In this document: positions 1 through 64,000 of the stretch, piece by piece
Position numbering within the stretch: the stretch's first letter is position 1
How the letters are laid out: each line of letters starts with the position of its first letter
Assembly (NCBI GenBank): GCA_023052935.1
Contig: CM041293.1
Span: 154,689,474 to 154,753,473, forward strand
DNA from: Piezodorus guildinii
Taxonomy: Eukaryota; Arthropoda; Insecta; Hemiptera; Pentatomidae
DNA length: 64,000 nucleotides
Reading direction: 5' to 3'
Made by a program: the position numbers and the translations under genes
Notes under the pieces: model-generated
Database searches by the model: none
The model's input: the letters and a program-made list of their open reading frames with translations, nothing else
Told to the model about the DNA's origin: nothing

Positions 1-384
1 TTTTAATTTAAAGTAAAAACGTCCAATTTCAATTTATTTCAAGATCAGCCAGTAACGTTTTGTCGAATTGTAAGTTACATACTTTCATTTATATCAATTG
101 AGGTTTTCTAAGCAGATAACAAAATGTGTCTGCAAATTTACAAAGCGTCTTTTTACGTGCATTAATGAAATATTCACGGCTCTCCTCTTTTACGGAGTTT
201 GTTGAAAAGGACCTATCGGTATAACTTGTAATCAGTAGTTCTCGTACGACTCCAATCAGTGTACGATTCAGAGTTCTGAAAACCAACGAATCTGCTTTCT
301 TTATTTCTTATTCTCATCCCGACAAAACCCGAAGCAGGAAATATCTGAGGTTTTGCCAGTTATTTTTGGAACACTTTATAAGAA

Positions 385-513
385 TTTAAAGCTCCTTTTT
401 TATTAATTGATAATTACAACTATATAGGAAAAAATACAACAAGTAAATGTGAAAAAAATAACATTTGGCTTGATAAACTCTTGTGAAGAAGCTACCCAGC
501 GGTAGCACTTCAA
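385..513 (-). mobile_element. Jockey-like LINE, 3' end fragment
   Basis: The minus strand carries the 3' untranslated end of the same Jockey-like family found at 14930, 15717 and 53163: a conserved hairpin-like segment (GAAGTGCTACCGCTGGGTAG on the minus strand) followed by an A+T-rich tail reading toward position 385. Only the last ~130 bp are present, so it is a strongly 5'-truncated copy with no coding sequence. I could not find convincing target-site duplications. Confidence 0.65.
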
Positions 514-1159
514 TCTCTTTTTTTTTGTTCAGGTTAGTGGACTTCAAAATGATTAGAAAATGTAACATTTCGCGTGTACAAAGTAGAAGGTTAGTAATAA
601 ACGCAACGGCTGCCAGTTGACTGACGTGCCGTATTCTTATCCAACTTCATTAAGAAAGAATTATCAAACGATCAAATGATTTAAAATGGATTTTTTTCTG
701 CGAATAAAGTAAAAATAAATGAACTCATAGTCCTTTTTTGTATATGAGTTTTCAAAATTGGCAAAAATTCATTGTTCGCAATGTTTACACGGAAATAACT
801 CAAAATTGACTGAGTGAAATATTATAAAACTAATACAGATTACCTATCTATACGATGTGTTTAACAGATAAAAATTTGGTCTTTGAGACTAAGCTGGTTC
901 CGGAGTTATAAAATTCTCTTAACTGTTAAAACAGCGTTTTCTATAAAAAAATATTAACTCCGGGAAATTTGCATATTTAAGAACTGAACAAAAACTAGAA
1001 TGATGGTGTTCACCCCATATGTTATGGCCTGAAACGGTTTTTCATGACTGTTTCAATGAAAATAAAAACTCAATAAGTTTTATAAAATTTATCATAAGAT
1101 CATTTTTTGTATTAATATTTATTTTTTATTTGGTTTAAAAATAGTCATTTTAAATATAA
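514..1159. other. A+T-rich stretch, nothing recognised
   Basis: No gene, RNA or repeat that I can support. Short open frames on both strands have no recognisable content. Confidence 0.5.
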
Positions 1160-1234
1160 TTAAAAGTTTTTGCCCCGAAAGTTAAGAATAATAGAAGAGA
1201 AAGATAGAAGGCGATCGTACTTTAATTGTTTATA

Positions 1235-1533
1235 AGATTGCCTCGTGGCGAGTCGAGTACTACGGTAGCGTCTGAACGGCGAAGCTGTGCCGTATATAGA
1301 CCCAAGTCTCCTCTCAAGAAATTTTGCGAAGCTTTTTTTAGACCATTCTTTTTTAAACCCTGAAGAATGGTCCCTCCCATTTTGCAATGGATAAATAAAG
1401 GCATAGAAGAAGCCCTTGAAAGATAACTAGTGACTAGATAACTAGGACAAAATGTGACATCTATACATATTACATTTGTATTTGTATTTTGTTTGAAAAT
1501 AAAACCGGTGGGTATGAAAAAAAAAAAAAAAAA
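1235..1533 (+). other. Possible retroposed 3' end with poly(A)
   Basis: A plus-strand stretch reads as a short C-terminal peptide ending at a TAA near 1392, followed by AATAAA-like signals and a pure A run at 1517-1533. That arrangement is what a retroposed transcript end or a LINE 3' end looks like. The peptide (about 38 residues, interrupted upstream by a TAG) resembles no family I know. The coding sense is inference; the poly(A) run is seen directly. Confidence 0.35.
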
Positions 1534-1757
1534 TTTTGAACGTTTGCAAACGTAACGTATTTCTTCATCTTCTTATCGTTTCCCTTGGAACTTGGAAGAG
1601 CCGCCCTGCGGTCATTTTCAACACTCAAGAGGACTTCGTTCAAGCCGCCCTGCGGTCGTTTCTTCAAAACTCGAGTGGATATCTTTACGTGAATATAACC
1701 TATCTATATCCATTATTGGAACATTTAATTTCCCAATTTTCCTTCTTAAAACTGTTT
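1534..1757 (+). other. Unidentified sequence with duplicated G+C-rich 15-mer
   Basis: An 85-codon open frame (1536-1793) covers this region, but it contains two copies of AGCCGCCCTGCGGTC at 1599-1613 and 1643-1657 and ends inside a later insertion (see 1770-1811). I do not recognise the peptide. The duplicated 15-mer suggests repeat-derived sequence rather than a conserved gene. Confidence 0.3.
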
Positions 1758-1769
1758 AATTTTGATTCA

Positions 1770-1811
1770 CCCGAAAGGGTAGATGCGGAATAGCAAATAA
1801 ATAAATAAATA
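1770..1811 (+). mobile_element. 42-bp retroposon stub with AAAT tail
   Basis: A 42-bp segment ending in five AAAT units is flanked by the exact 12-bp direct repeat AATTTTGATTCA at 1758-1769 and 1812-1823. This is the footprint of target-primed reverse transcription that stopped almost immediately, leaving only the 3' terminus of a non-LTR element or SINE. The parent family is not identified. Confidence 0.65.
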
Positions 1812-2037
1812 AATTTTGATTCATATATTTAAGTATTTAATTAAGTTAAGTTTGTTTCTCATATTTTCTTAAATATTTTAATTAGGTTTATTTTTTTTCC
1901 TACATTTTTCTTACAGCTGTTTAAGTATATAATTAGGGTTATTTGTTTCTTATCTTTTCTTATATCAACTTATTAGGTTATTTTTGTTTCTTTTCTTGTT
2001 TATATGTATTTTAGTTTAATAAATGCAATATTTTAGT

Positions 2038-3366
2038 TTAATAAATACGCCTTCTCCATTGACCTTCAGCCTGGCGTCCATCCAATAACCGACGCAAGAC
2101 TTTCCTTTCGAAAATGCCATGTTCCTGCTCCATCGATTTGGTGGTTGCCCAGGAATCCGATGCGTACAACAAAACTGGCCTGATCAAAATCCTGTTGAGG
2201 CTCATTTTGGTTTCTCTGGAGGGACCTCCACTTCTGAAGCGAAGCAGCAATCCAAAATATGCACAATTAGCTCCTTGGATTCTTTTCTTCACCTCCAGTT
2301 GAGTCTTATTATTGTGTGAGACCAGTGAACCCAGATAGACAAATTCAGATACCTTCTCAATCTTGTAATCTCCGAAAGTAACCATTTCACCTGGATTGGG
2401 GCTTCAGCGTATGCGAGAATCATAGAAGTTCGGTTGAATATTGTTCCTCCAATCTGGATTCCAACCTCTCTAACAGTCTTCTCAAGCACGAGGTTAAAAA
2501 GAAGGCACGCCAGTGCATCTCCTTGTCTCAAGCCATTATTTGAAGTGAATTCCTGCGACACCTCATTTCTGATTTTTACTGCACATCGCACTGTTTTCAT
2601 TGTTATCTTCACCAGTCTCACCAATTTTTCAGGAATGTTAAATTCATAGAGAACGTTATAGAGCTCCTCTCTGTTAACACCATCATAAGCTGCCTTGAAG
2701 ACTATAAATAAGTGGTGCGTTTTAATGCAATATTCACGTCCTCTCTCTAGGATTGTCCTCAAACTAGAGATTTGATCAAATGTTGATTTGCCCTTTCCAA
2801 ATCCACACTGATAGACAACCTTAGCTGTTTGCAAACGGTAACAATCTTGCAAATAAAATGTTTGAGAGTATTTTGTAAGCGGATGGGAGCAAGGCGATAC
2901 CTCTATAGTTGGAGCATTTTAATTTATCTTCTTTTTTATGTATAGGACAGACATAAGAAAAGTTCCACGTTGTTGGTATTACTTCTTCGGTCCAAATGGT
3001 GATTATTAGATTTTGTGTCCTAAAAAGTTAGTTCCCACCACTTTTTATCAGTTCCGCTGGGATACCATCGGAGCCTGCGGCTTTGTTTTTTAAAAATTTA
3101 TTTATGGCATCCATCAGTTCGTCCTCATCCGGTGGCTCTAGATCTGCTGTGTGAGATTCGCTTGGTCTGTTTCTAACACTTGCTATATTATAATCTTCTG
3201 GAGAACGGCGGGTAGTATCTTCGTTAAGGAGACGCGAGAAATGGTTCTTCCATTGCTCCAGAACTTCCACTTTGTTACATAGGAGAACATTGGCATCATT
3301 CAGGCAGCAAAAGTTCTGTGGTGAGAATGGGATGAGAATTATATAATAAGAACAATAGTATAACAT
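2038..3366 (-). pseudogene. RTE-like LINE reverse transcriptase, decayed
   Basis: Read from 3366 down to 2038, the minus strand spells successive parts of a non-LTR reverse transcriptase. First comes the pre-RT block with NKAAGSDGIPAELIKSGGN (about 3028-3090), then finger/palm blocks with QCGFGKGKSTFDQI, an FKAAYD motif in place of the usual FKKAFD and GLRQGDALACLLFNL (2289-2852), then the C-terminal block with VYLGSLVSHNNKT and FERKVLRRLLDG (2038-2385). Frames change between the three pieces. The catalytic YADD reads AYAEAP, so an aspartate is lost or out of frame. No endonuclease domain is seen upstream. The block order and wording match RTE-like elements; the exact clade is inference. It is inactive. 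Confidence 0.85.
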
Positions 3367-4489
3367 TTAGTGACTGAGACCCAGTTTGTTTTTGAAATGT
3401 AATAAATCAAATATTACTTGCCTTGCCAGAGTGGCCCTCATCTCATGAACACACTACAAGAAAAAACAAATTAATAACACTAGAACCAGTTGATTCTCAG
3501 CCACGAAATTTGATCCTTTAGTACTTATCATATAGAGGTATAATCTGTTTGAGTTTTATTATTTTTCACTCAGTCTTTTTTGAGATATTTTACTATAAAT
3601 ATTACTGAGCTGGAAAATTATCCTACTTTGAAAATTTGTATTGATAAAAAAGGATATAGCTTACACTATCAAAATTTTTAAAGTAGTGCAATAAAAAGGC
3701 TTTAAAAGCTATAAGTGGTTCAAATCTAAAAGGCCACGTTCAGCTAAATTTATTAAGTTTTGGCCTTCATTGACACTTTTTATCTCTGTTGGTGCTGCTC
3801 GAATCAAAATTATGACGACAGCTTCCAAAATTTACTTATTACTAATTAAAAAGTTACCAATGTACAAATATTTAAATGTTTAATAAGAAATTTGTTAGTA
3901 GATTCTTTCTTTCTTTCTATAACTTCTATACTAAATAAATCTATTCCATTCGTACGCAAACTCAATTCTCTCTGGCTGGGAAATCATATTTAGACATATC
4001 CTAGTCTATTGTTTTAAGTCAAGTAGAAATACTAAAGTAAATATTTTGAATAATGGAAGTAATATGTACATTTTTAAATCTCATAACCCTTGAACTTAAG
4101 AAATACCTCGTTTATTTATCAAAAAGTATTGATAAATGCCTAATGAATCTTATATGTAAAATTTGAATAAATTATTAATCGAGACGGGTTAATTCATCCC
4201 TAGAAATAATTGAGAATTTTTCACTGTCTTATTTTATTTATAAAGGAATTTTCCTTTTAATTATTACTTCGGTCTGGCATAATTGAGAATAATGTAATTA
4301 ACAGTTACTGTAGCCTTGGTTTTTGTATGTACAAGTGTAATAGATGAGGCAACACCATGGTCACTAAGTCAGTATTTTAAGATACCAGGTTGCATATATA
4401 TATATATATAAAATATATATTGCTACCAACTTCTGTTATTCTTATTTAGATGTTGATATATCACTCTTAGACTTAATACGTTAAATTAA
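3367..4489. other. A+T-rich stretch, no gene seen
   Basis: No coding or RNA feature that I can support. A short TA microsatellite lies at about 4394-4412. The 5' part of the adjacent Tc1 element may extend leftward into this region but is too decayed to recognise. Confidence 0.45.
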
Positions 4490-4500
4490 TTGTCATGCAG

Positions 4501-5447
4501 TCCCAAACCATTACATTTCCAGGCTGTAAAAGACGTGAATGATTATTGTCTATTATGTATTATTATTTGTTCATAATGTATTCGTTCATTTTGTATTATT
4601 ATTATTTGTTTTAGTGTATTATTATCATTTGTTATATTGGTTCATTATTTATTTTAATTAATATTATTAATTATTATTTCAACTAAAACCATAATGGTCT
4701 GTTTTTAAAAAAATGTGTATCTTATAGTGAGTTAGGTATTATATATCTAAGTGTATCTTATACTGAGTGTATCTGGCACTGATGACCAAGATGTTTTGTG
4801 CCAATAAATAAAACAAAAACCAAAAACCAAACCAAAAGACGTGAAATGGCAAAACTAAATGCAAATAAACCAATGAAGTTTTAGAAAAATCTTTTATTTT
4901 ATGATGAGAGCAAATACAACATTTTCGGTTCAGATGGACGGGAGTTTGTGTGGAAAAAACCGAATACAGAGTTTCAACCAAGAATCGTTAGGCCTACAGC
5001 AAAACACGGCAGCAGAATTGCAATGGTTTGGGGCTGCATGCATCGAATAGTGTTGGAAAGTTATGCTTCGTTGAAAGAATAATGAATGCTGAAAGGTATG
5101 TAGACATCCAGTGATAAAAAATTAGGACTGAAAGATAAATTTATATTTCAGGAAGACAACGATCCAAAACACACAGCCAGTAAAAACAAGGAATAGTTAT
5201 TGTGCAATGTTCGGAGACAATTGAAAACAGCCCCTCAGTCTCCGGATATAAATTCCATTGAACATTTATGGTATATTTTGGATTTGAAGGTAAGAAAACA
5301 CGAAATTTCTTCAAAAAATGTGTTATAAGATGTGTTGTTAGAGGAATGGGAAAAAATTGGACTCGAGGTCACGGAAAATCATGTTTCTACGATGCAAAGA
5401 AGATTAAAAGATATTAATGATGCCAAAAGAATAATGACAAAATACTA
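4501..5447 (+). pseudogene. Tc1 transposase pseudogene
   Basis: After removing the inserted segment, the plus strand spells the C-terminal two thirds of a Tc1-family DD(34/35)E transposase. Visible landmarks are YDESKYNIFGSDGREFVW with the first catalytic Asp (about 4898-4951), KHGSRIAMVWGCM (about 5000), QEDNDPKHTA with the second Asp (about 5152-5180), and APQSPDINSIEHLWYILDLK (about 5230-5290) holding the third acidic residue. The stop is near 5447. Several in-frame stops and frameshifts (for example in the F*KN, KE**ML and KNKE* stretches) rule out activity. The N-terminal helix-turn-helix half is not recognisable. Confidence 0.88.
4540..4833 (+). mobile_element. Retroposon insertion inside Tc1 (12-bp duplication)
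   Basis: The exact 12-mer AAAAGACGTGAA occurs at 4528-4539 and 4834-4845, and deleting one copy with the DNA between restores the transposase reading. The 294-bp insert ends in a CAAAAACCAAAAACCAAACC-type tail on the plus strand, as expected for a LINE or SINE 3' end. Its body is A+T-rich, with two near-copies of GTGTATCTTATA. It has no box A or box B that I can see, so a 5'-truncated LINE is more likely than a SINE. Confidence 0.82.
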
Positions 5448-5692
5448 ATGACTTTTATTTACTTAAATAGGATATTTTTTGTATTAATAAATGGCTGTGA
5501 CTTTTTTTTACTGACATTTTTACAATTTATTTTCCCCATTCATTTTTATCTTAAATATTTCAATTGGTTTTTGCTATATCAATGGTTTTTAATGTCTATT
5601 CAAAAATAAATTTTATTACTGAATAATAAGTTACATACTTTAAGAATTAAATGGAAAAAACTGGGCGTGCCAATACTTTTTTGACCCACCGT

Positions 5693-6430
5693 AAGTTCAT
5701 ATTTAAAAACATCTTGTTCCATAACATAAAAAAACTTTAGATTTCAGCACAAAATTAATCAAGAAAATTTATTAAATACTTCTGATTATTTCCGAAAATT
5801 ATATTATCCATTCTAAACCTTATTAAGTTTAAGGCACATCCGACTAATATAAAACGTTTTTTTTATTAAATAATGGGCTAACGATTTAGTGAATTATATT
5901 GAAATTAATTGTTACAGATAGCATATGCTACAGCCATGCTCTAAAAACCGAACACTATCCACGAAACATTTAAGGTCATTTTAATGCTACAAACAGTATG
6001 CCAGGAGATTGGATGATACAGATATGATTATAAGCAATGGAAAAGTAAATTGATTTAGTTATGGAATTAACTAAATAAAAAATAGAACCGTAGAGTGAAT
6101 TAAATACGCAGAACTAAACAATAGTGAGGATGCGAAACTGTATACAAACAAGTTGATTTCTTGTTTTTGGAATCTTGATTTTGGAAAAAAATTGTTCTCC
6201 TACTAGAAGTAAAGATTCTTTTAATCTTTAAATGTCCATATTAAAACTCCTTTCACAAGGAAAGTATGATGTATCTGAAAACCCACCTAACCTGTTTAAT
6301 TCTAAACAGTCCGATATTTTGATATATTTTGTCTGATGGGTCTCTAGTGCTTTTTTTTTCCGTTAAACCAACTAAATTAGTTCTTTATTAGACATCCTAA
6401 CAAAAAATGTTTTCAAAATAAACAAGAGAG
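5693..6430. other. A+T-rich stretch, nothing recognised
   Basis: No gene or repeat that I can support in this interval. Confidence 0.45.
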
Positions 6431-6444
6431 AACAATCATCTGGC

Positions 6445-6605
6445 GTCCTTCGGAGGGGACGTTAAAAGGTGGTCCCGAGCCTGTGCGATGTCAGGTACTC
6501 GTTAAAGATCCCTATCCTAATAAAACCTGGATAGGCAAAATTTAGGATTCCCACTGTAGCATCGTCCGATTAGCCATAGTAGCATAAAGTGACGTTAAAT
6601 AAACA
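6445..6605 (+). mobile_element. SINE-1 copy, 5'-truncated
   Basis: This copy carries the 3' part of the tRNA-derived family seen in full at 9378-9665, including GACGTTAAAAGGTGG, ACTCGTTAAAGATCCC, GCATCGTCCGATTAGCC and the AGTGACGTTAAATAAACAAA end. It is bounded by the exact 14-bp direct repeat AACAATCATCTGGC at 6431-6444 and 6606-6619. The RNA polymerase III promoter half is missing. Confidence 0.9.
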
Positions 6606-6965
6606 AACAATCATCTGGCATACAAATTGGCAAACATAATCAGTACGGGCTAGGATTCCTATGTAAATACATATTGGCTCCTGATTTCAATATCACCTTG
6701 TAAAAATCACAGTATATGTTTTAACGCAAAAAGGATCAAATTCAACTACTTAAAATTTACACATTATTACATATTTGGATAAATTAACATATTTCTTACA
6801 TACTCTGAGAATTCTCACATGTTTCCTCGATTTTTGTTCATTTTTAATTTTTATATTTTTTTGCAATCTGAATTACGAGTGAGTCGTAAACTGCGTACCA
6901 CTCTTTCCACACAAGATTTCAAAATTATTTTTGTGGTTGATTCTATTTTCATTTTGGTCGAAATG

Positions 6966-7490
6966 GGCATAGTCGCAAAAAACTAAACAACAAAGAACGT
7001 GTTTTAAAATATCTTCACGAGTTTCTAAACGAAATATTTAGGTGTTATGGAGACATTTTATATTTCTTGCTGTGAGAAGGCTGTACCCACTGCGCAACGA
7101 TTCCAAATGACCCAGAACACTAGCACAGGATCTCACAAATCGAACAAAGAGAAAAAGTCAAAATTGAAGCAAAGTTTCGTCACACCATCTATCTTAGGCG
7201 GAGACAGTAAGTCCACCTTTAATACAGATTTATGTCGAGCGTTTGTACAGGCTGACATTCCGTTAAGCCAATTTAATAATCCGTCTCTTAAATTCTTTTT
7301 GAAGAAGTGCATTAAAAAAAAGTCTAATGAATCTATCTTTAGAAAAATACTACCTACAAGATATAATATTTTAAGGAACTCTTGCAAAAATTCGAGAAAA
7401 TATCAAGGAGGAGGCAATCCGGTCGATGCTAAGGCCGAATCGACGTAGTTTTACGTTTGAAAATGCTTTTAGTACCAAACTGTTTTCTTT
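6966..7490 (+). pseudogene. CGGBP1/hAT-like zinc-finger protein remnant
   Basis: Three frames together read like the start of a hAT-derived CGGBP1-like protein. First is a basic stretch RKKLNNKERVLKYLHEFLNE (about 6978-7040). A BED-like finger region follows, YISCCEKAVPTAQRFQMTQ to TGSHKSNK (7056-7150). Then comes the family signature FNTDLCRAFVQADIPLSQFN with NPSLKFFLKKCI (7217-7315), and a RENIKEEA block in a third frame. The finger looks broken: the first cysteine of the expected CxxC is Ser/Ile and the first histidine of the HxxxxH pair is Asn. Frameshifts occur before 7056 and after about 7370. The frame open from 7047 to 7448 encodes 133 residues. This is either transposon-borne or an ancient domesticated relative; I saw no terminal repeats. 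Confidence 0.7.
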
Positions 7491-7499
7491 ACAGTGATT

Positions 7500-8516
7500 G
7501 CTTTTGTATATTTCATGTCTAAAATAAAACCGTTTCTGTATTGTAATAAAAGATATGGGAGTATATACTGTTTTAGAAGGCTGTTTACTGTTTACATATC
7601 TCACTAATTTTACAAATATTCCCATATTTGTATCAAAATCTATACACATATATTTACATATTTGGCATTTTAATTACATGAAAATCCTAGCCGTAATATA
7701 TTATAAATTATCACCATTAATTGCCTGTTTTCCACTAGGTAACCAGCTACACACAACCCTTCTCCCTCTCTCTTTCTGACAATAGTCAATTATAGGCAAC
7801 GCTTAAGCCTTCTTATTCTGGCTCCTTCTTTTTAAATTAGTCAGCGATTTTTCAACTTTTAGAAAATTGTTTCAGATCCTAAAAAATCAATGAACCAAGA
7901 ATATAACGAATATTGTCCCGAAATTGCCGGCTAAACTAACTACACCTCTAGTCGTATTACGATCCGGCCAGATCCGGCACGAATTTCATCAATCCGGACG
8001 GATCCGGATGGATCGACAAAATCAGGTTGATTTTCTCTTTTTGGTCCAAGATAAACTATTAGTGAGTTATTCGAGTATTATTGTACTCATAACAGGAAGT
8101 TTATAACATAAAAGTTATGTTAGGATTAGATATGGAGCAAAAAATTAAAATTTAGTAATTTAGGTAACTAGTAATATTTTAAACAGTCGGCTATTGATGA
8201 TTATTTGCTGAAAATAAAGACTATTTGTTTTCTAAGATTCTTTTTCCAAAATTAAATTGGTATTCTATTTAAAAAATAAACTTTGTCAGTAAAGTAATTT
8301 AAAGACTTATAATACAATATACTCATTGAGTTATATTCATTATTGTGATTATTATGCCATTCATTAGACAGATTCATTGAATGATGATGATGTTTATCAT
8401 AAATATAAGACTTGTTTGTTAGCATTCTCAAATAATTTATTATTATTGTAATCACAATTCCCATCTCAGTAAATTACGCTAGTTTAATTATGTTAGATTT
8501 TATAAAGTAATTTAAT
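7500..8516. other. Non-coding stretch with a cluster of ATCCGG motifs
   Basis: No gene recognised. At 7965-8015 the hexamer ATCCGG recurs several times, including CGGATCCGGATGG. A related cluster in opposite sense lies at 8917-8972, including CGGATCCGG and CCGGATCCG. CpG-containing motifs stand out against the A+T-rich surroundings and could be the two ends of one old element. Confidence 0.35.
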
Positions 8517-8519
8517 AAA

Positions 8520-8626
8520 TTAATTGAACTATATGAGAAAGTGAAATCTAGGAAGACGTGAGCAGTAGTATAGCTCAGTCTTCCTAGATTTTCATAGATT
8601 TGTTTCATATAATTTAGTTCAGTTTA
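8520..8626. repeat. Imperfect hairpin (MITE-like or foldback)
   Basis: Inner arms AAATCTAGGAAGAC (8544-8557) and GTCTTCCTAGATTT (8579-8592) are exact complements around a ~21-nt loop. Outer arms around 8524-8536 (TTGAACTATATGA) and 8607-8623 (TCATATAA...TTCA) continue the pairing less perfectly. It could be a tiny non-autonomous transposon or a stable stem-loop; no transcript evidence is visible. Confidence 0.6.
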
Positions 8627-9377
8627 ACATAATATTTCTTTATAACAAATGTTACGGTTTTTTAAGTTCCTCTACAGCCAACTTATAGGATGCTATAGCT
8701 CGGGTAAATCCAGGAAAATAAAACCTGTTTACTTACAGTTAGGCGAAGCACCGACGTAACAAAAGCACATGTATTGTCTCGCGCGAGAGCGAACGAATAA
8801 TGTTGAACTGAACAGATGGCGTAGTGCAATTTGCCGTCGAACAACTCACCGCCACATATGCACGGCAAAAGTACCTACTCATTGAACTGCGCTCTTTTAG
8901 GCAAAAAATTGCTATAATCGGATCCGGTAAACGTTTGATGATACTGTATCCGCCGGATTACCGGATCCGTTTTTCTGGAATAACTATATAATAATCCCTA
9001 TACACGATCAGGTCTGTAACAAGTGGTGGTGACAGTAGAATGCGTCTTACGAATTCTTCCTCTTCGATTATCTAGGAACGTATTGTTAATATTGTAATTT
9101 TCCAAGATTAATATTTACAGTGACCTTATTTTAACAGTGTACCTTCAAGCGATTAATAGTGGACAGAAGCCTATGTTCTTTCCTAATAGGAAGTATCTAC
9201 GATAGTTGAGAAAGAACACACGAATGAAACCACCGCATTCATAGTGGATTTTAAGATTTTCTTTTTAAGATTAAGATTTTTATTTTTCAATATTTACAAG
9301 TGGTGACATGGCTCAAATTTTATACATGTTGTGGTAAATGCACTATTATTCATAGTGGGATGTCACTATAGAAAAGA

Positions 9378-9665
9378 GGAATCACTTGTAGGTGGGTGGC
9401 TAGCATAACAGCCTCCCATGCCAATGGTCTCGGGTTCAAAACCTGCAGATGGCCCTAGGATTTTTTCATGGGGGTAAAAAATCCTTAGTTATGCCATCCT
9501 TCGGAGAGGACGTTAAAAGGTGGTTCCCAGCCTGTGCGACGTTAAGTACTCGTTAAAGATCCCTAATCTAATAAAACCTGGATATACAAAATTCATGACC
9601 ACTGTAGCATCGTCCGATTAGCCACGGTTGCATAAAGTGACGTTAAATAAATAAACAAAAAAACA
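9378..9665 (+). mobile_element. SINE-1, full-length tRNA-derived copy
   Basis: This 288-bp copy is bounded by the exact 13-bp duplication ACTATAGAAAAGA (9365-9377 and 9666-9678), which fixes both ends. Its head is tRNA-like, with a box-A-like TGGCTAGCATAACAG (about 9399) and box-B-like GGGTTCAAAACCTG (about 9432), the internal RNA polymerase III promoter of tRNA SINEs. The body ends GTGACGTTAAATAAATAAAC with an A-rich tail. Other copies lie at 6445, 23860, 45836, 46927 and 55449. Confidence 0.92.
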
Positions 9666-10159
9666 ACTATAGAAAAGATTAATAGTAGTCACCAATAATT
9701 TTGTACACGAACATCAAAATGAATGGGATTAAAAAAATCTTGTCATTTTAATGTCTACTGTCCAAGAAAAGCAACATAAGGAGTAAAAGTCGTCTACAGT
9801 TCAGAAACACGGAAGAAGAAGATTCCAACGAGGCCGAAAAGGCACAGATTCATGACCTTCCTTTCTCAGGTAGAATATCCTTGTGGGAACCCACCGAAGA
9901 CATCTTAAAACTTTACTAGACACTTATTAGAACTTCACTTACAAGTATAAAATAACACATGACTTTCACTTAACGCCACTGTTAAAATCAATTTAAGAGA
10001 TTTAAATTTAGAGTTGAAAAAAAGTCAAAGAATTACTTTGGATTTGGATGGAAATATATGTTTCAGATTAAATATAATCTAACAATAGAAATTATTATCT
10101 ATCAAAATCTTTCATATGCCCGATTTTATAGACACTCCACACAATGTCTATATAGGCCT

Positions 10160-10445
10160 ATACAATTAATAATTATGAATTGGCAGCTAAATTGGACCAA
10201 AACAAGAGATAACAAACTTAGAGAAATAAAAGACACCGTATTTCCGTGGAAATATCGGTCCAGAATAACAGAAGAGAGGAAGTCTTATTGACAAGACTCA
10301 GAATAGGACACTCAACACTAACGCACCAACATTTACTGACTATAACACCAAGGCCTTAATGTGAACAGTGTAACGTACCTATCGCTATAACATACTTACT
10401 GACAGACTGCATGCAACTGATATGTGTCAGCCTTCCATATCATTT
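10160..10445 (+). pseudogene. LINE ORF2 C-terminal region (I/R1-like)
   Basis: The plus strand reads WQLNWTKTRDNKLREIKDTV (about 10180-10239), then after a frameshift EEVLLTRLRIGHSTLTHQHL and a cysteine/histidine cluster CEQCNVPIAITYLL (about 10360-10400). In I- and R1-type LINEs the TRLRIGH block and a CCHC finger follow the RNase H region. Only this tail survives, and stops interrupt it. Flanks are unresolved. Confidence 0.72.
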
Positions 10446-10796
10446 GGTTACCTTATTAAATAACAATAGTACGTATATAAAAAAAGTATTTAATCATTTA
10501 AAACAAGTTAAATTACACGAAGCAATCTAAAGCTACAAAATTATATTTTTAGTTATTTTGTTATGATTAATTTATTATTTTTATTCTTTCTTTCTCCCTT
10601 ATTATTTATATCACAATTAAATTATGTTTGTAACCATTTATTTGCCTTCATCAATGAACTGTTATTAGTAATATCTTTGGAAAAGCAAATCAAAACAAAC
10701 AAAAAAAAACTCTTATATATTAATATATCTCATATCAATATTACCATTAAGATATGTTCAACAAAGAAAAAATGGCCTAAAAAAATTTGTTTGCGT

Positions 10797-11274
10797 TAGT
10801 TATTAAATTCGTTCAACTTGTATATTTAAACGGTTGTTGTCAATGCTAACAAGATGAAATGGTTAATTGTTTCTAATTTTCAAAATTAAAGATAATTTAA
10901 GGAAAGAAAATATCAGCATTTAAACACTGTCAGACAATTTCAGTCAGAATAAAACCTAATTGATATCAAAGGGTATGTAATTTTTCACCGATCTAGGAAG
11001 TTTAATCAAAATCGTTTCGAGCCGTATTTAGGTAAATCGTAAAAATGTGCAATTCCCATGGTATAAAGTGGCTCTTCTGGTTCGTTGATTTTAATGAAAA
11101 AGTTTATGTAACATCCCAGGCATATACGCTATATTATAATACAAAATAATAAATTAAAATTTTAGAAAACTTATCGTTTTTGAGCTAAACTTACCACACA
11201 CACAGATCTGGGACACTAAAACGAGGATTTCAGATGAAAATGAAATTTGAGTAGGTTGACGATCGCAATACTTT

Positions 11275-11276
<2 letters not shown>
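10797..11276 (+). repeat. REP-A copy, partial
   Basis: This copy matches REP-A from the segment ATTAAATTCGTTCAACTTG to CGATCGCAATACTTT. The A+T-rich terminus that should follow is replaced by a long TA microsatellite (11276-11460). See 60309-61137 for a full copy. Confidence 0.8.
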
Positions 11277-11359
<83 letters not shown>

Positions 11360-11363
11360 ATAT

Positions 11364-11460
<97 letters not shown>
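11276..11460. repeat. TA microsatellite, ~180 bp
   Basis: Near-pure (TA)n with a few AC and AAT interruptions. It begins exactly where REP-A copies have their TATATATTTCATATATA terminus, so it probably grew from that seed. Confidence 0.95.
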
Positions 11461-11462
<2 letters not shown>

Positions 11463-11689
11463 TATTTAATACATAGAATAAATAAATTATTTATTTAACC
11501 CCATAGGAAAGTGAAAGTGAAAAGTTTTTTGTGAGAGTTTTAAAATGTTTCAATATAAATTTCATCAAATTCCATTTGTCATTTTTGATAAAACCAACGT
11601 ATAGATTCTCCTTTTCATATCTATGTTTTGAAAACGGCTCTACAACAACAATAAACAAAAATAAAAAAAATAATCCTTTGCCATTATAA

Positions 11690-11975
11690 CCCATGAAGGG
11701 TTCCGGGCTCAGTAAATATAGAGATTCATACAGTTTCTGGGCCAAAGGCCGCTCAATGAGGTAATTGGGCCTTGCTTAGGCTCTGCCGTCAGGTTTTCCA
11801 TAACTTTTGGGTGTCCACTTTATAGAGGCTGGTTCTCCCCAGGAGAATTTTCGCACACCCGGTCGGCCTGGGGATGAAATAAAAGAATAAATAATATTCT
11901 ACCACAGCCGGGATTCGAATCCAGGACATGGATAATAGTATGTAGACCGCACCACTCCTTCATTGTTCACAGAGC
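11690..11975 (-). mobile_element. SINE-2 copy
   Basis: This minus-strand copy belongs to the second tRNA-derived family. The box B is GGATTCGAATCCCGGCTG on the minus strand (about 11909-11926). The body has a CCTGGGGAGAACCAGCC-like segment and the tail contains GAACCCTTCATGGGTTATAA. Compared with 61912-62216, the tRNA-like head is poorly preserved. Confidence 0.82.
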
Positions 11976-12717
11976 TATATGATATTATAAAAATAATAAA
12001 CCACTGTGTTATATTTGTATCTTTTTTTTGGAAATTATAATACTCTACTGATGAACTTTAAAGGTATTACTTTCATTTTTTAAATGTATACTGTGATTTT
12101 AACAATACCCAGTAAATTTGCAACTACAGTAAGTGTCAAAAGTATTCGGAATTCGTATTCCTTTTCATTTAATAAGTATATTTCACAAATATGTATTTAT
12201 ATAATTCTTTTTCACTCATAAAGCTTTAAAAGAGACCCTCTTAAATGAAAATCACTGACCAGATAACCGACAAGTTTACTGTTTTATAAAATATCCGATT
12301 AATAATGTAAAATTACAAGATCATTCAGTGTAACAAGTATTCGGAAATCGTAATATCCTGCTGTTTAATGATTTCAAAAGTTAATATTCTCACTAATCTT
12401 CGACATAATTTTATGTTGTAAACTATTCTTCTCCCTTATGTAACATATTCCCAATCTTTAGAAGAATTTTTTTTTTTAAATAAGGCCCTAAAATAAAAAC
12501 GCAACAGTCGAACAAGGCCTTCGAATAATTTTTTAAAGAGAAATAGTTTAAATGTTAAAAAAATTGAAGAGAATATGTGGATGGTTATGCATAGTGTAGA
12601 TAATATAATAATAATATATAAAAGCAGAAAATTGAGCGTTCAAAAAAAATAATAAAATAAATAAATATAAATAATATAAATAAAAAAAAAAAATCAGTCT
12701 TTCAGTTTTAACATTTA

Positions 12718-13050
12718 ATGGCTGATTATTCATCTGATAGGAATACAATACCTCAAATGAGTAAACCTCAGCTTATTTCTGAATTTTTCAGAACTTCTGG
12801 ATACACAATAAGTGTTTTAACTGTTCACTAGGTTCTAAAAAAGTATGACGTATAGAAAAACATTATACAAGAATTTCCAGACTTCAGAAATTCAAGAATT
12901 TCAGAAGTCTTTCATCAAGCAAGGCAATAAAAGGGTTGGCTGAATGTTTGTAACATCTTTTTAAAGAGAAGATCGATGTATTAAAATGTTAACAGACGAC
13001 TTCCACACTAAAATACATAGTTCTTGTTAAAAAAATGATGGTTTAGAGAA
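12718..13050 (+). pseudogene. Decayed Tc1-like transposase N-terminus
   Basis: An ATG at 12718 opens 37 codons containing MSKPQLISEFFRTSGYTISV, then a stop, then VLKKYDV and further broken frames. The position just inside the left end, and the helix-turn-helix-like wording ending in VLKKYDV, suit the DNA-binding part of a Tc1 transposase. The catalytic DDE portion is not recognisable downstream. Confidence 0.4.
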
Positions 13051-13884
13051 AACCAAATAAAGAATTTAGTATGTCATAGTAAAACACCTTGAGCGGTCAG
13101 TGATAGTCAGGTCTGTTTTTCTTTGTTAAAGTTTAATAACATTGGGTTCATGGACAGAATTATTGATAGGTTTGTGTATTTTTTAAGTATGAAAAGGCAG
13201 AATTAAAAGTATAAGAAAAATGACGAATAAATTAAATGTTTAAAATACGCGTGACCATGACTCAGGACATATATACGTTATCTATTCAGATTTAGTTGCT
13301 GCAAAATTTTCAAAAAGTTCTCGAAATCACTCTTCTATGATTTCTTTAAAATTTAATTAACTATTTGTGGGTCCTACTAAAAAGGAAAATCAAGAAATAC
13401 CATGTTCAAAATGATAATGACCTCAAGAAACAAGAAGGGCTTGAATGGGATAATATTTCACACCAAACAAATAATTAATTAGTTAGACTAATTCCTGGTT
13501 GGTTAAAACGGATAATTTTACAGAAAGTTTTACCAAGTGGAAATAAAGTAATTGTTGTCTTAATTTTTGGTTTTAGTTGTTGTATACCTTCCTTCTAACA
13601 TAATAAAGTCGTTAACAACTCCTTAAAAACATAAAAAATAAATATCAGTTATTGTTTTCATAATTATTAATTAAATTTTAATCATTTTAATTGGATTTGT
13701 GCAATGATGAGCATGGTACATCAACTGAGTCTATTTATATATAGTTTGTATAGTGGAATGTTTTTCATTGTTCAGGTTTTGTCATGTTCAGTTATAATTT
13801 TAAATTGTTATGATAGAATTTTAAGATTGTTAACGTTAATCTCATAAATTATTAATTTATTTTGACTGTATATATAAACATGTT

Positions 13885-14060
13885 GTGTGTGTGTGTGTGT
13901 GTGTGTATGTGTGTGTGTATGTGCATGAAATGTATGGGTATGTGTGTGTGTGTATATGGGTATATGTATATATATAATATTATTATATATATATAGGGTG
14001 CGTGTTGTATGAATGTATGTATATATATGTGTATATATATATTTTATTTATTCTTTTGTC
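13885..14060. repeat. TG/TA microsatellite
   Basis: Compound (TG)n and (TA)n tract with interruptions; non-coding. Confidence 0.95.
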
Positions 14061-14162
14061 ATACAATTTAACATAGTTGTATGTTTTCATGACAAATTGT
14101 AAGACGATTATTTGTAACTCGACAATATTTTGTACTTTTAGATCTAAGTTGTTCCACTGCAC

Positions 14163-14190
14163 CTGAAGATGGCATTGTAGCCGAAACGTA
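14163..14190 (+). ncRNA. Hammerhead-like core motif (Penelope type)
   Basis: The order CTGAAGA, a short stem (TGGC/GCC) and GAAACGTA is that of a hammerhead ribozyme core, with one change from the consensus CUGAUGA. Related motifs lie at 23163, 23393, 47337, 49167 and 63021. Penelope-like elements are known to carry minimal hammerheads. Catalytic activity is doubtful given the core change. Confidence 0.45.
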
Positions 14191-14320
14191 GTGCGAATAT
14201 TTTTTTTTCAATAAAATAGTGGTGAAGTAGACATCAGCCTCCAATTTTATTTACATAAAAAATAAGTTAAAATCAAGTAAATTACGGAATGGTAGTGAAT
14301 TCTGAATACTTTTGACACTG

Positions 14321-14917
14321 TATCTAAAATAAACAAGTGCAGCATAAAATGTCTTTTTGTTAATCTTTTGCTCTTCGTATTTTTGTTTATGTTTATTTAG
14401 TACAGTTGACGGCACGGTAGACGTTTATCATAAGATCTAAAAAATAATTTCTGATAATTCACAACGCAGAAAGGAACATCTCCTTTGCAGATCTTGCAAG
14501 ACCTAATGTGAAGCCTTGAGAGATCCGGTTTTACAATGTTCCATCATTATCTCAGTCATCGGCAAGCAGGAAACCTCTTTGGTTACTCATTATTCATTCT
14601 ATGCGTTCTTATTATGGGGAAAGATCGATTAGATTTTAATAAGAATAATGATAACATAATGCGGTATTTTTTAATTCTATAAATTCTCTGTAATGACATA
14701 ATACCCGTAATTCTAGAATTAAAACCGGTTTATCTCCATTTAAAATTACGCCAGAAATACATTCACAATAAAACGTCTTCGAGTCAATAAACTTGAAGAA
14801 TTAAGTGGATACGTTTCTTAATGCATACTAAGTGAATTATTACATACATAATGACAACCTAGTGAACATTAAATATATTTTTTTAACAAATTACGAGTAA
14901 AAGATATAAAAGAATCA
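14321..14917. other. No gene seen
   Basis: A+T-rich sequence without recognisable coding, RNA or repeat features. Confidence 0.45.
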
Positions 14918-14929
14918 TTGCTATTATTT

Positions 14930-15088
14930 TTTAATTTTTTTTACTTATTTATTGGAATTTACAACTGTATACAGGAATACAGTAAATTAGATGAAATATA
15001 TAAAGGCATGAAACACATGTAGAGAAGCTTCCCAATGGAAGCACTCTAAAAATGTTCTAAACTAGAAGGTCTCGGGGCCATCTCCTTC
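14930..15088 (-). mobile_element. Jockey-like LINE, 159-bp 3' end
   Basis: The exact 12-mer TTGCTATTATTT at 14918-14929 and 15089-15100 delimits a 159-bp minus-strand insert. It carries the last codons of the Jockey-like ORF2 (…GPRDLLV-type ending, near 15075) and its 3' untranslated hairpin region. It is a dead-on-arrival copy. Confidence 0.85.
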
Positions 15089-15100
15089 TTGCTATTATTT

Positions 15101-15707
15101 AAATATCAAATGAAAACAAAGAAACAAAGAGCGAATTACAGGTGATTAACCAATAACCAAACATTTGATAGTCAATAATAATTATAAACAATCAATAATC
15201 AGTATTGAAATTTTACTTTTCCAACGTAGCCAAATCATGCGCTATCATCAAGTGAGCTCTTAGGTATTAAAAAAAAATCATATCTCTGTTGATAAAATCA
15301 ATATATGAATTTTGAAATACATTTAGAGATAAAGATAAATTGTTAAAGAATTACTTAAATTGAGGCCATAGTTTCAAAACTGACTCAATCCACAATTTTG
15401 TGCAATTTTGTTTTCATTTTCACAAGTTCTCGATGCATTACATCTACTAGCAAACTCTTTTTGACCAAAACCGACTCAATCCAGTATAAAAATGCATTTA
15501 AATTTTTGTAAAAGCAGTATCAGTTTTGATCAAATAAAGTTAATCCATTTCATGAATGCATTTTAATATTTATAATTAATTTTCATACAAGCATGTAATT
15601 TTTTTTCTTAATAAAAAATTTGTTTACATTTTTTTCTTTTCTCCGACCTAAATAATCAGACTATTGTTTGTCTTTTTGTTGTTGTTTTAAAACAAGGTTT
15701 TCAAAAA
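15101..15707. other. No gene seen
   Basis: A+T-rich. The phrase GACTCAATCCA recurs near 15382 and 15473, but I see no larger structure. Confidence 0.45.
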
Positions 15708-15716
15708 GATGTTGGA

Positions 15717-16695
15717 ATTTTTTTTTATTTAATATTTTTATTGAAATTTACAACTGTATTTTGTAATACAACAAGTAAATATGATGGTAATGATAAAATA
15801 CATGAAGAGAAAATGCCCATTGGCATCACTCCACTAAGTAACTAAACTAGAAGGTCTCGAGACCATCTTCTTTTCAGGCGCCCCGTAGGTATGTCAGGAA
15901 TTGAAGAGGAAGCAAGAATTGAAACTAGAGGATTAGAGTGGGAGTGAAATTTGTCACGGAAGGATTGATACATGGTTCGTGCCAAATCAGCAACATATGG
16001 GATGTTAAGGTCTTTATGGATGAGTTTATTTGTGACAAAGTAAGGAGCATTGAGGATTTTTCGAAGGATTTTGGATTGTAAGGATTGAATAAGAAAAGAA
16101 TTTGATGGTTTCATAGAGCCCCAAAGCTCAACTCGTAAGTCCAGATAGGCCTTATGATGGTGATATAGATGAGCCTTTTTTAGATAAGTGGAAGGTTGGA
16201 GCGTCTGTCCAGTAAGTGTTGTAGTAAGCGAAAGCGACGGGCAGTTTCTTGTCGTTTCAGTCTTGTGTGGGGATTCCATGTTAGACGATTGTCAAGTAGA
16301 AGTCCTAGGTAGCGGATCTGTTCAACTGGAACAAGCGGAATATTATTAAAGGAAACTTTAGGGCAGGATGTCATAGGTTTACGACGAAGGGTAAAGGTAA
16401 TTTGGTGGGATTTGTTGGAATTGATTTTGATTCTCCAATTCTGACACCATATCTCAAGCTCTCTTACATGGGATTGAAGAGTTTGAGAGGCAATAGTAGG
16501 ACCGTTATTAACCGATAACACACAAGTGTCATCAGCATAGGTAGAAAGGAAGGTGTTGGGATGGATTGGGATATCAGCTGTATAAACTGTGTAGAGGATG
16601 GGTCCAAGGATACTACCTTGAGGGACACCAGTAGACTGAGTAAAAAGGGATGAATAGGAACTATTGTGGTTTATTTTGAAGGATCTTTCAGAGAG
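15717..16695 (-). pseudogene. Jockey-like LINE, 5'-truncated ORF2
   Basis: The minus strand encodes the end of a Jockey-clade reverse transcriptase. The segment from GVPQGSILGP (about 16600) and YADDTCVLSV (about 16520) runs to the conserved WCQNWRIKINSNKSHQITFT and IRYLGLLLDNRLTWNPHTRLK blocks, then LWGSMKPSNS and NAPYFVTNKLIHKDLNIPYV. It ends RWSRDLLV* near 15842, followed by the family 3' untranslated region and T-run. A frameshift separates 16180-16521 from 15842-16279. The likely target duplication is GATGTTGGA (15708-15716 and 16696-16704). The YADD box is intact, but the 5' half and endonuclease are absent. Confidence 0.88.
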
Positions 16696-16984
16696 GATGT
16701 TGGACGTGAACGTGTAAATTGACTTGAGATTTCAACTTATTCCCCGAAAGGTATTGGTTTGCTTCCCAGATTGCTTCAATACCGGCTCAAAACAAAATTT
16801 AAATTTTCGTAAACCTGGATATAATAAAATATTGGAAGTGGGTCTTAAATGTTTGGCGACCTTCCTTCTTTTGAATAAAAATGAATAATAACAATTAAAC
16901 CATAATGCATGGCTCTAAAACGTTTTTTGGGTCTCCTGTAAAATTATTGGAAATGGATTATGACGGTTTTGGAATAAATCGCCT

Positions 16985-17707
16985 CAATTGAATTCCAATA
17001 GAAACATGTGTTTTATTAAATTATCAATTATATTTTTATCAAGTACATTCAGTTAGATAATATATATATTATATTTTTTTTTAATCTTTAGCTATCCAAC
17101 GGTATATTATACATCTATATTACTATTCTTGGGTTCAAAAACACAAAAATTGCATGAAAAAATAATTTTGCATTTGTCTCGTTTAGTTGTCTATTAAATT
17201 CGCTCAACTTGCATATTTAGCTGTTATTTATTATGGCTAACAAGTTGATGTGCCTAATTTTTTTAAACCTACAAGATTAAAGGTACTTTATATAAAGAAA
17301 ATTTAAAATATTGACATTTAAGCCCATTCAGGCTATTTCAATCAGAGTGAAACGTCATATTAAAGCCCATTAAATTTTACATCCACAAAACAGGTTTCAT
17401 CAAAACCGTTACAACCGTTTTTAAGAAAATCATAAAAAGATGCAAAATTCAAGGTATAAAGTGGCTCGTCTTGATAAAAAGGTTGCTGTAACATCTTGGA
17501 CGTATTGTTGTCTCAAATTCAGTATCATAGGACTTTTAGTTTTTGCGTAGACTTTCCACATACGGAAACACAAAAACACAGACATCTTTGCAGGACTAGG
17601 TCATTTGGACTCAGGAGACCCTAAGAAGTGTATTTCCGTCAAAAACCGGAATTAGAAAATTTTCACGATCGCAATACTTTCCCTTACTATATATTTCATA
17701 TATAACC
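16985..17707 (+). repeat. REP-A copy
   Basis: A nearly full-length copy, running from the AAACATGTGTTTTATTAAA segment through the GGTATATTATACAT, GTTCAACTTG-like, and AAATTTAAAATATTGACATT segments to CACGATCGCAATACTTTCCC and the A+T-rich end. The left terminal ACTTTCACTTAC is not recognisable. Confidence 0.85.
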
Positions 17708-17711
17708 TAAA

Positions 17712-17770
17712 AGAAAACCTGTACCACTACAACGCATGAAAGGTCTTGGTCTCAGTACATATAGAGATTA
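17712..17770 (-). mobile_element. SINE-2, tail fragment
   Basis: Shares ACCTGTACCACTACAACGCA and CTCAGTACATATAGAGATT with the full SINE-2 copy at 61912-62216. Only the 3' tail end is present. Confidence 0.75.
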
Positions 17771-17983
17771 CAGAGAGGTTAGCATTGATATTATTAATCA
17801 GGTAAATATATTATTAAAACGAATTTGATATACAAATAAAGAAGAAGTTAGCAAAATCATTTTAAGACAAATTTCTATCTCATACACAAAGTTGTGTAAG
17901 GTAATGGAGGTAACGATTGTTGAAAGTTATTTAATCTGAAACAAATATTTCTATTGAAACTCAATGTAATTATTCGACCTCTT

Positions 17984-20900
17984 GGTTTATTATTTTCAAT
18001 AATGAACCTTTGTAATCAACCAATAATTAAAAAAAAATTACCCTCCCTCGAAATTTAAGGAGTTACGTTTCAAAATGCTTAGAACCCGAATAAACAATTT
18101 TAAAAATTCCTTTCACCGTCCGCGGCATTTCTCCGAAACTGCAAGACTAACTTTTTTGAAATTCACCACAAAAATACTAGAGCATGCAACGATAGACGTT
18201 GATATCAGCTGGTTATTTTCAATATAGCAGTCAATTAAAAGTAATTTAATTCACTAACTCAGTTATTTTTGAAGATAGTGAAAAAAATGTATAAATGTTT
18301 TTAACCAAAAAATAATTATAAATAAGGGAGAAAAAAGATAAAAATTGAAATTTTATCCATAAATACGCCCATAACTCAATTATTTTGAAGATGTAGAAAA
18401 ATATGTATAGAGTTTTGGAATCAGTAAAGTGGAAAAAAAATTAAAACAAATGAATAAAAAAAGTATGTAATAGAGTTTAAGTATAAATGTATAGAGTTTT
18501 AGAATCAGTTAAGTGGAAAAAAAAGTAACATAAATAAAAAAAGTTGATATGTGAATTCAAGTCATTAATTATAATAGATGTAATTCCACCAAAAAAACGG
18601 TTATTATTAAAGATAGAGAAAAATCGAAATGATTTTCAAGATCAAGACAACGCGATGAACAAAGAGGAAAGATTAAATAAAAACAATAATCTTCTTTGAT
18701 CATGCTACAACTTCTAAGAAATACGATTTCCCAAAAACTCTGTTATTATCGAAGATAGAGAAAAATGTAAGATGCTCCGGAATCAGGAAATTTTTATTTG
18801 AATAAAAGTCAAAAAAAGAGAAAAGGAAATAGTAACGCTGTCCAGCATAAATGCTTTTGGTTTATTATTTTCAATAATGTACTTTTGTAATCGACCTCTC
18901 AAAATTTGTGGTCGTTTCAAGATTCGTAAAACTCGAATAACGAATAAAAAAAAAAATCCGTTTCTCTTAATAAAAAAATACAAATTTTGTTCTTAGTGCT
19001 ATTTCATAGAGAATTAAATTCCTACAAAAAGAAAAAAAACACCATATTCTTTTTGGGAATAATAAACCATTGTGCAATAATTTTCAGTGTTTTTTTAACT
19101 CTAACTTTACTTAAAAGTTCTTTAATTGATTTTAACAACGGAGGTAAGTGAAAGTGAGTTGCTCCCACCTGATCTTTTAATATTATTTAGCGGCTAGGAG
19201 AGATAATGTTTCATATATGCTAAGAAACGGCTGTAATACTACACTGAAAAGCTTTAAATTATAGGTAATGAATCATCGACGTTTGGTACATCTGTGTAAA
19301 CATCCGACACCGATCTTTATTCTAAACTATTTTTTTCATCCATGTTAGGTCTAGAAACTTTTTCTGAGAAAATGATTATCAATTGTTTGTTTATCTTGAA
19401 TCTGAAAATTCCCTGAAAGATCGGGAGATAGATGACCTTTATAATCAAGGAGAGAATTTCGATATTGTGTTTTTTTTTTTTTATATACAGAAATCTAGAG
19501 ATTTAGTCAATGATTTTGGTCAAGTTAGCTTCCCTACTATAAAGTGAATGTAAGAGATACCACAAATGACACATGGTTATTGCAAATGAAAACGCGTTTA
19601 TTCGCGTTATTTTGGTTAAAAAACAACAATGCATTTTTTCTCTATCTTCGAAAACAACGTAATTACAAGTGTATATATAAGTGAGATTTAATTTTTTTTT
19701 CTTTTCCTTTATTTTATTTTTTTCATTTATCGCGCTCTACTGATAGTAAGTGAATGTAAGAGATACCACAAATGACACATGGTTATTGCAAATGAAAACG
19801 CCACAAATTACTACACAATGGTTTATTATTTCCAAATAACAATATTAGAGTCTAACTGCTTATATAGCTGTTGATAGCCAATAATTCAAAGGATAACATC
19901 ATGTCACTACTGTTGATTTCAAAACGCAATATCTCAGGTTGTTGTTAACCAATTTAAATAATTCTTTTTTCATTTTGTCAAAAATGTTGTTCTCTATCAA
20001 ATGACACTAAAAGTGAAAAAAGTGAATTTTTTTTTTCTTTTCTTTTTTTACAATTATTCGCGTTATTTTGGTTAAAAAACAACAATGCATTTTTTCTCTA
20101 TCTTCGAAAATAACATAATTACAAGTGTATATATAAGTGAGATATCAAATTTTTTTTCTTTTCCTTTATTTCATTTTTTTCATTTATCGCGCCCTACTGA
20201 TAGTAAGTGAATGTAAGAGATACCACAAATGACACATGGTTATTGCAAATGAAAACGCCACAAATTATTACACAATGGTTTATTATTTCCAAATAACAAT
20301 ATTAGAGTCTAACTGCTAATATAGCTGTTGATAGCCAATAATTCAAAGGATAATATCATGTCACTACTGCTGATTTCTAAACGCAATATCTCAGCTTGTT
20401 GTTAACCAATTTAAATGATTCTTTTTTCATTTTGTTCTCTATCAAATGGCATTAAAAGTGAAAAAAGTGAATTCGATTTTTTTTCTTTTCTTTTTTACAA
20501 TTATTCGCGTTATTTTGGTTAAAAACAACAATGCATTTTTTTTCTATCTTCGAAAATAACGTAATTACAAGTGTATATATAAGTGATATTTCAATTTTTT
20601 TTTCTTTTATTGCGCTCTACTGATTCTAAAACTCCATATATACTTTTCTCTATCGTCATAAGTAACTGAGTTATGAGCGTATCTATGTGTAAAATTTCAT
20701 TTTTTTCTTTTCTTTTCTCTTTTTTATATAATTATTCGTCTGTTTTTTTTTTGTTAAAAATACTAGTACATTTTTTCTCTATCTTCAAAAATAACTGAGT
20801 TATTGAATTAAATCACGTTTAATCGGCCGCCATTTTGAAACTAACCAGCTGATATCAACGTCTAGGGGTTAGGATCATCGTTGTATGGACTAGTATTTTT

Positions 20901-21056
20901 GTGGCGAATGTAAAAAAAAAAAAAGATTTTTTTTTTATTCGTTATTCAGATTCTACACACCTCCAAACGTAACCTCTCAAATTTCGAGAGAGGGTATTTT
21001 TTTTTTTTTTTTGTTTGGTCGATTACAAAGGTTGATTATAGAAAATAATAAACCAA
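17984..21056. repeat. Inverted-repeat mosaic (foldback-like), ~3.1 kb
   Basis: The left arm (about 17984-18420) and right arm (about 20640-21056) are reverse complements. Both begin with GGTTTATTATTTTC and share the blocks TTTGTAATCAACC, CTCGAAATTT, CCACAAAAATACTAG and GACGTTGATATCAGCTGGTT. The ~30-bp monomer AACTCAGTTATTTTTGAAGA with TAGAGAAAAATG recurs on the left in one sense (near 18256, 18370, 18597 and 18741) and on the right in the other (near 19636, 20093, 20540, 20655 and 20775). There is no coding capacity. A REP-A end fragment (about 19100-19180) and a further end-like copy (18857-18900) lie inside. It looks like a compound foldback element, but transposase and target duplication are not identified. 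Confidence 0.75.
19595..20600. repeat. ~450-bp tandem repeat, about 2.3 units
   Basis: TTCGCGTTATTTTGGTTAAA recurs at about 19601, 20058 and 20505. The units share AAGTGAATGTAAGAGATACC, CAAATGACACATGGTTATTG and ATATAGCTGTTGATAGCC. Copies are close to identical apart from T-run length and a few substitutions, so the array is recent. Confidence 0.88.
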
Positions 21057-22049
21057 AACTAAAAAAATGTTTTTCATAAGTGTATTTAATTTTTTATGAG
21101 AGTGAAATAAGGCATGTTTAGAATTTTAAAGTGTTTTTTTTTTTTTTGTTTTTGATATGGATATACGTATCTTTTGGCTGGGGATCTTGTGTAACGTTTT
21201 TTCACCCTCAGTTTGATACGGTCTAGCTCTAGATAGCATTGCTCGGATTACTGTGACGGAAAATATTTTGTTATTTAACATTTGCTGCTAGGACCTACTG
21301 TTAAGGAGTTCGAATAAAAAAAAAAATAAATAAATAAAAAAAAATCAAGTTTTGCTTCATTTATTAAGTGTTAGGGCTATATCTGTGAAAAAAAAAACTC
21401 AGCTGGTGTTTATTGCATCGAATATCTGACGTTATTTCCATATATAATATTTGTCGCTAGGACCTAATGTTTAGGAGCTTTATATATCATTAGAAACCGG
21501 ATTTTCGTGCAGTGAAAAAACGTAAAACGTGCAGTAAAAATCTCGAAATATGCAAAATATTGCAGCAAAATCCCAAAATATAAAATTGAGGGTATATATA
21601 CCTTAAACGTCCAAAAATAAATTAACCTAAATCTGTATGGAAGAGGAAGTCAACCTTTAAACGTAGTTTTTTTGGTAAATTACTTCCCTATAGTTAAGAA
21701 TAGTTAAAAACCTGAATCACGTGAATAAAAGATCTATATAAAATTTTGTTATAACTAGACAAAATTATCCAATTCATTGACTAGTTTATTTAAATAATTG
21801 ATCATCAATAAACTTTTTATCTGATTTGTACCTTATATAGTTAATTAGATTGTGAATTTACAAAACATCTTATAAGTCATGTAATAACTCACTAAAAACA
21901 GTTAAAAGAATTGATCAGATATGCTTGTAAATAATAAATAGAGCTATATTATGTATACTAGGATAATTGATTAAATATATATAATTTTAATTGATTAATT
22001 TCTATGGCAACTAAAGGATAAATGAGCGAAATTTCTTTTTTTTTTTTTT
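21057..22049. other. A+T-rich stretch, nothing recognised
   Basis: Homopolymer-rich sequence. TTGCTGCTAGGACCTACTGTT (21281) and TTGTCGCTAGGACCTAATGTT (21450) are near-copies about 170 bp apart, suggesting a degraded local duplication. No gene is visible. Confidence 0.4.
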
Positions 22050-22421
22050 TTTATGCAATATTTTTGTTTTTGAATATAAGAACAGAAATATCGATGTAAA
22101 ATATACCGCTGGAATGCTAAAAATTTTAGAAAAAATATTATCTTATAAACAAAGTTTTAAAAGTTAAAGGAGAATGATGAAAAGCTGATAAACTAACTAA
22201 TTGTTGGAGATAATGACATAACAGATTATTTAATAATAATCTATTGTATTATTATTTTGTCTATTGAAGTAATGTTTCTATCGAAACTATACAATTCTTT
22301 AACCTTTTTAATTTTACTTACCAAAAGTTCATCTCTAATTTTATTTAGAAGTTCTTTAATTGAGTTTAACAACAGTCGTAAGGGAAAGTCGTACGATGCT
22401 CCCACCAGATTTATTTTTTCC
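22050..22421 (-). repeat. REP-A copy, partial
   Basis: Carries the REP-A end half in minus orientation: AATATACCGCTGGAATGCTA, TTATCTTATAAACAAAGTTT, AATTGAGTTTAACAAC, then GGGAAAGTCGTACGATGCTC before CCAGATTT. Diverged from other copies. Confidence 0.72.
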
Positions 22422-23099
22422 CCGTGAGGGAGAAATATTTACATGATTTTTAGCTGGGAGCCTGTAACTTTCATTGTTTTTTTCTATGAGTGATTTTGTG
22501 ATCATTTTTTTTTTCAGTTTACTCAATAAACGTCAGTGACCTCTTTCATCATTAGGTACGCCATTAACAGGCTGCAATTTATTCAAGTGAAATGTTGTTT
22601 TCTTCAAATGACGGAGAGATTTTCCGAGAATCTATAAATAGAAGACTTGGGTGATGGTTAACCTCTAACCCCTGATCAATATTACTTTTTTTCATGTTTT
22701 TGCTAAAACACACGTGAACTTGATAACTTTATAAGTTTTATTTGATTTGAATTTTGTTTTTTTTTAAGAGAGCTTTCTTTGAATTTCTGATTATACATAT
22801 GGACATATTTAAGAAAATCTTATAAATTTTACAACGAGCCAATACTTTTAATAAACCAGAGAAAAATATCCAAACAACGAGTAACAATACGATTCTTCTC
22901 AGCCACAGATTGGGAGATTTTTCATTTTCACCAAAAATACATAGACACCAAAAACCGGATGGGATTCTGTGTATTTCTGCAAGAAACTAACTAACGGCTT
23001 TTTTGTTGGCTAAATGGCGCTTAACGTGTTTCTATAATGTAAATAACCTTGCGTTTATAGTGTCAATAAACATTCACAACCAAAAACTATTGTATTATT

Positions 23100-23490
23100 A
23101 TATGTTTGGGGGTGTGATCATCAAATGAATTTTACTAATAAAAACTATTACATTTTTCTATCAGCGTTTCAGCCTAAATTTTAGGCCTTATCAGGGCTAA
23201 AAAAAAACATAAATACAAATTAAAATTATTATTAAAGGAAATAACGAGATAACCGTTATAGTGTTTCTATATTTCATTACCCTTATCTTGCTTTTTTTTT
23301 CCTTTATATTGTCTTTCATTTTTTTTTTTTGTTTTTTTTTAGTTGGTTATCTTGTTTTTTTTTAGTTGGTTATCCTGAAGTCCTGGTAAAGACTTTACTT
23401 AAGGCCGAAATGTCGGCACACAAATATAATAAGTTTTCTTATTAGTACGGTATATCATATGGCCGCACTTCTCCAATTTAAAACTACTAT
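23100..23490. mobile_element. Short inverted pair of Penelope-type ends
   Basis: Two hammerhead-like motifs face each other across ~200 bp. On the minus strand is CTGATAA, a GGCCT/AGGC-type stem and GAAACGCT (23163-23194); on the plus strand is CTGGTAA, a stem and GAAATGTC (23393-23414). Outer flanks (GTTTGGGGGTGTG on the left, GGCCGCACTTCTCC on the right) resemble the GGTTGGGGGTGCGGTC and GACCGCACCCCCAACC ends of the large palindrome at 47258-49309. This appears to be a smaller, older relative with damaged cores. Confidence 0.6.
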
Positions 23491-23859
23491 TAGTCATATA
23501 ATGTTAGAGAATGTATTGTACTATAAATATTATCAAAATATTCCGTATCGGATCTGTTTAACAGAGTAAAAATTATATGACAATAGCTTAGGAGTTTTAT
23601 TACATTTATCAAATGGAGCATAAAAAACAAACTTTTCATATTTTACTTCTTCTTTGTTTATAATTATATTTATAAGGGCTTATACTAATAGATTAATTAA
23701 TTAACTATAAAATTCATTAAAATTGGATAACCCCCATTCTATATCAAGAAAAAATTTGTCTAGTCCTCTAATTAATCCGCAGAAAAACAATATAGAACTA
23801 AGGTATAAGAAGTTAAGTTTAGATACTCTTAAAAGTTTCTTTATTATTGTTATTCAACG

Positions 23860-24115
23860 TCACTTTGAGGTACTGTGGCTAATCGAACGATGGCTAATGA
23901 ACTTCCAGGTTTATTTACGATGAGGATCTTTAACGAGTACCTGACATCACACCGGCTCGTGACCTGTATTTTACGTCCTCTCTGAAGGACGACATAACCA
24001 AGGATACTTTACTCCCTCTAAAAACTCTTAAGGCCATTTGTCGGGTTGGCACCAGCGATCTTGTTCAACAAAGGCTGTTATACTAACCACTAACCAAAAG
24101 GCGACCCCAGCCCTA
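23860..24115 (-). mobile_element. SINE-1 copy, diverged
   Basis: Minus-strand SINE-1 with recognisable GTCACTTTGAGGTACTGTGG, TTAACGAGTACCTGACAT, ACGTCCTCTCTGAAGGACG and a tRNA-like head ending AGGCTGTTATACTAACCAC. Box B is poorly conserved. Old copy. Confidence 0.8.
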
Positions 24116-24194
24116 AACAGTGTTTAAAATACACCTTCCATATTCCGATTGACTAAAAAATTCTGACAAGTAGCTTTTTTTAGAAACAGTAATA

Positions 24195-24620
24195 TGTATT
24201 GGTAAAACCAGTGATATTATACGGAACAGAGACTGTGCGTTCCCAAACTGGAGAAACTGCTGAAAATGGAGAAGATTAATAAGACCTCACACCGTGGACC
24301 CAAACACACATCTATAGGCCCCAGCATCAGTAGAATATAGACTGAAATCCAACAGAGAAATTTACAGTGAAGTCCTGACTTGGAAACAGAAATGAAGAAG
24401 ACAGATTTTATGGAAACAGGAAAAAAAATGGTCGAAGAGAGATTGAACAAGAAGACTTTCAGTAAGAATATGGGGCACAAATTAAATTACAGATGCACTA
24501 CACAAATCTACCAGAAAACAAAGTAGCTCAAGACCATGCAGAATTATGTAGGAATAGGACAGAATACCATAAATTCATATAAAATAAGATATTTTTGGTG
24601 GACAGTAAAAAACCAAAAAT
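24195..24620 (+). pseudogene. RTE-like LINE C-terminal fragment
   Basis: The plus strand reads LVKPVILYGTETVRS (about 24203-24245), the motif found after the YADD region in RTE-like reverse transcriptases. After a shift it reads EYRLKSNREIYSEV (about 24330-24375) and a basic region like the usual tail. Frames are broken throughout. The clade is inferred from motif wording alone. Confidence 0.55.
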
Positions 24621-26115
24621 AAAAAACAAATCAAATTTCGTAAAAATGGAAGAAAAGAGGAAAACGTTCAGGGAAATACTCAAGCAATGATGAATCAAGA
24701 GATAACTTAACTGAAAAATATGCCTGCATAATAGTCTGTTTCACGCCAAAGAAATAAAAATCTCAATAGTAAATCTAGTTTAATTAATGAAATTTGATGT
24801 ATGAAAATCAGTAATTTCGGAAGCAATGTTTAATATGTGCCTTTTCATAGCTTTGGGTATTTCTTATATAAAATACATCCACTATCTTTAGTAATATCCC
24901 TTTACCAATGCACGAGAGTATATTTATCAATAATAAGCATGCAAAATGTATACGTTTAGTATGTGAAACATTAAGGAATTGATTGCATTAACATATTATC
25001 TTATGCATGTATTGTTTGGAATACACTAAGGCTTTGACCATCAACAAACACTTTCTTGTGAGATGTTCCATAAAACATAAATATTTCTCGTTTAGTAGAA
25101 TTCTAAATTATATACTTCGTCTTAAAAGTAAAACTCGTGCTTTCTTGTTTGTTTACGATTTGGAGATTGGAGTTGGGAGGTATCTCATAGTAATTACTAA
25201 TTAACTTAAGACCCTACTGATTTAAAAATATATAAAACTTTGTACGAGTTTGACAGACATTATCAGGCACCAGAAATTTACATTATTGTGATTTTTATAA
25301 GCTGATGCATGATAAGAAAACCAATTAATGACAACAGATAACATTCAAGTTGCTATGAATTGATTTATGTTAATCAAAAGACTTGATGAGACGAAGCCTC
25401 CAAATAATTCGTAATTGACTTACCTAACATATTGAAAGCGGAGGTACCCATTCTGACTGACCTCCCACAGATTACTGCCGCATATCTCATTCATCGGCTC
25501 TGTTCATAGCAAGATAGCTCCCCCCACCCAATGTTCTGACAAAACTTGTTTTCTTTCCTCTGGCATATTCTGAGAAGAATCTGTCCTTGAGGACCTATTA
25601 CTTCCACTCAAGGGCTTATTTAGCATGCTTTGGACCGGTTATTCGGTGTTCCAAGCCGTACTATGGAAGTGAGGATAGCAGAGAGATCATTCTAAGAAGG
25701 AGGATTGTTACTATGATTGCAATTCTTGAATCATCTTTAGTAATTGAGAAATTAATTTACCGAATGCGTGTGACAACCAATTAGATGAGAAATCGGATAA
25801 TATATTTAGTATCTCGACATTGCATGCATCCCAAAATCAGAAAAGCATAAGATCATTAAAAAGAAGCTGTGGAAAGAGGAGTGGAGAATTCTTCTATCAA
25901 ATAAGAACATTTAGAAAATAATGATTAAATTGTTTTAATTTAACGGAAAATAGAAATTTTTATTTTTGGAATACTGATAGTAAAAAGAAAATTTCATATA
26001 ACGAATGTTTCCATTACTATTGGTTTATCTAGAGGATTTGTGAAAGTATCTGATAATGGATTTCACATATAGGCTTCTAAAGTACATGCTAGCTTCCCCT
26101 CCACAAAGAAAAATT
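24621..26115. other. No gene seen
   Basis: Open frames at 25007-25204 and 25587-25784 are short and have no recognisable motifs. I see no repeats matching other parts of the window. Confidence 0.4.
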
Positions 26116-26788
26116 AACTTACCTATATATGGAATATATAGTAAGGGAAAGTATTGCGATCTTTAAAATTTTCGAATTCCAGTTTTCAACGGGAATACAC
26201 GTTTTAGGCCCCTTGAGTCTAAATGACCAAGTCCCGCATAAAAGGTATGTGTGTGGGGTAACTCCCGTGGGTAAACGAAAATGCCTATGAAACTGAAATT
26301 TCATATTTAAGACAACTATACGCTCGAGATGTTACAGAACCTTTTTTATCAAAATTAGCTAACCAGAGAGCCACTTTATTCCATGCATTTTGCACCTTTT
26401 TACGATTTTCTCAAAAACGGCCCAAAAGATTTTGATTAAACACGCTATATGGATGCAAAATTTAATGGGCTTTGATGGTTATTTGATAGTAAGAACAGAT
26501 AGACGTATAATATACCGTTGGGAAGAGAAATATTTTAGAAAACATCTGATACAAAAAGTTTTAAAAGGTAATATAAAGTGACAAATATATAAATTACTGA
26601 TTAAAAGTTTAATATAATTATATTATTTAATCTAAATCATATATTTCCAACGCAAATGAATACACTTTTTATTAAAATAAACTTAAAATATATTTTTCAA
26701 ATTGAAGTATATTTAATAGTAATAAAATTGATTTTAACAGTCGAGGTAAGTGAAAGTCGTGTGTTGTCCGCACCAGATTTTTTTTTTA
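26116..26788 (-). repeat. REP-A copy with internal deletion
   Basis: Both REP-A ends are present: AACTTACCTATATATGGAAT at the left and GAGGTAAGTGAAAGTCGTGT with CCGCACCAGATTT at the right. The middle section between TTTAATGGGCTTTGATGG and ATAATATACCGTTGG is missing relative to the copy at 28921. Confidence 0.85.
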
Positions 26789-27319
26789 CTTTTATTAAGG
26801 ATCGTCATTGGATAATTGGGAATAAAACAGTTATGTTAAGGACAAGTGAGATTGTATGGACAGGGTGTTTGGAATTGAAATATCTATTTCGGGCTGAATA
26901 TTCAACAAATGAGATATAAAAAATATTCACGTACATGGATGACTTTATAGTACAAAATAAGAGGGATGTACGTTTTCGAAAGATAATGTATGGATGCGGT
27001 AGAAAGAAAATGGTTTAGTAAAGGCTCAAAGCTCAAGCCCATATGAACAAATAAATAGCCTTGGTTGGTGGTAGATAAATGAGCTTTTTGAAGATTAGAA
27101 CTTTGGCGTGAGTCAGTATCTCGAAGCAGATCCCTGTCGTTTCATTTTACTATGTGGTTTACAAATGGCAATTGTTAAGATAGACAAGGTTAACAAGAAA
27201 AAGTGGAACATTATTGATGGATACAGTATGGTAGAAAGGTATAGGTGTAAGACCAAGAATAAATATCATTTGATGGGATAGGTCAAAGTTAATTTTAATC
27301 ATCCAGAATTGATATGCTA
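26789..27319. other. No gene seen
   Basis: No supported feature between REP-A and the mariner element. Confidence 0.45.
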
Positions 27320-28168
27320 TTGGGTTGTGTCACGTGGAATGACCGTTTTCAAGGTAAAGGATTTTTATTAAAAATACGATATGAAAACTAGATAATTTTA
27401 TTCGAAAATATTTACCTTCTTTTTCTACACATTTTTCCCAACGTGACACCAACTTTTTTATCCCCGAACTGAAAAACTCTGAGCTTTGAAGTGAAACAAA
27501 ATTTGAAAACGCACTTTTCACTTGATCATCATTTTCAAAAAGTTTTCCTTTGACGAAGTTGTCTGAATTCCTGAACAGGTGGTAATCTGTTGGAGACAAG
27601 TCGAGAGAATATGGTGGGTGCGGAAGAACTTCGTAGCCCAGTTCTTTCAATTTTGGTACGGTATGTTTTGAAACACGGGGTCTTGCTGCTGCTCAGTGAG
27701 ATCATGAGGTACCCATGCATAAGCTTTTTTACTTTCCCAATATACGTTAAATGTCTGGAAATGGTAGATGCACTTGCATTTAGTTGTGCAGAGAGTCCTT
27801 TAACTATTCGGTAGGGGTTTCCTTCGGTATCCCCAGCTGAAAACTTAGCAAACCAACGGCGAATGGTCCGTTCATTAACACTCCGTTTCCCCAAACGCCT
27901 TGCAAATGTTTCTAGCGGCCTCAGCTGCTGAATGACCGAGTTTAAACTCGTACAAAAATATTACTCGAAAATCGCGTGTTTCCATGTTCATATTTGGAGG
28001 TATACTAAAAAGTGGGGAATTGATTGGCAAGCTAATGTTTATAATACAAAGATAGAGGATTAGTAACTGTTTACTTTCGGACTTTCGGAAGAAAACAACA
28101 GAGACCTGCAAAATTCTTCATGTATTTCAGAAACTATAAAAACGGAAATTTCATGTGAAACAACCCAA
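27320..28168 (-). mobile_element. mariner element with internal deletion
   Basis: The left end TTGGGTTGTGTCACGTGGAA (27320) and right end, reverse complement TTGGGTTGTTTCACATGAAA (ending 28168), form inverted repeats of about 30 bp, each next to TA. At 849 bp the element is shorter than a typical ~1.3-kb mariner. The transposase pseudogene runs on the minus strand, and the missing DNA is in its centre. Confidence 0.88.
27330..28080 (-). pseudogene. mariner transposase, central domain deleted
   Basis: From the right end inward, the minus strand reads METRDFRVIFLYEFKLGHSA and ARNICKAFGE (about 28000-27890, first DNA-binding motif), then NERTIRRWFAKFSAGDT (about 27880-27820) and the second helix-turn-helix ASASTISRHLTYIGKVKKL. 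After a short linker it jumps to the C-terminal block LGYEVLPHPPYSLDLSPTDYHLF (about 27640-27575), which holds the third catalytic Asp. The region with the first two catalytic Asp residues is absent. Several frame changes occur. The family is mariner (D,D34D) by the HPPYSxDLxPTDYHLF signature. Confidence 0.88.
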
Positions 28169-28920
28169 TAGAATGTCTATGGAAAAACAATTTAAATTTT
28201 TGTAAAACGACTCTCCTCCGACTGACGTGGCGCCAGCAAACGTTTGCACAGAGAGAAGTGAGTCAATTAAATAATATGATTCATATTGAGTCTAACAAAA
28301 AACACTATACTGTTAAATTAGCTGACACAGGTGTTACTAGTGCAGGCAGATTGTAGCCAATAGAGAGAAAGATAATGAGATGCACGCATGAGACAATGTA
28401 AATGGAAGAGGAGTACTGACCTAACAAAGAACAAGAGGTTTCGATAAAGGCAATGAGGACCTTGAGACATCTATGAGGAAAAGAGGACGGGGAAGGATTG
28501 ACTTAACAAGTGGATCTTTGGCAATTTAATACAACTTATGGACATCGAGGATACCGTCAGAGGATCTAAGAAGCAATAGAGAAACTGGGAATTAGATAAG
28601 AGAACTATCTAACAGAGAGAAATTTATAAAAATAGTCTACAGTTATAAGGTCCATGTGTTGAATTGTAAAAGGTAGGAAGAAAGTGGACAGAGAAGCGAA
28701 GAAAGAGAGTGGGGTTAACATGAAGAGAATGTGTATAGAAACAAATCAAAAGATTTTCGCATGGTTTCCAGCTGATCTATTTCGCGATAAATATAGATAA
28801 GAACCACAAAGTATAACTAAGAAATGTAAGGTGGTGGTGTTAAACTAGACTAAGGGGAGCAGAATGTTCTTTTTGCCTATACCGTAATTGATTAGTTGTT
28901 TCCTTCCTCGCCTCCATTTT
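28169..28920. other. No gene seen
   Basis: Purine-rich plus strand (many GAGAGA/AGGAAG runs) between mariner and REP-A. Nothing recognisable as coding. Confidence 0.4.
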
Positions 28921-29716
28921 TGCTTTCACTTACCTATATATGAAATATTTAGTAAGGGGAAGTATTGCGATCGTGAAGATTTTCCGATTCCAGTTTTTAA
29001 CTACACGTTTTAGGGTCCCTTGAGCCTAAATGACCAAGTTCCACAAAAAGGTGTGTGTGTTTGTGGTAACTCCCGGGCGAAAATGAAAAGTCCTGTGAAA
29101 CTGAAATTTCATATTTAAGACAACTATACGCGCGAGATGTTACAAAAACATTTTCGTAAAAATCAGCTAACCAGAAGAGCCACTTTATACCTAACGATTT
29201 TGACTAAACTCACTAGGGCTTTAATATTATTTCATTCTGATTGAAATAGTCTTAAATGCCGATATTTTAAATTTTCTTCCTCTAAAGTACCTTTAATTTT
29301 GTAGATTTGAAAAAATTAGGCACATCGTCTTGTTAGCATTAATAAATAACAGCTAAATATGCAAGTTGAGCGAATTTGATAAACAATTAAAAGAGAAAAG
29401 TGCAAACATATTTTTAATGCAGTTTTTGAACACAAGAATAGTAGTATAGATATATAATATACCCGTTGGATAGCTAAAGATCTTAGAAAATATAATATCT
29501 ATATAAGGAATTTTAAAAATTAATGGGGAGTGATAAAAAGCCGATGAAACTAATCGATTGCTGTTGATGAAAATATAATAGATTATTTAATAAAACACAT
29601 TTTTCTATTGACATTTAATATAATTAATTCTTAGACAATTTATTTTTATCTCTAAATGTATAAATTGATTTTAACAACGGAGGAAAGTCGTGTGTTGCGC
29701 GCACCAGATTTTTTTG
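28921..29716 (-). repeat. REP-A, full-length copy
   Basis: It begins GCTTTCACTTACCTATATAT and ends CAACGGAGGAAAGTCGTGTG before GCGCACCAGATTTTTTT. The interior shows all family landmarks: GTATTGCGATCGTGAAGATT, GGTCCCTTGAGCCTAAATGA, a GT-rich tract, ATTTCATATTTAAGACAACT, ATATGCAAGTTGAGCG and AATATACCCGTTGG. About 795 bp, no coding frame. Confidence 0.88.
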
Positions 29717-30207
29717 TAAACATACTTCTCTGATAAACTTGAATGATTAACACGTTGTTTTATAACTTGGATAGGTTAACCGCTTGAAATTACGATGTTT
29801 TTATTCTAAAAATGCATTTTTTTCACTTCGGTAGAATATTATTGGACTCAAAACTATCTGAAATACCACTCAATAACAAACAACACATCATTAAGAAAGG
29901 AAATTTAAGATTATTGAAGAGCTGAAATAGTACAACAGAAAAACAATACAGTTCTTCTAAGAGATAGATTTAGCAGGTGCATTGGGGCCTATCTCTGCGA
30001 CTCATCCAAATACTATTCAACTAGAATCCCTTAAATAATATTGTGAAAGAACAAAAAAACAAAAACAAAACAAAAATAACAGAAATATGTTTAACTGAAC
30101 TAATAAACCTTGGAATATGTCAATGTAGCCAAATTTCTATCTGATTTTAGGATGTGTTCATTGGCTTAGTACTCTTCTAAGTTATTAAGTTCAAGTTATG
30201 TTGGATT

Positions 30208-31117
30208 TTTTTTTTTTTTTCAACAACAATTTTTATTGAGTAAAATTAAAATATGTCCCAATTTGGACATTAATAGTAGTGCTGAAAGATACCAGACATA
30301 CTACATTCATACAATATTTACACGGCATAAAATTACAATAAAATATATACACAATAATGCATCAAGACAATAGTCAAGAATTCACTTATACCTATATACA
30401 CATACATACATCACATTGAGTGGAGAATCTAGCCAGTGCTAGAACTCCAATATATTTACAAAAGGTCGCGGGGCCACTGCCGTTTCAACCTTCTAGGTGG
30501 GTTGTATGGATGAGTGGAGCTGGATAGGGATTGAGCTAGAGGATTAGGATGATGAAATAGGTTCTGGTGGAAAATTCGGATGGAATTAGGTCTGAAATAA
30601 ATGGAAAATTAAGGTCGTGGTGCAAGGTATAGCTGGAGACATAATAAGGAGCATTTACTATTGTACGGAGGACTTTGGATTGAAAGGATTGAATGCGTTT
30701 GATGTTAGTACGTTTAGCTGTCCCCCACAGTTCAAGTCCTTAGGTCCAGATGGGCTTCAGTATTGTCTTGTAGATTAATAATTTGTTGTCAACTGTTCAG
30801 ATTTTCTGTTGAGTAGTCGGTATAACTGTCCGAATCGTCGGTTGAGTTCTTGTCTTTTAAGTCTTGTATGTGGGTGCCAAGTCAATCTTTTGTCTAACAG
30901 TAAGCCAAGATACCGGACGGTATCTGAGAGAGGAATTGGTAATGAGTTGAAATAAACTGGCGGACAGGATTTTCGTCTAAGAGTAAAGGTTATGTGTTTA
31001 CATTTGGCTTCGTTCACCTTTACACGCCAGTTATTACACCAGTGTTCGATAAGGAAAAGGTGTCTCTGAAGGTTTAAGGATGCTGTTTCAGGATTGGAAC
31101 TGGATGATAGGATGGCG
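30208..31117 (-). pseudogene. Jockey-like LINE, 5'-truncated (second subfamily)
   Basis: The minus strand carries the end of a Jockey-like ORF2: IAILSSSSNPETAS just after the YADD site, WCNNWRVKVNEAKCKHITFT, VRYLGLLLDKRLTWHPHTRLK, then decayed C-terminal blocks and a T-run at 30208. The exact 10-bp repeat ATGTTGGATT at 30198-30207 and 31118-31127 fits the target duplication. Wording differs from the 15717/39236/53163 subfamily, so this is a separate lineage. Frameshifts occur downstream of 30775. Confidence 0.86.
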
Positions 31118-31127
31118 ATGTTGGATT

Positions 31128-31864
31128 AGTATATTATTTCCGAAAACCTAGAATTAACGTAGAGCCGTAGAAATATTTTCATAATGTAATATTAAAATTA
31201 TATTTTAAAATGTAATCATTATATTGGTGTCGGATCCCAGCTATATCATATGAAGGTTAATAATTTATTTTTCGAAGGATAGTTCATTGATAGGCTTTTC
31301 GGTGGGCGGACACATCACACGTCCGATAACCTATTAACCAGCCTTTCTATTTCCAATGCTAATCGATAGTTGAACAATAACATTTTATTTATAGACGGTT
31401 ATCACCCAATAGGACTAATCTCTTAAATAAGTAATTTTTTTTTTAAATTACGATTTTGGCATTATTAGCCAAGGTTCCCTAGTTACACTCTTCAGGAAAT
31501 CACTCAATAACAGACACGGTGTAAAACCCGATTGGTCATATGCGTTATGTTACTTTTACTACACTCATATTGTTGTCATATTGTTTGTTATGTCAACTTA
31601 CAATGGTATTTTAGGTATTTCTGTTTATCGAATCTAAAATAATCATATTGGTTGAACTTACGCACAACATAGAATCTCACTCACTATAAAATCAACTAGA
31701 CGAGAGCTTCTGAGTTTAGTATCTCTATCACAACTAATAATAAGTTAAGAGTGTTCCTATTACCGTAGGAGTGGAAAAATACACAGAGGAGGTTTGCTGG
31801 GAAGTAATTTGACATAGATTCAAATGGTTAAAGTTATTTAATTATAATCAGTGTAGGATATTAG
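31128..31864. other. No gene seen
   Basis: No supported feature. Confidence 0.4.
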
Positions 31865-31960
31865 GCCCATTATTTTCAATAATGAACCTGTGGAATCAAA
31901 CAAGAAAAACAGTATTTCACCCTCCTCTCTCCCTCGAAATTTGCGGTCAAAATAGGTCAA
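31865..31960 (+). repeat. End fragment of the 17984-21056 repeat family
   Basis: CATTATTTTCAATAATGAACCTG, then CACCCTCCTCTCTCCCTCG and CTCGAAATTTGCGGTC, match the terminal ~95 bp of the inverted-repeat mosaic's left arm. No partner arm is visible nearby. Confidence 0.65.
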
Positions 31961-32279
31961 AATTAATAATAATAATAATTTTCTATTTATTTGTCTTTAG
32001 GGCAATCCCCATAAAAATAGAGCTGGCTGGCACAGCACAAATAATAAATTTATCACCAGCAAATATACATTATTTATTACAAATCGAATAAATATTTAAA
32101 ACAAAAACAACAAAAAACATATACAGCAATAAGCATAAAGGTGCTGCAATTTTTAGTATTACTTTCATCCAACATATACATAAATATCATAAATTAAATA
32201 CAAGATTATCAATATATAATGTACTATGGCAAATACTCAATCCCTACAAAATACTAATAAGTCTCGAAACCTTTAAGAG

Positions 32280-32600
32280 TGATTAACATTCGGAGAAGAA
32301 AGATGTTAAAATCTTATTTTAAGATTTTCTTTGACAAAAATAAATAATGATTTCAGGTCTATTACGTGGGTTCCGCAAGAATTTTTATAAAAGCCATCAG
32401 TAATCACGTCATTCAATACAGGCATGAAACGGGTTCTATTTTCATGGTATGCGGGACATCGAGCAAAAAAATAGAAACAATTTTCCAATGCGTCTCCATC
32501 ACAAACTGGGCACGGCTTCTGTGGTTCCAGGCTATACTTCTGCGGGCCGACACTAAAGGAGATGGCTTACCTTCCCGACAGTCTGATCTGGGCTAAAGTC
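32280..32600 (-). pseudogene. LINE C-terminal cysteine/histidine region
   Basis: The minus strand reads a CPVCDGDALENCFYFFARCPAYHENR-like block (about 32510-32440) with spacing typical of the finger at the end of R1/I/Jockey-type ORF2, followed by a short tail ending near 32306. Only this piece survives. Confidence 0.5.
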
Positions 32601-32667
32601 CTAACATACGCGATATTGCAGCCTAACATCAAAAAAGTTTGCGGAAGGACGGTGTCAGCAATCGGTA

Positions 32668-32672
<5 letters not shown>

Positions 32673-32722
<50 letters not shown>
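32673..32722. repeat. TA microsatellite
   Basis: Pure (TA)n of ~50 bp. Confidence 0.95.
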
Positions 32723-32725
<3 letters not shown>

Positions 32726-33939
32726 GATTTTTTTAATATATAGGATCCCGATAAAATTACGTTGGGAACAATTGCTCTCTTATTTTCCTTCTGTTTGTAC
32801 ATTTTTGTGTGAATGAAATATTTTATCACTATTGCCATTGTTTCTTATGGGTCAGAATGTAATAATACTAAAGAAAATGCATATATAATTAATAAAATAG
32901 TATATAATAAAACAATGGTCCTAAAGCAGTTATATAGGATTTACCCTATTTCATCTGTTTTATTAAAATTATCAATGTACTGATTCCAATAAGCTTTTTA
33001 AAAATATCTTTTCCTCTTTAAAAATATAAGTGGCCGAGTTATCAGTATCAGCATCTCTTATCAATACCATATAGATTTTTTTTTTAAATGTCCCACAAAT
33101 GTACTTAAAGAAATGGAACAAAATGTGTGTTTTGAATAAAATATAAATATTTAACGTGATTTTAGGGGGCTTTTAGATGAACGGAATGAAACGTTTTTTG
33201 ATAAATGAAGGTGGAAAGTGTCTAATATTTCAGACAATGAATTCTATTATTAGTCCGAAGTCCATTAACAAACATTTCGAGAAAAAAAACCCTAATAATT
33301 GAATTATCAACGTTATATTGAATCGCAGGTTTAAAGAAAACGAAACCAAATCCTTATAGCTTCTTTGTACTTGTGGGCTTGTCTTTTCTAGTATTATTTG
33401 CATCCAAGCATTTTCGAGGTAATTCATAGTCAATTAACTCAAGTTTATCATACAATTCGTATTAAACTTCCTCACTGTCTTCAGTAGGGGAATCTGCGTT
33501 AAGTGACGAGATTTTAAACCAAGCCACTAAAATATGGTCTCCGACATCAGATCTCTAAACAACTGTGATGCCTAAAAGCTAAAAGAACTGACCCACAATG
33601 CGGAAATGACTCTATTTCCTATAACTCATCCGAAAACTAAACAATTATTATTTCCTCCTCTGGCCAGCGACCTGTCTTTCAATATCACGAATCTAAATGG
33701 TATCCCTTAACTTTAACTTCTGATATTAACCTCCTGTATTTAACTTCTAGCTCAATTGTAAATTTTCAATTTACGCCATGAATCCCATGAGACAGTGTAG
33801 TAATATTTGCATCCATGCAGTTTCGAAGTAATTCGTAGTCAATTAACTCTGGAGATCTGAACGGGAGACTTGTTAAAATCCAAATAATGAATGTATTTCC
33901 CCAAAGAAGTGCATGAATATTTGAGATATTTTCTAAACT
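32723..33939. other. No gene seen
   Basis: A phrase meaning the same on both copies, GTAATTCATAGTCAATTAACTC near 33419 and GTAATTCGTAGTCAATTAACTC near 33829, recurs ~410 bp apart with related flanks (TTTGCATCCA). This marks an old local duplication. No coding feature. Confidence 0.45.
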
Positions 33940-34291
33940 AAAAAAATCTGGTGCGCGCGACTCACGACTTTCACTTACCTGCGTTTTAAAAATCGATTTA
34001 AGAGCTTTTAAAAACATTTAGAAATGAAAATAAATTGTCAACGAATCAATTACGTTGAGTTCCAATAAAAACATGTGTTTTATTAAATAATCTATTATAT
34101 TTTATCTACGACAATCATTTTATCGGCTTTTCATCATCTGTTAACTTTTACAATAGTAGGTATAAGATGATATTTTTTCTAAAATCTTTGGCATTCCAGC
34201 GGTATATTATACACGTACATTACTGTTATTAAATTAAAAAACAAAAAATACATTAAAAAACATTTTGCAGTTATCTCCTGTAGTTAGACAT
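33940..34291 (+). repeat. REP-A, left part (split by gypsy element)
   Basis: Runs from AAAAAAATCTGGTGCGCGCG and ACTTTCACTTACCTGCG to CTCCTGTAGTTAGACAT, where the gypsy LTR starts. The rest of the same copy resumes at 41416. Confidence 0.9.
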
Positions 34292-34473
34292 TGTGGTGTA
34301 TTTCCAAACTTACAACTATTCACAATTCACAATTACTTTATTAGTTAACCATTACACAAGTTTCAATATCGAACAAATCTGAAAAACGTGGAATAATATT
34401 AAAAACATATGTTTTTTCTTTCTATAAACATATTGTTTTATCGATCACATTTCGATAAACATTTTAATAACAC
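34292..34473 (-). repeat. gypsy LTR (3' LTR)
   Basis: Starts TGTGGTGTATTTCC and matches the LTR at 41231 over its whole length (for example ACTTACAACTATTCACAATT and TATTGTTTTATCGATCACAT). A TA microsatellite (34474-34540) lies just inside, where a polypurine tract would be expected. Confidence 0.88.
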
Positions 34474-34500
34474 ACACATATATATGTATATATATTATAT

Positions 34501-34542
<42 letters not shown>

Positions 34543-34599
34543 ACTATCCGCAACTTAATGAATTCTTGTTTTGTTTTTTTTTTCCTATAGGTTAAGCCT

Positions 34600-35424
34600 A
34601 ACTACAAGGTTCCTCTCTCTCTGCGATCGCCTCACTGTGGATGTTGTTTCTGATGTTGCATCTTCTAGAGTAGGCGGTTCTGTGTTACTTGATGAACAGT
34701 TTGAGTCGAATTTCCTTTTCGGCTCGGGATATATCTTTTGATGACATATCCATGATCCAACTCCATAAAGTAATGTAGTTTCCCTAAGCGTTCGATCACG
34801 GTTCCGAATTTCCAGAGATCAGACCCTGAGTAATTTCTTGCTTGAACTCTATCGCCAGATTGAAAAACTCGAACTTTAACGTTTAAAGTTGATGGCTTAT
34901 ACGTTTTGACTGGTGTTATTACATGTTATGTTATAATTACAGGTGTGAACGTGTTCGCAGTTGCCTGTTCAGGTGAATTTCAGCTGGCGACTTACCATTA
35001 GCGAGGGGCGTTGATTTAAATTTGAACAAGAATACATTTAATTTTGTTTTATGGTTCCTGGATCGTCTACCATACATTTCAGCTTTTTCTTAGGTTTTGA
35101 ACAGACCTTTAAGCTAACCCGTTTGTAGCAGGATAATTCGGTACACAGAACCATTGGGAAATACCATTACTTTTACAAAAATTTAAAAATTCATCAGATT
35201 TGAAAATAGCAGCATTGTCTGAAACTATAATAGTAGGTAATCCATTTCTTCAAAATATTTCTTCTAACGAATTTATTGTAGAACCGGAGGTTGGCGGTTT
35301 AGGGACATAGTAATTTCTACCCATTTAGTTTTAGCGTCTACTACAACAAAAAAATAATTATCTTTAAAAGGGCCAGCATAGTATTCTAAGATATGTATTC
35401 TTTGCCATGTTCCCGCGGTCTCTT
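34600..35424 (-). pseudogene. gypsy integrase core, C-terminal part
   Basis: The minus strand reads EKLYSWEE, YYAGPFKDNYFFVVVDAKTKWVE (first catalytic Asp, about 35385-35320), a DNA segment matching the DNG/second Asp area, and KSPAEIHLNRQLRTR near 34960, the usual C-terminal GxSPxE-like block. Multiple stops interrupt it. The N-terminal zinc-binding half lies beyond the LINE insertion, at 37155-37493. Confidence 0.78.
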
Positions 35425-37137
35425 CCCAACTATATAATTTTTCACTTCAAAATTCCGTATCCCTACTACTTGGAAAAAAGCGATAGTTCATCCTATAAAT
35501 AAAACCTCGAACCCTACATCCCCTAAAGACTATCGCCCAATTCCATCCTATCTAACCTTTACAAACCTTTAGAAAGAATAGTCCAGTCACAATTGTCAAA
35601 CTTCCTCGAAAAGTTCAAACGTCTTGATCCTCTTCAATCCGGTTTTCGACCCGGTTTTTCCCCACGATCCGCCCTCCTTAAAATCACTAGTGACATACAT
35701 ACTGCCATAGATGAAAAGAAACTTACAGTACTAATACTTCTGGACTTCTCAAAGCTTTTGACTCATTGATCACTCTATCCTTTTTTCCAAACTACAGTCT
35801 TTATCCTTTTCCAACAGCACTATCATTGGTTCAAATAATTTCTCTAAAATAGAACGCAAGCTGTTACTATTCCTAACCATCCTCTATCTTCCTTCCTTGC
35901 CTTTCGGCAGTGTGGTCCAGGTTCAAGCATATCTCCCTCCTTTTAATCCTATATTAATGACCTTCCCAATGCCATCCATCACTGCTCCCACTACTTATAC
36001 CTGAGATTTCCAGATCTACCTATCCTTTCCTCCCTCCGAGTCTCTAGTAGCATTTGCCAATATTCAGGAAGACCTGGATAGAATCTGTGCCTGGGCAACT
36101 TTGAATAAACTAAGTCTAAATGCTACAAAAACTCAGGCGATTGTTATAGGTTCCAATCCCCTCCTCAGATCCCATACTACTTTTCCGAGTTTAACCCTAA
36201 ATGATCCCAATCACCTTCACTTCCTCTGTCAAAAACCTAGTATTACCATCGACCAAACCCTTTCCTGGAAACCCCATATTGCCCAAATCTCCCGAAGAAC
36301 AATAAGTACCCTCAAATTTTTCCATCGCTCCCACCATCTTCTTCCACTGTCTACCCGTAAGCTCCTTGTATCCTCATTTATTTTCCCCCACTTTGACTAT
36401 TGCTGTATGGTATATGGTGGCCTCTCGGCTGTGCTCGAGGACAGGCTAAAGCGAATTATGAACATATTTTTAAGATTTGTCCTTGGTACACCGAAGAGGT
36501 CTCATGTGACCCATTTATACAATGAGTTAAAGTGGCTCCTTCCTTCTATCCGAAGACAATATTTCCTAGGATTATATATTTACCAAACAATCAACTCCCA
36601 GCTACCTCCATATATATATGGAGGATATCTACAGACTTCTGCAATTTAAATCGTCAGTCCACACTCTCCAAACAAAATCACGCCATTCCGACTTTTATAT
36701 TCCTACCCATAGAACAACAACTTTTGATCATTCCTTTATTGTCCGCTCCACTACTCTCTGGATTTCCTTACCTACTCATATCCGCCATGCTTCTTCCCTA
36801 CCATCATTCAAGTCCCAGCTATTCCAGTACCTACTGTCCTCCCAAACAGATGCTCAATAAGATATTTCAAATCAAAAAGAAATTTTGTTATTTATTGTTC
36901 ATATTTTTATATGGATCAATTTCAATGTTTAGTTTTGTTTAACACACCAGAAGTTATTATTTATTTATTTTACTCTTTTATTTTATTATATCCTTTCTTT
37001 TCTTTATTTATCATTGTGAATAAGAAATAATTATATTCCTTTGGTCTTGTAGCCAGGCACATTATATTTATCTTAATTGTACATATCAATTGTCCCATAA
37101 TAAATATCTTTTTCTATTCTATTTCTATTCTAAAGGG
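35425..37137 (+). pseudogene. CR1/Jockey-like LINE inserted in the gypsy integrase
   Basis: The plus strand encodes the second half of a non-LTR polymerase: KAIVHPI and DYRPI (about 35480-35540), LDPLQSGFRPGFSPRSALLK (about 35625-35685), LLDFSKAFD (about 35740), then after frameshifts INKLSLNATKTQAIVIGSNP to the end block RSTTLWISLPTHIRHASSLP (36101-36860). The YADD box is not clear. The 3' tail is a run of TTCTA units before 37137. Deleting it rejoins the gypsy integrase reading (AEIQNNPE-like side with the EKLYSWEE side). A relative lies at 63265. Confidence 0.85.
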
Positions 37138-37500
37138 GCTTATTCAGGATTATTTTAGATTTCGGCACAACTCTTACAAGATGCTACTAAATGTTCAATT
37201 TCAGAATCTATTCTAGGCCAATAGCATAAAGAGCGAGCAATGCTCTTCATTTTAACCATTCCTACATGAGAAGTATGTAATTCTTTTAACATTTGTGGAC
37301 GTAGATTTGTAGGAATATAAACTCTGAGGCCACGCATAATAATACCTCCGTGTAAACTGTATTCAGAATCTTTAATTTCACCATTACTTAGTTTATGTTT
37401 AAAATGTTTTAATTCTGGATCTCGATTTGTTTCGTATCTAATGATCTCAGAAGTTATGGGAGACGTACCGATGATTTTGAATAGTAAGTTCATTAACTTG
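37138..37500 (-). pseudogene. gypsy integrase, zinc-binding N-terminus
   Basis: The frame at 37155-37493 reads SLHGGIIMRGLRVYIPTNLR, LKELHTSHVGMVKMKSIARS (His residues of the HHCC finger), CYWPRIDSEIEHLVASCKSC (Cys pair) and AEI. It continues beyond the LINE insertion into 35424-34600. Confidence 0.85.
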
Positions 37501-37535
37501 GAATGAATCTTCGAGAAAATTGATCAATTTTGTAT

Positions 37536-38017
37536 TTAAAGGTAATAGATTTCTAGAAAAATAATCAACATTAGAATGTTCTTTTGAGGGCTATGACAAA
37601 TCTCATAATTGAAACCACTTAAAAATTCCGCATATCTGATTAGACGATGTGCTGACATCACAAGCATTTCTTTATTCGGGTGGAAAATTCTCTCTAATGG
37701 CTTGTGATCAACTATGAGCGTGAACTTCCTACCGTAAAGATATTGATACAAATGTTTAAAAGTCCAGTTGCTGCGGTAGCCTCGCGATTTAATTGAGAAT
37801 AGCGAGATTAACTGTTCGTGAGTGATCGTGAAATGAATGTGATAGGTCTTTCTTGACCATTAATAATATGAGAAAGCACGGCACCTAACCCATAAGGGCT
37901 TGCATCCGTGGCTAAAATCAAGGATAATTCAGGTTGATATGGAGTCAACACCATTTCACTGGCAATTTCATCTTTAATTAAATGAAAGGCATTATTACAA
38001 TCGCTAGTCCACGTAAA
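37536..38017 (-). pseudogene. gypsy RNase H region
   Basis: The minus strand shows the LILATDASPYGLGAVLSH-like block (about 37930-37860) and YGRKFTLIVDHKPLERIF (about 37740-37690), then HRLIRYAEFLSGFNYEICHS. The order follows the reverse transcriptase at 38018-38431. A frameshift near 37800 breaks it. Confidence 0.82.
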
Positions 38018-38990
38018 TTAAACATTCTTTTTTAGCAATAGATTTAATGGGAATAGTTTATCGGATGCTTTCGGAATAAATTTTGCATAGCATTGGGCCA
38101 AACCCAAAAATGACTTAAGCTCTTCAACGTTTTTAGGTCGAGGCGCAGATTTGATCGTATCAATTTTGTCTTGACTTTTTTCTAAACCGCTAGCACTAAT
38201 TTTATGTCCGAGATATGTGACTGACGTGCAAAATAATTTGCATTTGGATTTATTTATGTGTAACCCGTTCTCTTGCAAAACCTTAAGGCACTTAATTAAC
38301 CGTGAATAGCATTCCTGGAATGTACTTCCCTGAATAAGGAAATCATCAAAATAAGCAACTGTACCGTCTAACTTTTGTATGATTTGATCAATTATTTTAT
38401 GATATTCCTTGGGGACAGTTTTAATACCCATAAAAAGCCTTTTTACCTTATAAGTTACGCAAATCGTTGAAATTGTGGCATATTCTTGACTCTTATCGTC
38501 TAACGCAAGATGAAGATATGCTTTGTGAAGGTCAAAGACGCAAAAGTATTTCCCCTCTTGAAGTTTATCAAATAAATCATCAATTTTGGGAATAGGGTAA
38601 TGAGTATCTTGTAACTGCGGATTGTAATTTTTGTAATTTTATAGTCAGCACAAATTCTGACAGTCTGGTCTGGCTTGGGAACTATAGCAAGATGTGTGCC
38701 CCAATCAGAATGATCGACTTTCTCTATGATATTTTGTTCTACCAATAAGTCTAATTCGTTTTTCGTTTTTTCTAGATAGGAATAAGGAATGGGTCAGGGT
38801 TTAATAAATATAGGTTTAGCATCATCTTTGAGATTCAGCTTACATTTGAAATGAGGAATGAGCCCAATTTTAGGAGTAAAAACATTTTCGTACTTTTGGA
38901 AAAGATCAGTTTAGATTTTCTCGAGGGCTGTTGGTTCTATGTTAAATTCGTCGACATTTTGTAAATCTGAAATATTTAATTTTAGTTACC
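38018..38990 (-). pseudogene. gypsy reverse transcriptase
   Basis: Reads VEQNIIEKVDHSDWGTHLAI and VPKPDQTVRICADYK (38745-38630), FASLTFTKHIFILR in place of the usual DLxxAY block, then VAYFDDFLIQGST with the YxDD catalytic pair (about 38365) and VTYLGHKISASGLEKSQDKI, KNVEELKSFLGLAQCYAKFI (38018-38431). The frames are split near 38440 and 38600. Confidence 0.88.
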
Positions 38991-39129
38991 TAATCCACTC
39001 TCTTCCGAGAAGTGTGTAATTATTTTTTACAATGTATAAATCAACACTTGCTTTAACATTATTATAGGAAATTTGACAACTACTCCTTCGGGTTTGAACG
39101 AATCATTCGTGTATGTTCAAAATGTAACA

Positions 39130-39235
39130 GTGGTAGGTTCTAACCTTAAATTGAGATTTAATTTATTAAAATCGGCCATTGATATAATAGAAACTTTACT
39201 GCCGGAATCGATTATAAATTTCATTGGTTTATAAT
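39130..39235 (-). pseudogene. gypsy protease fragment
   Basis: KPMKFIIDSGSKVSIISMAD carries the retroviral-type aspartyl protease signature, with DSG as active site. Its upstream part, ending NPFQIKI, lies at about 40060-40100 on the far side of a Jockey insertion. Confidence 0.78.
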
Positions 39236-40055
39236 TTTTTTTTTAATAGATTTATTGCTATTTACAACTGTATAATGATATACATCTAGTAAATGAGATA
39301 CAAGATAAAAATGTCATGGATTCACATGTGGGGATACTACCCATTGGCAGCTCCCCAAAGACTATGTTAAACTAGAAGGTCTCGTGGCCATCTTCTTTTC
39401 AGACGCCTCGGAGGATTATCAGGGATTGTAGAGGAAGCAAGGATTGAAACAAGTGGATTAGAGTGGGAATGGAGTTTGTCATGAAAGGAGTGGTACCTGG
39501 TTCGCGCCAAGACAGCAACATAAGGAACGTTAAGGTCTTTATGGATGAGTTTATTTGTGACAAAATAAGGAGCGTTGAGGATTTTTCGAAGGATTTTTAA
39601 TTGCAAGGATTGGAGACGGGAAGAATTTGATGGTTTAGTAGAGCCCCAAATCTCTACTCCGTAAGTCCATATCGGTCTGATGATAGTCATATAGATGAGC
39701 CTTTTGTACTTAAGTGGAAGGTTAGAGCGTTTGTCTAGTAAGTGTTGAAGTAGTCGAAAACGTCGGGCAGTTTCTTGTCTTTTCAGTCTTGTATGAGGGT
39801 TCCAAGTAAGACGTTTGTCCAGGTGCAGTCCTATGTATCGGATCTGTTCAACCGGGACAAGAGGAGTGTTATTGAAGGATACTGTTGGGCAGGATGTCAT
39901 AGGTTTACGACGAAGGGTAAAGGTGATTTGGTGGGATTTATTGGAATTTATTTTTATTCTCCAGTTCTGACACCATACTTCAAGGTCTTTGATGTGTGAT
40001 TGAAGAGTTTGGGAGGCAATAATTGGATCGTTGTTGACTGATAACACACATGTAT
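39236..40055 (-). pseudogene. Jockey-like LINE inserted in gypsy protease
   Basis: The 226-codon frame 39367-40047 is the best preserved Jockey-like C-terminus in the window: WCQNWRIKINSNKSHQITFT, IRYIGLHLDKRLTWNPHTRL, IYMTIIRPIWTYGVEIWGST, NAPYFVTNKLIHKDLNVPYV and RWPRDLLV*. It is uninterrupted to the stop, then has the 3' untranslated hairpin region and T-run near 39236. The 5' end is truncated just after the YADDT position. I could not settle the target duplication. Intactness of the frame suggests it is younger than its gypsy host. Confidence 0.9.
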
Positions 40056-40074
40056 TTTGATTTGAAATGGATTA

Positions 40075-40928
40075 TTTACTATTGAATTTATGAGAAAGTC
40101 TGATTCTGTAGGAATAATGGTATTTACCGTGTTAATTGAGATATGATCATCGCCTTCGTCTTCTTCTTCAACAAATCGAACTGGCTTCCTAAATTGACTA
40201 GAGATACATACCTTTTCCACGTGATCTGCTTTTCCGCATTTTCTGCACTTCAAGCGGTCCTTCGACCTGCACTGCCTATACGTGTGATTTTCCTTGCCAC
40301 AAGCCAAGCATACGTTTTGAAGGCCAAGTTTTGAAATGATTGAGGTTTTGAAGTTTCTTATGAAGTCATTCTTATTTGAATTTTTGCTGATCTGCCTCTT
40401 TGAAATCTTGACTTCGATTAAGCCTGCTGTTGAATTACTGTAGAGCTGATTCTGCTTCTTAGCTGCTTCAATGGCAAGAGCTATCTCGACAACTTTCTCG
40501 AATGTTACTGAATCTTCTTGCTGCAAAATTTGTTCCCTGATTTTAACATCATGTAGTCCCCGGACAAATTGTGCTTGCAGAATTGACATTACCGGTTTCC
40601 TGCAATCGTTTTCTTGACAAACCCACTTTGATGTACGGGCTAAATGTTTAAATGAAGCGATGTACTCCGACACAGTTTCGTTTGTATTTTGGACTCTTGA
40701 TAAAAATTTATGTCTTTCCGTATTTATGTTAGATTTAGGGCAAAGATGTGCACTCAATAGATTAATCAGTTCATCGTACTCTTTTGATGCGGGCAATTCT
40801 GGGGAAGTACAACTCGATAGTAATTGGTAAAATTTAGCATCTAAAGCGTTTATCAATACCTTAGCTTTTGGTGGTTTTACTTCAGCTGTATCTCCTGTTA
40901 ACTTCTTTAGCTCAAAATAATTTTCCAT
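40075..40928 (-). pseudogene. gypsy gag with two zinc knuckles
   Basis: One frame, 40928 to about 40060, encodes most of a Gag polyprotein. A helical capsid-like region (KVLINALDAKFYQLL, KEYDELINLLSAHLCP, ETVSEYIASFKHLARTSKW, FVRGLHDVKIREQIL, about residues 20-160) precedes two CX2CX4HX4C knuckles, CLACGKENHTYRQC and CRKCGKADHVEKVC (about residues 206-240). The last ~35 residues of the open frame run into the Jockey insertion. The frame is intact from its ATG, but an upstream piece (40938-41150) is separated by a stop. Confidence 0.86.
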
Positions 40929-40937
40929 ACGCTCTTT

Positions 40938-41150
40938 TTATGATTGAAAAGTCTCTTTCTCTTCATCAAGGGATTCAAAGTTTATAGAACCAAAGTATTC
41001 TGTATGGGCCAGCTGATGTTGAGGGCTGTGGTAAGATTGCAGTAACTGTGCTAATACCTGGGATTGAACGTTGAGTGTTTTCATAATCTCTTGGTTTTGA
41101 GCAAATATAACCTCATTTTGATTGACTGCTGGTTTGCTTGATTTTGACAT
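40938..41150 (-). pseudogene. gypsy gag, N-terminal piece
   Basis: MSKSSKPAVNQNEVIFAQNQ to FESLDEEKETFQS, 70 residues, Gln/Asn-rich and probably coiled. It ends at a stop just 9 bp before the main gag ATG, so a single lesion may have split one gag. It lies ~80 bp inside the LTR, as expected for the gag start. Confidence 0.7.
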
Positions 41151-41206
41151 TCTGGATTCTTATCGACTTGCTGTTGTTATTGAAACTTACTTCTGATCTT
41201 ACAGCA

Positions 41207-41224
41207 CGTTCATCCTCGCCGCCA
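41207..41224 (-). promoter_or_regulatory. Candidate gypsy primer-binding site
   Basis: TGGCGGCGAGGATGAACG on the minus strand starts with the TGG expected opposite a tRNA CCA end and lies 6 bp inside the 5' LTR. The matching tRNA is not assigned. Confidence 0.5.
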
Positions 41225-41230
41225 TTTATT

Positions 41231-41415
41231 TGTTGTGTATTTCAAAACTTACAACTATTCACAATTCACAATTACTTTATTAGTTAACCATTACACAAGT
41301 TTCAATATTGAACAAATCTGAAAAACGTGGAATAATATTAAAAACATGTGTTTTTTCTTTCTATAGACATATTGTTTTATCGATCACATATCGATTAACA
41401 TTTTAATATATAACA
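41231..41415 (-). repeat. gypsy LTR (5' LTR)
   Basis: TGTTGTGTATTTCAAAAC to AATATATAACA, matching 34292-34473. Confidence 0.9.
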
Positions 41416-41932
41416 GATATCGAATTCGTTCAACTTTTATATTTACCTGTTTTTTAGCAATGCTGATCAGATTATATGGCCAATTTAATAAAAACTACAA
41501 AATTAAAGGTAATTTAGAGAATGAAATTTTGAAAAATCGGCATTTAAGCCAGACTATTTCAATTAGAATGAAACCTACATGATATTAAAGTCAGTCCAAT
41601 TTTACATCGATATAGCGAGTTAAGAGCTGTTTTTAAGAAAATCGTTAATAGGTGCAAAATGCATGGTATAAAGTTAGCTGTTTCGACTAAAAAGTTGCTG
41701 TAACTTCTCGGGCGTATAGTTGTCTTAAATATGAAATTTCAGTTTCATAGGACTTTTTGTTTTCGCGCTGGACTTACCACACACACACACCCATCCACGG
41801 ACACACAGACACCGACTTTTTTGCGGGACTGGGTTATTTGGACTCATCTGGAATTCGAAAATTTTCACAATCGCTATACTTTCCCTTACTATATATTTCA
41901 TATATAGGTAAGTGAAAGTAAAAATGCGAGTA
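41416..41932 (+). repeat. REP-A, right part (after gypsy)
   Basis: Resumes at GATATCGAATTCGTTCAACT and runs through the family landmarks to ATATTTCATATATAGGTAAG and TGAAAGTAAAAATG. Together with 33940-34291 it makes one full REP-A copy of about 870 bp. Confidence 0.9.
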
Positions 41933-43084
41933 GAACGTTTAAACTTATATCACCATCTCTATGGAACCTGGTAGACCTTATTATTAGTTGTCAGCGTGTC
42001 CATCGGACATCGCCGGGAGGACCCACCGATTATCATTACATTCGTTACTCTCGGGTGCTCGAAAGATAGTAATAAGATCTTCTCGAGGATAAATATTCTC
42101 ATACAGCTTAAAATCAAAAGGTAATGCTCCTTTTCACCAGGCCTCTTAATGTTTCTTCTTTATATACCCGAAATTCAGATAAGAGTTTCATCTTGAAAAT
42201 GTCAATGTAAATAATCTAAGAGCTAATTTTCTTTCTGATTGAGAATTCTGGTGAACTAGTAACGATTACAAATAGAACATTATCATTAATTATAACTGTA
42301 GCACTTTTTTCCGCTTATGACGATGCAAATATTGGAAAAACCAGCTGTGTATTCGACAGTATCGTTAGCTTGAGGAAATATCTCGAATTAAAATGCGGAT
42401 AGTATGTATAGGAGGTCTCTGCTCTTTCTCTTCACTCGCAGGAAATCCCCAGGCTGTTGTACGTCAATCGAACTTTTTTTTAGTAACTTATAAGGCGATG
42501 TAGTCATTTTTTCGTTTATAACCGATTTATTTTCTATGCACTGACTGACACATATGTATTATTGTAGTCAATTAATACGAAATATGTTTATGTCATTTAT
42601 AGAAACAATACTTTCATTGGACAAGTATACAAAATAAGAACACAAAATTATTCTTTTGTAAAAAAATGAATAAACACTTACCTTATATCTGCTGTAGATA
42701 GCTGGTGAGACCGACACTTAATGAAATTTCAACTAGCAATAACGCTCTGATATCATTTTGAAGCAAACGCCCTCCATGACTCACTATTTTATCTTCTTGT
42801 TTGTCATTTACTACATGATTGGTATTGAATAGTGAATCATTCCTTGTTTTTGAAAAATATGAATGCTCTTGAAAGCATTACTAGTGTGTCGGGTGTTTCA
42901 TATGTAATTTTTTTTACAGTTATAGCCAGTTCGTAACCATATGTGTTAATTAAAATATTAGGGTGTTGGTAGTAATTATAAATTCATTTATGATTGAATT
43001 CATTAGATAAAGAGTGAGACATATTGAAAAATATATTTTAAAAAAATCTCGTAGAATTGGTAAATCAAAAATTTCTTATTATGA
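41933..43084. other. No gene seen
   Basis: No supported coding, RNA or repeat feature. Confidence 0.4.
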
Positions 43085-43520
43085 ATGTTTTTTAACCAGA
43101 TCATTTAGCTAAAGCTGGACCGATCGAAGTGGTATAGGCTCTACCATCTGCTGACTTCGCCGTAGCTAACCTCGCCTAAAATTACAGATTTACAAGGCCT
43201 TCTCTTATCTATGGTACGCCGCTGCTTCGCCACCCCTAAAAATCTACCCTCCAAAGACTGTAGAACTTCAAGAACGCCTTCCTTCAAGCAGCAAGAAACG
43301 CCACAATCTATGAGGAGCTCCAGAAATCATAGGCCATAGGCACATCAAGTTCTGAAGGCCTATGGGAACCTTCTCTTCAGAGATATCGCACCACAACCCA
43401 CCCAGACCCGGGAGGCGGCAAGGCACTATCCCCTTGGTCGACGTTTTCGCCGATGGAAGTGGTCTAGACTCCGCAGTCGGAATCCATCCCCAACATTTAT
43501 GATAGGCAGTAGAATAGTTC
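43085..43520 (+). other. G+C-richer island, possible coding remnant
   Basis: This interval is visibly less A+T-rich than its surroundings. Short peptide-like stretches appear in different frames, such as LVDVFADGSGLDSAVGIHP (about 43435-43490, reminiscent of an RNase H xTDGS motif) and NFKNAFLQAARNATIYEELQK (about 43265-43325). No frame is long and I cannot name a family. A decayed polymerase is one possibility. Confidence 0.25.
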
Positions 43521-43658
43521 CTCCTCGTTCAAAAGCTGTAAAGGGCAAAAGTCAAACCGCTACAAGCACATAAAGTGTATCTCGTATGTATTATTTCAAC
43601 TTCAAAGAAGGACTATCATCATGTAGTGTTCACGATATATATGTGCGATATGTTTTAT

Positions 43659-43659
<1 letters not shown>

Positions 43660-43729
<70 letters not shown>

Positions 43730-43833
43730 TGATCAGTTCTCGACTGTTGATAATTTAAGTTTGTGTTGTTCTTAGTTCATTGACTGATTTCACTGATAGA
43801 TTATTCATTGACTGAAACCTAAGAACAACACAA

Positions 43834-43913
<80 letters not shown>

Positions 43914-43917
43914 CACA
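43660..43917. repeat. Palindrome flanked by two TA microsatellites
   Basis: (TA)n tracts at about 43662-43725 and 43838-43905 flank an inverted pair: AAGTTTGTGTTGTTCTTAG on the left (about 43757) and CTAAGAACAACACAACTT on the right (about 43818). CATTGACTGA occurs in the loop. It may form a large cruciform or be a TA-inserting hairpin element. Confidence 0.75.
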
Positions 43918-43934
43918 TATCATCGAAAAGGGGT

Positions 43935-44110
43935 GGGGCCGGCCTAGTAGGTTAGCGCGCGTTGCCAGCAACCAGGTGACCAGAAACTTTGAATAAAATT
44001 CGTTCGCGTCTGGAAGCTTTTAACTCGGAATTTATCCTAAACCCTCAATTCCTGGCCCGTGAAACCCCCCTATAGTCTTCAAAGGCGAGGGAGGTTTTGA
44101 CGAAAAAAAC
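43935..44110 (+). mobile_element. tRNA-like SINE head, degenerate
   Basis: GGCCTAGTAGGTTAGCGCGC resembles a tRNA D-arm with box A, and TTGCCAGCAACCAGGTGACC follows as a variable region, but no clear box B. Likely a SINE family distinct from SINE-1 and SINE-2. Confidence 0.4.
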
Positions 44111-45546
44111 ATGGATCGAAAATAATTTTGATTGTTTCATATGTGCGTGTAAATAAGAAAATTTAGTATGAATTCATGTATTTTCTAAAAGGGTACAGTA
44201 GGTTCATCCCCCTCTCCCGACTAATTCGGTAATTTTTTTATTCAGTCCAAGTGTCAGAGCAGAATTTAATGATCCATAAAATTAAAAAAATAAAAGAAAA
44301 CAGAAAAGTTATAATCCAAGATTCATAGAGCCAATATCGGTGATCATTTAAGGTTCTCGCATCAGCGTAAAATAGAGGATAAAAACATTGATTCGGCCCT
44401 GAGAATGAACCTTAAGTGATAAAAAAGCGAAAATGAACTTCGCTAATGTAATCTTCCAAGATTCATTCCTAGAAGGCACCGATTTGAAGCTTAAGATAAC
44501 TTTTAAATTAACTTCGGCCTTGCAGATCAATCACAAGAAATTTACGATGTAATTTAATGATTGTATTTTTTTTTTTTTTCTAAACCGAATCTGTGGCCGG
44601 GGAGGAGCGGAGAGGAAATCTTTTGTTTTCCGCATTAGAAAAAAATAAATTCTCTTCACAAAATAAAGAATGTTTCGTGGTTCGAAGAGTCAAAATTTCA
44701 TCAGAATTGAGAGAATGCCTCCTTCCTTCCAACAGAACAATCTCAGAATGATATTGAAAGGATTACAATTGAACTTTAGAAAATACTTAGTTAAAATTTA
44801 AAACATATTAAAAACTTGAAATCAATGTTGCTGATAGTTGTGCAATAAACATTCCACGAAATATTGTTGTAATAATTTAAATTAAAATATAGCCTTACAG
44901 ATGTACTAAAAAATAATCTATTTTGAATACCTGAAATGCACAGCAGGTTTGAAGATTCTCGACCAACTACGTGTATTCTTAGCTCGGTTTCGATGACTCA
45001 TAACTCCATCAATGCCAAACCAAATAACGATTTCCCTGCTTCCATTATGCTCATTTCCTCGTTGTTTTTAAAATAATAGTTTTGGTGAGCCCAGAAAATT
45101 TATTCTATAATGATTCTTTTGATGAAACAGTTTAGTCTAGAATGGCTTATTCGTCCAATGTAGAATTATCCTAACTGTATCTATATTTAGAAAAATAGAA
45201 TCTCTGAAGTTCAGTTTTTGAGCATAATTTTATCCTGTTTACTTTTACATACCTCTGTATGAAATGCAGGTTAAAAACTTTAAAATCGGAGTTTTCATCA
45301 GTCCAAATTTTAGTATCTGCTGAATTCAAATATTCAAGCCTCACAAAACTGTCTGTTTTTCTGTTTTAGGTAAAACTGTAATTATATTTTTTATGCCATT
45401 ACATACAGGTGTATGCCACAGGCGTTAGAGCAGCTTTCTGACTAATTCTAAATTCAATTTAATAATATTTTATAAAGTTTTAAGTTATCAGTTTTACCAT
45501 TCTCAAAAACACACACAAAAAAAAAATAGCAGCTCTAACAATATTG
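44111..45546. other. No gene seen
   Basis: A+T-rich. Near 44270-44535, pieces such as AATCCAAGATTCATAGAGCC and AATCTTCCAAGATTCATTCC repeat loosely. No gene recognised. Confidence 0.4.
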
Positions 45547-45835
45547 ATTAAACTAAATATTATATTTTGTGCAATGTAGAAAGTAAAGTAATTTATCTCA
45601 AGTCCTATAAATTTGTGTTTTTGAAATAACTAGCAGTAATAGTATGAAATTTCAAACATATTTAAACTACGGAATGATTTAATAATCAAGCAAAGGAGAA
45701 AAAAAGAGGAAATATTTTAATATATATTAAATTTCCAAATTTAAAACACATTTTCAGAAATACAAGTTATAATATAGTGTCAAAATGCTGATTATCTAAG
45801 AAAAATTAATATATAACTAATAAAGTTGCAGATTG

Positions 45836-45925
45836 TTTGTTTATTTATTTAACATCACTTTATGCTACTATGGCTAATCGGAGGATGCTACAGTGGGAGT
45901 CCTAAATTTTGCCTATCCAGGTTTC
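45836..45925 (-). mobile_element. SINE-1 piece in duplication unit 1
   Basis: Only the last ~90 bp of SINE-1 (TTTATTTATTTAACATCACT to GCCTATCCAGGTTT) are present; the rest is cut off at the duplication junction. Confidence 0.88.
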
Positions 45926-46151
45926 ATTAAACTAAATATTATATTTAGTACAATGTAAAAAGTAAAGTGATTTATCTTAATTCCTGCAATTTTGTGTTTT
46001 TGAAATAACTAGCAGTGATAGTATGAAATTTCAAACATACTTAAACTATGGAATGATTTAATAATCAAACAAGGCAGAAAAAAAGAGGAAATATTTTAAT
46101 ATATAATAAATTTCCAAATTTAAAACACATTTTCAGAAATACAAGTTATAA

Positions 46152-46872
46152 TCTTTTTCTGGCACCACAGACCGAAGTGGTCCTTGGCCTGCCTCAACAT
46201 AGTCTGCCACAGTCCTCTGTCCTCCACCATACAGATGCCTGCGCTCCGCATATCCTCCAGGACCTTGTCTCTCCATCGCGCTCTTGGCCTCCCCTTTTTT
46301 TGTGTGGCTAAGATTGTTCCTTGGTAGGTCTTCTTTACCTGCCCTTCCTCACTCATCCTGTTCAAATGTCCATACCACCTTAACCTATTCATCCTTATGG
46401 CATCAGATAAGCGCAGCCCATTAAATAATTCATAAATTTCTCTGTTTTTTCGCATGCGCCTTCTCCCATCTCCTTCACACACACCTCCATAGATCCTTCG
46501 CAATACCTTCCTTTCAAATCTATCAAGCCTTTCAGCTGTTGCCTTGTTAAGAATCCATGTTTCACTACCATAGGTTACCACTGGTCTTATAAGGGTTTTG
46601 TACATGTGAATCTTGGTGGCACGGGAGAGCAGATTACTCCTTACCAGGTTCCCTAGGGCAAAGTATGCTCTGTTACCTGCTAGAATCCTTCTTTCCACTT
46701 CCTCCACTTCGTTGGGTTCTAGTGTCATCAAGGATCCGAGGTAGAGGAAGGCCGACACTACTTCTATATTTTCTCCGCCAATGTTGTAGAAAGAGGGGTG
46801 CTGCCTTCTTATTCTTTCCACTAACATTAACTTGGTCTTCCCGACATTAATCTCAAGACCTGCCCTTCTTGC
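46152..46872 (-). pseudogene. RTE-like LINE C-terminus
   Basis: A single open frame encodes the C-terminal ~230 residues of a non-LTR polymerase: ARRAGLEINVGKTKLMLVER, VVSAFLYLGSLMT, YKTLIRPVVTYGSETWILNK, RFERKVLRRIYGG, NRLRWYGHLNRMSEEGQVKK and GRPRARWRDKVLEDMRSAGI. It lacks the palm with YADD, and the last residues are host sequence. Comparison with unit 1, which lacks it, gives the empty site: six bases (ATAGTG) present there are missing here, so insertion was accompanied by a small deletion and left no clear duplication. Confidence 0.86.
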
Positions 46873-46926
46873 TTCAAAATGCTGATTATCTAAGAAAAAT
46901 TAATATATAACTAATAAAGTTGTAGA

Positions 46927-47213
46927 TTGTTTGTTTATTTATTTAACGTCACTTTATGCTACTATGGCTAATCGGATGATGCTACAGTGGGAGTCCTAAA
47001 TTTTACCAATCCAGGTTTTATTAGGATAGGGATCTTTAATGAGTACCTGACCTCGCACAGGCTCAGGACCACCTTTTAACGTCCCCTACGAAGGACGGCA
47101 TAACTAAGGATTTATTACACCCATTAAAAAATCCTAGGACCACCAGCAGATTTGAACCTGTGACCTTTGGCATAGGAGGCTGTTATGCTAACCACCCAGC
47201 TACAAGTGATCTC
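46927..47213 (-). mobile_element. SINE-1, full-length copy
   Basis: 287 bp, bounded by the exact 12-bp repeat TAAAGTTGTAGA (46915-46926 and 47214-47225). Minus strand: head ATCACTTGTAGCTGGGTGG with TTAGCATAACAGCC as box A and GGTTCAAATCTGC as box B. Confidence 0.92.
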
Positions 47214-47336
47214 TAAAGTTGTAGAAGTTAAATGAGGAAAAACCCATAATAGTAATAAGATGAGGAAGATGGTTGGGGGTGCGGTCATAAATTAAAAACA
47301 CACAATTAAAAATAAGCGTTATTTTAATTATGTGCC

Positions 47337-47369
47337 GACGTTTCGGCCTACAATGTGGGCCTTCATCAG
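47337..47369 (-). ncRNA. Hammerhead-like core, left arm
   Basis: On the minus strand CTGATGA, a stem with AGGCC and GGCC around CACATTGTA, then GAAACGTC. All conserved core bases are present. Helix III has no loop: ACGT would pair only with a second molecule or a neighbouring motif. Confidence 0.65.
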
Positions 47370-49166
47370 GGCTAAAAGAAACAAGATAACAACCAATGTA
47401 ATTATAGACTTAATAATGCGTTAGGTATATAATAATAATATGACAGTAATAAATTATGGGAACATAAATAATATTAAATGTAAAATGATAATAAGATGAC
47501 AATTATAAAGTATGGAAATAAGGTGACAGTTATAAAGTATGGAAATAAACAAAATTAAGATGATAGTTATAAAGTATGGAAGTAGACATAATTGAGATGA
47601 TAATATTGTAATGAGAATATATAAATAGAGACTAAGTAAATGAAAAAAAAAAAATGATACAGGAAAAATATGTGAACAATTAAAATTTTAAATATTAACA
47701 ATTTTGAGTTGATATAAGACGGTAATCTATTAAAAACATAGTTAAGAGTATAGGTAATATATAAAAAAATATAGTAATTACAAAAGAGAAACAGTATGAA
47801 TAAAAAATAATAATTTAAATTTTAAAATAATGTAATATTAAACTAATAATTATATGTCAGGATATGTAACGGAGAAAGATATGAGTATGGAAAGGGGGAG
47901 AAAGAAATGGGCGATGAAAAAAGACCCTTATCAATAAGAAAAAATACTTACATGACGACGTAAAAGCTTTGCCTACAGAAGTGATGTTTCCCAGTTTAAA
48001 AAACGCTCATTGCGTGGAACGGAAAATATGAGAACTAGAATGTCCGTTAGGAAAATTCCAAGAAGCTAAGTTATGTTTACTGATTCGATTGTTAAAAAAT
48101 AGCCAAAAGTCATTACTTGAGAGTACTTGAGTTATTACTTATGAGTATTTGATAAAATTGTAAGAAATAGTGACGTGGTAAAGATTAAAAGATTTTAAGT
48201 AATAACGGATGACGATGATAAATGATGAATGATGATAAGGTAATAACGAATGACTTAAATGAACGAATGACCGCTCCTTATCGTCATTCGTTATTACCTT
48301 ATCATCATTCATCATTTATCATCGTCATCCGTTATTACTTAAAATCTTTTAATCTTTACCTCGTCACTATTTCTTACAATTTTATCAAATACTCATAAGT
48401 AATAACTCAAGTACTCTCAAGTAATGACTTTTGGCTATTTTTTAACAATCGAATCAGTAAACATAACTTAGCTTCTTGGAATTTTCCTAACGGACATTCT
48501 AGTTCTCATATTTTCCGTTCCACGCAATGAGCGTTTTTTAAACTGGGAAACATCACTTCTGTAGGCAAAGCTTTTACGTCGTCATGTAAGTATTTTTTCT
48601 TATTGATAAGGGTCTTTTTTCATCGCCCATTTCTTTCTCCCCTTTCCATACTCATATCTTTCTCCGTTACATATCCTGACATATAATTATTAGTTTAATA
48701 TTACATTATTTTAAAATTTAAATTATTATTTTTTATTCATACTGTTTCTCTTTTGTAATTACTATATTCTTTTATATATTACCTATACTCTTAACTATGT
48801 TTTTAATATATTACCGTCATATATCAACTCAAAATTGTTAATATTTAAAATTTTAATTGTTCACATATTTTTCCTTTATCATTTTTTTTTTTTCATTTAC
48901 TTAGTCTCTATTTATATATTCTCATTACAATATTATCATCTCAATTATGTCTACTTCCATACTTTATAACTATCATCTTAATTTTGTTTATTTCCATACT
49001 TTATAACTGTCACCTTATTTCCATACTTTATAATTGTCATCTTATTATCATTTTACATTTAATATTATTTATGTTCCCATAATTTATTACTGTCATATTA
49101 TTATTATATACCTAACGCATTATTAAGTCTATAATTACATTGGTTGTTATCTTGTTTCTTTTAGCC

Positions 49167-49199
49167 CTGATGAAGGCCCACATTGTAGGCCGAAACGTC
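49167..49199 (+). ncRNA. Hammerhead-like core, right arm
   Basis: CTGATGA (49167-49173), stem AGGCC/GGCC, then GAAACGTC (49192-49199), mirror image of the left arm. Expected cleavage would follow the final C at 49199, before GGCACA. The self-complementary ACGT would let two copies form a joint helix III, as in double-hammerhead arrangements. Confidence 0.65.
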
Positions 49200-49322
49200 G
49201 GCACATAATTAAAATAACGCTTATTTTTAATTGTGTGTTTTTAATTTATGACCGCACCCCCAACCATCTTCCTCATCTAATTTCTCTACGGTCAACAAAA
49301 CTCCATCATCATAATAGTAATA

Positions 49323-52000
49323 GTCTTTATTTATATACATACTTATAATATAATATTTACTTATTGAATATTAAGTAGTTGAAGGCAAGATAAATATGAA
49401 GGATGAAGATGGCTTGGGTAGCAGTCAAAAATGACCAGAAAACAGTGTCAAAACTATTTATTTTTGTAAATAATTTCTTACCTCTATAATTTTTTAACCA
49501 CTGAATAAATAGTTTTTAGACTAGTTTCTAATCATTTTTAACCGTTTCCCTAACCATATCACCCCTAATATTTACCAACAATTTGTTTTTCTTCTATTTT
49601 TCATTTATATGCATAAGAAGTTTGACAAAAAACCCACGAAATTAAGCTATTAACATTTTCTACATATGGATGATAACACAAGTTTCTATACATAGAAATT
49701 CTATAGAAGTGTTAACATTTATTTCAAGTAGTGGGAAAAGTTAAAGTAATGTGGTGTATAAATCAGATTTTTTAAAATCTATTTATGATCAATGAGACCT
49801 CGGGCCATTATTGGACAACTTGCAATAGGTATATTTTAAACTTCATTGATTTTAATCAATGATATATATTCAATTGTTTCTGACTGGGAAAAAATATATA
49901 TGGATAATTTCTATTTGGGTAATTTTCTAGTTTTATTTTATTATTGAGCTAACTGGAAACTTCAGTAGTTCAGAAAGCAAGGGTTTAGTTTCTCATTAAA
50001 GGTATAATAAAAAATTTCATTTGAATCAGAATTTCATTCAGAACTAAATGGAAAAATTATTGTATGAGGTCGTAAGATTCTTGTATAATATTTTTTTTTT
50101 TTTTTAATTTCGTAAAGAATCTTTTTTTACACTTAAACTGACTCTCATGAGTCATTGACAGTTATTGTTAGATTTATTATTTAAGATTTATGACTTAGTA
50201 GTTATAGTTTGACTGCATTGGTTTCTTTAGTTCATGAAAATTGATGAGCAGCCACAAAACATAAGTTCTTTTATTTTGATTTATTTATTATGGTATTTTT
50301 GTTTTTCATTTTTTATGATTCGTTTAAAATTGTGATGAAACTTAAAAGTCTGTTTTTATTGGTAAAGTTCAAGACTATTATTATTCAGGATTCATTAGTA
50401 AATGAAAAGTTAAGCTTTGGAAAGTGTTTAATAATTCCTTTTTATAATTTAAGACAACTTTATATTAACTTTGGATAGCAACTTTACTTTTTCTAGTGAA
50501 TAATCAGGAGTAAATTTTGTAAAGAAACCAAACAAGATATCTTTTTGGATTTAAATTTTCTGATTAGTGACACCTTTGCACACTGGGGTGAGAATCATAT
50601 TTACTAAAGAAACTGAATTAATTGAAAATGTTCTAATAGCTTATATAAAATGTTAAAAAATATATATGTTTTTGTTTCTGATTGATAAATGATGCTAATA
50701 AGAAAAACAGATTAATTATTTTTCCATCTTTCACCCTTCATCAGCGAATGTGCTTAGAAAGAACCCACTTTTTTCTTTTATAAATTTTTCTTTATAACTT
50801 AATGCACTAACTTTTCCATAGTATTAAATAACACATTTAAAAATCAAAATGCATTAACACAGTGATACTACACAAAAAAAAAAAAGTTTCTACACTAACG
50901 TTTCATTAAGCTTTTGACATTTTAAATCACTAAATGTTATAATAGTAAAAGTAATATATAAAGATAAAACAAAAATTAAAAACAACAGGGAAGTGAAATT
51001 AATATTATGAATAATCTAACATTGCAAAATAATAGTCTACATTCATTTTAAAATTAAAATATATATTTATGTTGCAAAAAGCATTGAAAATTCTTATAAC
51101 TTCAGACAAAGTGTAATATCCTCAAAAGTATCAGCAAATAATATCTAATTATAATTCATATGAAAAAACAAAACAATAATTATAATTTCGTGAAAAAAAG
51201 GGAAAATCCCAGATTTTAGCATCCTGTGCTTGATAATTTCAGGATTTATCATCAAGCATTCATAATTTTAAAAAATATATATAAAAAAAAGTATAAATTA
51301 TAGGCTTCATTATGAGAATGCTGCTGATTGGCTTGTAAGCCAATTTTCTTTAAGTAAAAACAAAGTAGTTTCATGTCTTAACATGGCCGATGAAGGAGAA
51401 ATAAGAAAGAGTATGATCAGTATTTTGAATTTGTCCAATTAGGTTATACTTTTGTCCTTTGTTCTTTATATTCCTGACTATTGATATTGTGTGTATAACA
51501 TAATTTAGTTTCTTAATACTTCAATGTAATTTTATACTATATGCGACATATTTGTCATTTCAAGAAACTAATCCTCTTTCATAAACTTTTAAATTTTAGT
51601 TAGGAAAATTCTATTAGTAGATTTTTGTTATATTTTATTCAGAAGTATTATGGGGTATACATTACATACTTTTGTCGGAAATAGCTCACTTAAATTAACA
51701 TTAGTCTCTATTGTTGAATCATACCATAACCACAATCTAAATAAATGCACTGAGCTATTATCATTTTGAAAATGAACACTATAAAGCATAAATCTGAAAT
51801 TCATACCGAAATATATCTCAAGAGAAGTGATTCATGGGGGGAAATGGAATATTTAGTTAACTATAATTATGAAAAAATTTGCTTGCTAATGCCCCAGTAA
51901 GCAATCAAATTCAGTAATGAACTGAACTACGATCCTTCTAGCAAAGTCTATTTACTTTTTAGGAGTAGAAATGAACAAATTATTACCATATCCTTGAGTG
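49323..52000. other. Long A+T-rich stretch without clear genes
   Basis: No transposon match and no long frame. An ATG in good context at 51384 (ATGGCCGATGAAGGAG) opens ~16 codons and precedes GTATGA, so it could be a small first exon, but this is weak. Confidence 0.4.
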
Positions 52001-52055
52001 ATAATGAAGATCTGTTTGATCATCGACAGCTTTCATTTATCTAATATTTGTAAAA

Positions 52056-52230
52056 AGATGGCTTCTTCTTCTAGTGGAATTACCTCATCTCTTTACTTCC
52101 TTAGAGCTATACATGAGCTTCTAAATACAGCAAAATGGTGGTGATCCACATCTGCATTAGATCGTAATCAATTATCCAAATTATACCAGAATCTCAATGA
52201 TGCTATCAGATTTACAACTTATGGCATTAA

Positions 52231-52285
<55 letters not shown>

Positions 52286-52513
52286 ATGCTTGTTTTTAAA
52301 AATATTCTTTTAAGAAAAAAAAAAATTATTTATCACAATATTTACTTCATTATTATTCATTTTCTCTCTCAGGGTATGATATGGGTTCTTGACAATCAAT
52401 TTTTATATAACTTTTTTAATCATAATAATAACTTACAAAGTAACACAAACAATATGCAGGCTAACCAAGATCCCTCTTCATATTCTGCTCCACACTCTCC
52501 AAGTTCCCAGTGA
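52056..52513 (+). pseudogene. Possible host-gene exon pair, damaged
   Basis: Two adjoining stretches look protein-coding in a non-transposon way. The first (52056-52228) reads MASSSSGITSSLYFLRAIHE, then LLNTAKWW, a TGA, and STSALDRNQLSKLYQNLNDA to FTTYG. After an A-run and TA tract, TTTCTCTCTCAG at about 52361-52372 is a good splice acceptor for GMIWVLDNQFLYNFFNHNNN, ending SSYSAPHSPSSQ* at 52513. The joint TY-GMIW stays in phase only if the donor is the non-canonical GG. I do not recognise the family. The TGA and the donor suggest a pseudogene or sequencing/assembly errors in a real last exon. Confidence 0.35.
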
Positions 52514-53151
52514 AAACTACTGACTCTTATCAGCTCATAACCCCAACTCTGACTGACCCTTTTTTACCTATCTCTTACCTGGTAGGTACCTGCTAGCACC
52601 CTTTTTTCTTAGCATCCAAAATGGATGCTATGTTTGTAAACATACAATCAAATTGGAGCTGATATTTAAATTTTAATTCTTATCTTATTGTTAGCCTGCC
52701 TAACACAATGATAAATAATAAATAAATAATTACAATAATTATAAAAAATGGGTATATTACAATATATATATATATATACACACACATACATGCTAACACA
52801 TTTCTTGTTTTCTCTTAATCTAAATTATGAAAACCCAATTATTAAAATAATAGGTAAATATGACAAGACAAACTAAAAACGATACATCCACAAACCTACA
52901 AAACATATGTTATTACAATAATTGTTTAATGTCAAAATTAAATTAGTTTAAGATATATATGTTGGCCTATCCAAAAGAATTATATTTACATTTCGAAATC
53001 TAGGGTGATCCTTAAGTGTCTATCATCATATTTATTCTATATGTATTGTTTCAACCCCTCATCAGCAATTATTAAACCAAAATGAAAAATTGAGGAAATT
53101 AAATTAGTTTAGTAGATATGCATGTAGCTAATAGTTTATTACCTGTCTAGA
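52514..53151. other. No gene seen
   Basis: A TA/CA microsatellite at about 52762-52795. No other feature. Confidence 0.45.
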
Positions 53152-53162
53152 ATTAATAATTT

Positions 53163-53735
53163 ATCCTCACACAACACTGAAACAACAAGAAATTATTCGA
53201 AGATATCGATTACTACAGCACTTGCTAGACAAACATTCAAAACTTCCAGTATATTACAAAAGACTCATTTACATCACTATTATCAGACCTATTTGGACAT
53301 ACGGAATCGAGCTTTGGGGCTCTACGAAACCATCTAATTCCTTCCGTATCCAGTCCTTACAATCCAAAATCCTTCACAAAATCCTGAATGCCCCTTATTT
53401 TGTTACAAATAAACTCATTCATAATGACCTTAACATCCCATTTATTGCAGACATAGCCCGTGATAGATACTCCTCTTTTCATTTTAAATTCCCTGCCCAT
53501 ACAAACCCACTTGTCCGTAATTTATCTTCCTTAGATATACCTGATAACCCTCCAAAGCGACTGAAAAGAATGTGGCCTCGGGACCTACTGAGTTAAAATA
53601 GTTTGTGAAGTGCTACCACTGGGTAGTTCTTTCTCAAGACATTTTCATGACTTTTTTTTCCATTCCTCATATTTACTTATTGTGTTCTTTAATACAGTTG
53701 TAAATTACTATAAATAAATAAATAAATAAAAAAGT
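53163..53735 (+). pseudogene. Jockey-like LINE, complete 5'-truncated insertion
   Basis: The exact 11-bp repeat ATTAATAATTT (53152-53162 and 53736-53746) delimits a 573-bp insertion. It starts in the NPHTxLK region of ORF2 and carries LLQHLLDKHSKLPVYYKRLI, RPIWTYGIELWGSTKPSNS, NAPYFVTNKLIHNDLNIPFI and RMWPRDLLS*. The 3' untranslated region (GAAGTGCTACCACTGGGTAG) and five AAAT/TAAA units follow. The frame is open to the stop, so the insertion is fairly recent. Confidence 0.93.
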
Positions 53736-53746
53736 ATTAATAATTT

Positions 53747-54324
53747 GCTTTTACTTTAATATTATTTTATTGTGTAGGGTTTTTTTTCTTTAGATTTTTC
53801 TTGCAGTTTTACTAATTTAAGCTATTATTACCGATTACTCTGCTTGTAAATATCATGAAATTATCAATGTAACTGATGTTACACCTCAACATTTATTAAG
53901 TTTCAACCTTGTTGCAATTTGTATAATCATATTAAAATATAAAAGTAATGAAGTGGTTGAATCTACCAAAATTTGTCTGAATACAAAGACAGTATTACAG
54001 TAGTTTTTATATAGAAAGGTTTTTAAAAATCTTTGAACCTACATCTGTTCATTATTATGGTGTGTGATTCTAAATGATTTGCTAGGAAATGTGGATTAAA
54101 TCGTCTTTCAAATTTACCTTCTAGTTTTTTTATAACAAAGTAATTTAATTATATTGCATTTATCGAAGCCTTGCTGAATTATATGTTATAAAAAAATGTA
54201 AGCATTTAAGGATAAATGAAGGAATTGGTGTCAGAAAACGACTTTCATTAGTCCCTAAATCTCTCTGAATATAAATAGATTTAAAGTTTATTACTCATTT
54301 GTTTCACTTTTTTTACTACTATGA
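53747..54324. other. No gene seen
   Basis: A+T-rich, nothing supported. Confidence 0.45.
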
Positions 54325-54400
54325 GAGAGCAGCATAGTTCAGCGTATAAAGGAGTTCTCCAGGTCTTGGGTTCAAATCCATCAATGGCAGGATAATTTAT
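54325..54400 (+). mobile_element. tRNA-like SINE head
   Basis: GAGAGCAGCATAGTTCAGCG is box-A-like and CTTGGGTTCAAATCCATCAA is a good box B 33 bp later. The aminoacyl stem does not close, so this is a SINE head rather than a tRNA gene. The body downstream resembles neither SINE-1 nor SINE-2. Confidence 0.5.
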
Positions 54401-54790
54401 TTCTTTTATTAGTTGTTACCCTGTCTTAGATCATTTCCTGGCTCAGTCTTTGGCTTAGAAACAGTAAGAATTTTTATATATAGGTACATAGTAAGATTTT
54501 TGTTTCATCTATTTATATTATCTTATATTATCTTTTTTTTATTTATATTATCTTCAAATTGAAAATTAGTTTCCATAAAAAAATGTTAATACAGCTATTT
54601 TACATATATAAAGACAAGACTAAAATAAAAAATATGAAAAGAAAGCACTCAAAATTTGCGTCCTGTTATCACATAATGTTAATGAAGGAAGTAGTTTTAA
54701 ATATTGATCTACAAGATTTAAAGCACAGGAAAATTTTCTATTTTTTTTTCTCCTAAAGTATTTTGTTATATCTTTCAGACAATGGGTTTT

Positions 54791-54796
<6 letters not shown>

Positions 54797-54855
<59 letters not shown>
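54797..54855. repeat. TA microsatellite
   Basis: Pure (TA)n of about 58 bp. Confidence 0.95.
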
Positions 54856-54857
<2 letters not shown>

Positions 54858-54869
54858 CCTATAAACAAG

Positions 54870-55448
54870 AAGTGTCTTGTGTTCAGTACATAGTTAGGAT
54901 AATATTAATTTGATTTTTCTTTTCTTTTCTATAACACTTTATATATAATTATTTTATATATTTAAATGGGCTCATTTTTCGGTGAGACAGAAGAATATAT
55001 TCTTCTTTTCTAAGCTTCTAAGCAGATATTCTTTTCCTCACCTCGATGCATTGGAAAAGAAATGGTGAAATATATAATTCTTTATTTTTTTCTAAGTTAG
55101 TATTTTGTTTTAATCTTTTATTGAAAGATTTTTTTTTAAGTTGGTCATGTGTGCTTCGTATATAAAATGTAAGTCCTTCCCCGGTTTATCTAAAAAATGG
55201 GCTCATTTTTCGGCGAGTCATGCATTTTACGAACTCATTGCACTTATACCTTAAGTACAAGATCTTTTTCAAATTTATTTTAACTAGATCTCTTTTTTTT
55301 TTTTTTTTTGTTAGCATTGTCAAGATAAGAGACTAATGTATGTGCTTTCCAGTTTTGAAAGCAGTGATGGGTGTGTCATTTCTGTGTCATGCATCTAATG
55401 AGCTTTTCACACTCATATCTCAATTAATACTTTAAATTCAATTACTTT
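54870..55448. other. No gene seen
   Basis: TGGGCTCATTTTTCGGTGAG (54967) and TGGGCTCATTTTTCGGCGAG (55198) recur ~230 bp apart, an old local duplication. No gene. Confidence 0.45.
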
Positions 55449-55490
55449 GTTATTGTTTGTTTATTCATTTAACATCAATTTTTGCTACAG
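55449..55490 (-). mobile_element. SINE-1 tail fragment
   Basis: TTGTTTGTTTATTCATTTAA then CATCAATTTTTGCTAC is the 3' end of SINE-1 in minus orientation, cut after ~42 bp. Confidence 0.7.
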
Positions 55491-55499
55491 CTACCGAGG

Positions 55500-56450
55500 A
55501 CCACATTTTCTCTTTGCGGAATGTTCTCCAGAAATCTTGGGACTGAGACAAAATTATGTATCTCGCCTTCCATGAACTCAGAGCAGCGTTTGACTCCATT
55601 CCAAGACATGAAATATGGGAGGCCCTCAGAGTTAAGGAGCCATTAAATCCATTTACCAAGAACCAAAAGGAGGTAAGGCTGAATGAACAGGAGTTTGATG
55701 TCTTTAGCATAGCAAGAGGTTTCAAACAAGGGGACAGCGTAAGCCCTTGGTATTCTTGCTTTACTTGGATGGAGTGGTCCCCTTATGCATCCACATAAAG
55801 GAGAGGACCTTCCTGGGCCATAAAAACCTTCACCCAGTGGTGATTCAACTTCTCTACGCGGATGACATTGATCTTGAGGAAGACACTGTCGATAAGTTAC
55901 AGCAAATGGTGACTGAATAGGAAGAAGAGCTCCACTGAAAAGGAATGCAAATAAATACCAGCAAAAGCAAGATACTACAAGTGAAAGATTTCCATAGACA
56001 CTGTAACGGAGAGGAAATAGAAGTGGTTATGGATTTCGCCTACCACGGCACTGTAATAGAAAGATCTGGGAAATTGGGCTCAGAAATATCAAATAGAATT
56101 AAGAAGGAAAATGCAGTCTACTATTAGATCTGCAATACTGTAATAGAGAAGCGATAGGTGGGTAGAGCTCCGTATCATCAAAGTATGTATATTTACCAAT
56201 GCTCTTGTATGGAGCTGAAAGCTCGATATTAATGAACTGGCAGGAGAGCTGAGTCACAGCTGCTGAAATGAAGTTCCTGCGACGAACAGTCTGGAAGACA
56301 AGAGGAGATCAGGTCCGGAATGAATGGATATACCAGGAACTGTGGGTTGATCTGTTGAAGGAAATTCTGCGAACCCGTCAGTTGAAGTGATTCCGCCATG
56401 TCATTAGAATGGAGAAACAAAGGGATATCCTAATCTCTGAAATACAGTCG
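55500..56450 (+). pseudogene. RTE-like LINE reverse transcriptase fragment
   Basis: The plus strand reads FSLRNVLQKS, MYLAFHELRAAFDSIPRHEI (the FxxAFD block), FSIARGFKQGDSVSP (about 55700-55745), then in another frame QLLYADDIDLEEDTVDKLQQ with an intact YADD (about 55850-55885), GMQINTSKSKILQV and VMDFAYHGTVIERSGK (55945-56127). Later tail blocks are scattered. Many stops; dead. Confidence 0.82.
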
Positions 56451-56943
56451 GCTATATGACTAAGTTTCGTGAGATTCTCCGTTGCTCCGTTACTGCTAAT
56501 GCATGTTATTAGGTAGCCCTCTCAGCCAAAGTCGACTTGAGTAGGTCATCCGATACCATGCTGTCCCCTAATCGCTGCAACTCTCTCAAAAAATGCGATG
56601 GTTTCTGATCTCCCAGACGCTGGTTCTCTAATAATTATCGGATTCGGACATGCTCAGATTCGCCAAAACTTGCCAGTAGCCTTTCCTTTAAAACTTCGTA
56701 GGCATCTCGATCTATTTGTTAAATAACGTATCTAAAACGTGTTAGCGGAGCTTTTATATTGTGGAGAGCAAAAACTGTTTCACACTGAATAAAAAAAATC
56801 TCTGGATCGTTCTTATATAAGATAGGGAGCTGGGCCTTAACAGTTGCCGCCGAAGTAGCTTCAACCTGCTGTGGTGCAAGGACCGGACCTTTATTTCCGT
56901 CGTTTTCGTCATCTAATGTAAGTAGATCGAATTCTGAATACAT
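56450..56943 (-). pseudogene. CsRn1-like gypsy gag, 5' part
   Basis: From the ATG at 56943 the minus strand reads AQLPILYKNDPEIFFIQCET and VFALHNIKAPLTRFRYVI, the WFxQxExxFxLxNI...TRYxYV block typical of CsRn1-type Gag. After a stop it continues DRDAYEVLKERLLASFGESE, LGDQKPSHFLRELQRLGDSM to about 56500. It lies just inside a tRNA-Trp primer site. The pol of the same clade begins on the opposite strand ~440 bp away. Confidence 0.82.
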
Positions 56944-56972
56944 TGTTAAAAAGTTACTAACAGCTTGTAGAA

Positions 56973-56991
56973 AATCACGTCGGGGTCACCA
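56973..56991 (-). promoter_or_regulatory. Primer-binding site complementary to tRNA-Trp
   Basis: The plus strand reads AATCACGTCGGGGTCACCA, which is the 3' end of metazoan tRNA-Trp with CCA as I know it. The minus strand therefore gives the CsRn1-type primer site TGGTGACCCCGACGTGATT. It sits between the gag start and the presumed LTR. Confidence 0.85.
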
Positions 56992-56998
56992 CTTTAGC

Positions 56999-57300
56999 GT
57001 GTTGCTAATAATTTAATAATGTACACAGTTTCACATAAAACAACTATTTATTGTATACAATGTGTATAACCTCTCTATCTCCCTTTTTTCAACCGCCAAA
57101 ATCAACCATATATTTTTATCAACTGATAACATACAACTATATCATTCTGAGGAAGATAATAGTTGGTTTGCCAAGGCGGCTAAAATAAATATATAATCAG
57201 AACAATAATAGTAAGAAAAATAATAAATAATTAAACTGAAGACAATAATTGAAAATTTGGAGAAATTAAATTTATGTAAAAATCAATGCTGCATTACATT
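56999..57300 (-). repeat. Presumed LTR of the CsRn1-like element
   Basis: Begins TGTTGCTAATAATTTAATAA in plus coordinates (LTR 3' end, ...AACA on the minus strand) 7 bp from the primer site. The outer limit is not certain. TAGTTGGTTTGCCAA at about 57168 and TTGGCAAACCAACTT at about 57299 are inverted copies near the switch to pol. Confidence 0.5.
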
Positions 57301-57379
57301 GGCAAACCAACTTTACTTAATCTCTTCGGCGTCATGTGAAACCGCTGCTACATCAGACATTGCTAGAAGACATTGCTAA

Positions 57380-59020
57380 AAACGCAGTAATCACCCTTTT
57401 GGACACATCGAATTTCTGCGCATGAGCTTTGGACTTTGCGCAACGCTGCTCAGACGTTTCAGCGGCCCCTCGATGAAGTTCTCCGAAGACTCGATTTCGT
57501 ATTTCCGTTTATCGACGATATCTGCATCGGATCTAGAAACCAAGAAGAGCACAAGGTACACCTTGAGGAAGTCTTTCGGCGATTAGAGAAGCATGGACTC
57601 ACCATCAACTTGGCTAAGAGCGTGTTCGCCAAGGAAGAGATCGAATTTCTGGGTCATCGAGTGAACCGGCATGGCATAACTGTCCTTCCCGCTAAGGTAG
57701 AAGCCATCATGAATTACCCACGCCCTTCGAACGTCAGTGAACTTCAACGATTTCTTAGGATGGTTAATTTCTACAGGAGATGCAAACCTCACGCGGTGGA
57801 ACTTCAGGGTCCTCTGAATACATACATGTGCGGAGCAAAGAAAAAGGACAAGACACCTATCGTATGGAACGAGACGCGCATCAAGGCCTTCGAAAGTTGC
57901 AGAGAGGCTATTCTTAATGCTGCGGTACTTGCTCATCCCAAGCCGAACTCTGAGTTGGTGTTGGCCTGTGATGCCTCTAGTATCGCCATGGGCGCAGTTC
58001 TCAAACAGAAGGATGAAGACACTTGGAAACCACTTGGATTTTTCTTCCGGAACTTTACCTCGGCGCAACGCAACTACACCACCTACGATAGGGAGCTTCT
58101 CGCAATCGACCAGGCCATAAGACATTTCCTTCCATACAGGGACATTTCCTTCGATGGGCAACATTTCGTAATATGAACTGACCATAAACCTCTCACATAC
58201 GGGTTTCAGCAGAAACCTAAAACTTCCACTCCGTTTCGTATCAGACACGTAAGCTATATAAGTCAGTTTACCACCGACATCCGACACATTCCAGGAACTG
58301 AAAACGATGTTGCCGATGCTTTTTCCAGGGTGGAAGAGATCAATGGCCCTGATGGAATTGAGGTGATCGCGGAATCTCAGGCCAACGATACGACCATTCA
58401 AGAGCTTTTCAAGAACCCCAGCCTGAAGCTTAAATGGATTAAGTTTCCTAACCATGAAAGACCTATCCTCTGCGAAATGTCGACGTCGAAAGCACGACCG
58501 TACCTGCCTGAGAGTACTCGTCATTCCGCATTTCAACATCTTCACGGATTGAGTCATCCTGGATTCGCGGTTCACGTAGACTAGTGGCACAGCGATATTT
58601 TTGGCCGAACCAGAACATAGATATTGGGAAGTGGTCTCGAGCCTGCGTCGTCTGCCAGCGATCTAAGGTGCAACGCCATACAATAGCACCACCTGGAATG
58701 TTTCCATTAGTAGGTCGGTTTGAACATATCCACATGGATATTATAAGACCCATAGTCGATAGATACACTAGGTGGCCGGAAGCACAACCTATCGAAGACA
58801 TCTCCGCAACCACCTGCGCAAAAGCTTTGTGTTTCTCGCGGATTACACGCTTCGGAGTACCCGCTAGGATCACCACAGATCAAGGGCGACAGTTTGAGTC
58901 CCATCTGGTCCTCGAGTTATCCAAGGCTCTAGGATTCCAGCGTATAAGGACTACCTCATATCATCCCCAGGCGAATGGATGTGTCGAGACGTGGAAGTTT
59001 ATTTGCGATTGCGAGAAATG
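57380..59020 (+). pseudogene. CsRn1-like gypsy pol: RT, RNase H, integrase
   Basis: Reverse transcriptase: RNAAQTFQRPLDEVLRRLDF, PFIDDICIGS with the catalytic DD (about 57510), EFLGHRVNRHGI, VSELQRFLRMVNFYRR. RNase H: LVLACDASSIAMGAVLKQ and YTTYDRELLAIDQAI (57436-58176), then a TGA, then TDHKPLTYGF and VADAFSRV. Integrase: HLHGLSHPGF (58550), a stop, CVVCQRSKVQRH (58648), DIIRPIVDRYTRWPEA with a deletion after the first Asp, TTDQGRQFES and HPQANGCVETWKF carrying the catalytic Glu (about 58990). The 5' part of RT and the protease are missing; a frameshift lies near 57430. Codon use is G+C-richer than the surroundings. Confidence 0.92.
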
Positions 59021-59021
59021 A

Positions 59022-59540
59022 ATTTAATTTATTTTTTATCATCTAAATTCAACGATTACCTTTATTTAATTTAATAAAAAAAAACCTTGATTCCTTTAGT
59101 TAAAAATATCAAATGCGTAATAAATGAATCATAATTCAAAAGAGCAAATGCGTAGTACTCTCACGACGGAATACACGGAATTCTCTAATCCGATGAGCTA
59201 TATCTAGAATATTGGAACAAGAAAGGTAAATTGAGTATCACTCAATGATATCGGGAAACTTGATAAGATAATAAAGAAATCCTAAAACTGAGAAAACAAC
59301 ATCTTACATCTTATTGAAGCGAGCCATACTAAAGATTTCTGCAGTTATAAGACAGTGTTGTGATTTCATAATTTATAATTAGTAATTTCCAATAAATGTA
59401 GAATTAAAGCACAATCAGTACTATTCTGATTGAGACTAATTATAATATTACTGAATAAAATTGTTTGATTTGAGTAATTTACCAACCATTTCTTTATTCA
59501 TCCTTTCATTTTGTAACTAAGCATTATCTTTTTATTTTTT
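59022..59540. other. No gene seen
   Basis: A+T-rich with no supported feature. Confidence 0.45.
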
Positions 59541-59554
59541 TATATGGCAAAACG

Positions 59555-60180
59555 ACCAACATCTGATTAACTTAACTTCGATAGAGCAACAACTCGTGAA
59601 GCCGCCATACAATCCTCCCACCGCAAACGAGGTCTACCAACTTTTCTGGCTCCAAAAATCTTTTACTCGAGGAGGTTTTTGGGGATTTCATTGCTATTCA
59701 TCCTTGCAACATGCCCGGCCCATCTCAGACGCCCAGACTTAATAAAATGTACAATGCCCCGGTCTTCATAGAGACGCTTGAGCTCGGCATTTTTTCGTAT
59801 TCTCCATGTACTGTTCTCATACACCGGCCCTAGAATCCTTCTTAAGATTTTCCTTTCGAATCTGAATAGGGACGATTCTTGGACTTTTGTCATCGTCCAG
59901 CACTCCGATTAATATGAGAGAACCGGTCTAATAAGTGTCTTATATATTTTCTTCTTCGTTGTTCTGGAGAGAGAATCGCTCCTTAGACGTCTGAGAAGTC
60001 AGTAGTAGCACCTATTGGCCACTAAAATCCAACACTGTATCTCCGGCCGCTTATTATTTCTCGAGTAATGCTGTGTTCCGAGATAAATGAATTCCTCTAC
60101 ACAGTCAAAGCTGGAGTCCCCTATTTTCCTAGCTCCTCCAACATGCTCTCCTGTGTTAGCATTAGCACTAGATAGTCTTG
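59555..60180 (-). pseudogene. RTE-like LINE C-terminus
   Basis: Minus strand: DSSFDCVEEFIYLGTQ (about 60110-60070), RRLRSDSLSRTTKKKIYKTL, IRPVLSY, MTKVQESSLFRFERKILRRI (59893-59835), LKRLYEDRGIVHFIKSGRLR, WAGHVARMNSNEIPKNLLE and a GRPRLRWEDC block near 59630. At least three frame changes or stops. Different in wording from the 46152 copy, so a separate lineage. Confidence 0.82.
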
Positions 60181-60308
60181 TGAAGTGAGCAGTGGTGAAG
60201 AGGAATTTTAGGTACAAATTTATACAGACAGATTTAAAAAAATAAATAAATATCCAAGTAGATGCTAACAGTAATAATAGTGATGATGATATTATCCAAC
60301 CAAAAGTT

Positions 60309-61137
60309 AAAAAAATCTGGTGCAGGCAAAACACGAATTTCACTTACCTCTATTTTTAAAATCAACGAAACATGTGTTTTATTAAAAAATCTATTATATT
60401 ATTATCTAAAATAATCAGTTAGTTTTATCTTCTTTTCATCACTCTCTATTAACTTTTGAAAGCTTGAGTATAAGATAATATTTTTTTCTAAAATCTTCAG
60501 CTTTCCAAAGGTATATCATACATGTATATTACTGCTCTTATGTTCAAAAACAAAAAATTGCATTAAAAAAATATTTTTTCTGTTTTCTCCTTTAGTTGGG
60601 TATCCAATTCATACAATTTATATATTTACCTGTTTTTCATCAGTGGTAACCAGATAATATAGTTATTTTTATAGAATCAACAAAATTAAAGGTACTTTAG
60701 AGAAAGAAAATTTAAAATATCGGCATTTAAGCCCTGTCAGACCATTTTAATCCGATTGAAGCCTAAATTATATTAAAACCCATTAAATTTCACATCAAAA
60801 TAGCGAGTTTAATCAAAATCGTCGGGACCGTTTTCGAGAAAATCGTAAAAAGATGCAAAATGCATGGTATAAAGAGGCTTTTCTGGCAAGCTCATTTTGA
60901 TGAAAAAGGTTTTGTAACGTAATAGGCGTATATTTGGCTTAAATATGAAATTTCAGTTTCATAGGACTTACCGTTTCCGCCCGGGAGTTACCACACACAC
61001 ACACAGACCTTTTTGCCGGACTTGGTTACTTGGTCTCAGGGGACCCTAAAATGTGTATTTCCGTTGAAAACTGGAATTCGAAAATTTTCACGATCGCAAT
61101 ACTTTCCCTTACTGTATATAGTAAGTGAAAGTAAAAA
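60309..61137 (+). repeat. REP-A, full-length copy
   Basis: Starts AAAAAAATCTGGTGCAGGCA, then TTTCACTTACCTCTATTTTT, and ends ATATAGTAAGTGAAAGTAAA. Between them are CATGTGTTTTATTAAAAAAT, AATCTTCAGCTTTCC, ATTTATATATTTACCTG, AATTTAAAATATCGGCATTT, ATGCAAAATGCATGGTATAA, a CA tract, GGGGACCCTAAAATGTGT and TTCACGATCGCAATAC. About 830 bp, no coding frame. Confidence 0.9.
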
Positions 61138-61867
61138 TAAAATAATGATTTGATTTATAATTTATAAATTAATTAATAGACAATATCCTGTAAGGAAGAA
61201 ACTATTATACCAACAAAAAATCAGTAACACACAATAATCACATGGGATCGAGCTGCTGGTCCATCATAGCTAACGCCCGAAACGTCGGACTTGAGGTTAT
61301 TGGTTGAAGATTTTTGGAAAACGTCATGTTGAGGTTGAGGACCTTAGTACAATGCCCTATCTAATCTGTGATGCTGTCCATTGGACAACTCGATTTAGTT
61401 TATTACCTCCCACTAAGGCTATGTTGGAATAGTAATTAAGATGTTAGCCTTGATTAGTACTCGATGTCCCTTGAATCGCGAACACCAACTTCACTGATTG
61501 AATGATGTGTTGATTAGCAGTAGTTTTCCTTAGTATATATTTTATACTCAGGTAAGAGAAAGCAAAAATAGAATTATTCAAAGCTTAGAAATAGGTAATT
61601 ATATGATAGAAACTAAAAAGATGATTTACCCACAAACGCAATGGAAAAGACAATTACCGTTATCAACATAATTCAAGGATATCTAGTTATTTTGAAAAAA
61701 AGAAAGGATGATTTTCCCGGATAAAACTATTACCTGCAACGGAATTATTGAAGAATCAATTCTTATTAAACGAAATATTAGTAAACTAATTGAACACTTT
61801 ATTATTTATAATAATTATAAATAATAATAACTTTATAATAATTATTAGAGTTATTAAAAAAGAAAGA
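61138..61867. other. No gene seen; partial hammerhead-like motif
   Basis: CCCGAAACGTCGGAC at 61276-61290 matches the 3' half of the hammerhead-like motif, but no CTGATGA with a pairing stem precedes it. Otherwise nothing supported. Confidence 0.4.
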
Positions 61868-61868
61868 G

Positions 61869-61911
<43 letters not shown>
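61869..61911. repeat. A homopolymer, 43 bp
   Basis: Unbroken run of A next to the 3' end of SINE-2 on the opposite strand. Confidence 0.95.
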
Positions 61912-61915
<4 letters not shown>

Positions 61916-62216
61916 TACCACTACAACCTATGAAGGGTCTTGGGCTCAGTACATATAGAGATTCGTACTGTTTCTAGGCCAACGGCAGTGCAATGAGGTG
62001 ATTAGGCCTTTATCGCGCTCAGCCGTCAGGTTTTTCCCCAATTAATTTTGGTACCCACTTTATAGAGGCTGGGTCAGCCCCAGGAGGGTCTCCATATCCT
62101 AGGATCGCCCCCCGACTGAATTAACAGAATAAATAATATTCTGCCAGAGCCGGGATTCGAACCCAGGACCCGGAGCACAGTAGACTAGTGCTCTATCCAC
62201 TAGACCACGTCGCTCC
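61912..62216 (-). mobile_element. SINE-2, full-length copy
   Basis: On the minus strand the head is GGAGCGACGTGGTCTAGTGG then ATAGAGCACTAGTCTACTGT, a near-perfect tRNA 5' half with box A. CTGGGTTCGAATCCCGGCTC is a consensus box B. The body holds CCTCCTGGGGCTGACCCAGC and the tail ends AGTGGTACAGGT next to a T-run. Copies at 11690 and 17712 are less complete. Confidence 0.92.
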
Positions 62217-62289
62217 ACATTTAAAACAAAAAAGTTGCTAATTAAAAGTTTTCGCCTTTCCTATGCTTATTTATGTATGAAAATAAAGT

Positions 62290-62930
62290 GAGTAAGAATA
62301 AAAAATTTGCTGGATGTAACACGCGATTTTCGTTTAAGAACATTTAAATAAAGTCAAGAGATTAAAAAAAAAAAAAAAAATCAAATAATTATATTGAGTT
62401 CCGAACGAAATCCAACGATCTGTTAAGTTTTACTTGATTTTTATCACTCTTCATTAGATTTTGCAACACTGTGTAAAAGATAATATTTTTTCTTAAAATA
62501 TTTAGATTTCCAACGATATATTATACATATCTTAAATAATGCTATTCTTATCTAAAAAAAAAAAAGAAAAAAAAAAAAAGAACATAACAAATATTTTTGC
62601 TCTTTACTCCTTTAGTTGAATATCAAATTCGTCCAACTTCTTACATTTTCCTGTATTTTATTAATGCTAACAAGATGATACGGTTAATTTTGTCAAATCT
62701 AAAAAAATAAAGGTACTCTAAGGGGAGACAATTTAAAATATTGGCATTTAAACCCTGTCAGATTATTTTAATCAGAAATAAACCTACATAATATTAGATT
62801 TGACCGTTAAATTTTATATCGATATAACGAATTAAAATATCGGCTTTTTTCGTAATCCGATTTCGTTGAAAAAGTTACTCTAAAAGCTTAGGCATATTCG
62901 CTATTAAATATGAAATTTAAAGATTCAATT
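62290..62930 (+). repeat. REP-A copy, diverged
   Basis: Family landmarks GATATATTATACAT, TAGTTGAATATCAAATTCGT, AACAAGATGATACGGTTAAT, CAATTTAAAATATTGGCATT and TATGAAATTTAAAGATTC are recognisable. Both ends are worn. Confidence 0.78.
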
Positions 62931-63020
62931 TCCAATCATGAAGAGTATATCAATTCAAATAAATTATTCGGAACAATCTCTTCTTTTTAATATTGTTTAT
63001 TAATTTATTAATATTATTCT

Positions 63021-63052
63021 TACGTTTCGAGGTTTATATGCCTCATCTTCAG
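63021..63052 (-). ncRNA. Hammerhead-like core motif
   Basis: Minus strand: CTGAAGA, a TGAGGC/CCTC-type stem around ATATAAA, then GAAACGTA. Same CUGAAGA variant as 14163. No full element outlined around it. Confidence 0.45.
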
Positions 63053-63264
63053 AATCGCTGATGAGCTAAAGAATTAGTCTACTCCTTTCCTGATGGTGTA
63101 AACTTTAAACAATGTATGGATGCAATAGAAGATTGTGTTAATATAATAGTTTCAGCCAATTTAGTTACCACATGACTATTAAAATATCAATAGCAGTTTG
63201 GCAGTGAACTAAAGAAATGTTCACATTGTATTATATGATTACATTTAAATTATATTATTGCATT

Positions 63265-63665
63265 ATACGTTTCATCTTTGGGATATCCAGAGACACCTCT
63301 ATCACCCGGTTCTACGAAGAGTTGAAGTGGCTTTACCCTTCCTTCCGCCGTATGTATTTCCTAGCATCCTTCCTCTACCAGGTTATCCAATCCCAGTGTC
63401 CATCTTACATCTTTGATCTCCTTAAATTCAAATCCTCCGTTCGTTCCCGTGACACCCGCTCACGGCCTTCTGATCTGTATAAACGTCCCATCGATCCACA
63501 GCTTTCGATAGATCTTTCTTAATCCGATCCGCATCCTTGTGGAACTCCATTCCTTCTAATATCCGGAACTCCCTAACTCCCTCAACATTTAAATCCCGTC
63601 TATTTAGCCATTTCCTATCAATAAATTCCCAAACAATCCCAAGTAAATGCTAATTAAGATCAACA
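63265..63665 (+). pseudogene. CR1/Jockey-like LINE, C-terminal end
   Basis: Reads GISRDTSITRFYEELKWLYP, SFRRMYFLASFLYQVIQSQC and KSSVRSRDTRSRPSDLYKRP, then after a stop a LWNSIPSN-like block near 63540. It aligns with the C-terminus of the LINE at 35425-37137. The final coding block ends near 63650. Confidence 0.82.
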
Positions 63666-63854
63666 GATAAAGCAGACAGATACATTTATTTATTAATTTT
63701 CGTTTTCTCGTTTACATTAACAGCAAATATTATTTAAAGTTTTTCTTTTAATCTTTTCAAAAATGTAAGATTAAATTATTTTACAAACACTCAGAAGAGT
63801 TTTAATTTTCTTTCTTTATTTAATTTAAAACTGTAAACATATTTTTTTGTCCTT

Positions 63855-64000
63855 ATGTTTACATACAATGAAGAATTGTTAATTTCTTTTCTTTTTATAT
63901 TTCATTTTAAAACTGTATATTTATAATTTTTTTGTTCTTTTTAAATCTTATTATATCTTTTTTTGTTCTTGCGTTAACATACATTGAAGAATTGTAATTT
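63855..64000 (+). repeat. ~115-bp direct repeat in LINE 3' region
   Basis: GTTTACATACAATGAAGAAT (63858) and GTTAACATACATTGAAGAAT (63972) recur with similar A+T-rich flanks (TTTAAAACTGTA at 63826 and 63907). It runs off the end of the window, so the array may continue. Confidence 0.65.

Follow-up and report, generated by a model that had tools for sequence, protein, structure and literature searches.

A near-perfect palindrome in Piezodorus guildinii as a probable two-strand insertion of a Penelope-like element, with one tail per duplication-bounded inverted pair among the places examined in its family

The integration of Penelope-like elements is unsettled: their inverted copies have been attributed to self-priming, and their tail has lately been tied to two start sites of reverse transcription. 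The family that we describe here in Piezodorus guildinii shares with the endonuclease-containing Penelope-like elements a reverse transcriptase (RT) frame, pseudo-LTRs (pLTRs) in tandem or inverted arrangement, a short target duplication and a type-I hammerhead motif, and the optional tail of such elements, 30-40 bp long, measures 31 bp in it. The Pen families of Adineta vaga also have inverted pLTRs, and in the part of that account considered here the inverted junction is ascribed to self-priming, proposed to occur on an antisense template (PMC3846280). As given in the same part, the target duplications of the A. vaga families are 8-10 bp long versus 12-16 bp in our family, and it contains no tail counts per insertion. 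PAc, a Poseidon-type Penelope element of Anolis carolinensis, resembles our family in several respects: a hammerhead with stems I and II lies beside the start of its reading frame, its tail lies between two adjacent RT start sites, the start region is AC-rich, and AT-rich targets are used, both strands of which are cleaved and extended by the anole protein in vitro (PMC11167929). PAc differs in that neither start site was seen to be used preferentially on one strand in vitro, and in that the main text reports no inverted-pair products. Retrozymes and metazoan type-I hammerhead repeats (PMC7761336, PMC7229834), in the portions of those sources used here, likewise have a type-I hammerhead in a retroelement, as short head-to-tail repeats of ~150-400 nt with circular RNA. 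Unlike in retrozymes, the hammerhead of our family lies in a pLTR, and the inverted copies are parts of a 3.9-kb coding unit.

The window, the whole 64,000-nt stretch of P. guildinii DNA that was analysed, contains a unit of 2052 bp (47258-49309) composed of two reverse-complement arms, an unmirrored 28-bp centre and a 31-bp tail present on the right side only (Table 1). The arms, of ~997 bp each, occupy 47258-48254 and 48283-49278. When they are aligned from 47251, 8 of 1004 columns differ; as 2 of these are inside the target duplication, the differences within the element amount to 6, namely 5 substitutions and 1 indel. The centre extends from 48255 to 48282, and 14 bp of it belong to one copy only. 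The target duplication of 13 bp is exact, and in a control with random positions in the 5-kb stretch around the palindrome, a 13-bp repeat was obtained in 0 of 100 trials. The palindrome, the one-sided tail and the target duplication, all of which had been reported in a preliminary description of this DNA, are thus present as described, and so are the complete hammerhead cores that it placed near both outer ends. Its statement that the window copy has no coding capacity is likewise in line with our analysis, as no Pfam domain was found in the 6 plus-strand frames of the right copy. A possible stem brackets the no-tail start site (Table 1); a stem of at least 6 bp also arises in 70 of 2000 tail shuffles.

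Table 1. Coordinates of the inverted element, its sub-features and a smaller relative in the window
Feature	Position	Strand	Basis or remark
Left target-site duplication, CATAATAGTAATA	47245..47257	.	Repeat search and random-position control
Copy 1, derived from the 3' end of the Penelope-like unit (about 3905 back to 2908) and facing outward with its no-tail end	47258..48254	-	
Minimal type-I hammerhead core, copy 1	47337..47369	-	Pattern; stem I/II fold of identical motif
Junction filler, 14 bp; with the next bases repeats AACGAATGAC, the end of copy 1	48255..48268	.	
Copy 2, tail end outward: unit 2894 to about 3905	48269..49278	+	First 14 bases unmirrored in copy 1
Minimal type-I hammerhead core, copy 2	49167..49199	+	Pattern and fold
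Possible stem TGACCG (49249-49254) / CGGTCA (49289-49294), bracketing the no-tail start site	49249..49294	+	
Tail, 31 bp; in tandem copy L035 a long open frame has its first Met just downstream of it	49279..49309	+	
Right target-site duplication	49310..49322	.	
Second, smaller inverted element, decayed hammerhead ends outward on both sides	23105..23478	.	Profile; diverged relative, same plan

With up to 3 mismatches allowed, the hammerhead core pattern CTGATGA...GAAACGTC occurs in the window only at the two positions of Table 1, exactly in both cases, and it occurs in none of 100 shuffles. Since the left core is on the minus strand and the right core on the plus strand, the two copies are oriented head to head, their 3' ends pointing outward. 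The motif has stems I and II and lacks the loop of helix III, GAAAC being directly joined to GTC, and cleavage in copy 2 is predicted after the GTC that ends at 49199. The minimum-energy fold of the 74-nt motif contains stems I and II, whose pair probabilities are 0.63-0.89; neither stem is found in the fold of a slightly longer piece of 86 nt (z -0.53). Rfam gave no match in the window at gathering thresholds, and a search of the element under relaxed conditions returned 14 matches, 0 of them to hammerhead families and 0 at gathering score. Across 25 places in the genome, the core and inner stem bases are kept in 40 of 46 motif copies. A core-like match at 44672-44704 on the minus strand was dropped, as no stem II was visible by eye. 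Outside this genome, the strict form of the pattern had 0 matches both in viral_contigs and in GTDB contigs; 4 matches to a loose form in the former and 3 to a looser form in the latter were judged on inspection by eye to be due to chance. The hammerheads of the window copy appear to be part of the copied template. Each strand of the inverted pair carries one sense and one antisense motif, and folding into a long hairpin would therefore compete with folding of the ribozyme. In the anole Penelope element, ribozyme mutants still inserted in vitro (PMC11167929).

Other repeats surround the palindrome. In the smaller element at 23105-23478, the core bases are altered in both hammerhead remnants, and a search for its target duplication yielded only 7-bp matches. 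A profile of the last ~140 nt, run over the 64 kb, found four places above threshold, one in each arm and one at either end of this smaller element; these match by construction because the profile was built from them, and the finding is that there is no fifth place. A dispersed repeat at 46915-47210, with similar sequences at 6441-6613, 9381-9671 and 23835-24090 (71-94% alike), looks by eye like a tRNA-derived SINE; ARAGORN found no tRNA in the window. Just downstream of the palindrome, a small imperfect hairpin (49409-49557, 54-nt arms, 78%), whose start resembles the palindrome end, is perhaps an unrelated MITE. Frames with Pfam RT, gag, RNase H and integrase matches, which belong to other retrotransposons, are located at 2289-2918, 16180-16731, 38018-38638, 39954-40937 and 57391-59021, the rve match among them being just under the Pfam cut-off.

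A search of the 1.2-Gb assembly with most of the right copy and the tail (48300-49309) as the query returned at least 43 matches, most of them at 97-99% identity, a lower bound given that the best 40 of 1905 candidates were scored. Among the matches listed, most extend to the tail end or stop about 30 bases short of it. We examined 25 places, the window and 24 others (L028-L051), leaving out 13 further listed places, and used one genomic unit as the query to map them. This Penelope-like unit is 3936 nt long, and the arm corresponds to its last ~1 kb. Tandem copies are found in L035 and L042. In L035, a long open frame traverses the tail and has its first Met directly after it; the first frame of this locus has no Pfam match, and the frame of the endonuclease end stops near unit position 2721, about 175-190 nt upstream of the inner ends of the arms. 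Pfam RVT_1 was matched with 34.8 bits in L041 (4347-5954) and 32.5 bits in L032 (cut-off 29.6), and C-terminal to the RT there is a match to GIY-YIG with an E value of 0.0016 and 19.1 bits, under the cut-off of 22.6. A protein search identified 1383 relatives among 7991 candidates scored. Among the 120 homologs listed, every one with a named organism comes from an insect, many have ~800 aa, and 7 harbour PF01541.

As longer sister copies carry the RT frame, the arm is the 3' UTR/pseudo-LTR of a coding Penelope-like element, and the window copy, which is 5'-truncated, has no such frame. The link to Penelope-like elements made in the preliminary description is therefore well founded, the arm being the last ~1 kb of a ~3.9-kb unit of this type. 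Its proposal of a special, non-autonomous palindromic family is not supported, as the longer copies encode an RT and a weakly scoring GIY-YIG domain. The window element is an extreme but ordinary case of its family, well explained as to its identity and less so as to its formation. Some family members have irregular structures of their own. In L028 (3708-3750), L040 (4919-4976) and L048 (4715-4724), one copy skips about 715, 640 and 115 nt of the unit, respectively, on the same strand, as if the reverse transcriptase had jumped on its template or a deletion had occurred later. Two copies, in L040 (3123-4126) and L048 (1446-2581), are split by about 1 kb of foreign DNA, and 12 and 17 nt of the unit, respectively, recur on either side of the interruption; by their block coordinates, these are later nested insertions with duplications of their own.

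In the block maps, 15 of 20 loci, as well as the window, have both 3' ends in head-to-head orientation. We looked for a target duplication at 20 of the 25 places, L033, L034, L035, L043 and L047 being left out, and at 14 of these 20 both 3' ends stand head to head within duplications of 12-16 bp (the window, L028-L032, L036, L038, L040, L041, L044-L046 and L051). The lengths of the duplications were compared with random placements for 13 of the 14 pairs, without L051, and were reached in 0 of 100 placements for each. Each of the 14 duplication-bounded pairs carries the tail at one end only, and the outer ends vary by a few nucleotides around both start sites. Among the other places, L048 is a head-to-head pair with one tail and one no-tail end and an 8-bp repeat only, and L042 has one no-tail end and one tail end, runs on into a tandem copy and has no duplication at these two ends. 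L037 and L039 are no-tail/no-tail pairs without a target duplication, whose flanks are mirrored as well. L033, L034, L043 and L047 have one tail end each, and L049 and L050 one no-tail end each, with no duplication found at the latter two. The tail was part of the query, which favours places with at least one tail and may leave no-tail pairs under-represented; it does not explain why tail/tail pairs are missing. The palindromes of L037 (1205-7789) and L039 (2807-7512) are near-perfect, have arms of 2-3 kb that include mirrored flanking DNA, and might represent inverted duplications or folded-back assemblies.

The two copies at a given place appear to have a common source. At 18 family-polymorphic columns, copies from the same place mismatch in 5 of 161 comparisons and copies from different places in 2335 of 5355. 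Within 13 pairs, 56 of 60 differences are not family polymorphisms, and the other 4 are, a difference being counted as a family polymorphism when each of its alleles is found in two or more other loci; some of these within-pair differences fall at alignment columns 1542-1549, which are flank bases past the no-tail end, and three of those counted as 'private' have their allele in one other locus. The within-pair comparison covered 17 places, with L031, L035, L036, L037, L039 and L049-L051 left out. All 5 arm substitutions of the window are private among these 17 places, and the arms would therefore have been alike at birth. Together, the one-tail pattern and the single source suggest that one RNA source is used and that the use of the two start sites is coordinated.

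In the window the inner ends are located at unit positions 2908 (copy 1) and 2894 (copy 2), and it is because both copies stop 14 nt apart that this insertion is an almost perfect palindrome. The 14 bp between them look like templated end-joining filler, as judged from the repeated bases. The inner junction of the window is absent from the 24 other places (44 loci compared, window included), and the inner 5' ends differ widely among places, from unit 272 to 3845. Of 38 such ends from 22 places (L035, L037 and L039 left out), 6 fall into unit 2884-2911, two of which come from the window itself; when the window is left out, 4 of 36 do so, and another 28-nt stretch has 5. In simulations of 5'-end clustering, the corresponding counts were 4 or 153 of 20000 with the window and 110 or 1152 without it. 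A hotspot at unit 2884-2911 that we had considered was withdrawn in view of this weak clustering. Within a place, the inner ends are no more than 40 nt from each other at 3 of 14 places (384 of 20000 permutations), and leaving out the window gives 2 of 13 (1351 of 20000), a closeness that is not convincing. The near-symmetry of the two stops in the window could be due to chance, to a preferred stop or to the 5' end of one template RNA. An initiator-like motif is found at unit 2909; since the same pattern occurs 11 times in the unit, it is a lead only. The right-hand no-tail copies of L030 and L032 begin alike, at unit 3506/3507, at a T-rich run.

We consider it probable that the window palindrome is the product of one Penelope-type insertion, in which the same stretch of RNA was copied twice, once for each cut strand of the target. 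The simplest reading of the differing inner ends is that the pair is formed anew at every insertion. In such a process, the element's protein would cut both target strands with a stagger of 12-16 nt, leaving 3' overhangs, and each 3' end of the target would prime reverse transcription of the element RNA. One cDNA would begin at the distal start site and thus include the tail, and the other would begin at the proximal start site without it. Both would then extend to the 5' side of the RNA, where they would be joined by microhomology or a short filler, and copying of the overhangs would generate the target duplication. The in vitro work on the anole element revealed no difference between the top and bottom strands in the start site used (PMC11167929); a strict one-tail rule is therefore not predicted by it, which counts against a fixed assignment of start sites to strands. 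The two no-tail ends of L037 and L039, the 8-bp repeat of L048 and the lack of a duplication at L042, L049 and L050 also speak against the two-sided reading.

Several other explanations were weighed. Self-priming, whereby the RNA or the first cDNA would fold back and be copied into a hairpin before insertion, accounts for arms that come from a single source and for palindromic inner junctions, and it fits the 3 of 14 places with inner ends at most 40 nt apart. However, fold-back copying should yield either a complete mirror image of the first copy or a stop at any position, whereas the second end lies near the proximal start, about 31 nt short of the first end, in 14 of 14 duplication-bounded pairs. 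Most of the duplication-bounded places moreover have very unequal inner ends, such as unit 1433 versus 3507, and these nearly abut, with anything from a 4-bp overlap to a 50-bp gap in the 13 of these 14 places that were listed, so that we regard self-priming as unlikely. The preliminary description had instead proposed a ready-made inverted dimer, in which a non-autonomous palindrome would be transcribed and integrated in that form. Its near-symmetry, the lack of a long reading frame and its own target duplication are what such a dimer would display, but the window junction recurs at none of the 24 other places, the 5 arm substitutions are private to the window, and copies of the family continue beyond the arm into the RT frame. 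With inner ends that also differ between places, this proposal is very improbable. Inverted pairs with their own duplications are common in this genome, being present at 14 of the 20 places where a duplication was sought, and their inner 5' ends differ.

Transposase-driven movement of a Foldback or MITE-like DNA element, whose termini are long inverted repeats, would likewise leave long inverted arms within a target duplication. Here the duplication is not of fixed length, varying between 12 and 16 bp, the two ends are unequal by the 31-bp tail and the inner ends are variable; with hammerhead cores kept in 40 of 46 copies and sister copies that encode an RT, there is hardly any room for this explanation. 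Long near-perfect palindromes can also be artefacts of assembly or library preparation, created by a folded-back read, and L037 and L039 with their mirrored flanks might be such cases. For the window this is scarcely conceivable, because the mirror symmetry breaks off precisely at the tail and the target duplication; in addition, there are 6 differences between the arms, and other places display the same architecture.

The structure found in the window is of a known kind, and the one-tail rule is a new lead. A young family in which 14 of 14 pairs have a single tail, with one source per place, provides a testable rule, that of two strands, two start sites and one RNA source. It is tempting to go further and to propose that Penelope integration is obligatorily two-sided and asymmetric, with one dimer, one RNA or source locus and start sites 31 nt apart, one for each strand; we put this forward tentatively, our confidence in it falling a little short of even. 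If it is true, every complete insertion would carry the tail at one end and lack it at the other, head-to-head pairs would be the normal product, and single-ended copies would be failed or rearranged events. Furthermore, long inverted repeats like that of the window could yield double-stranded RNA, if they are transcribed.
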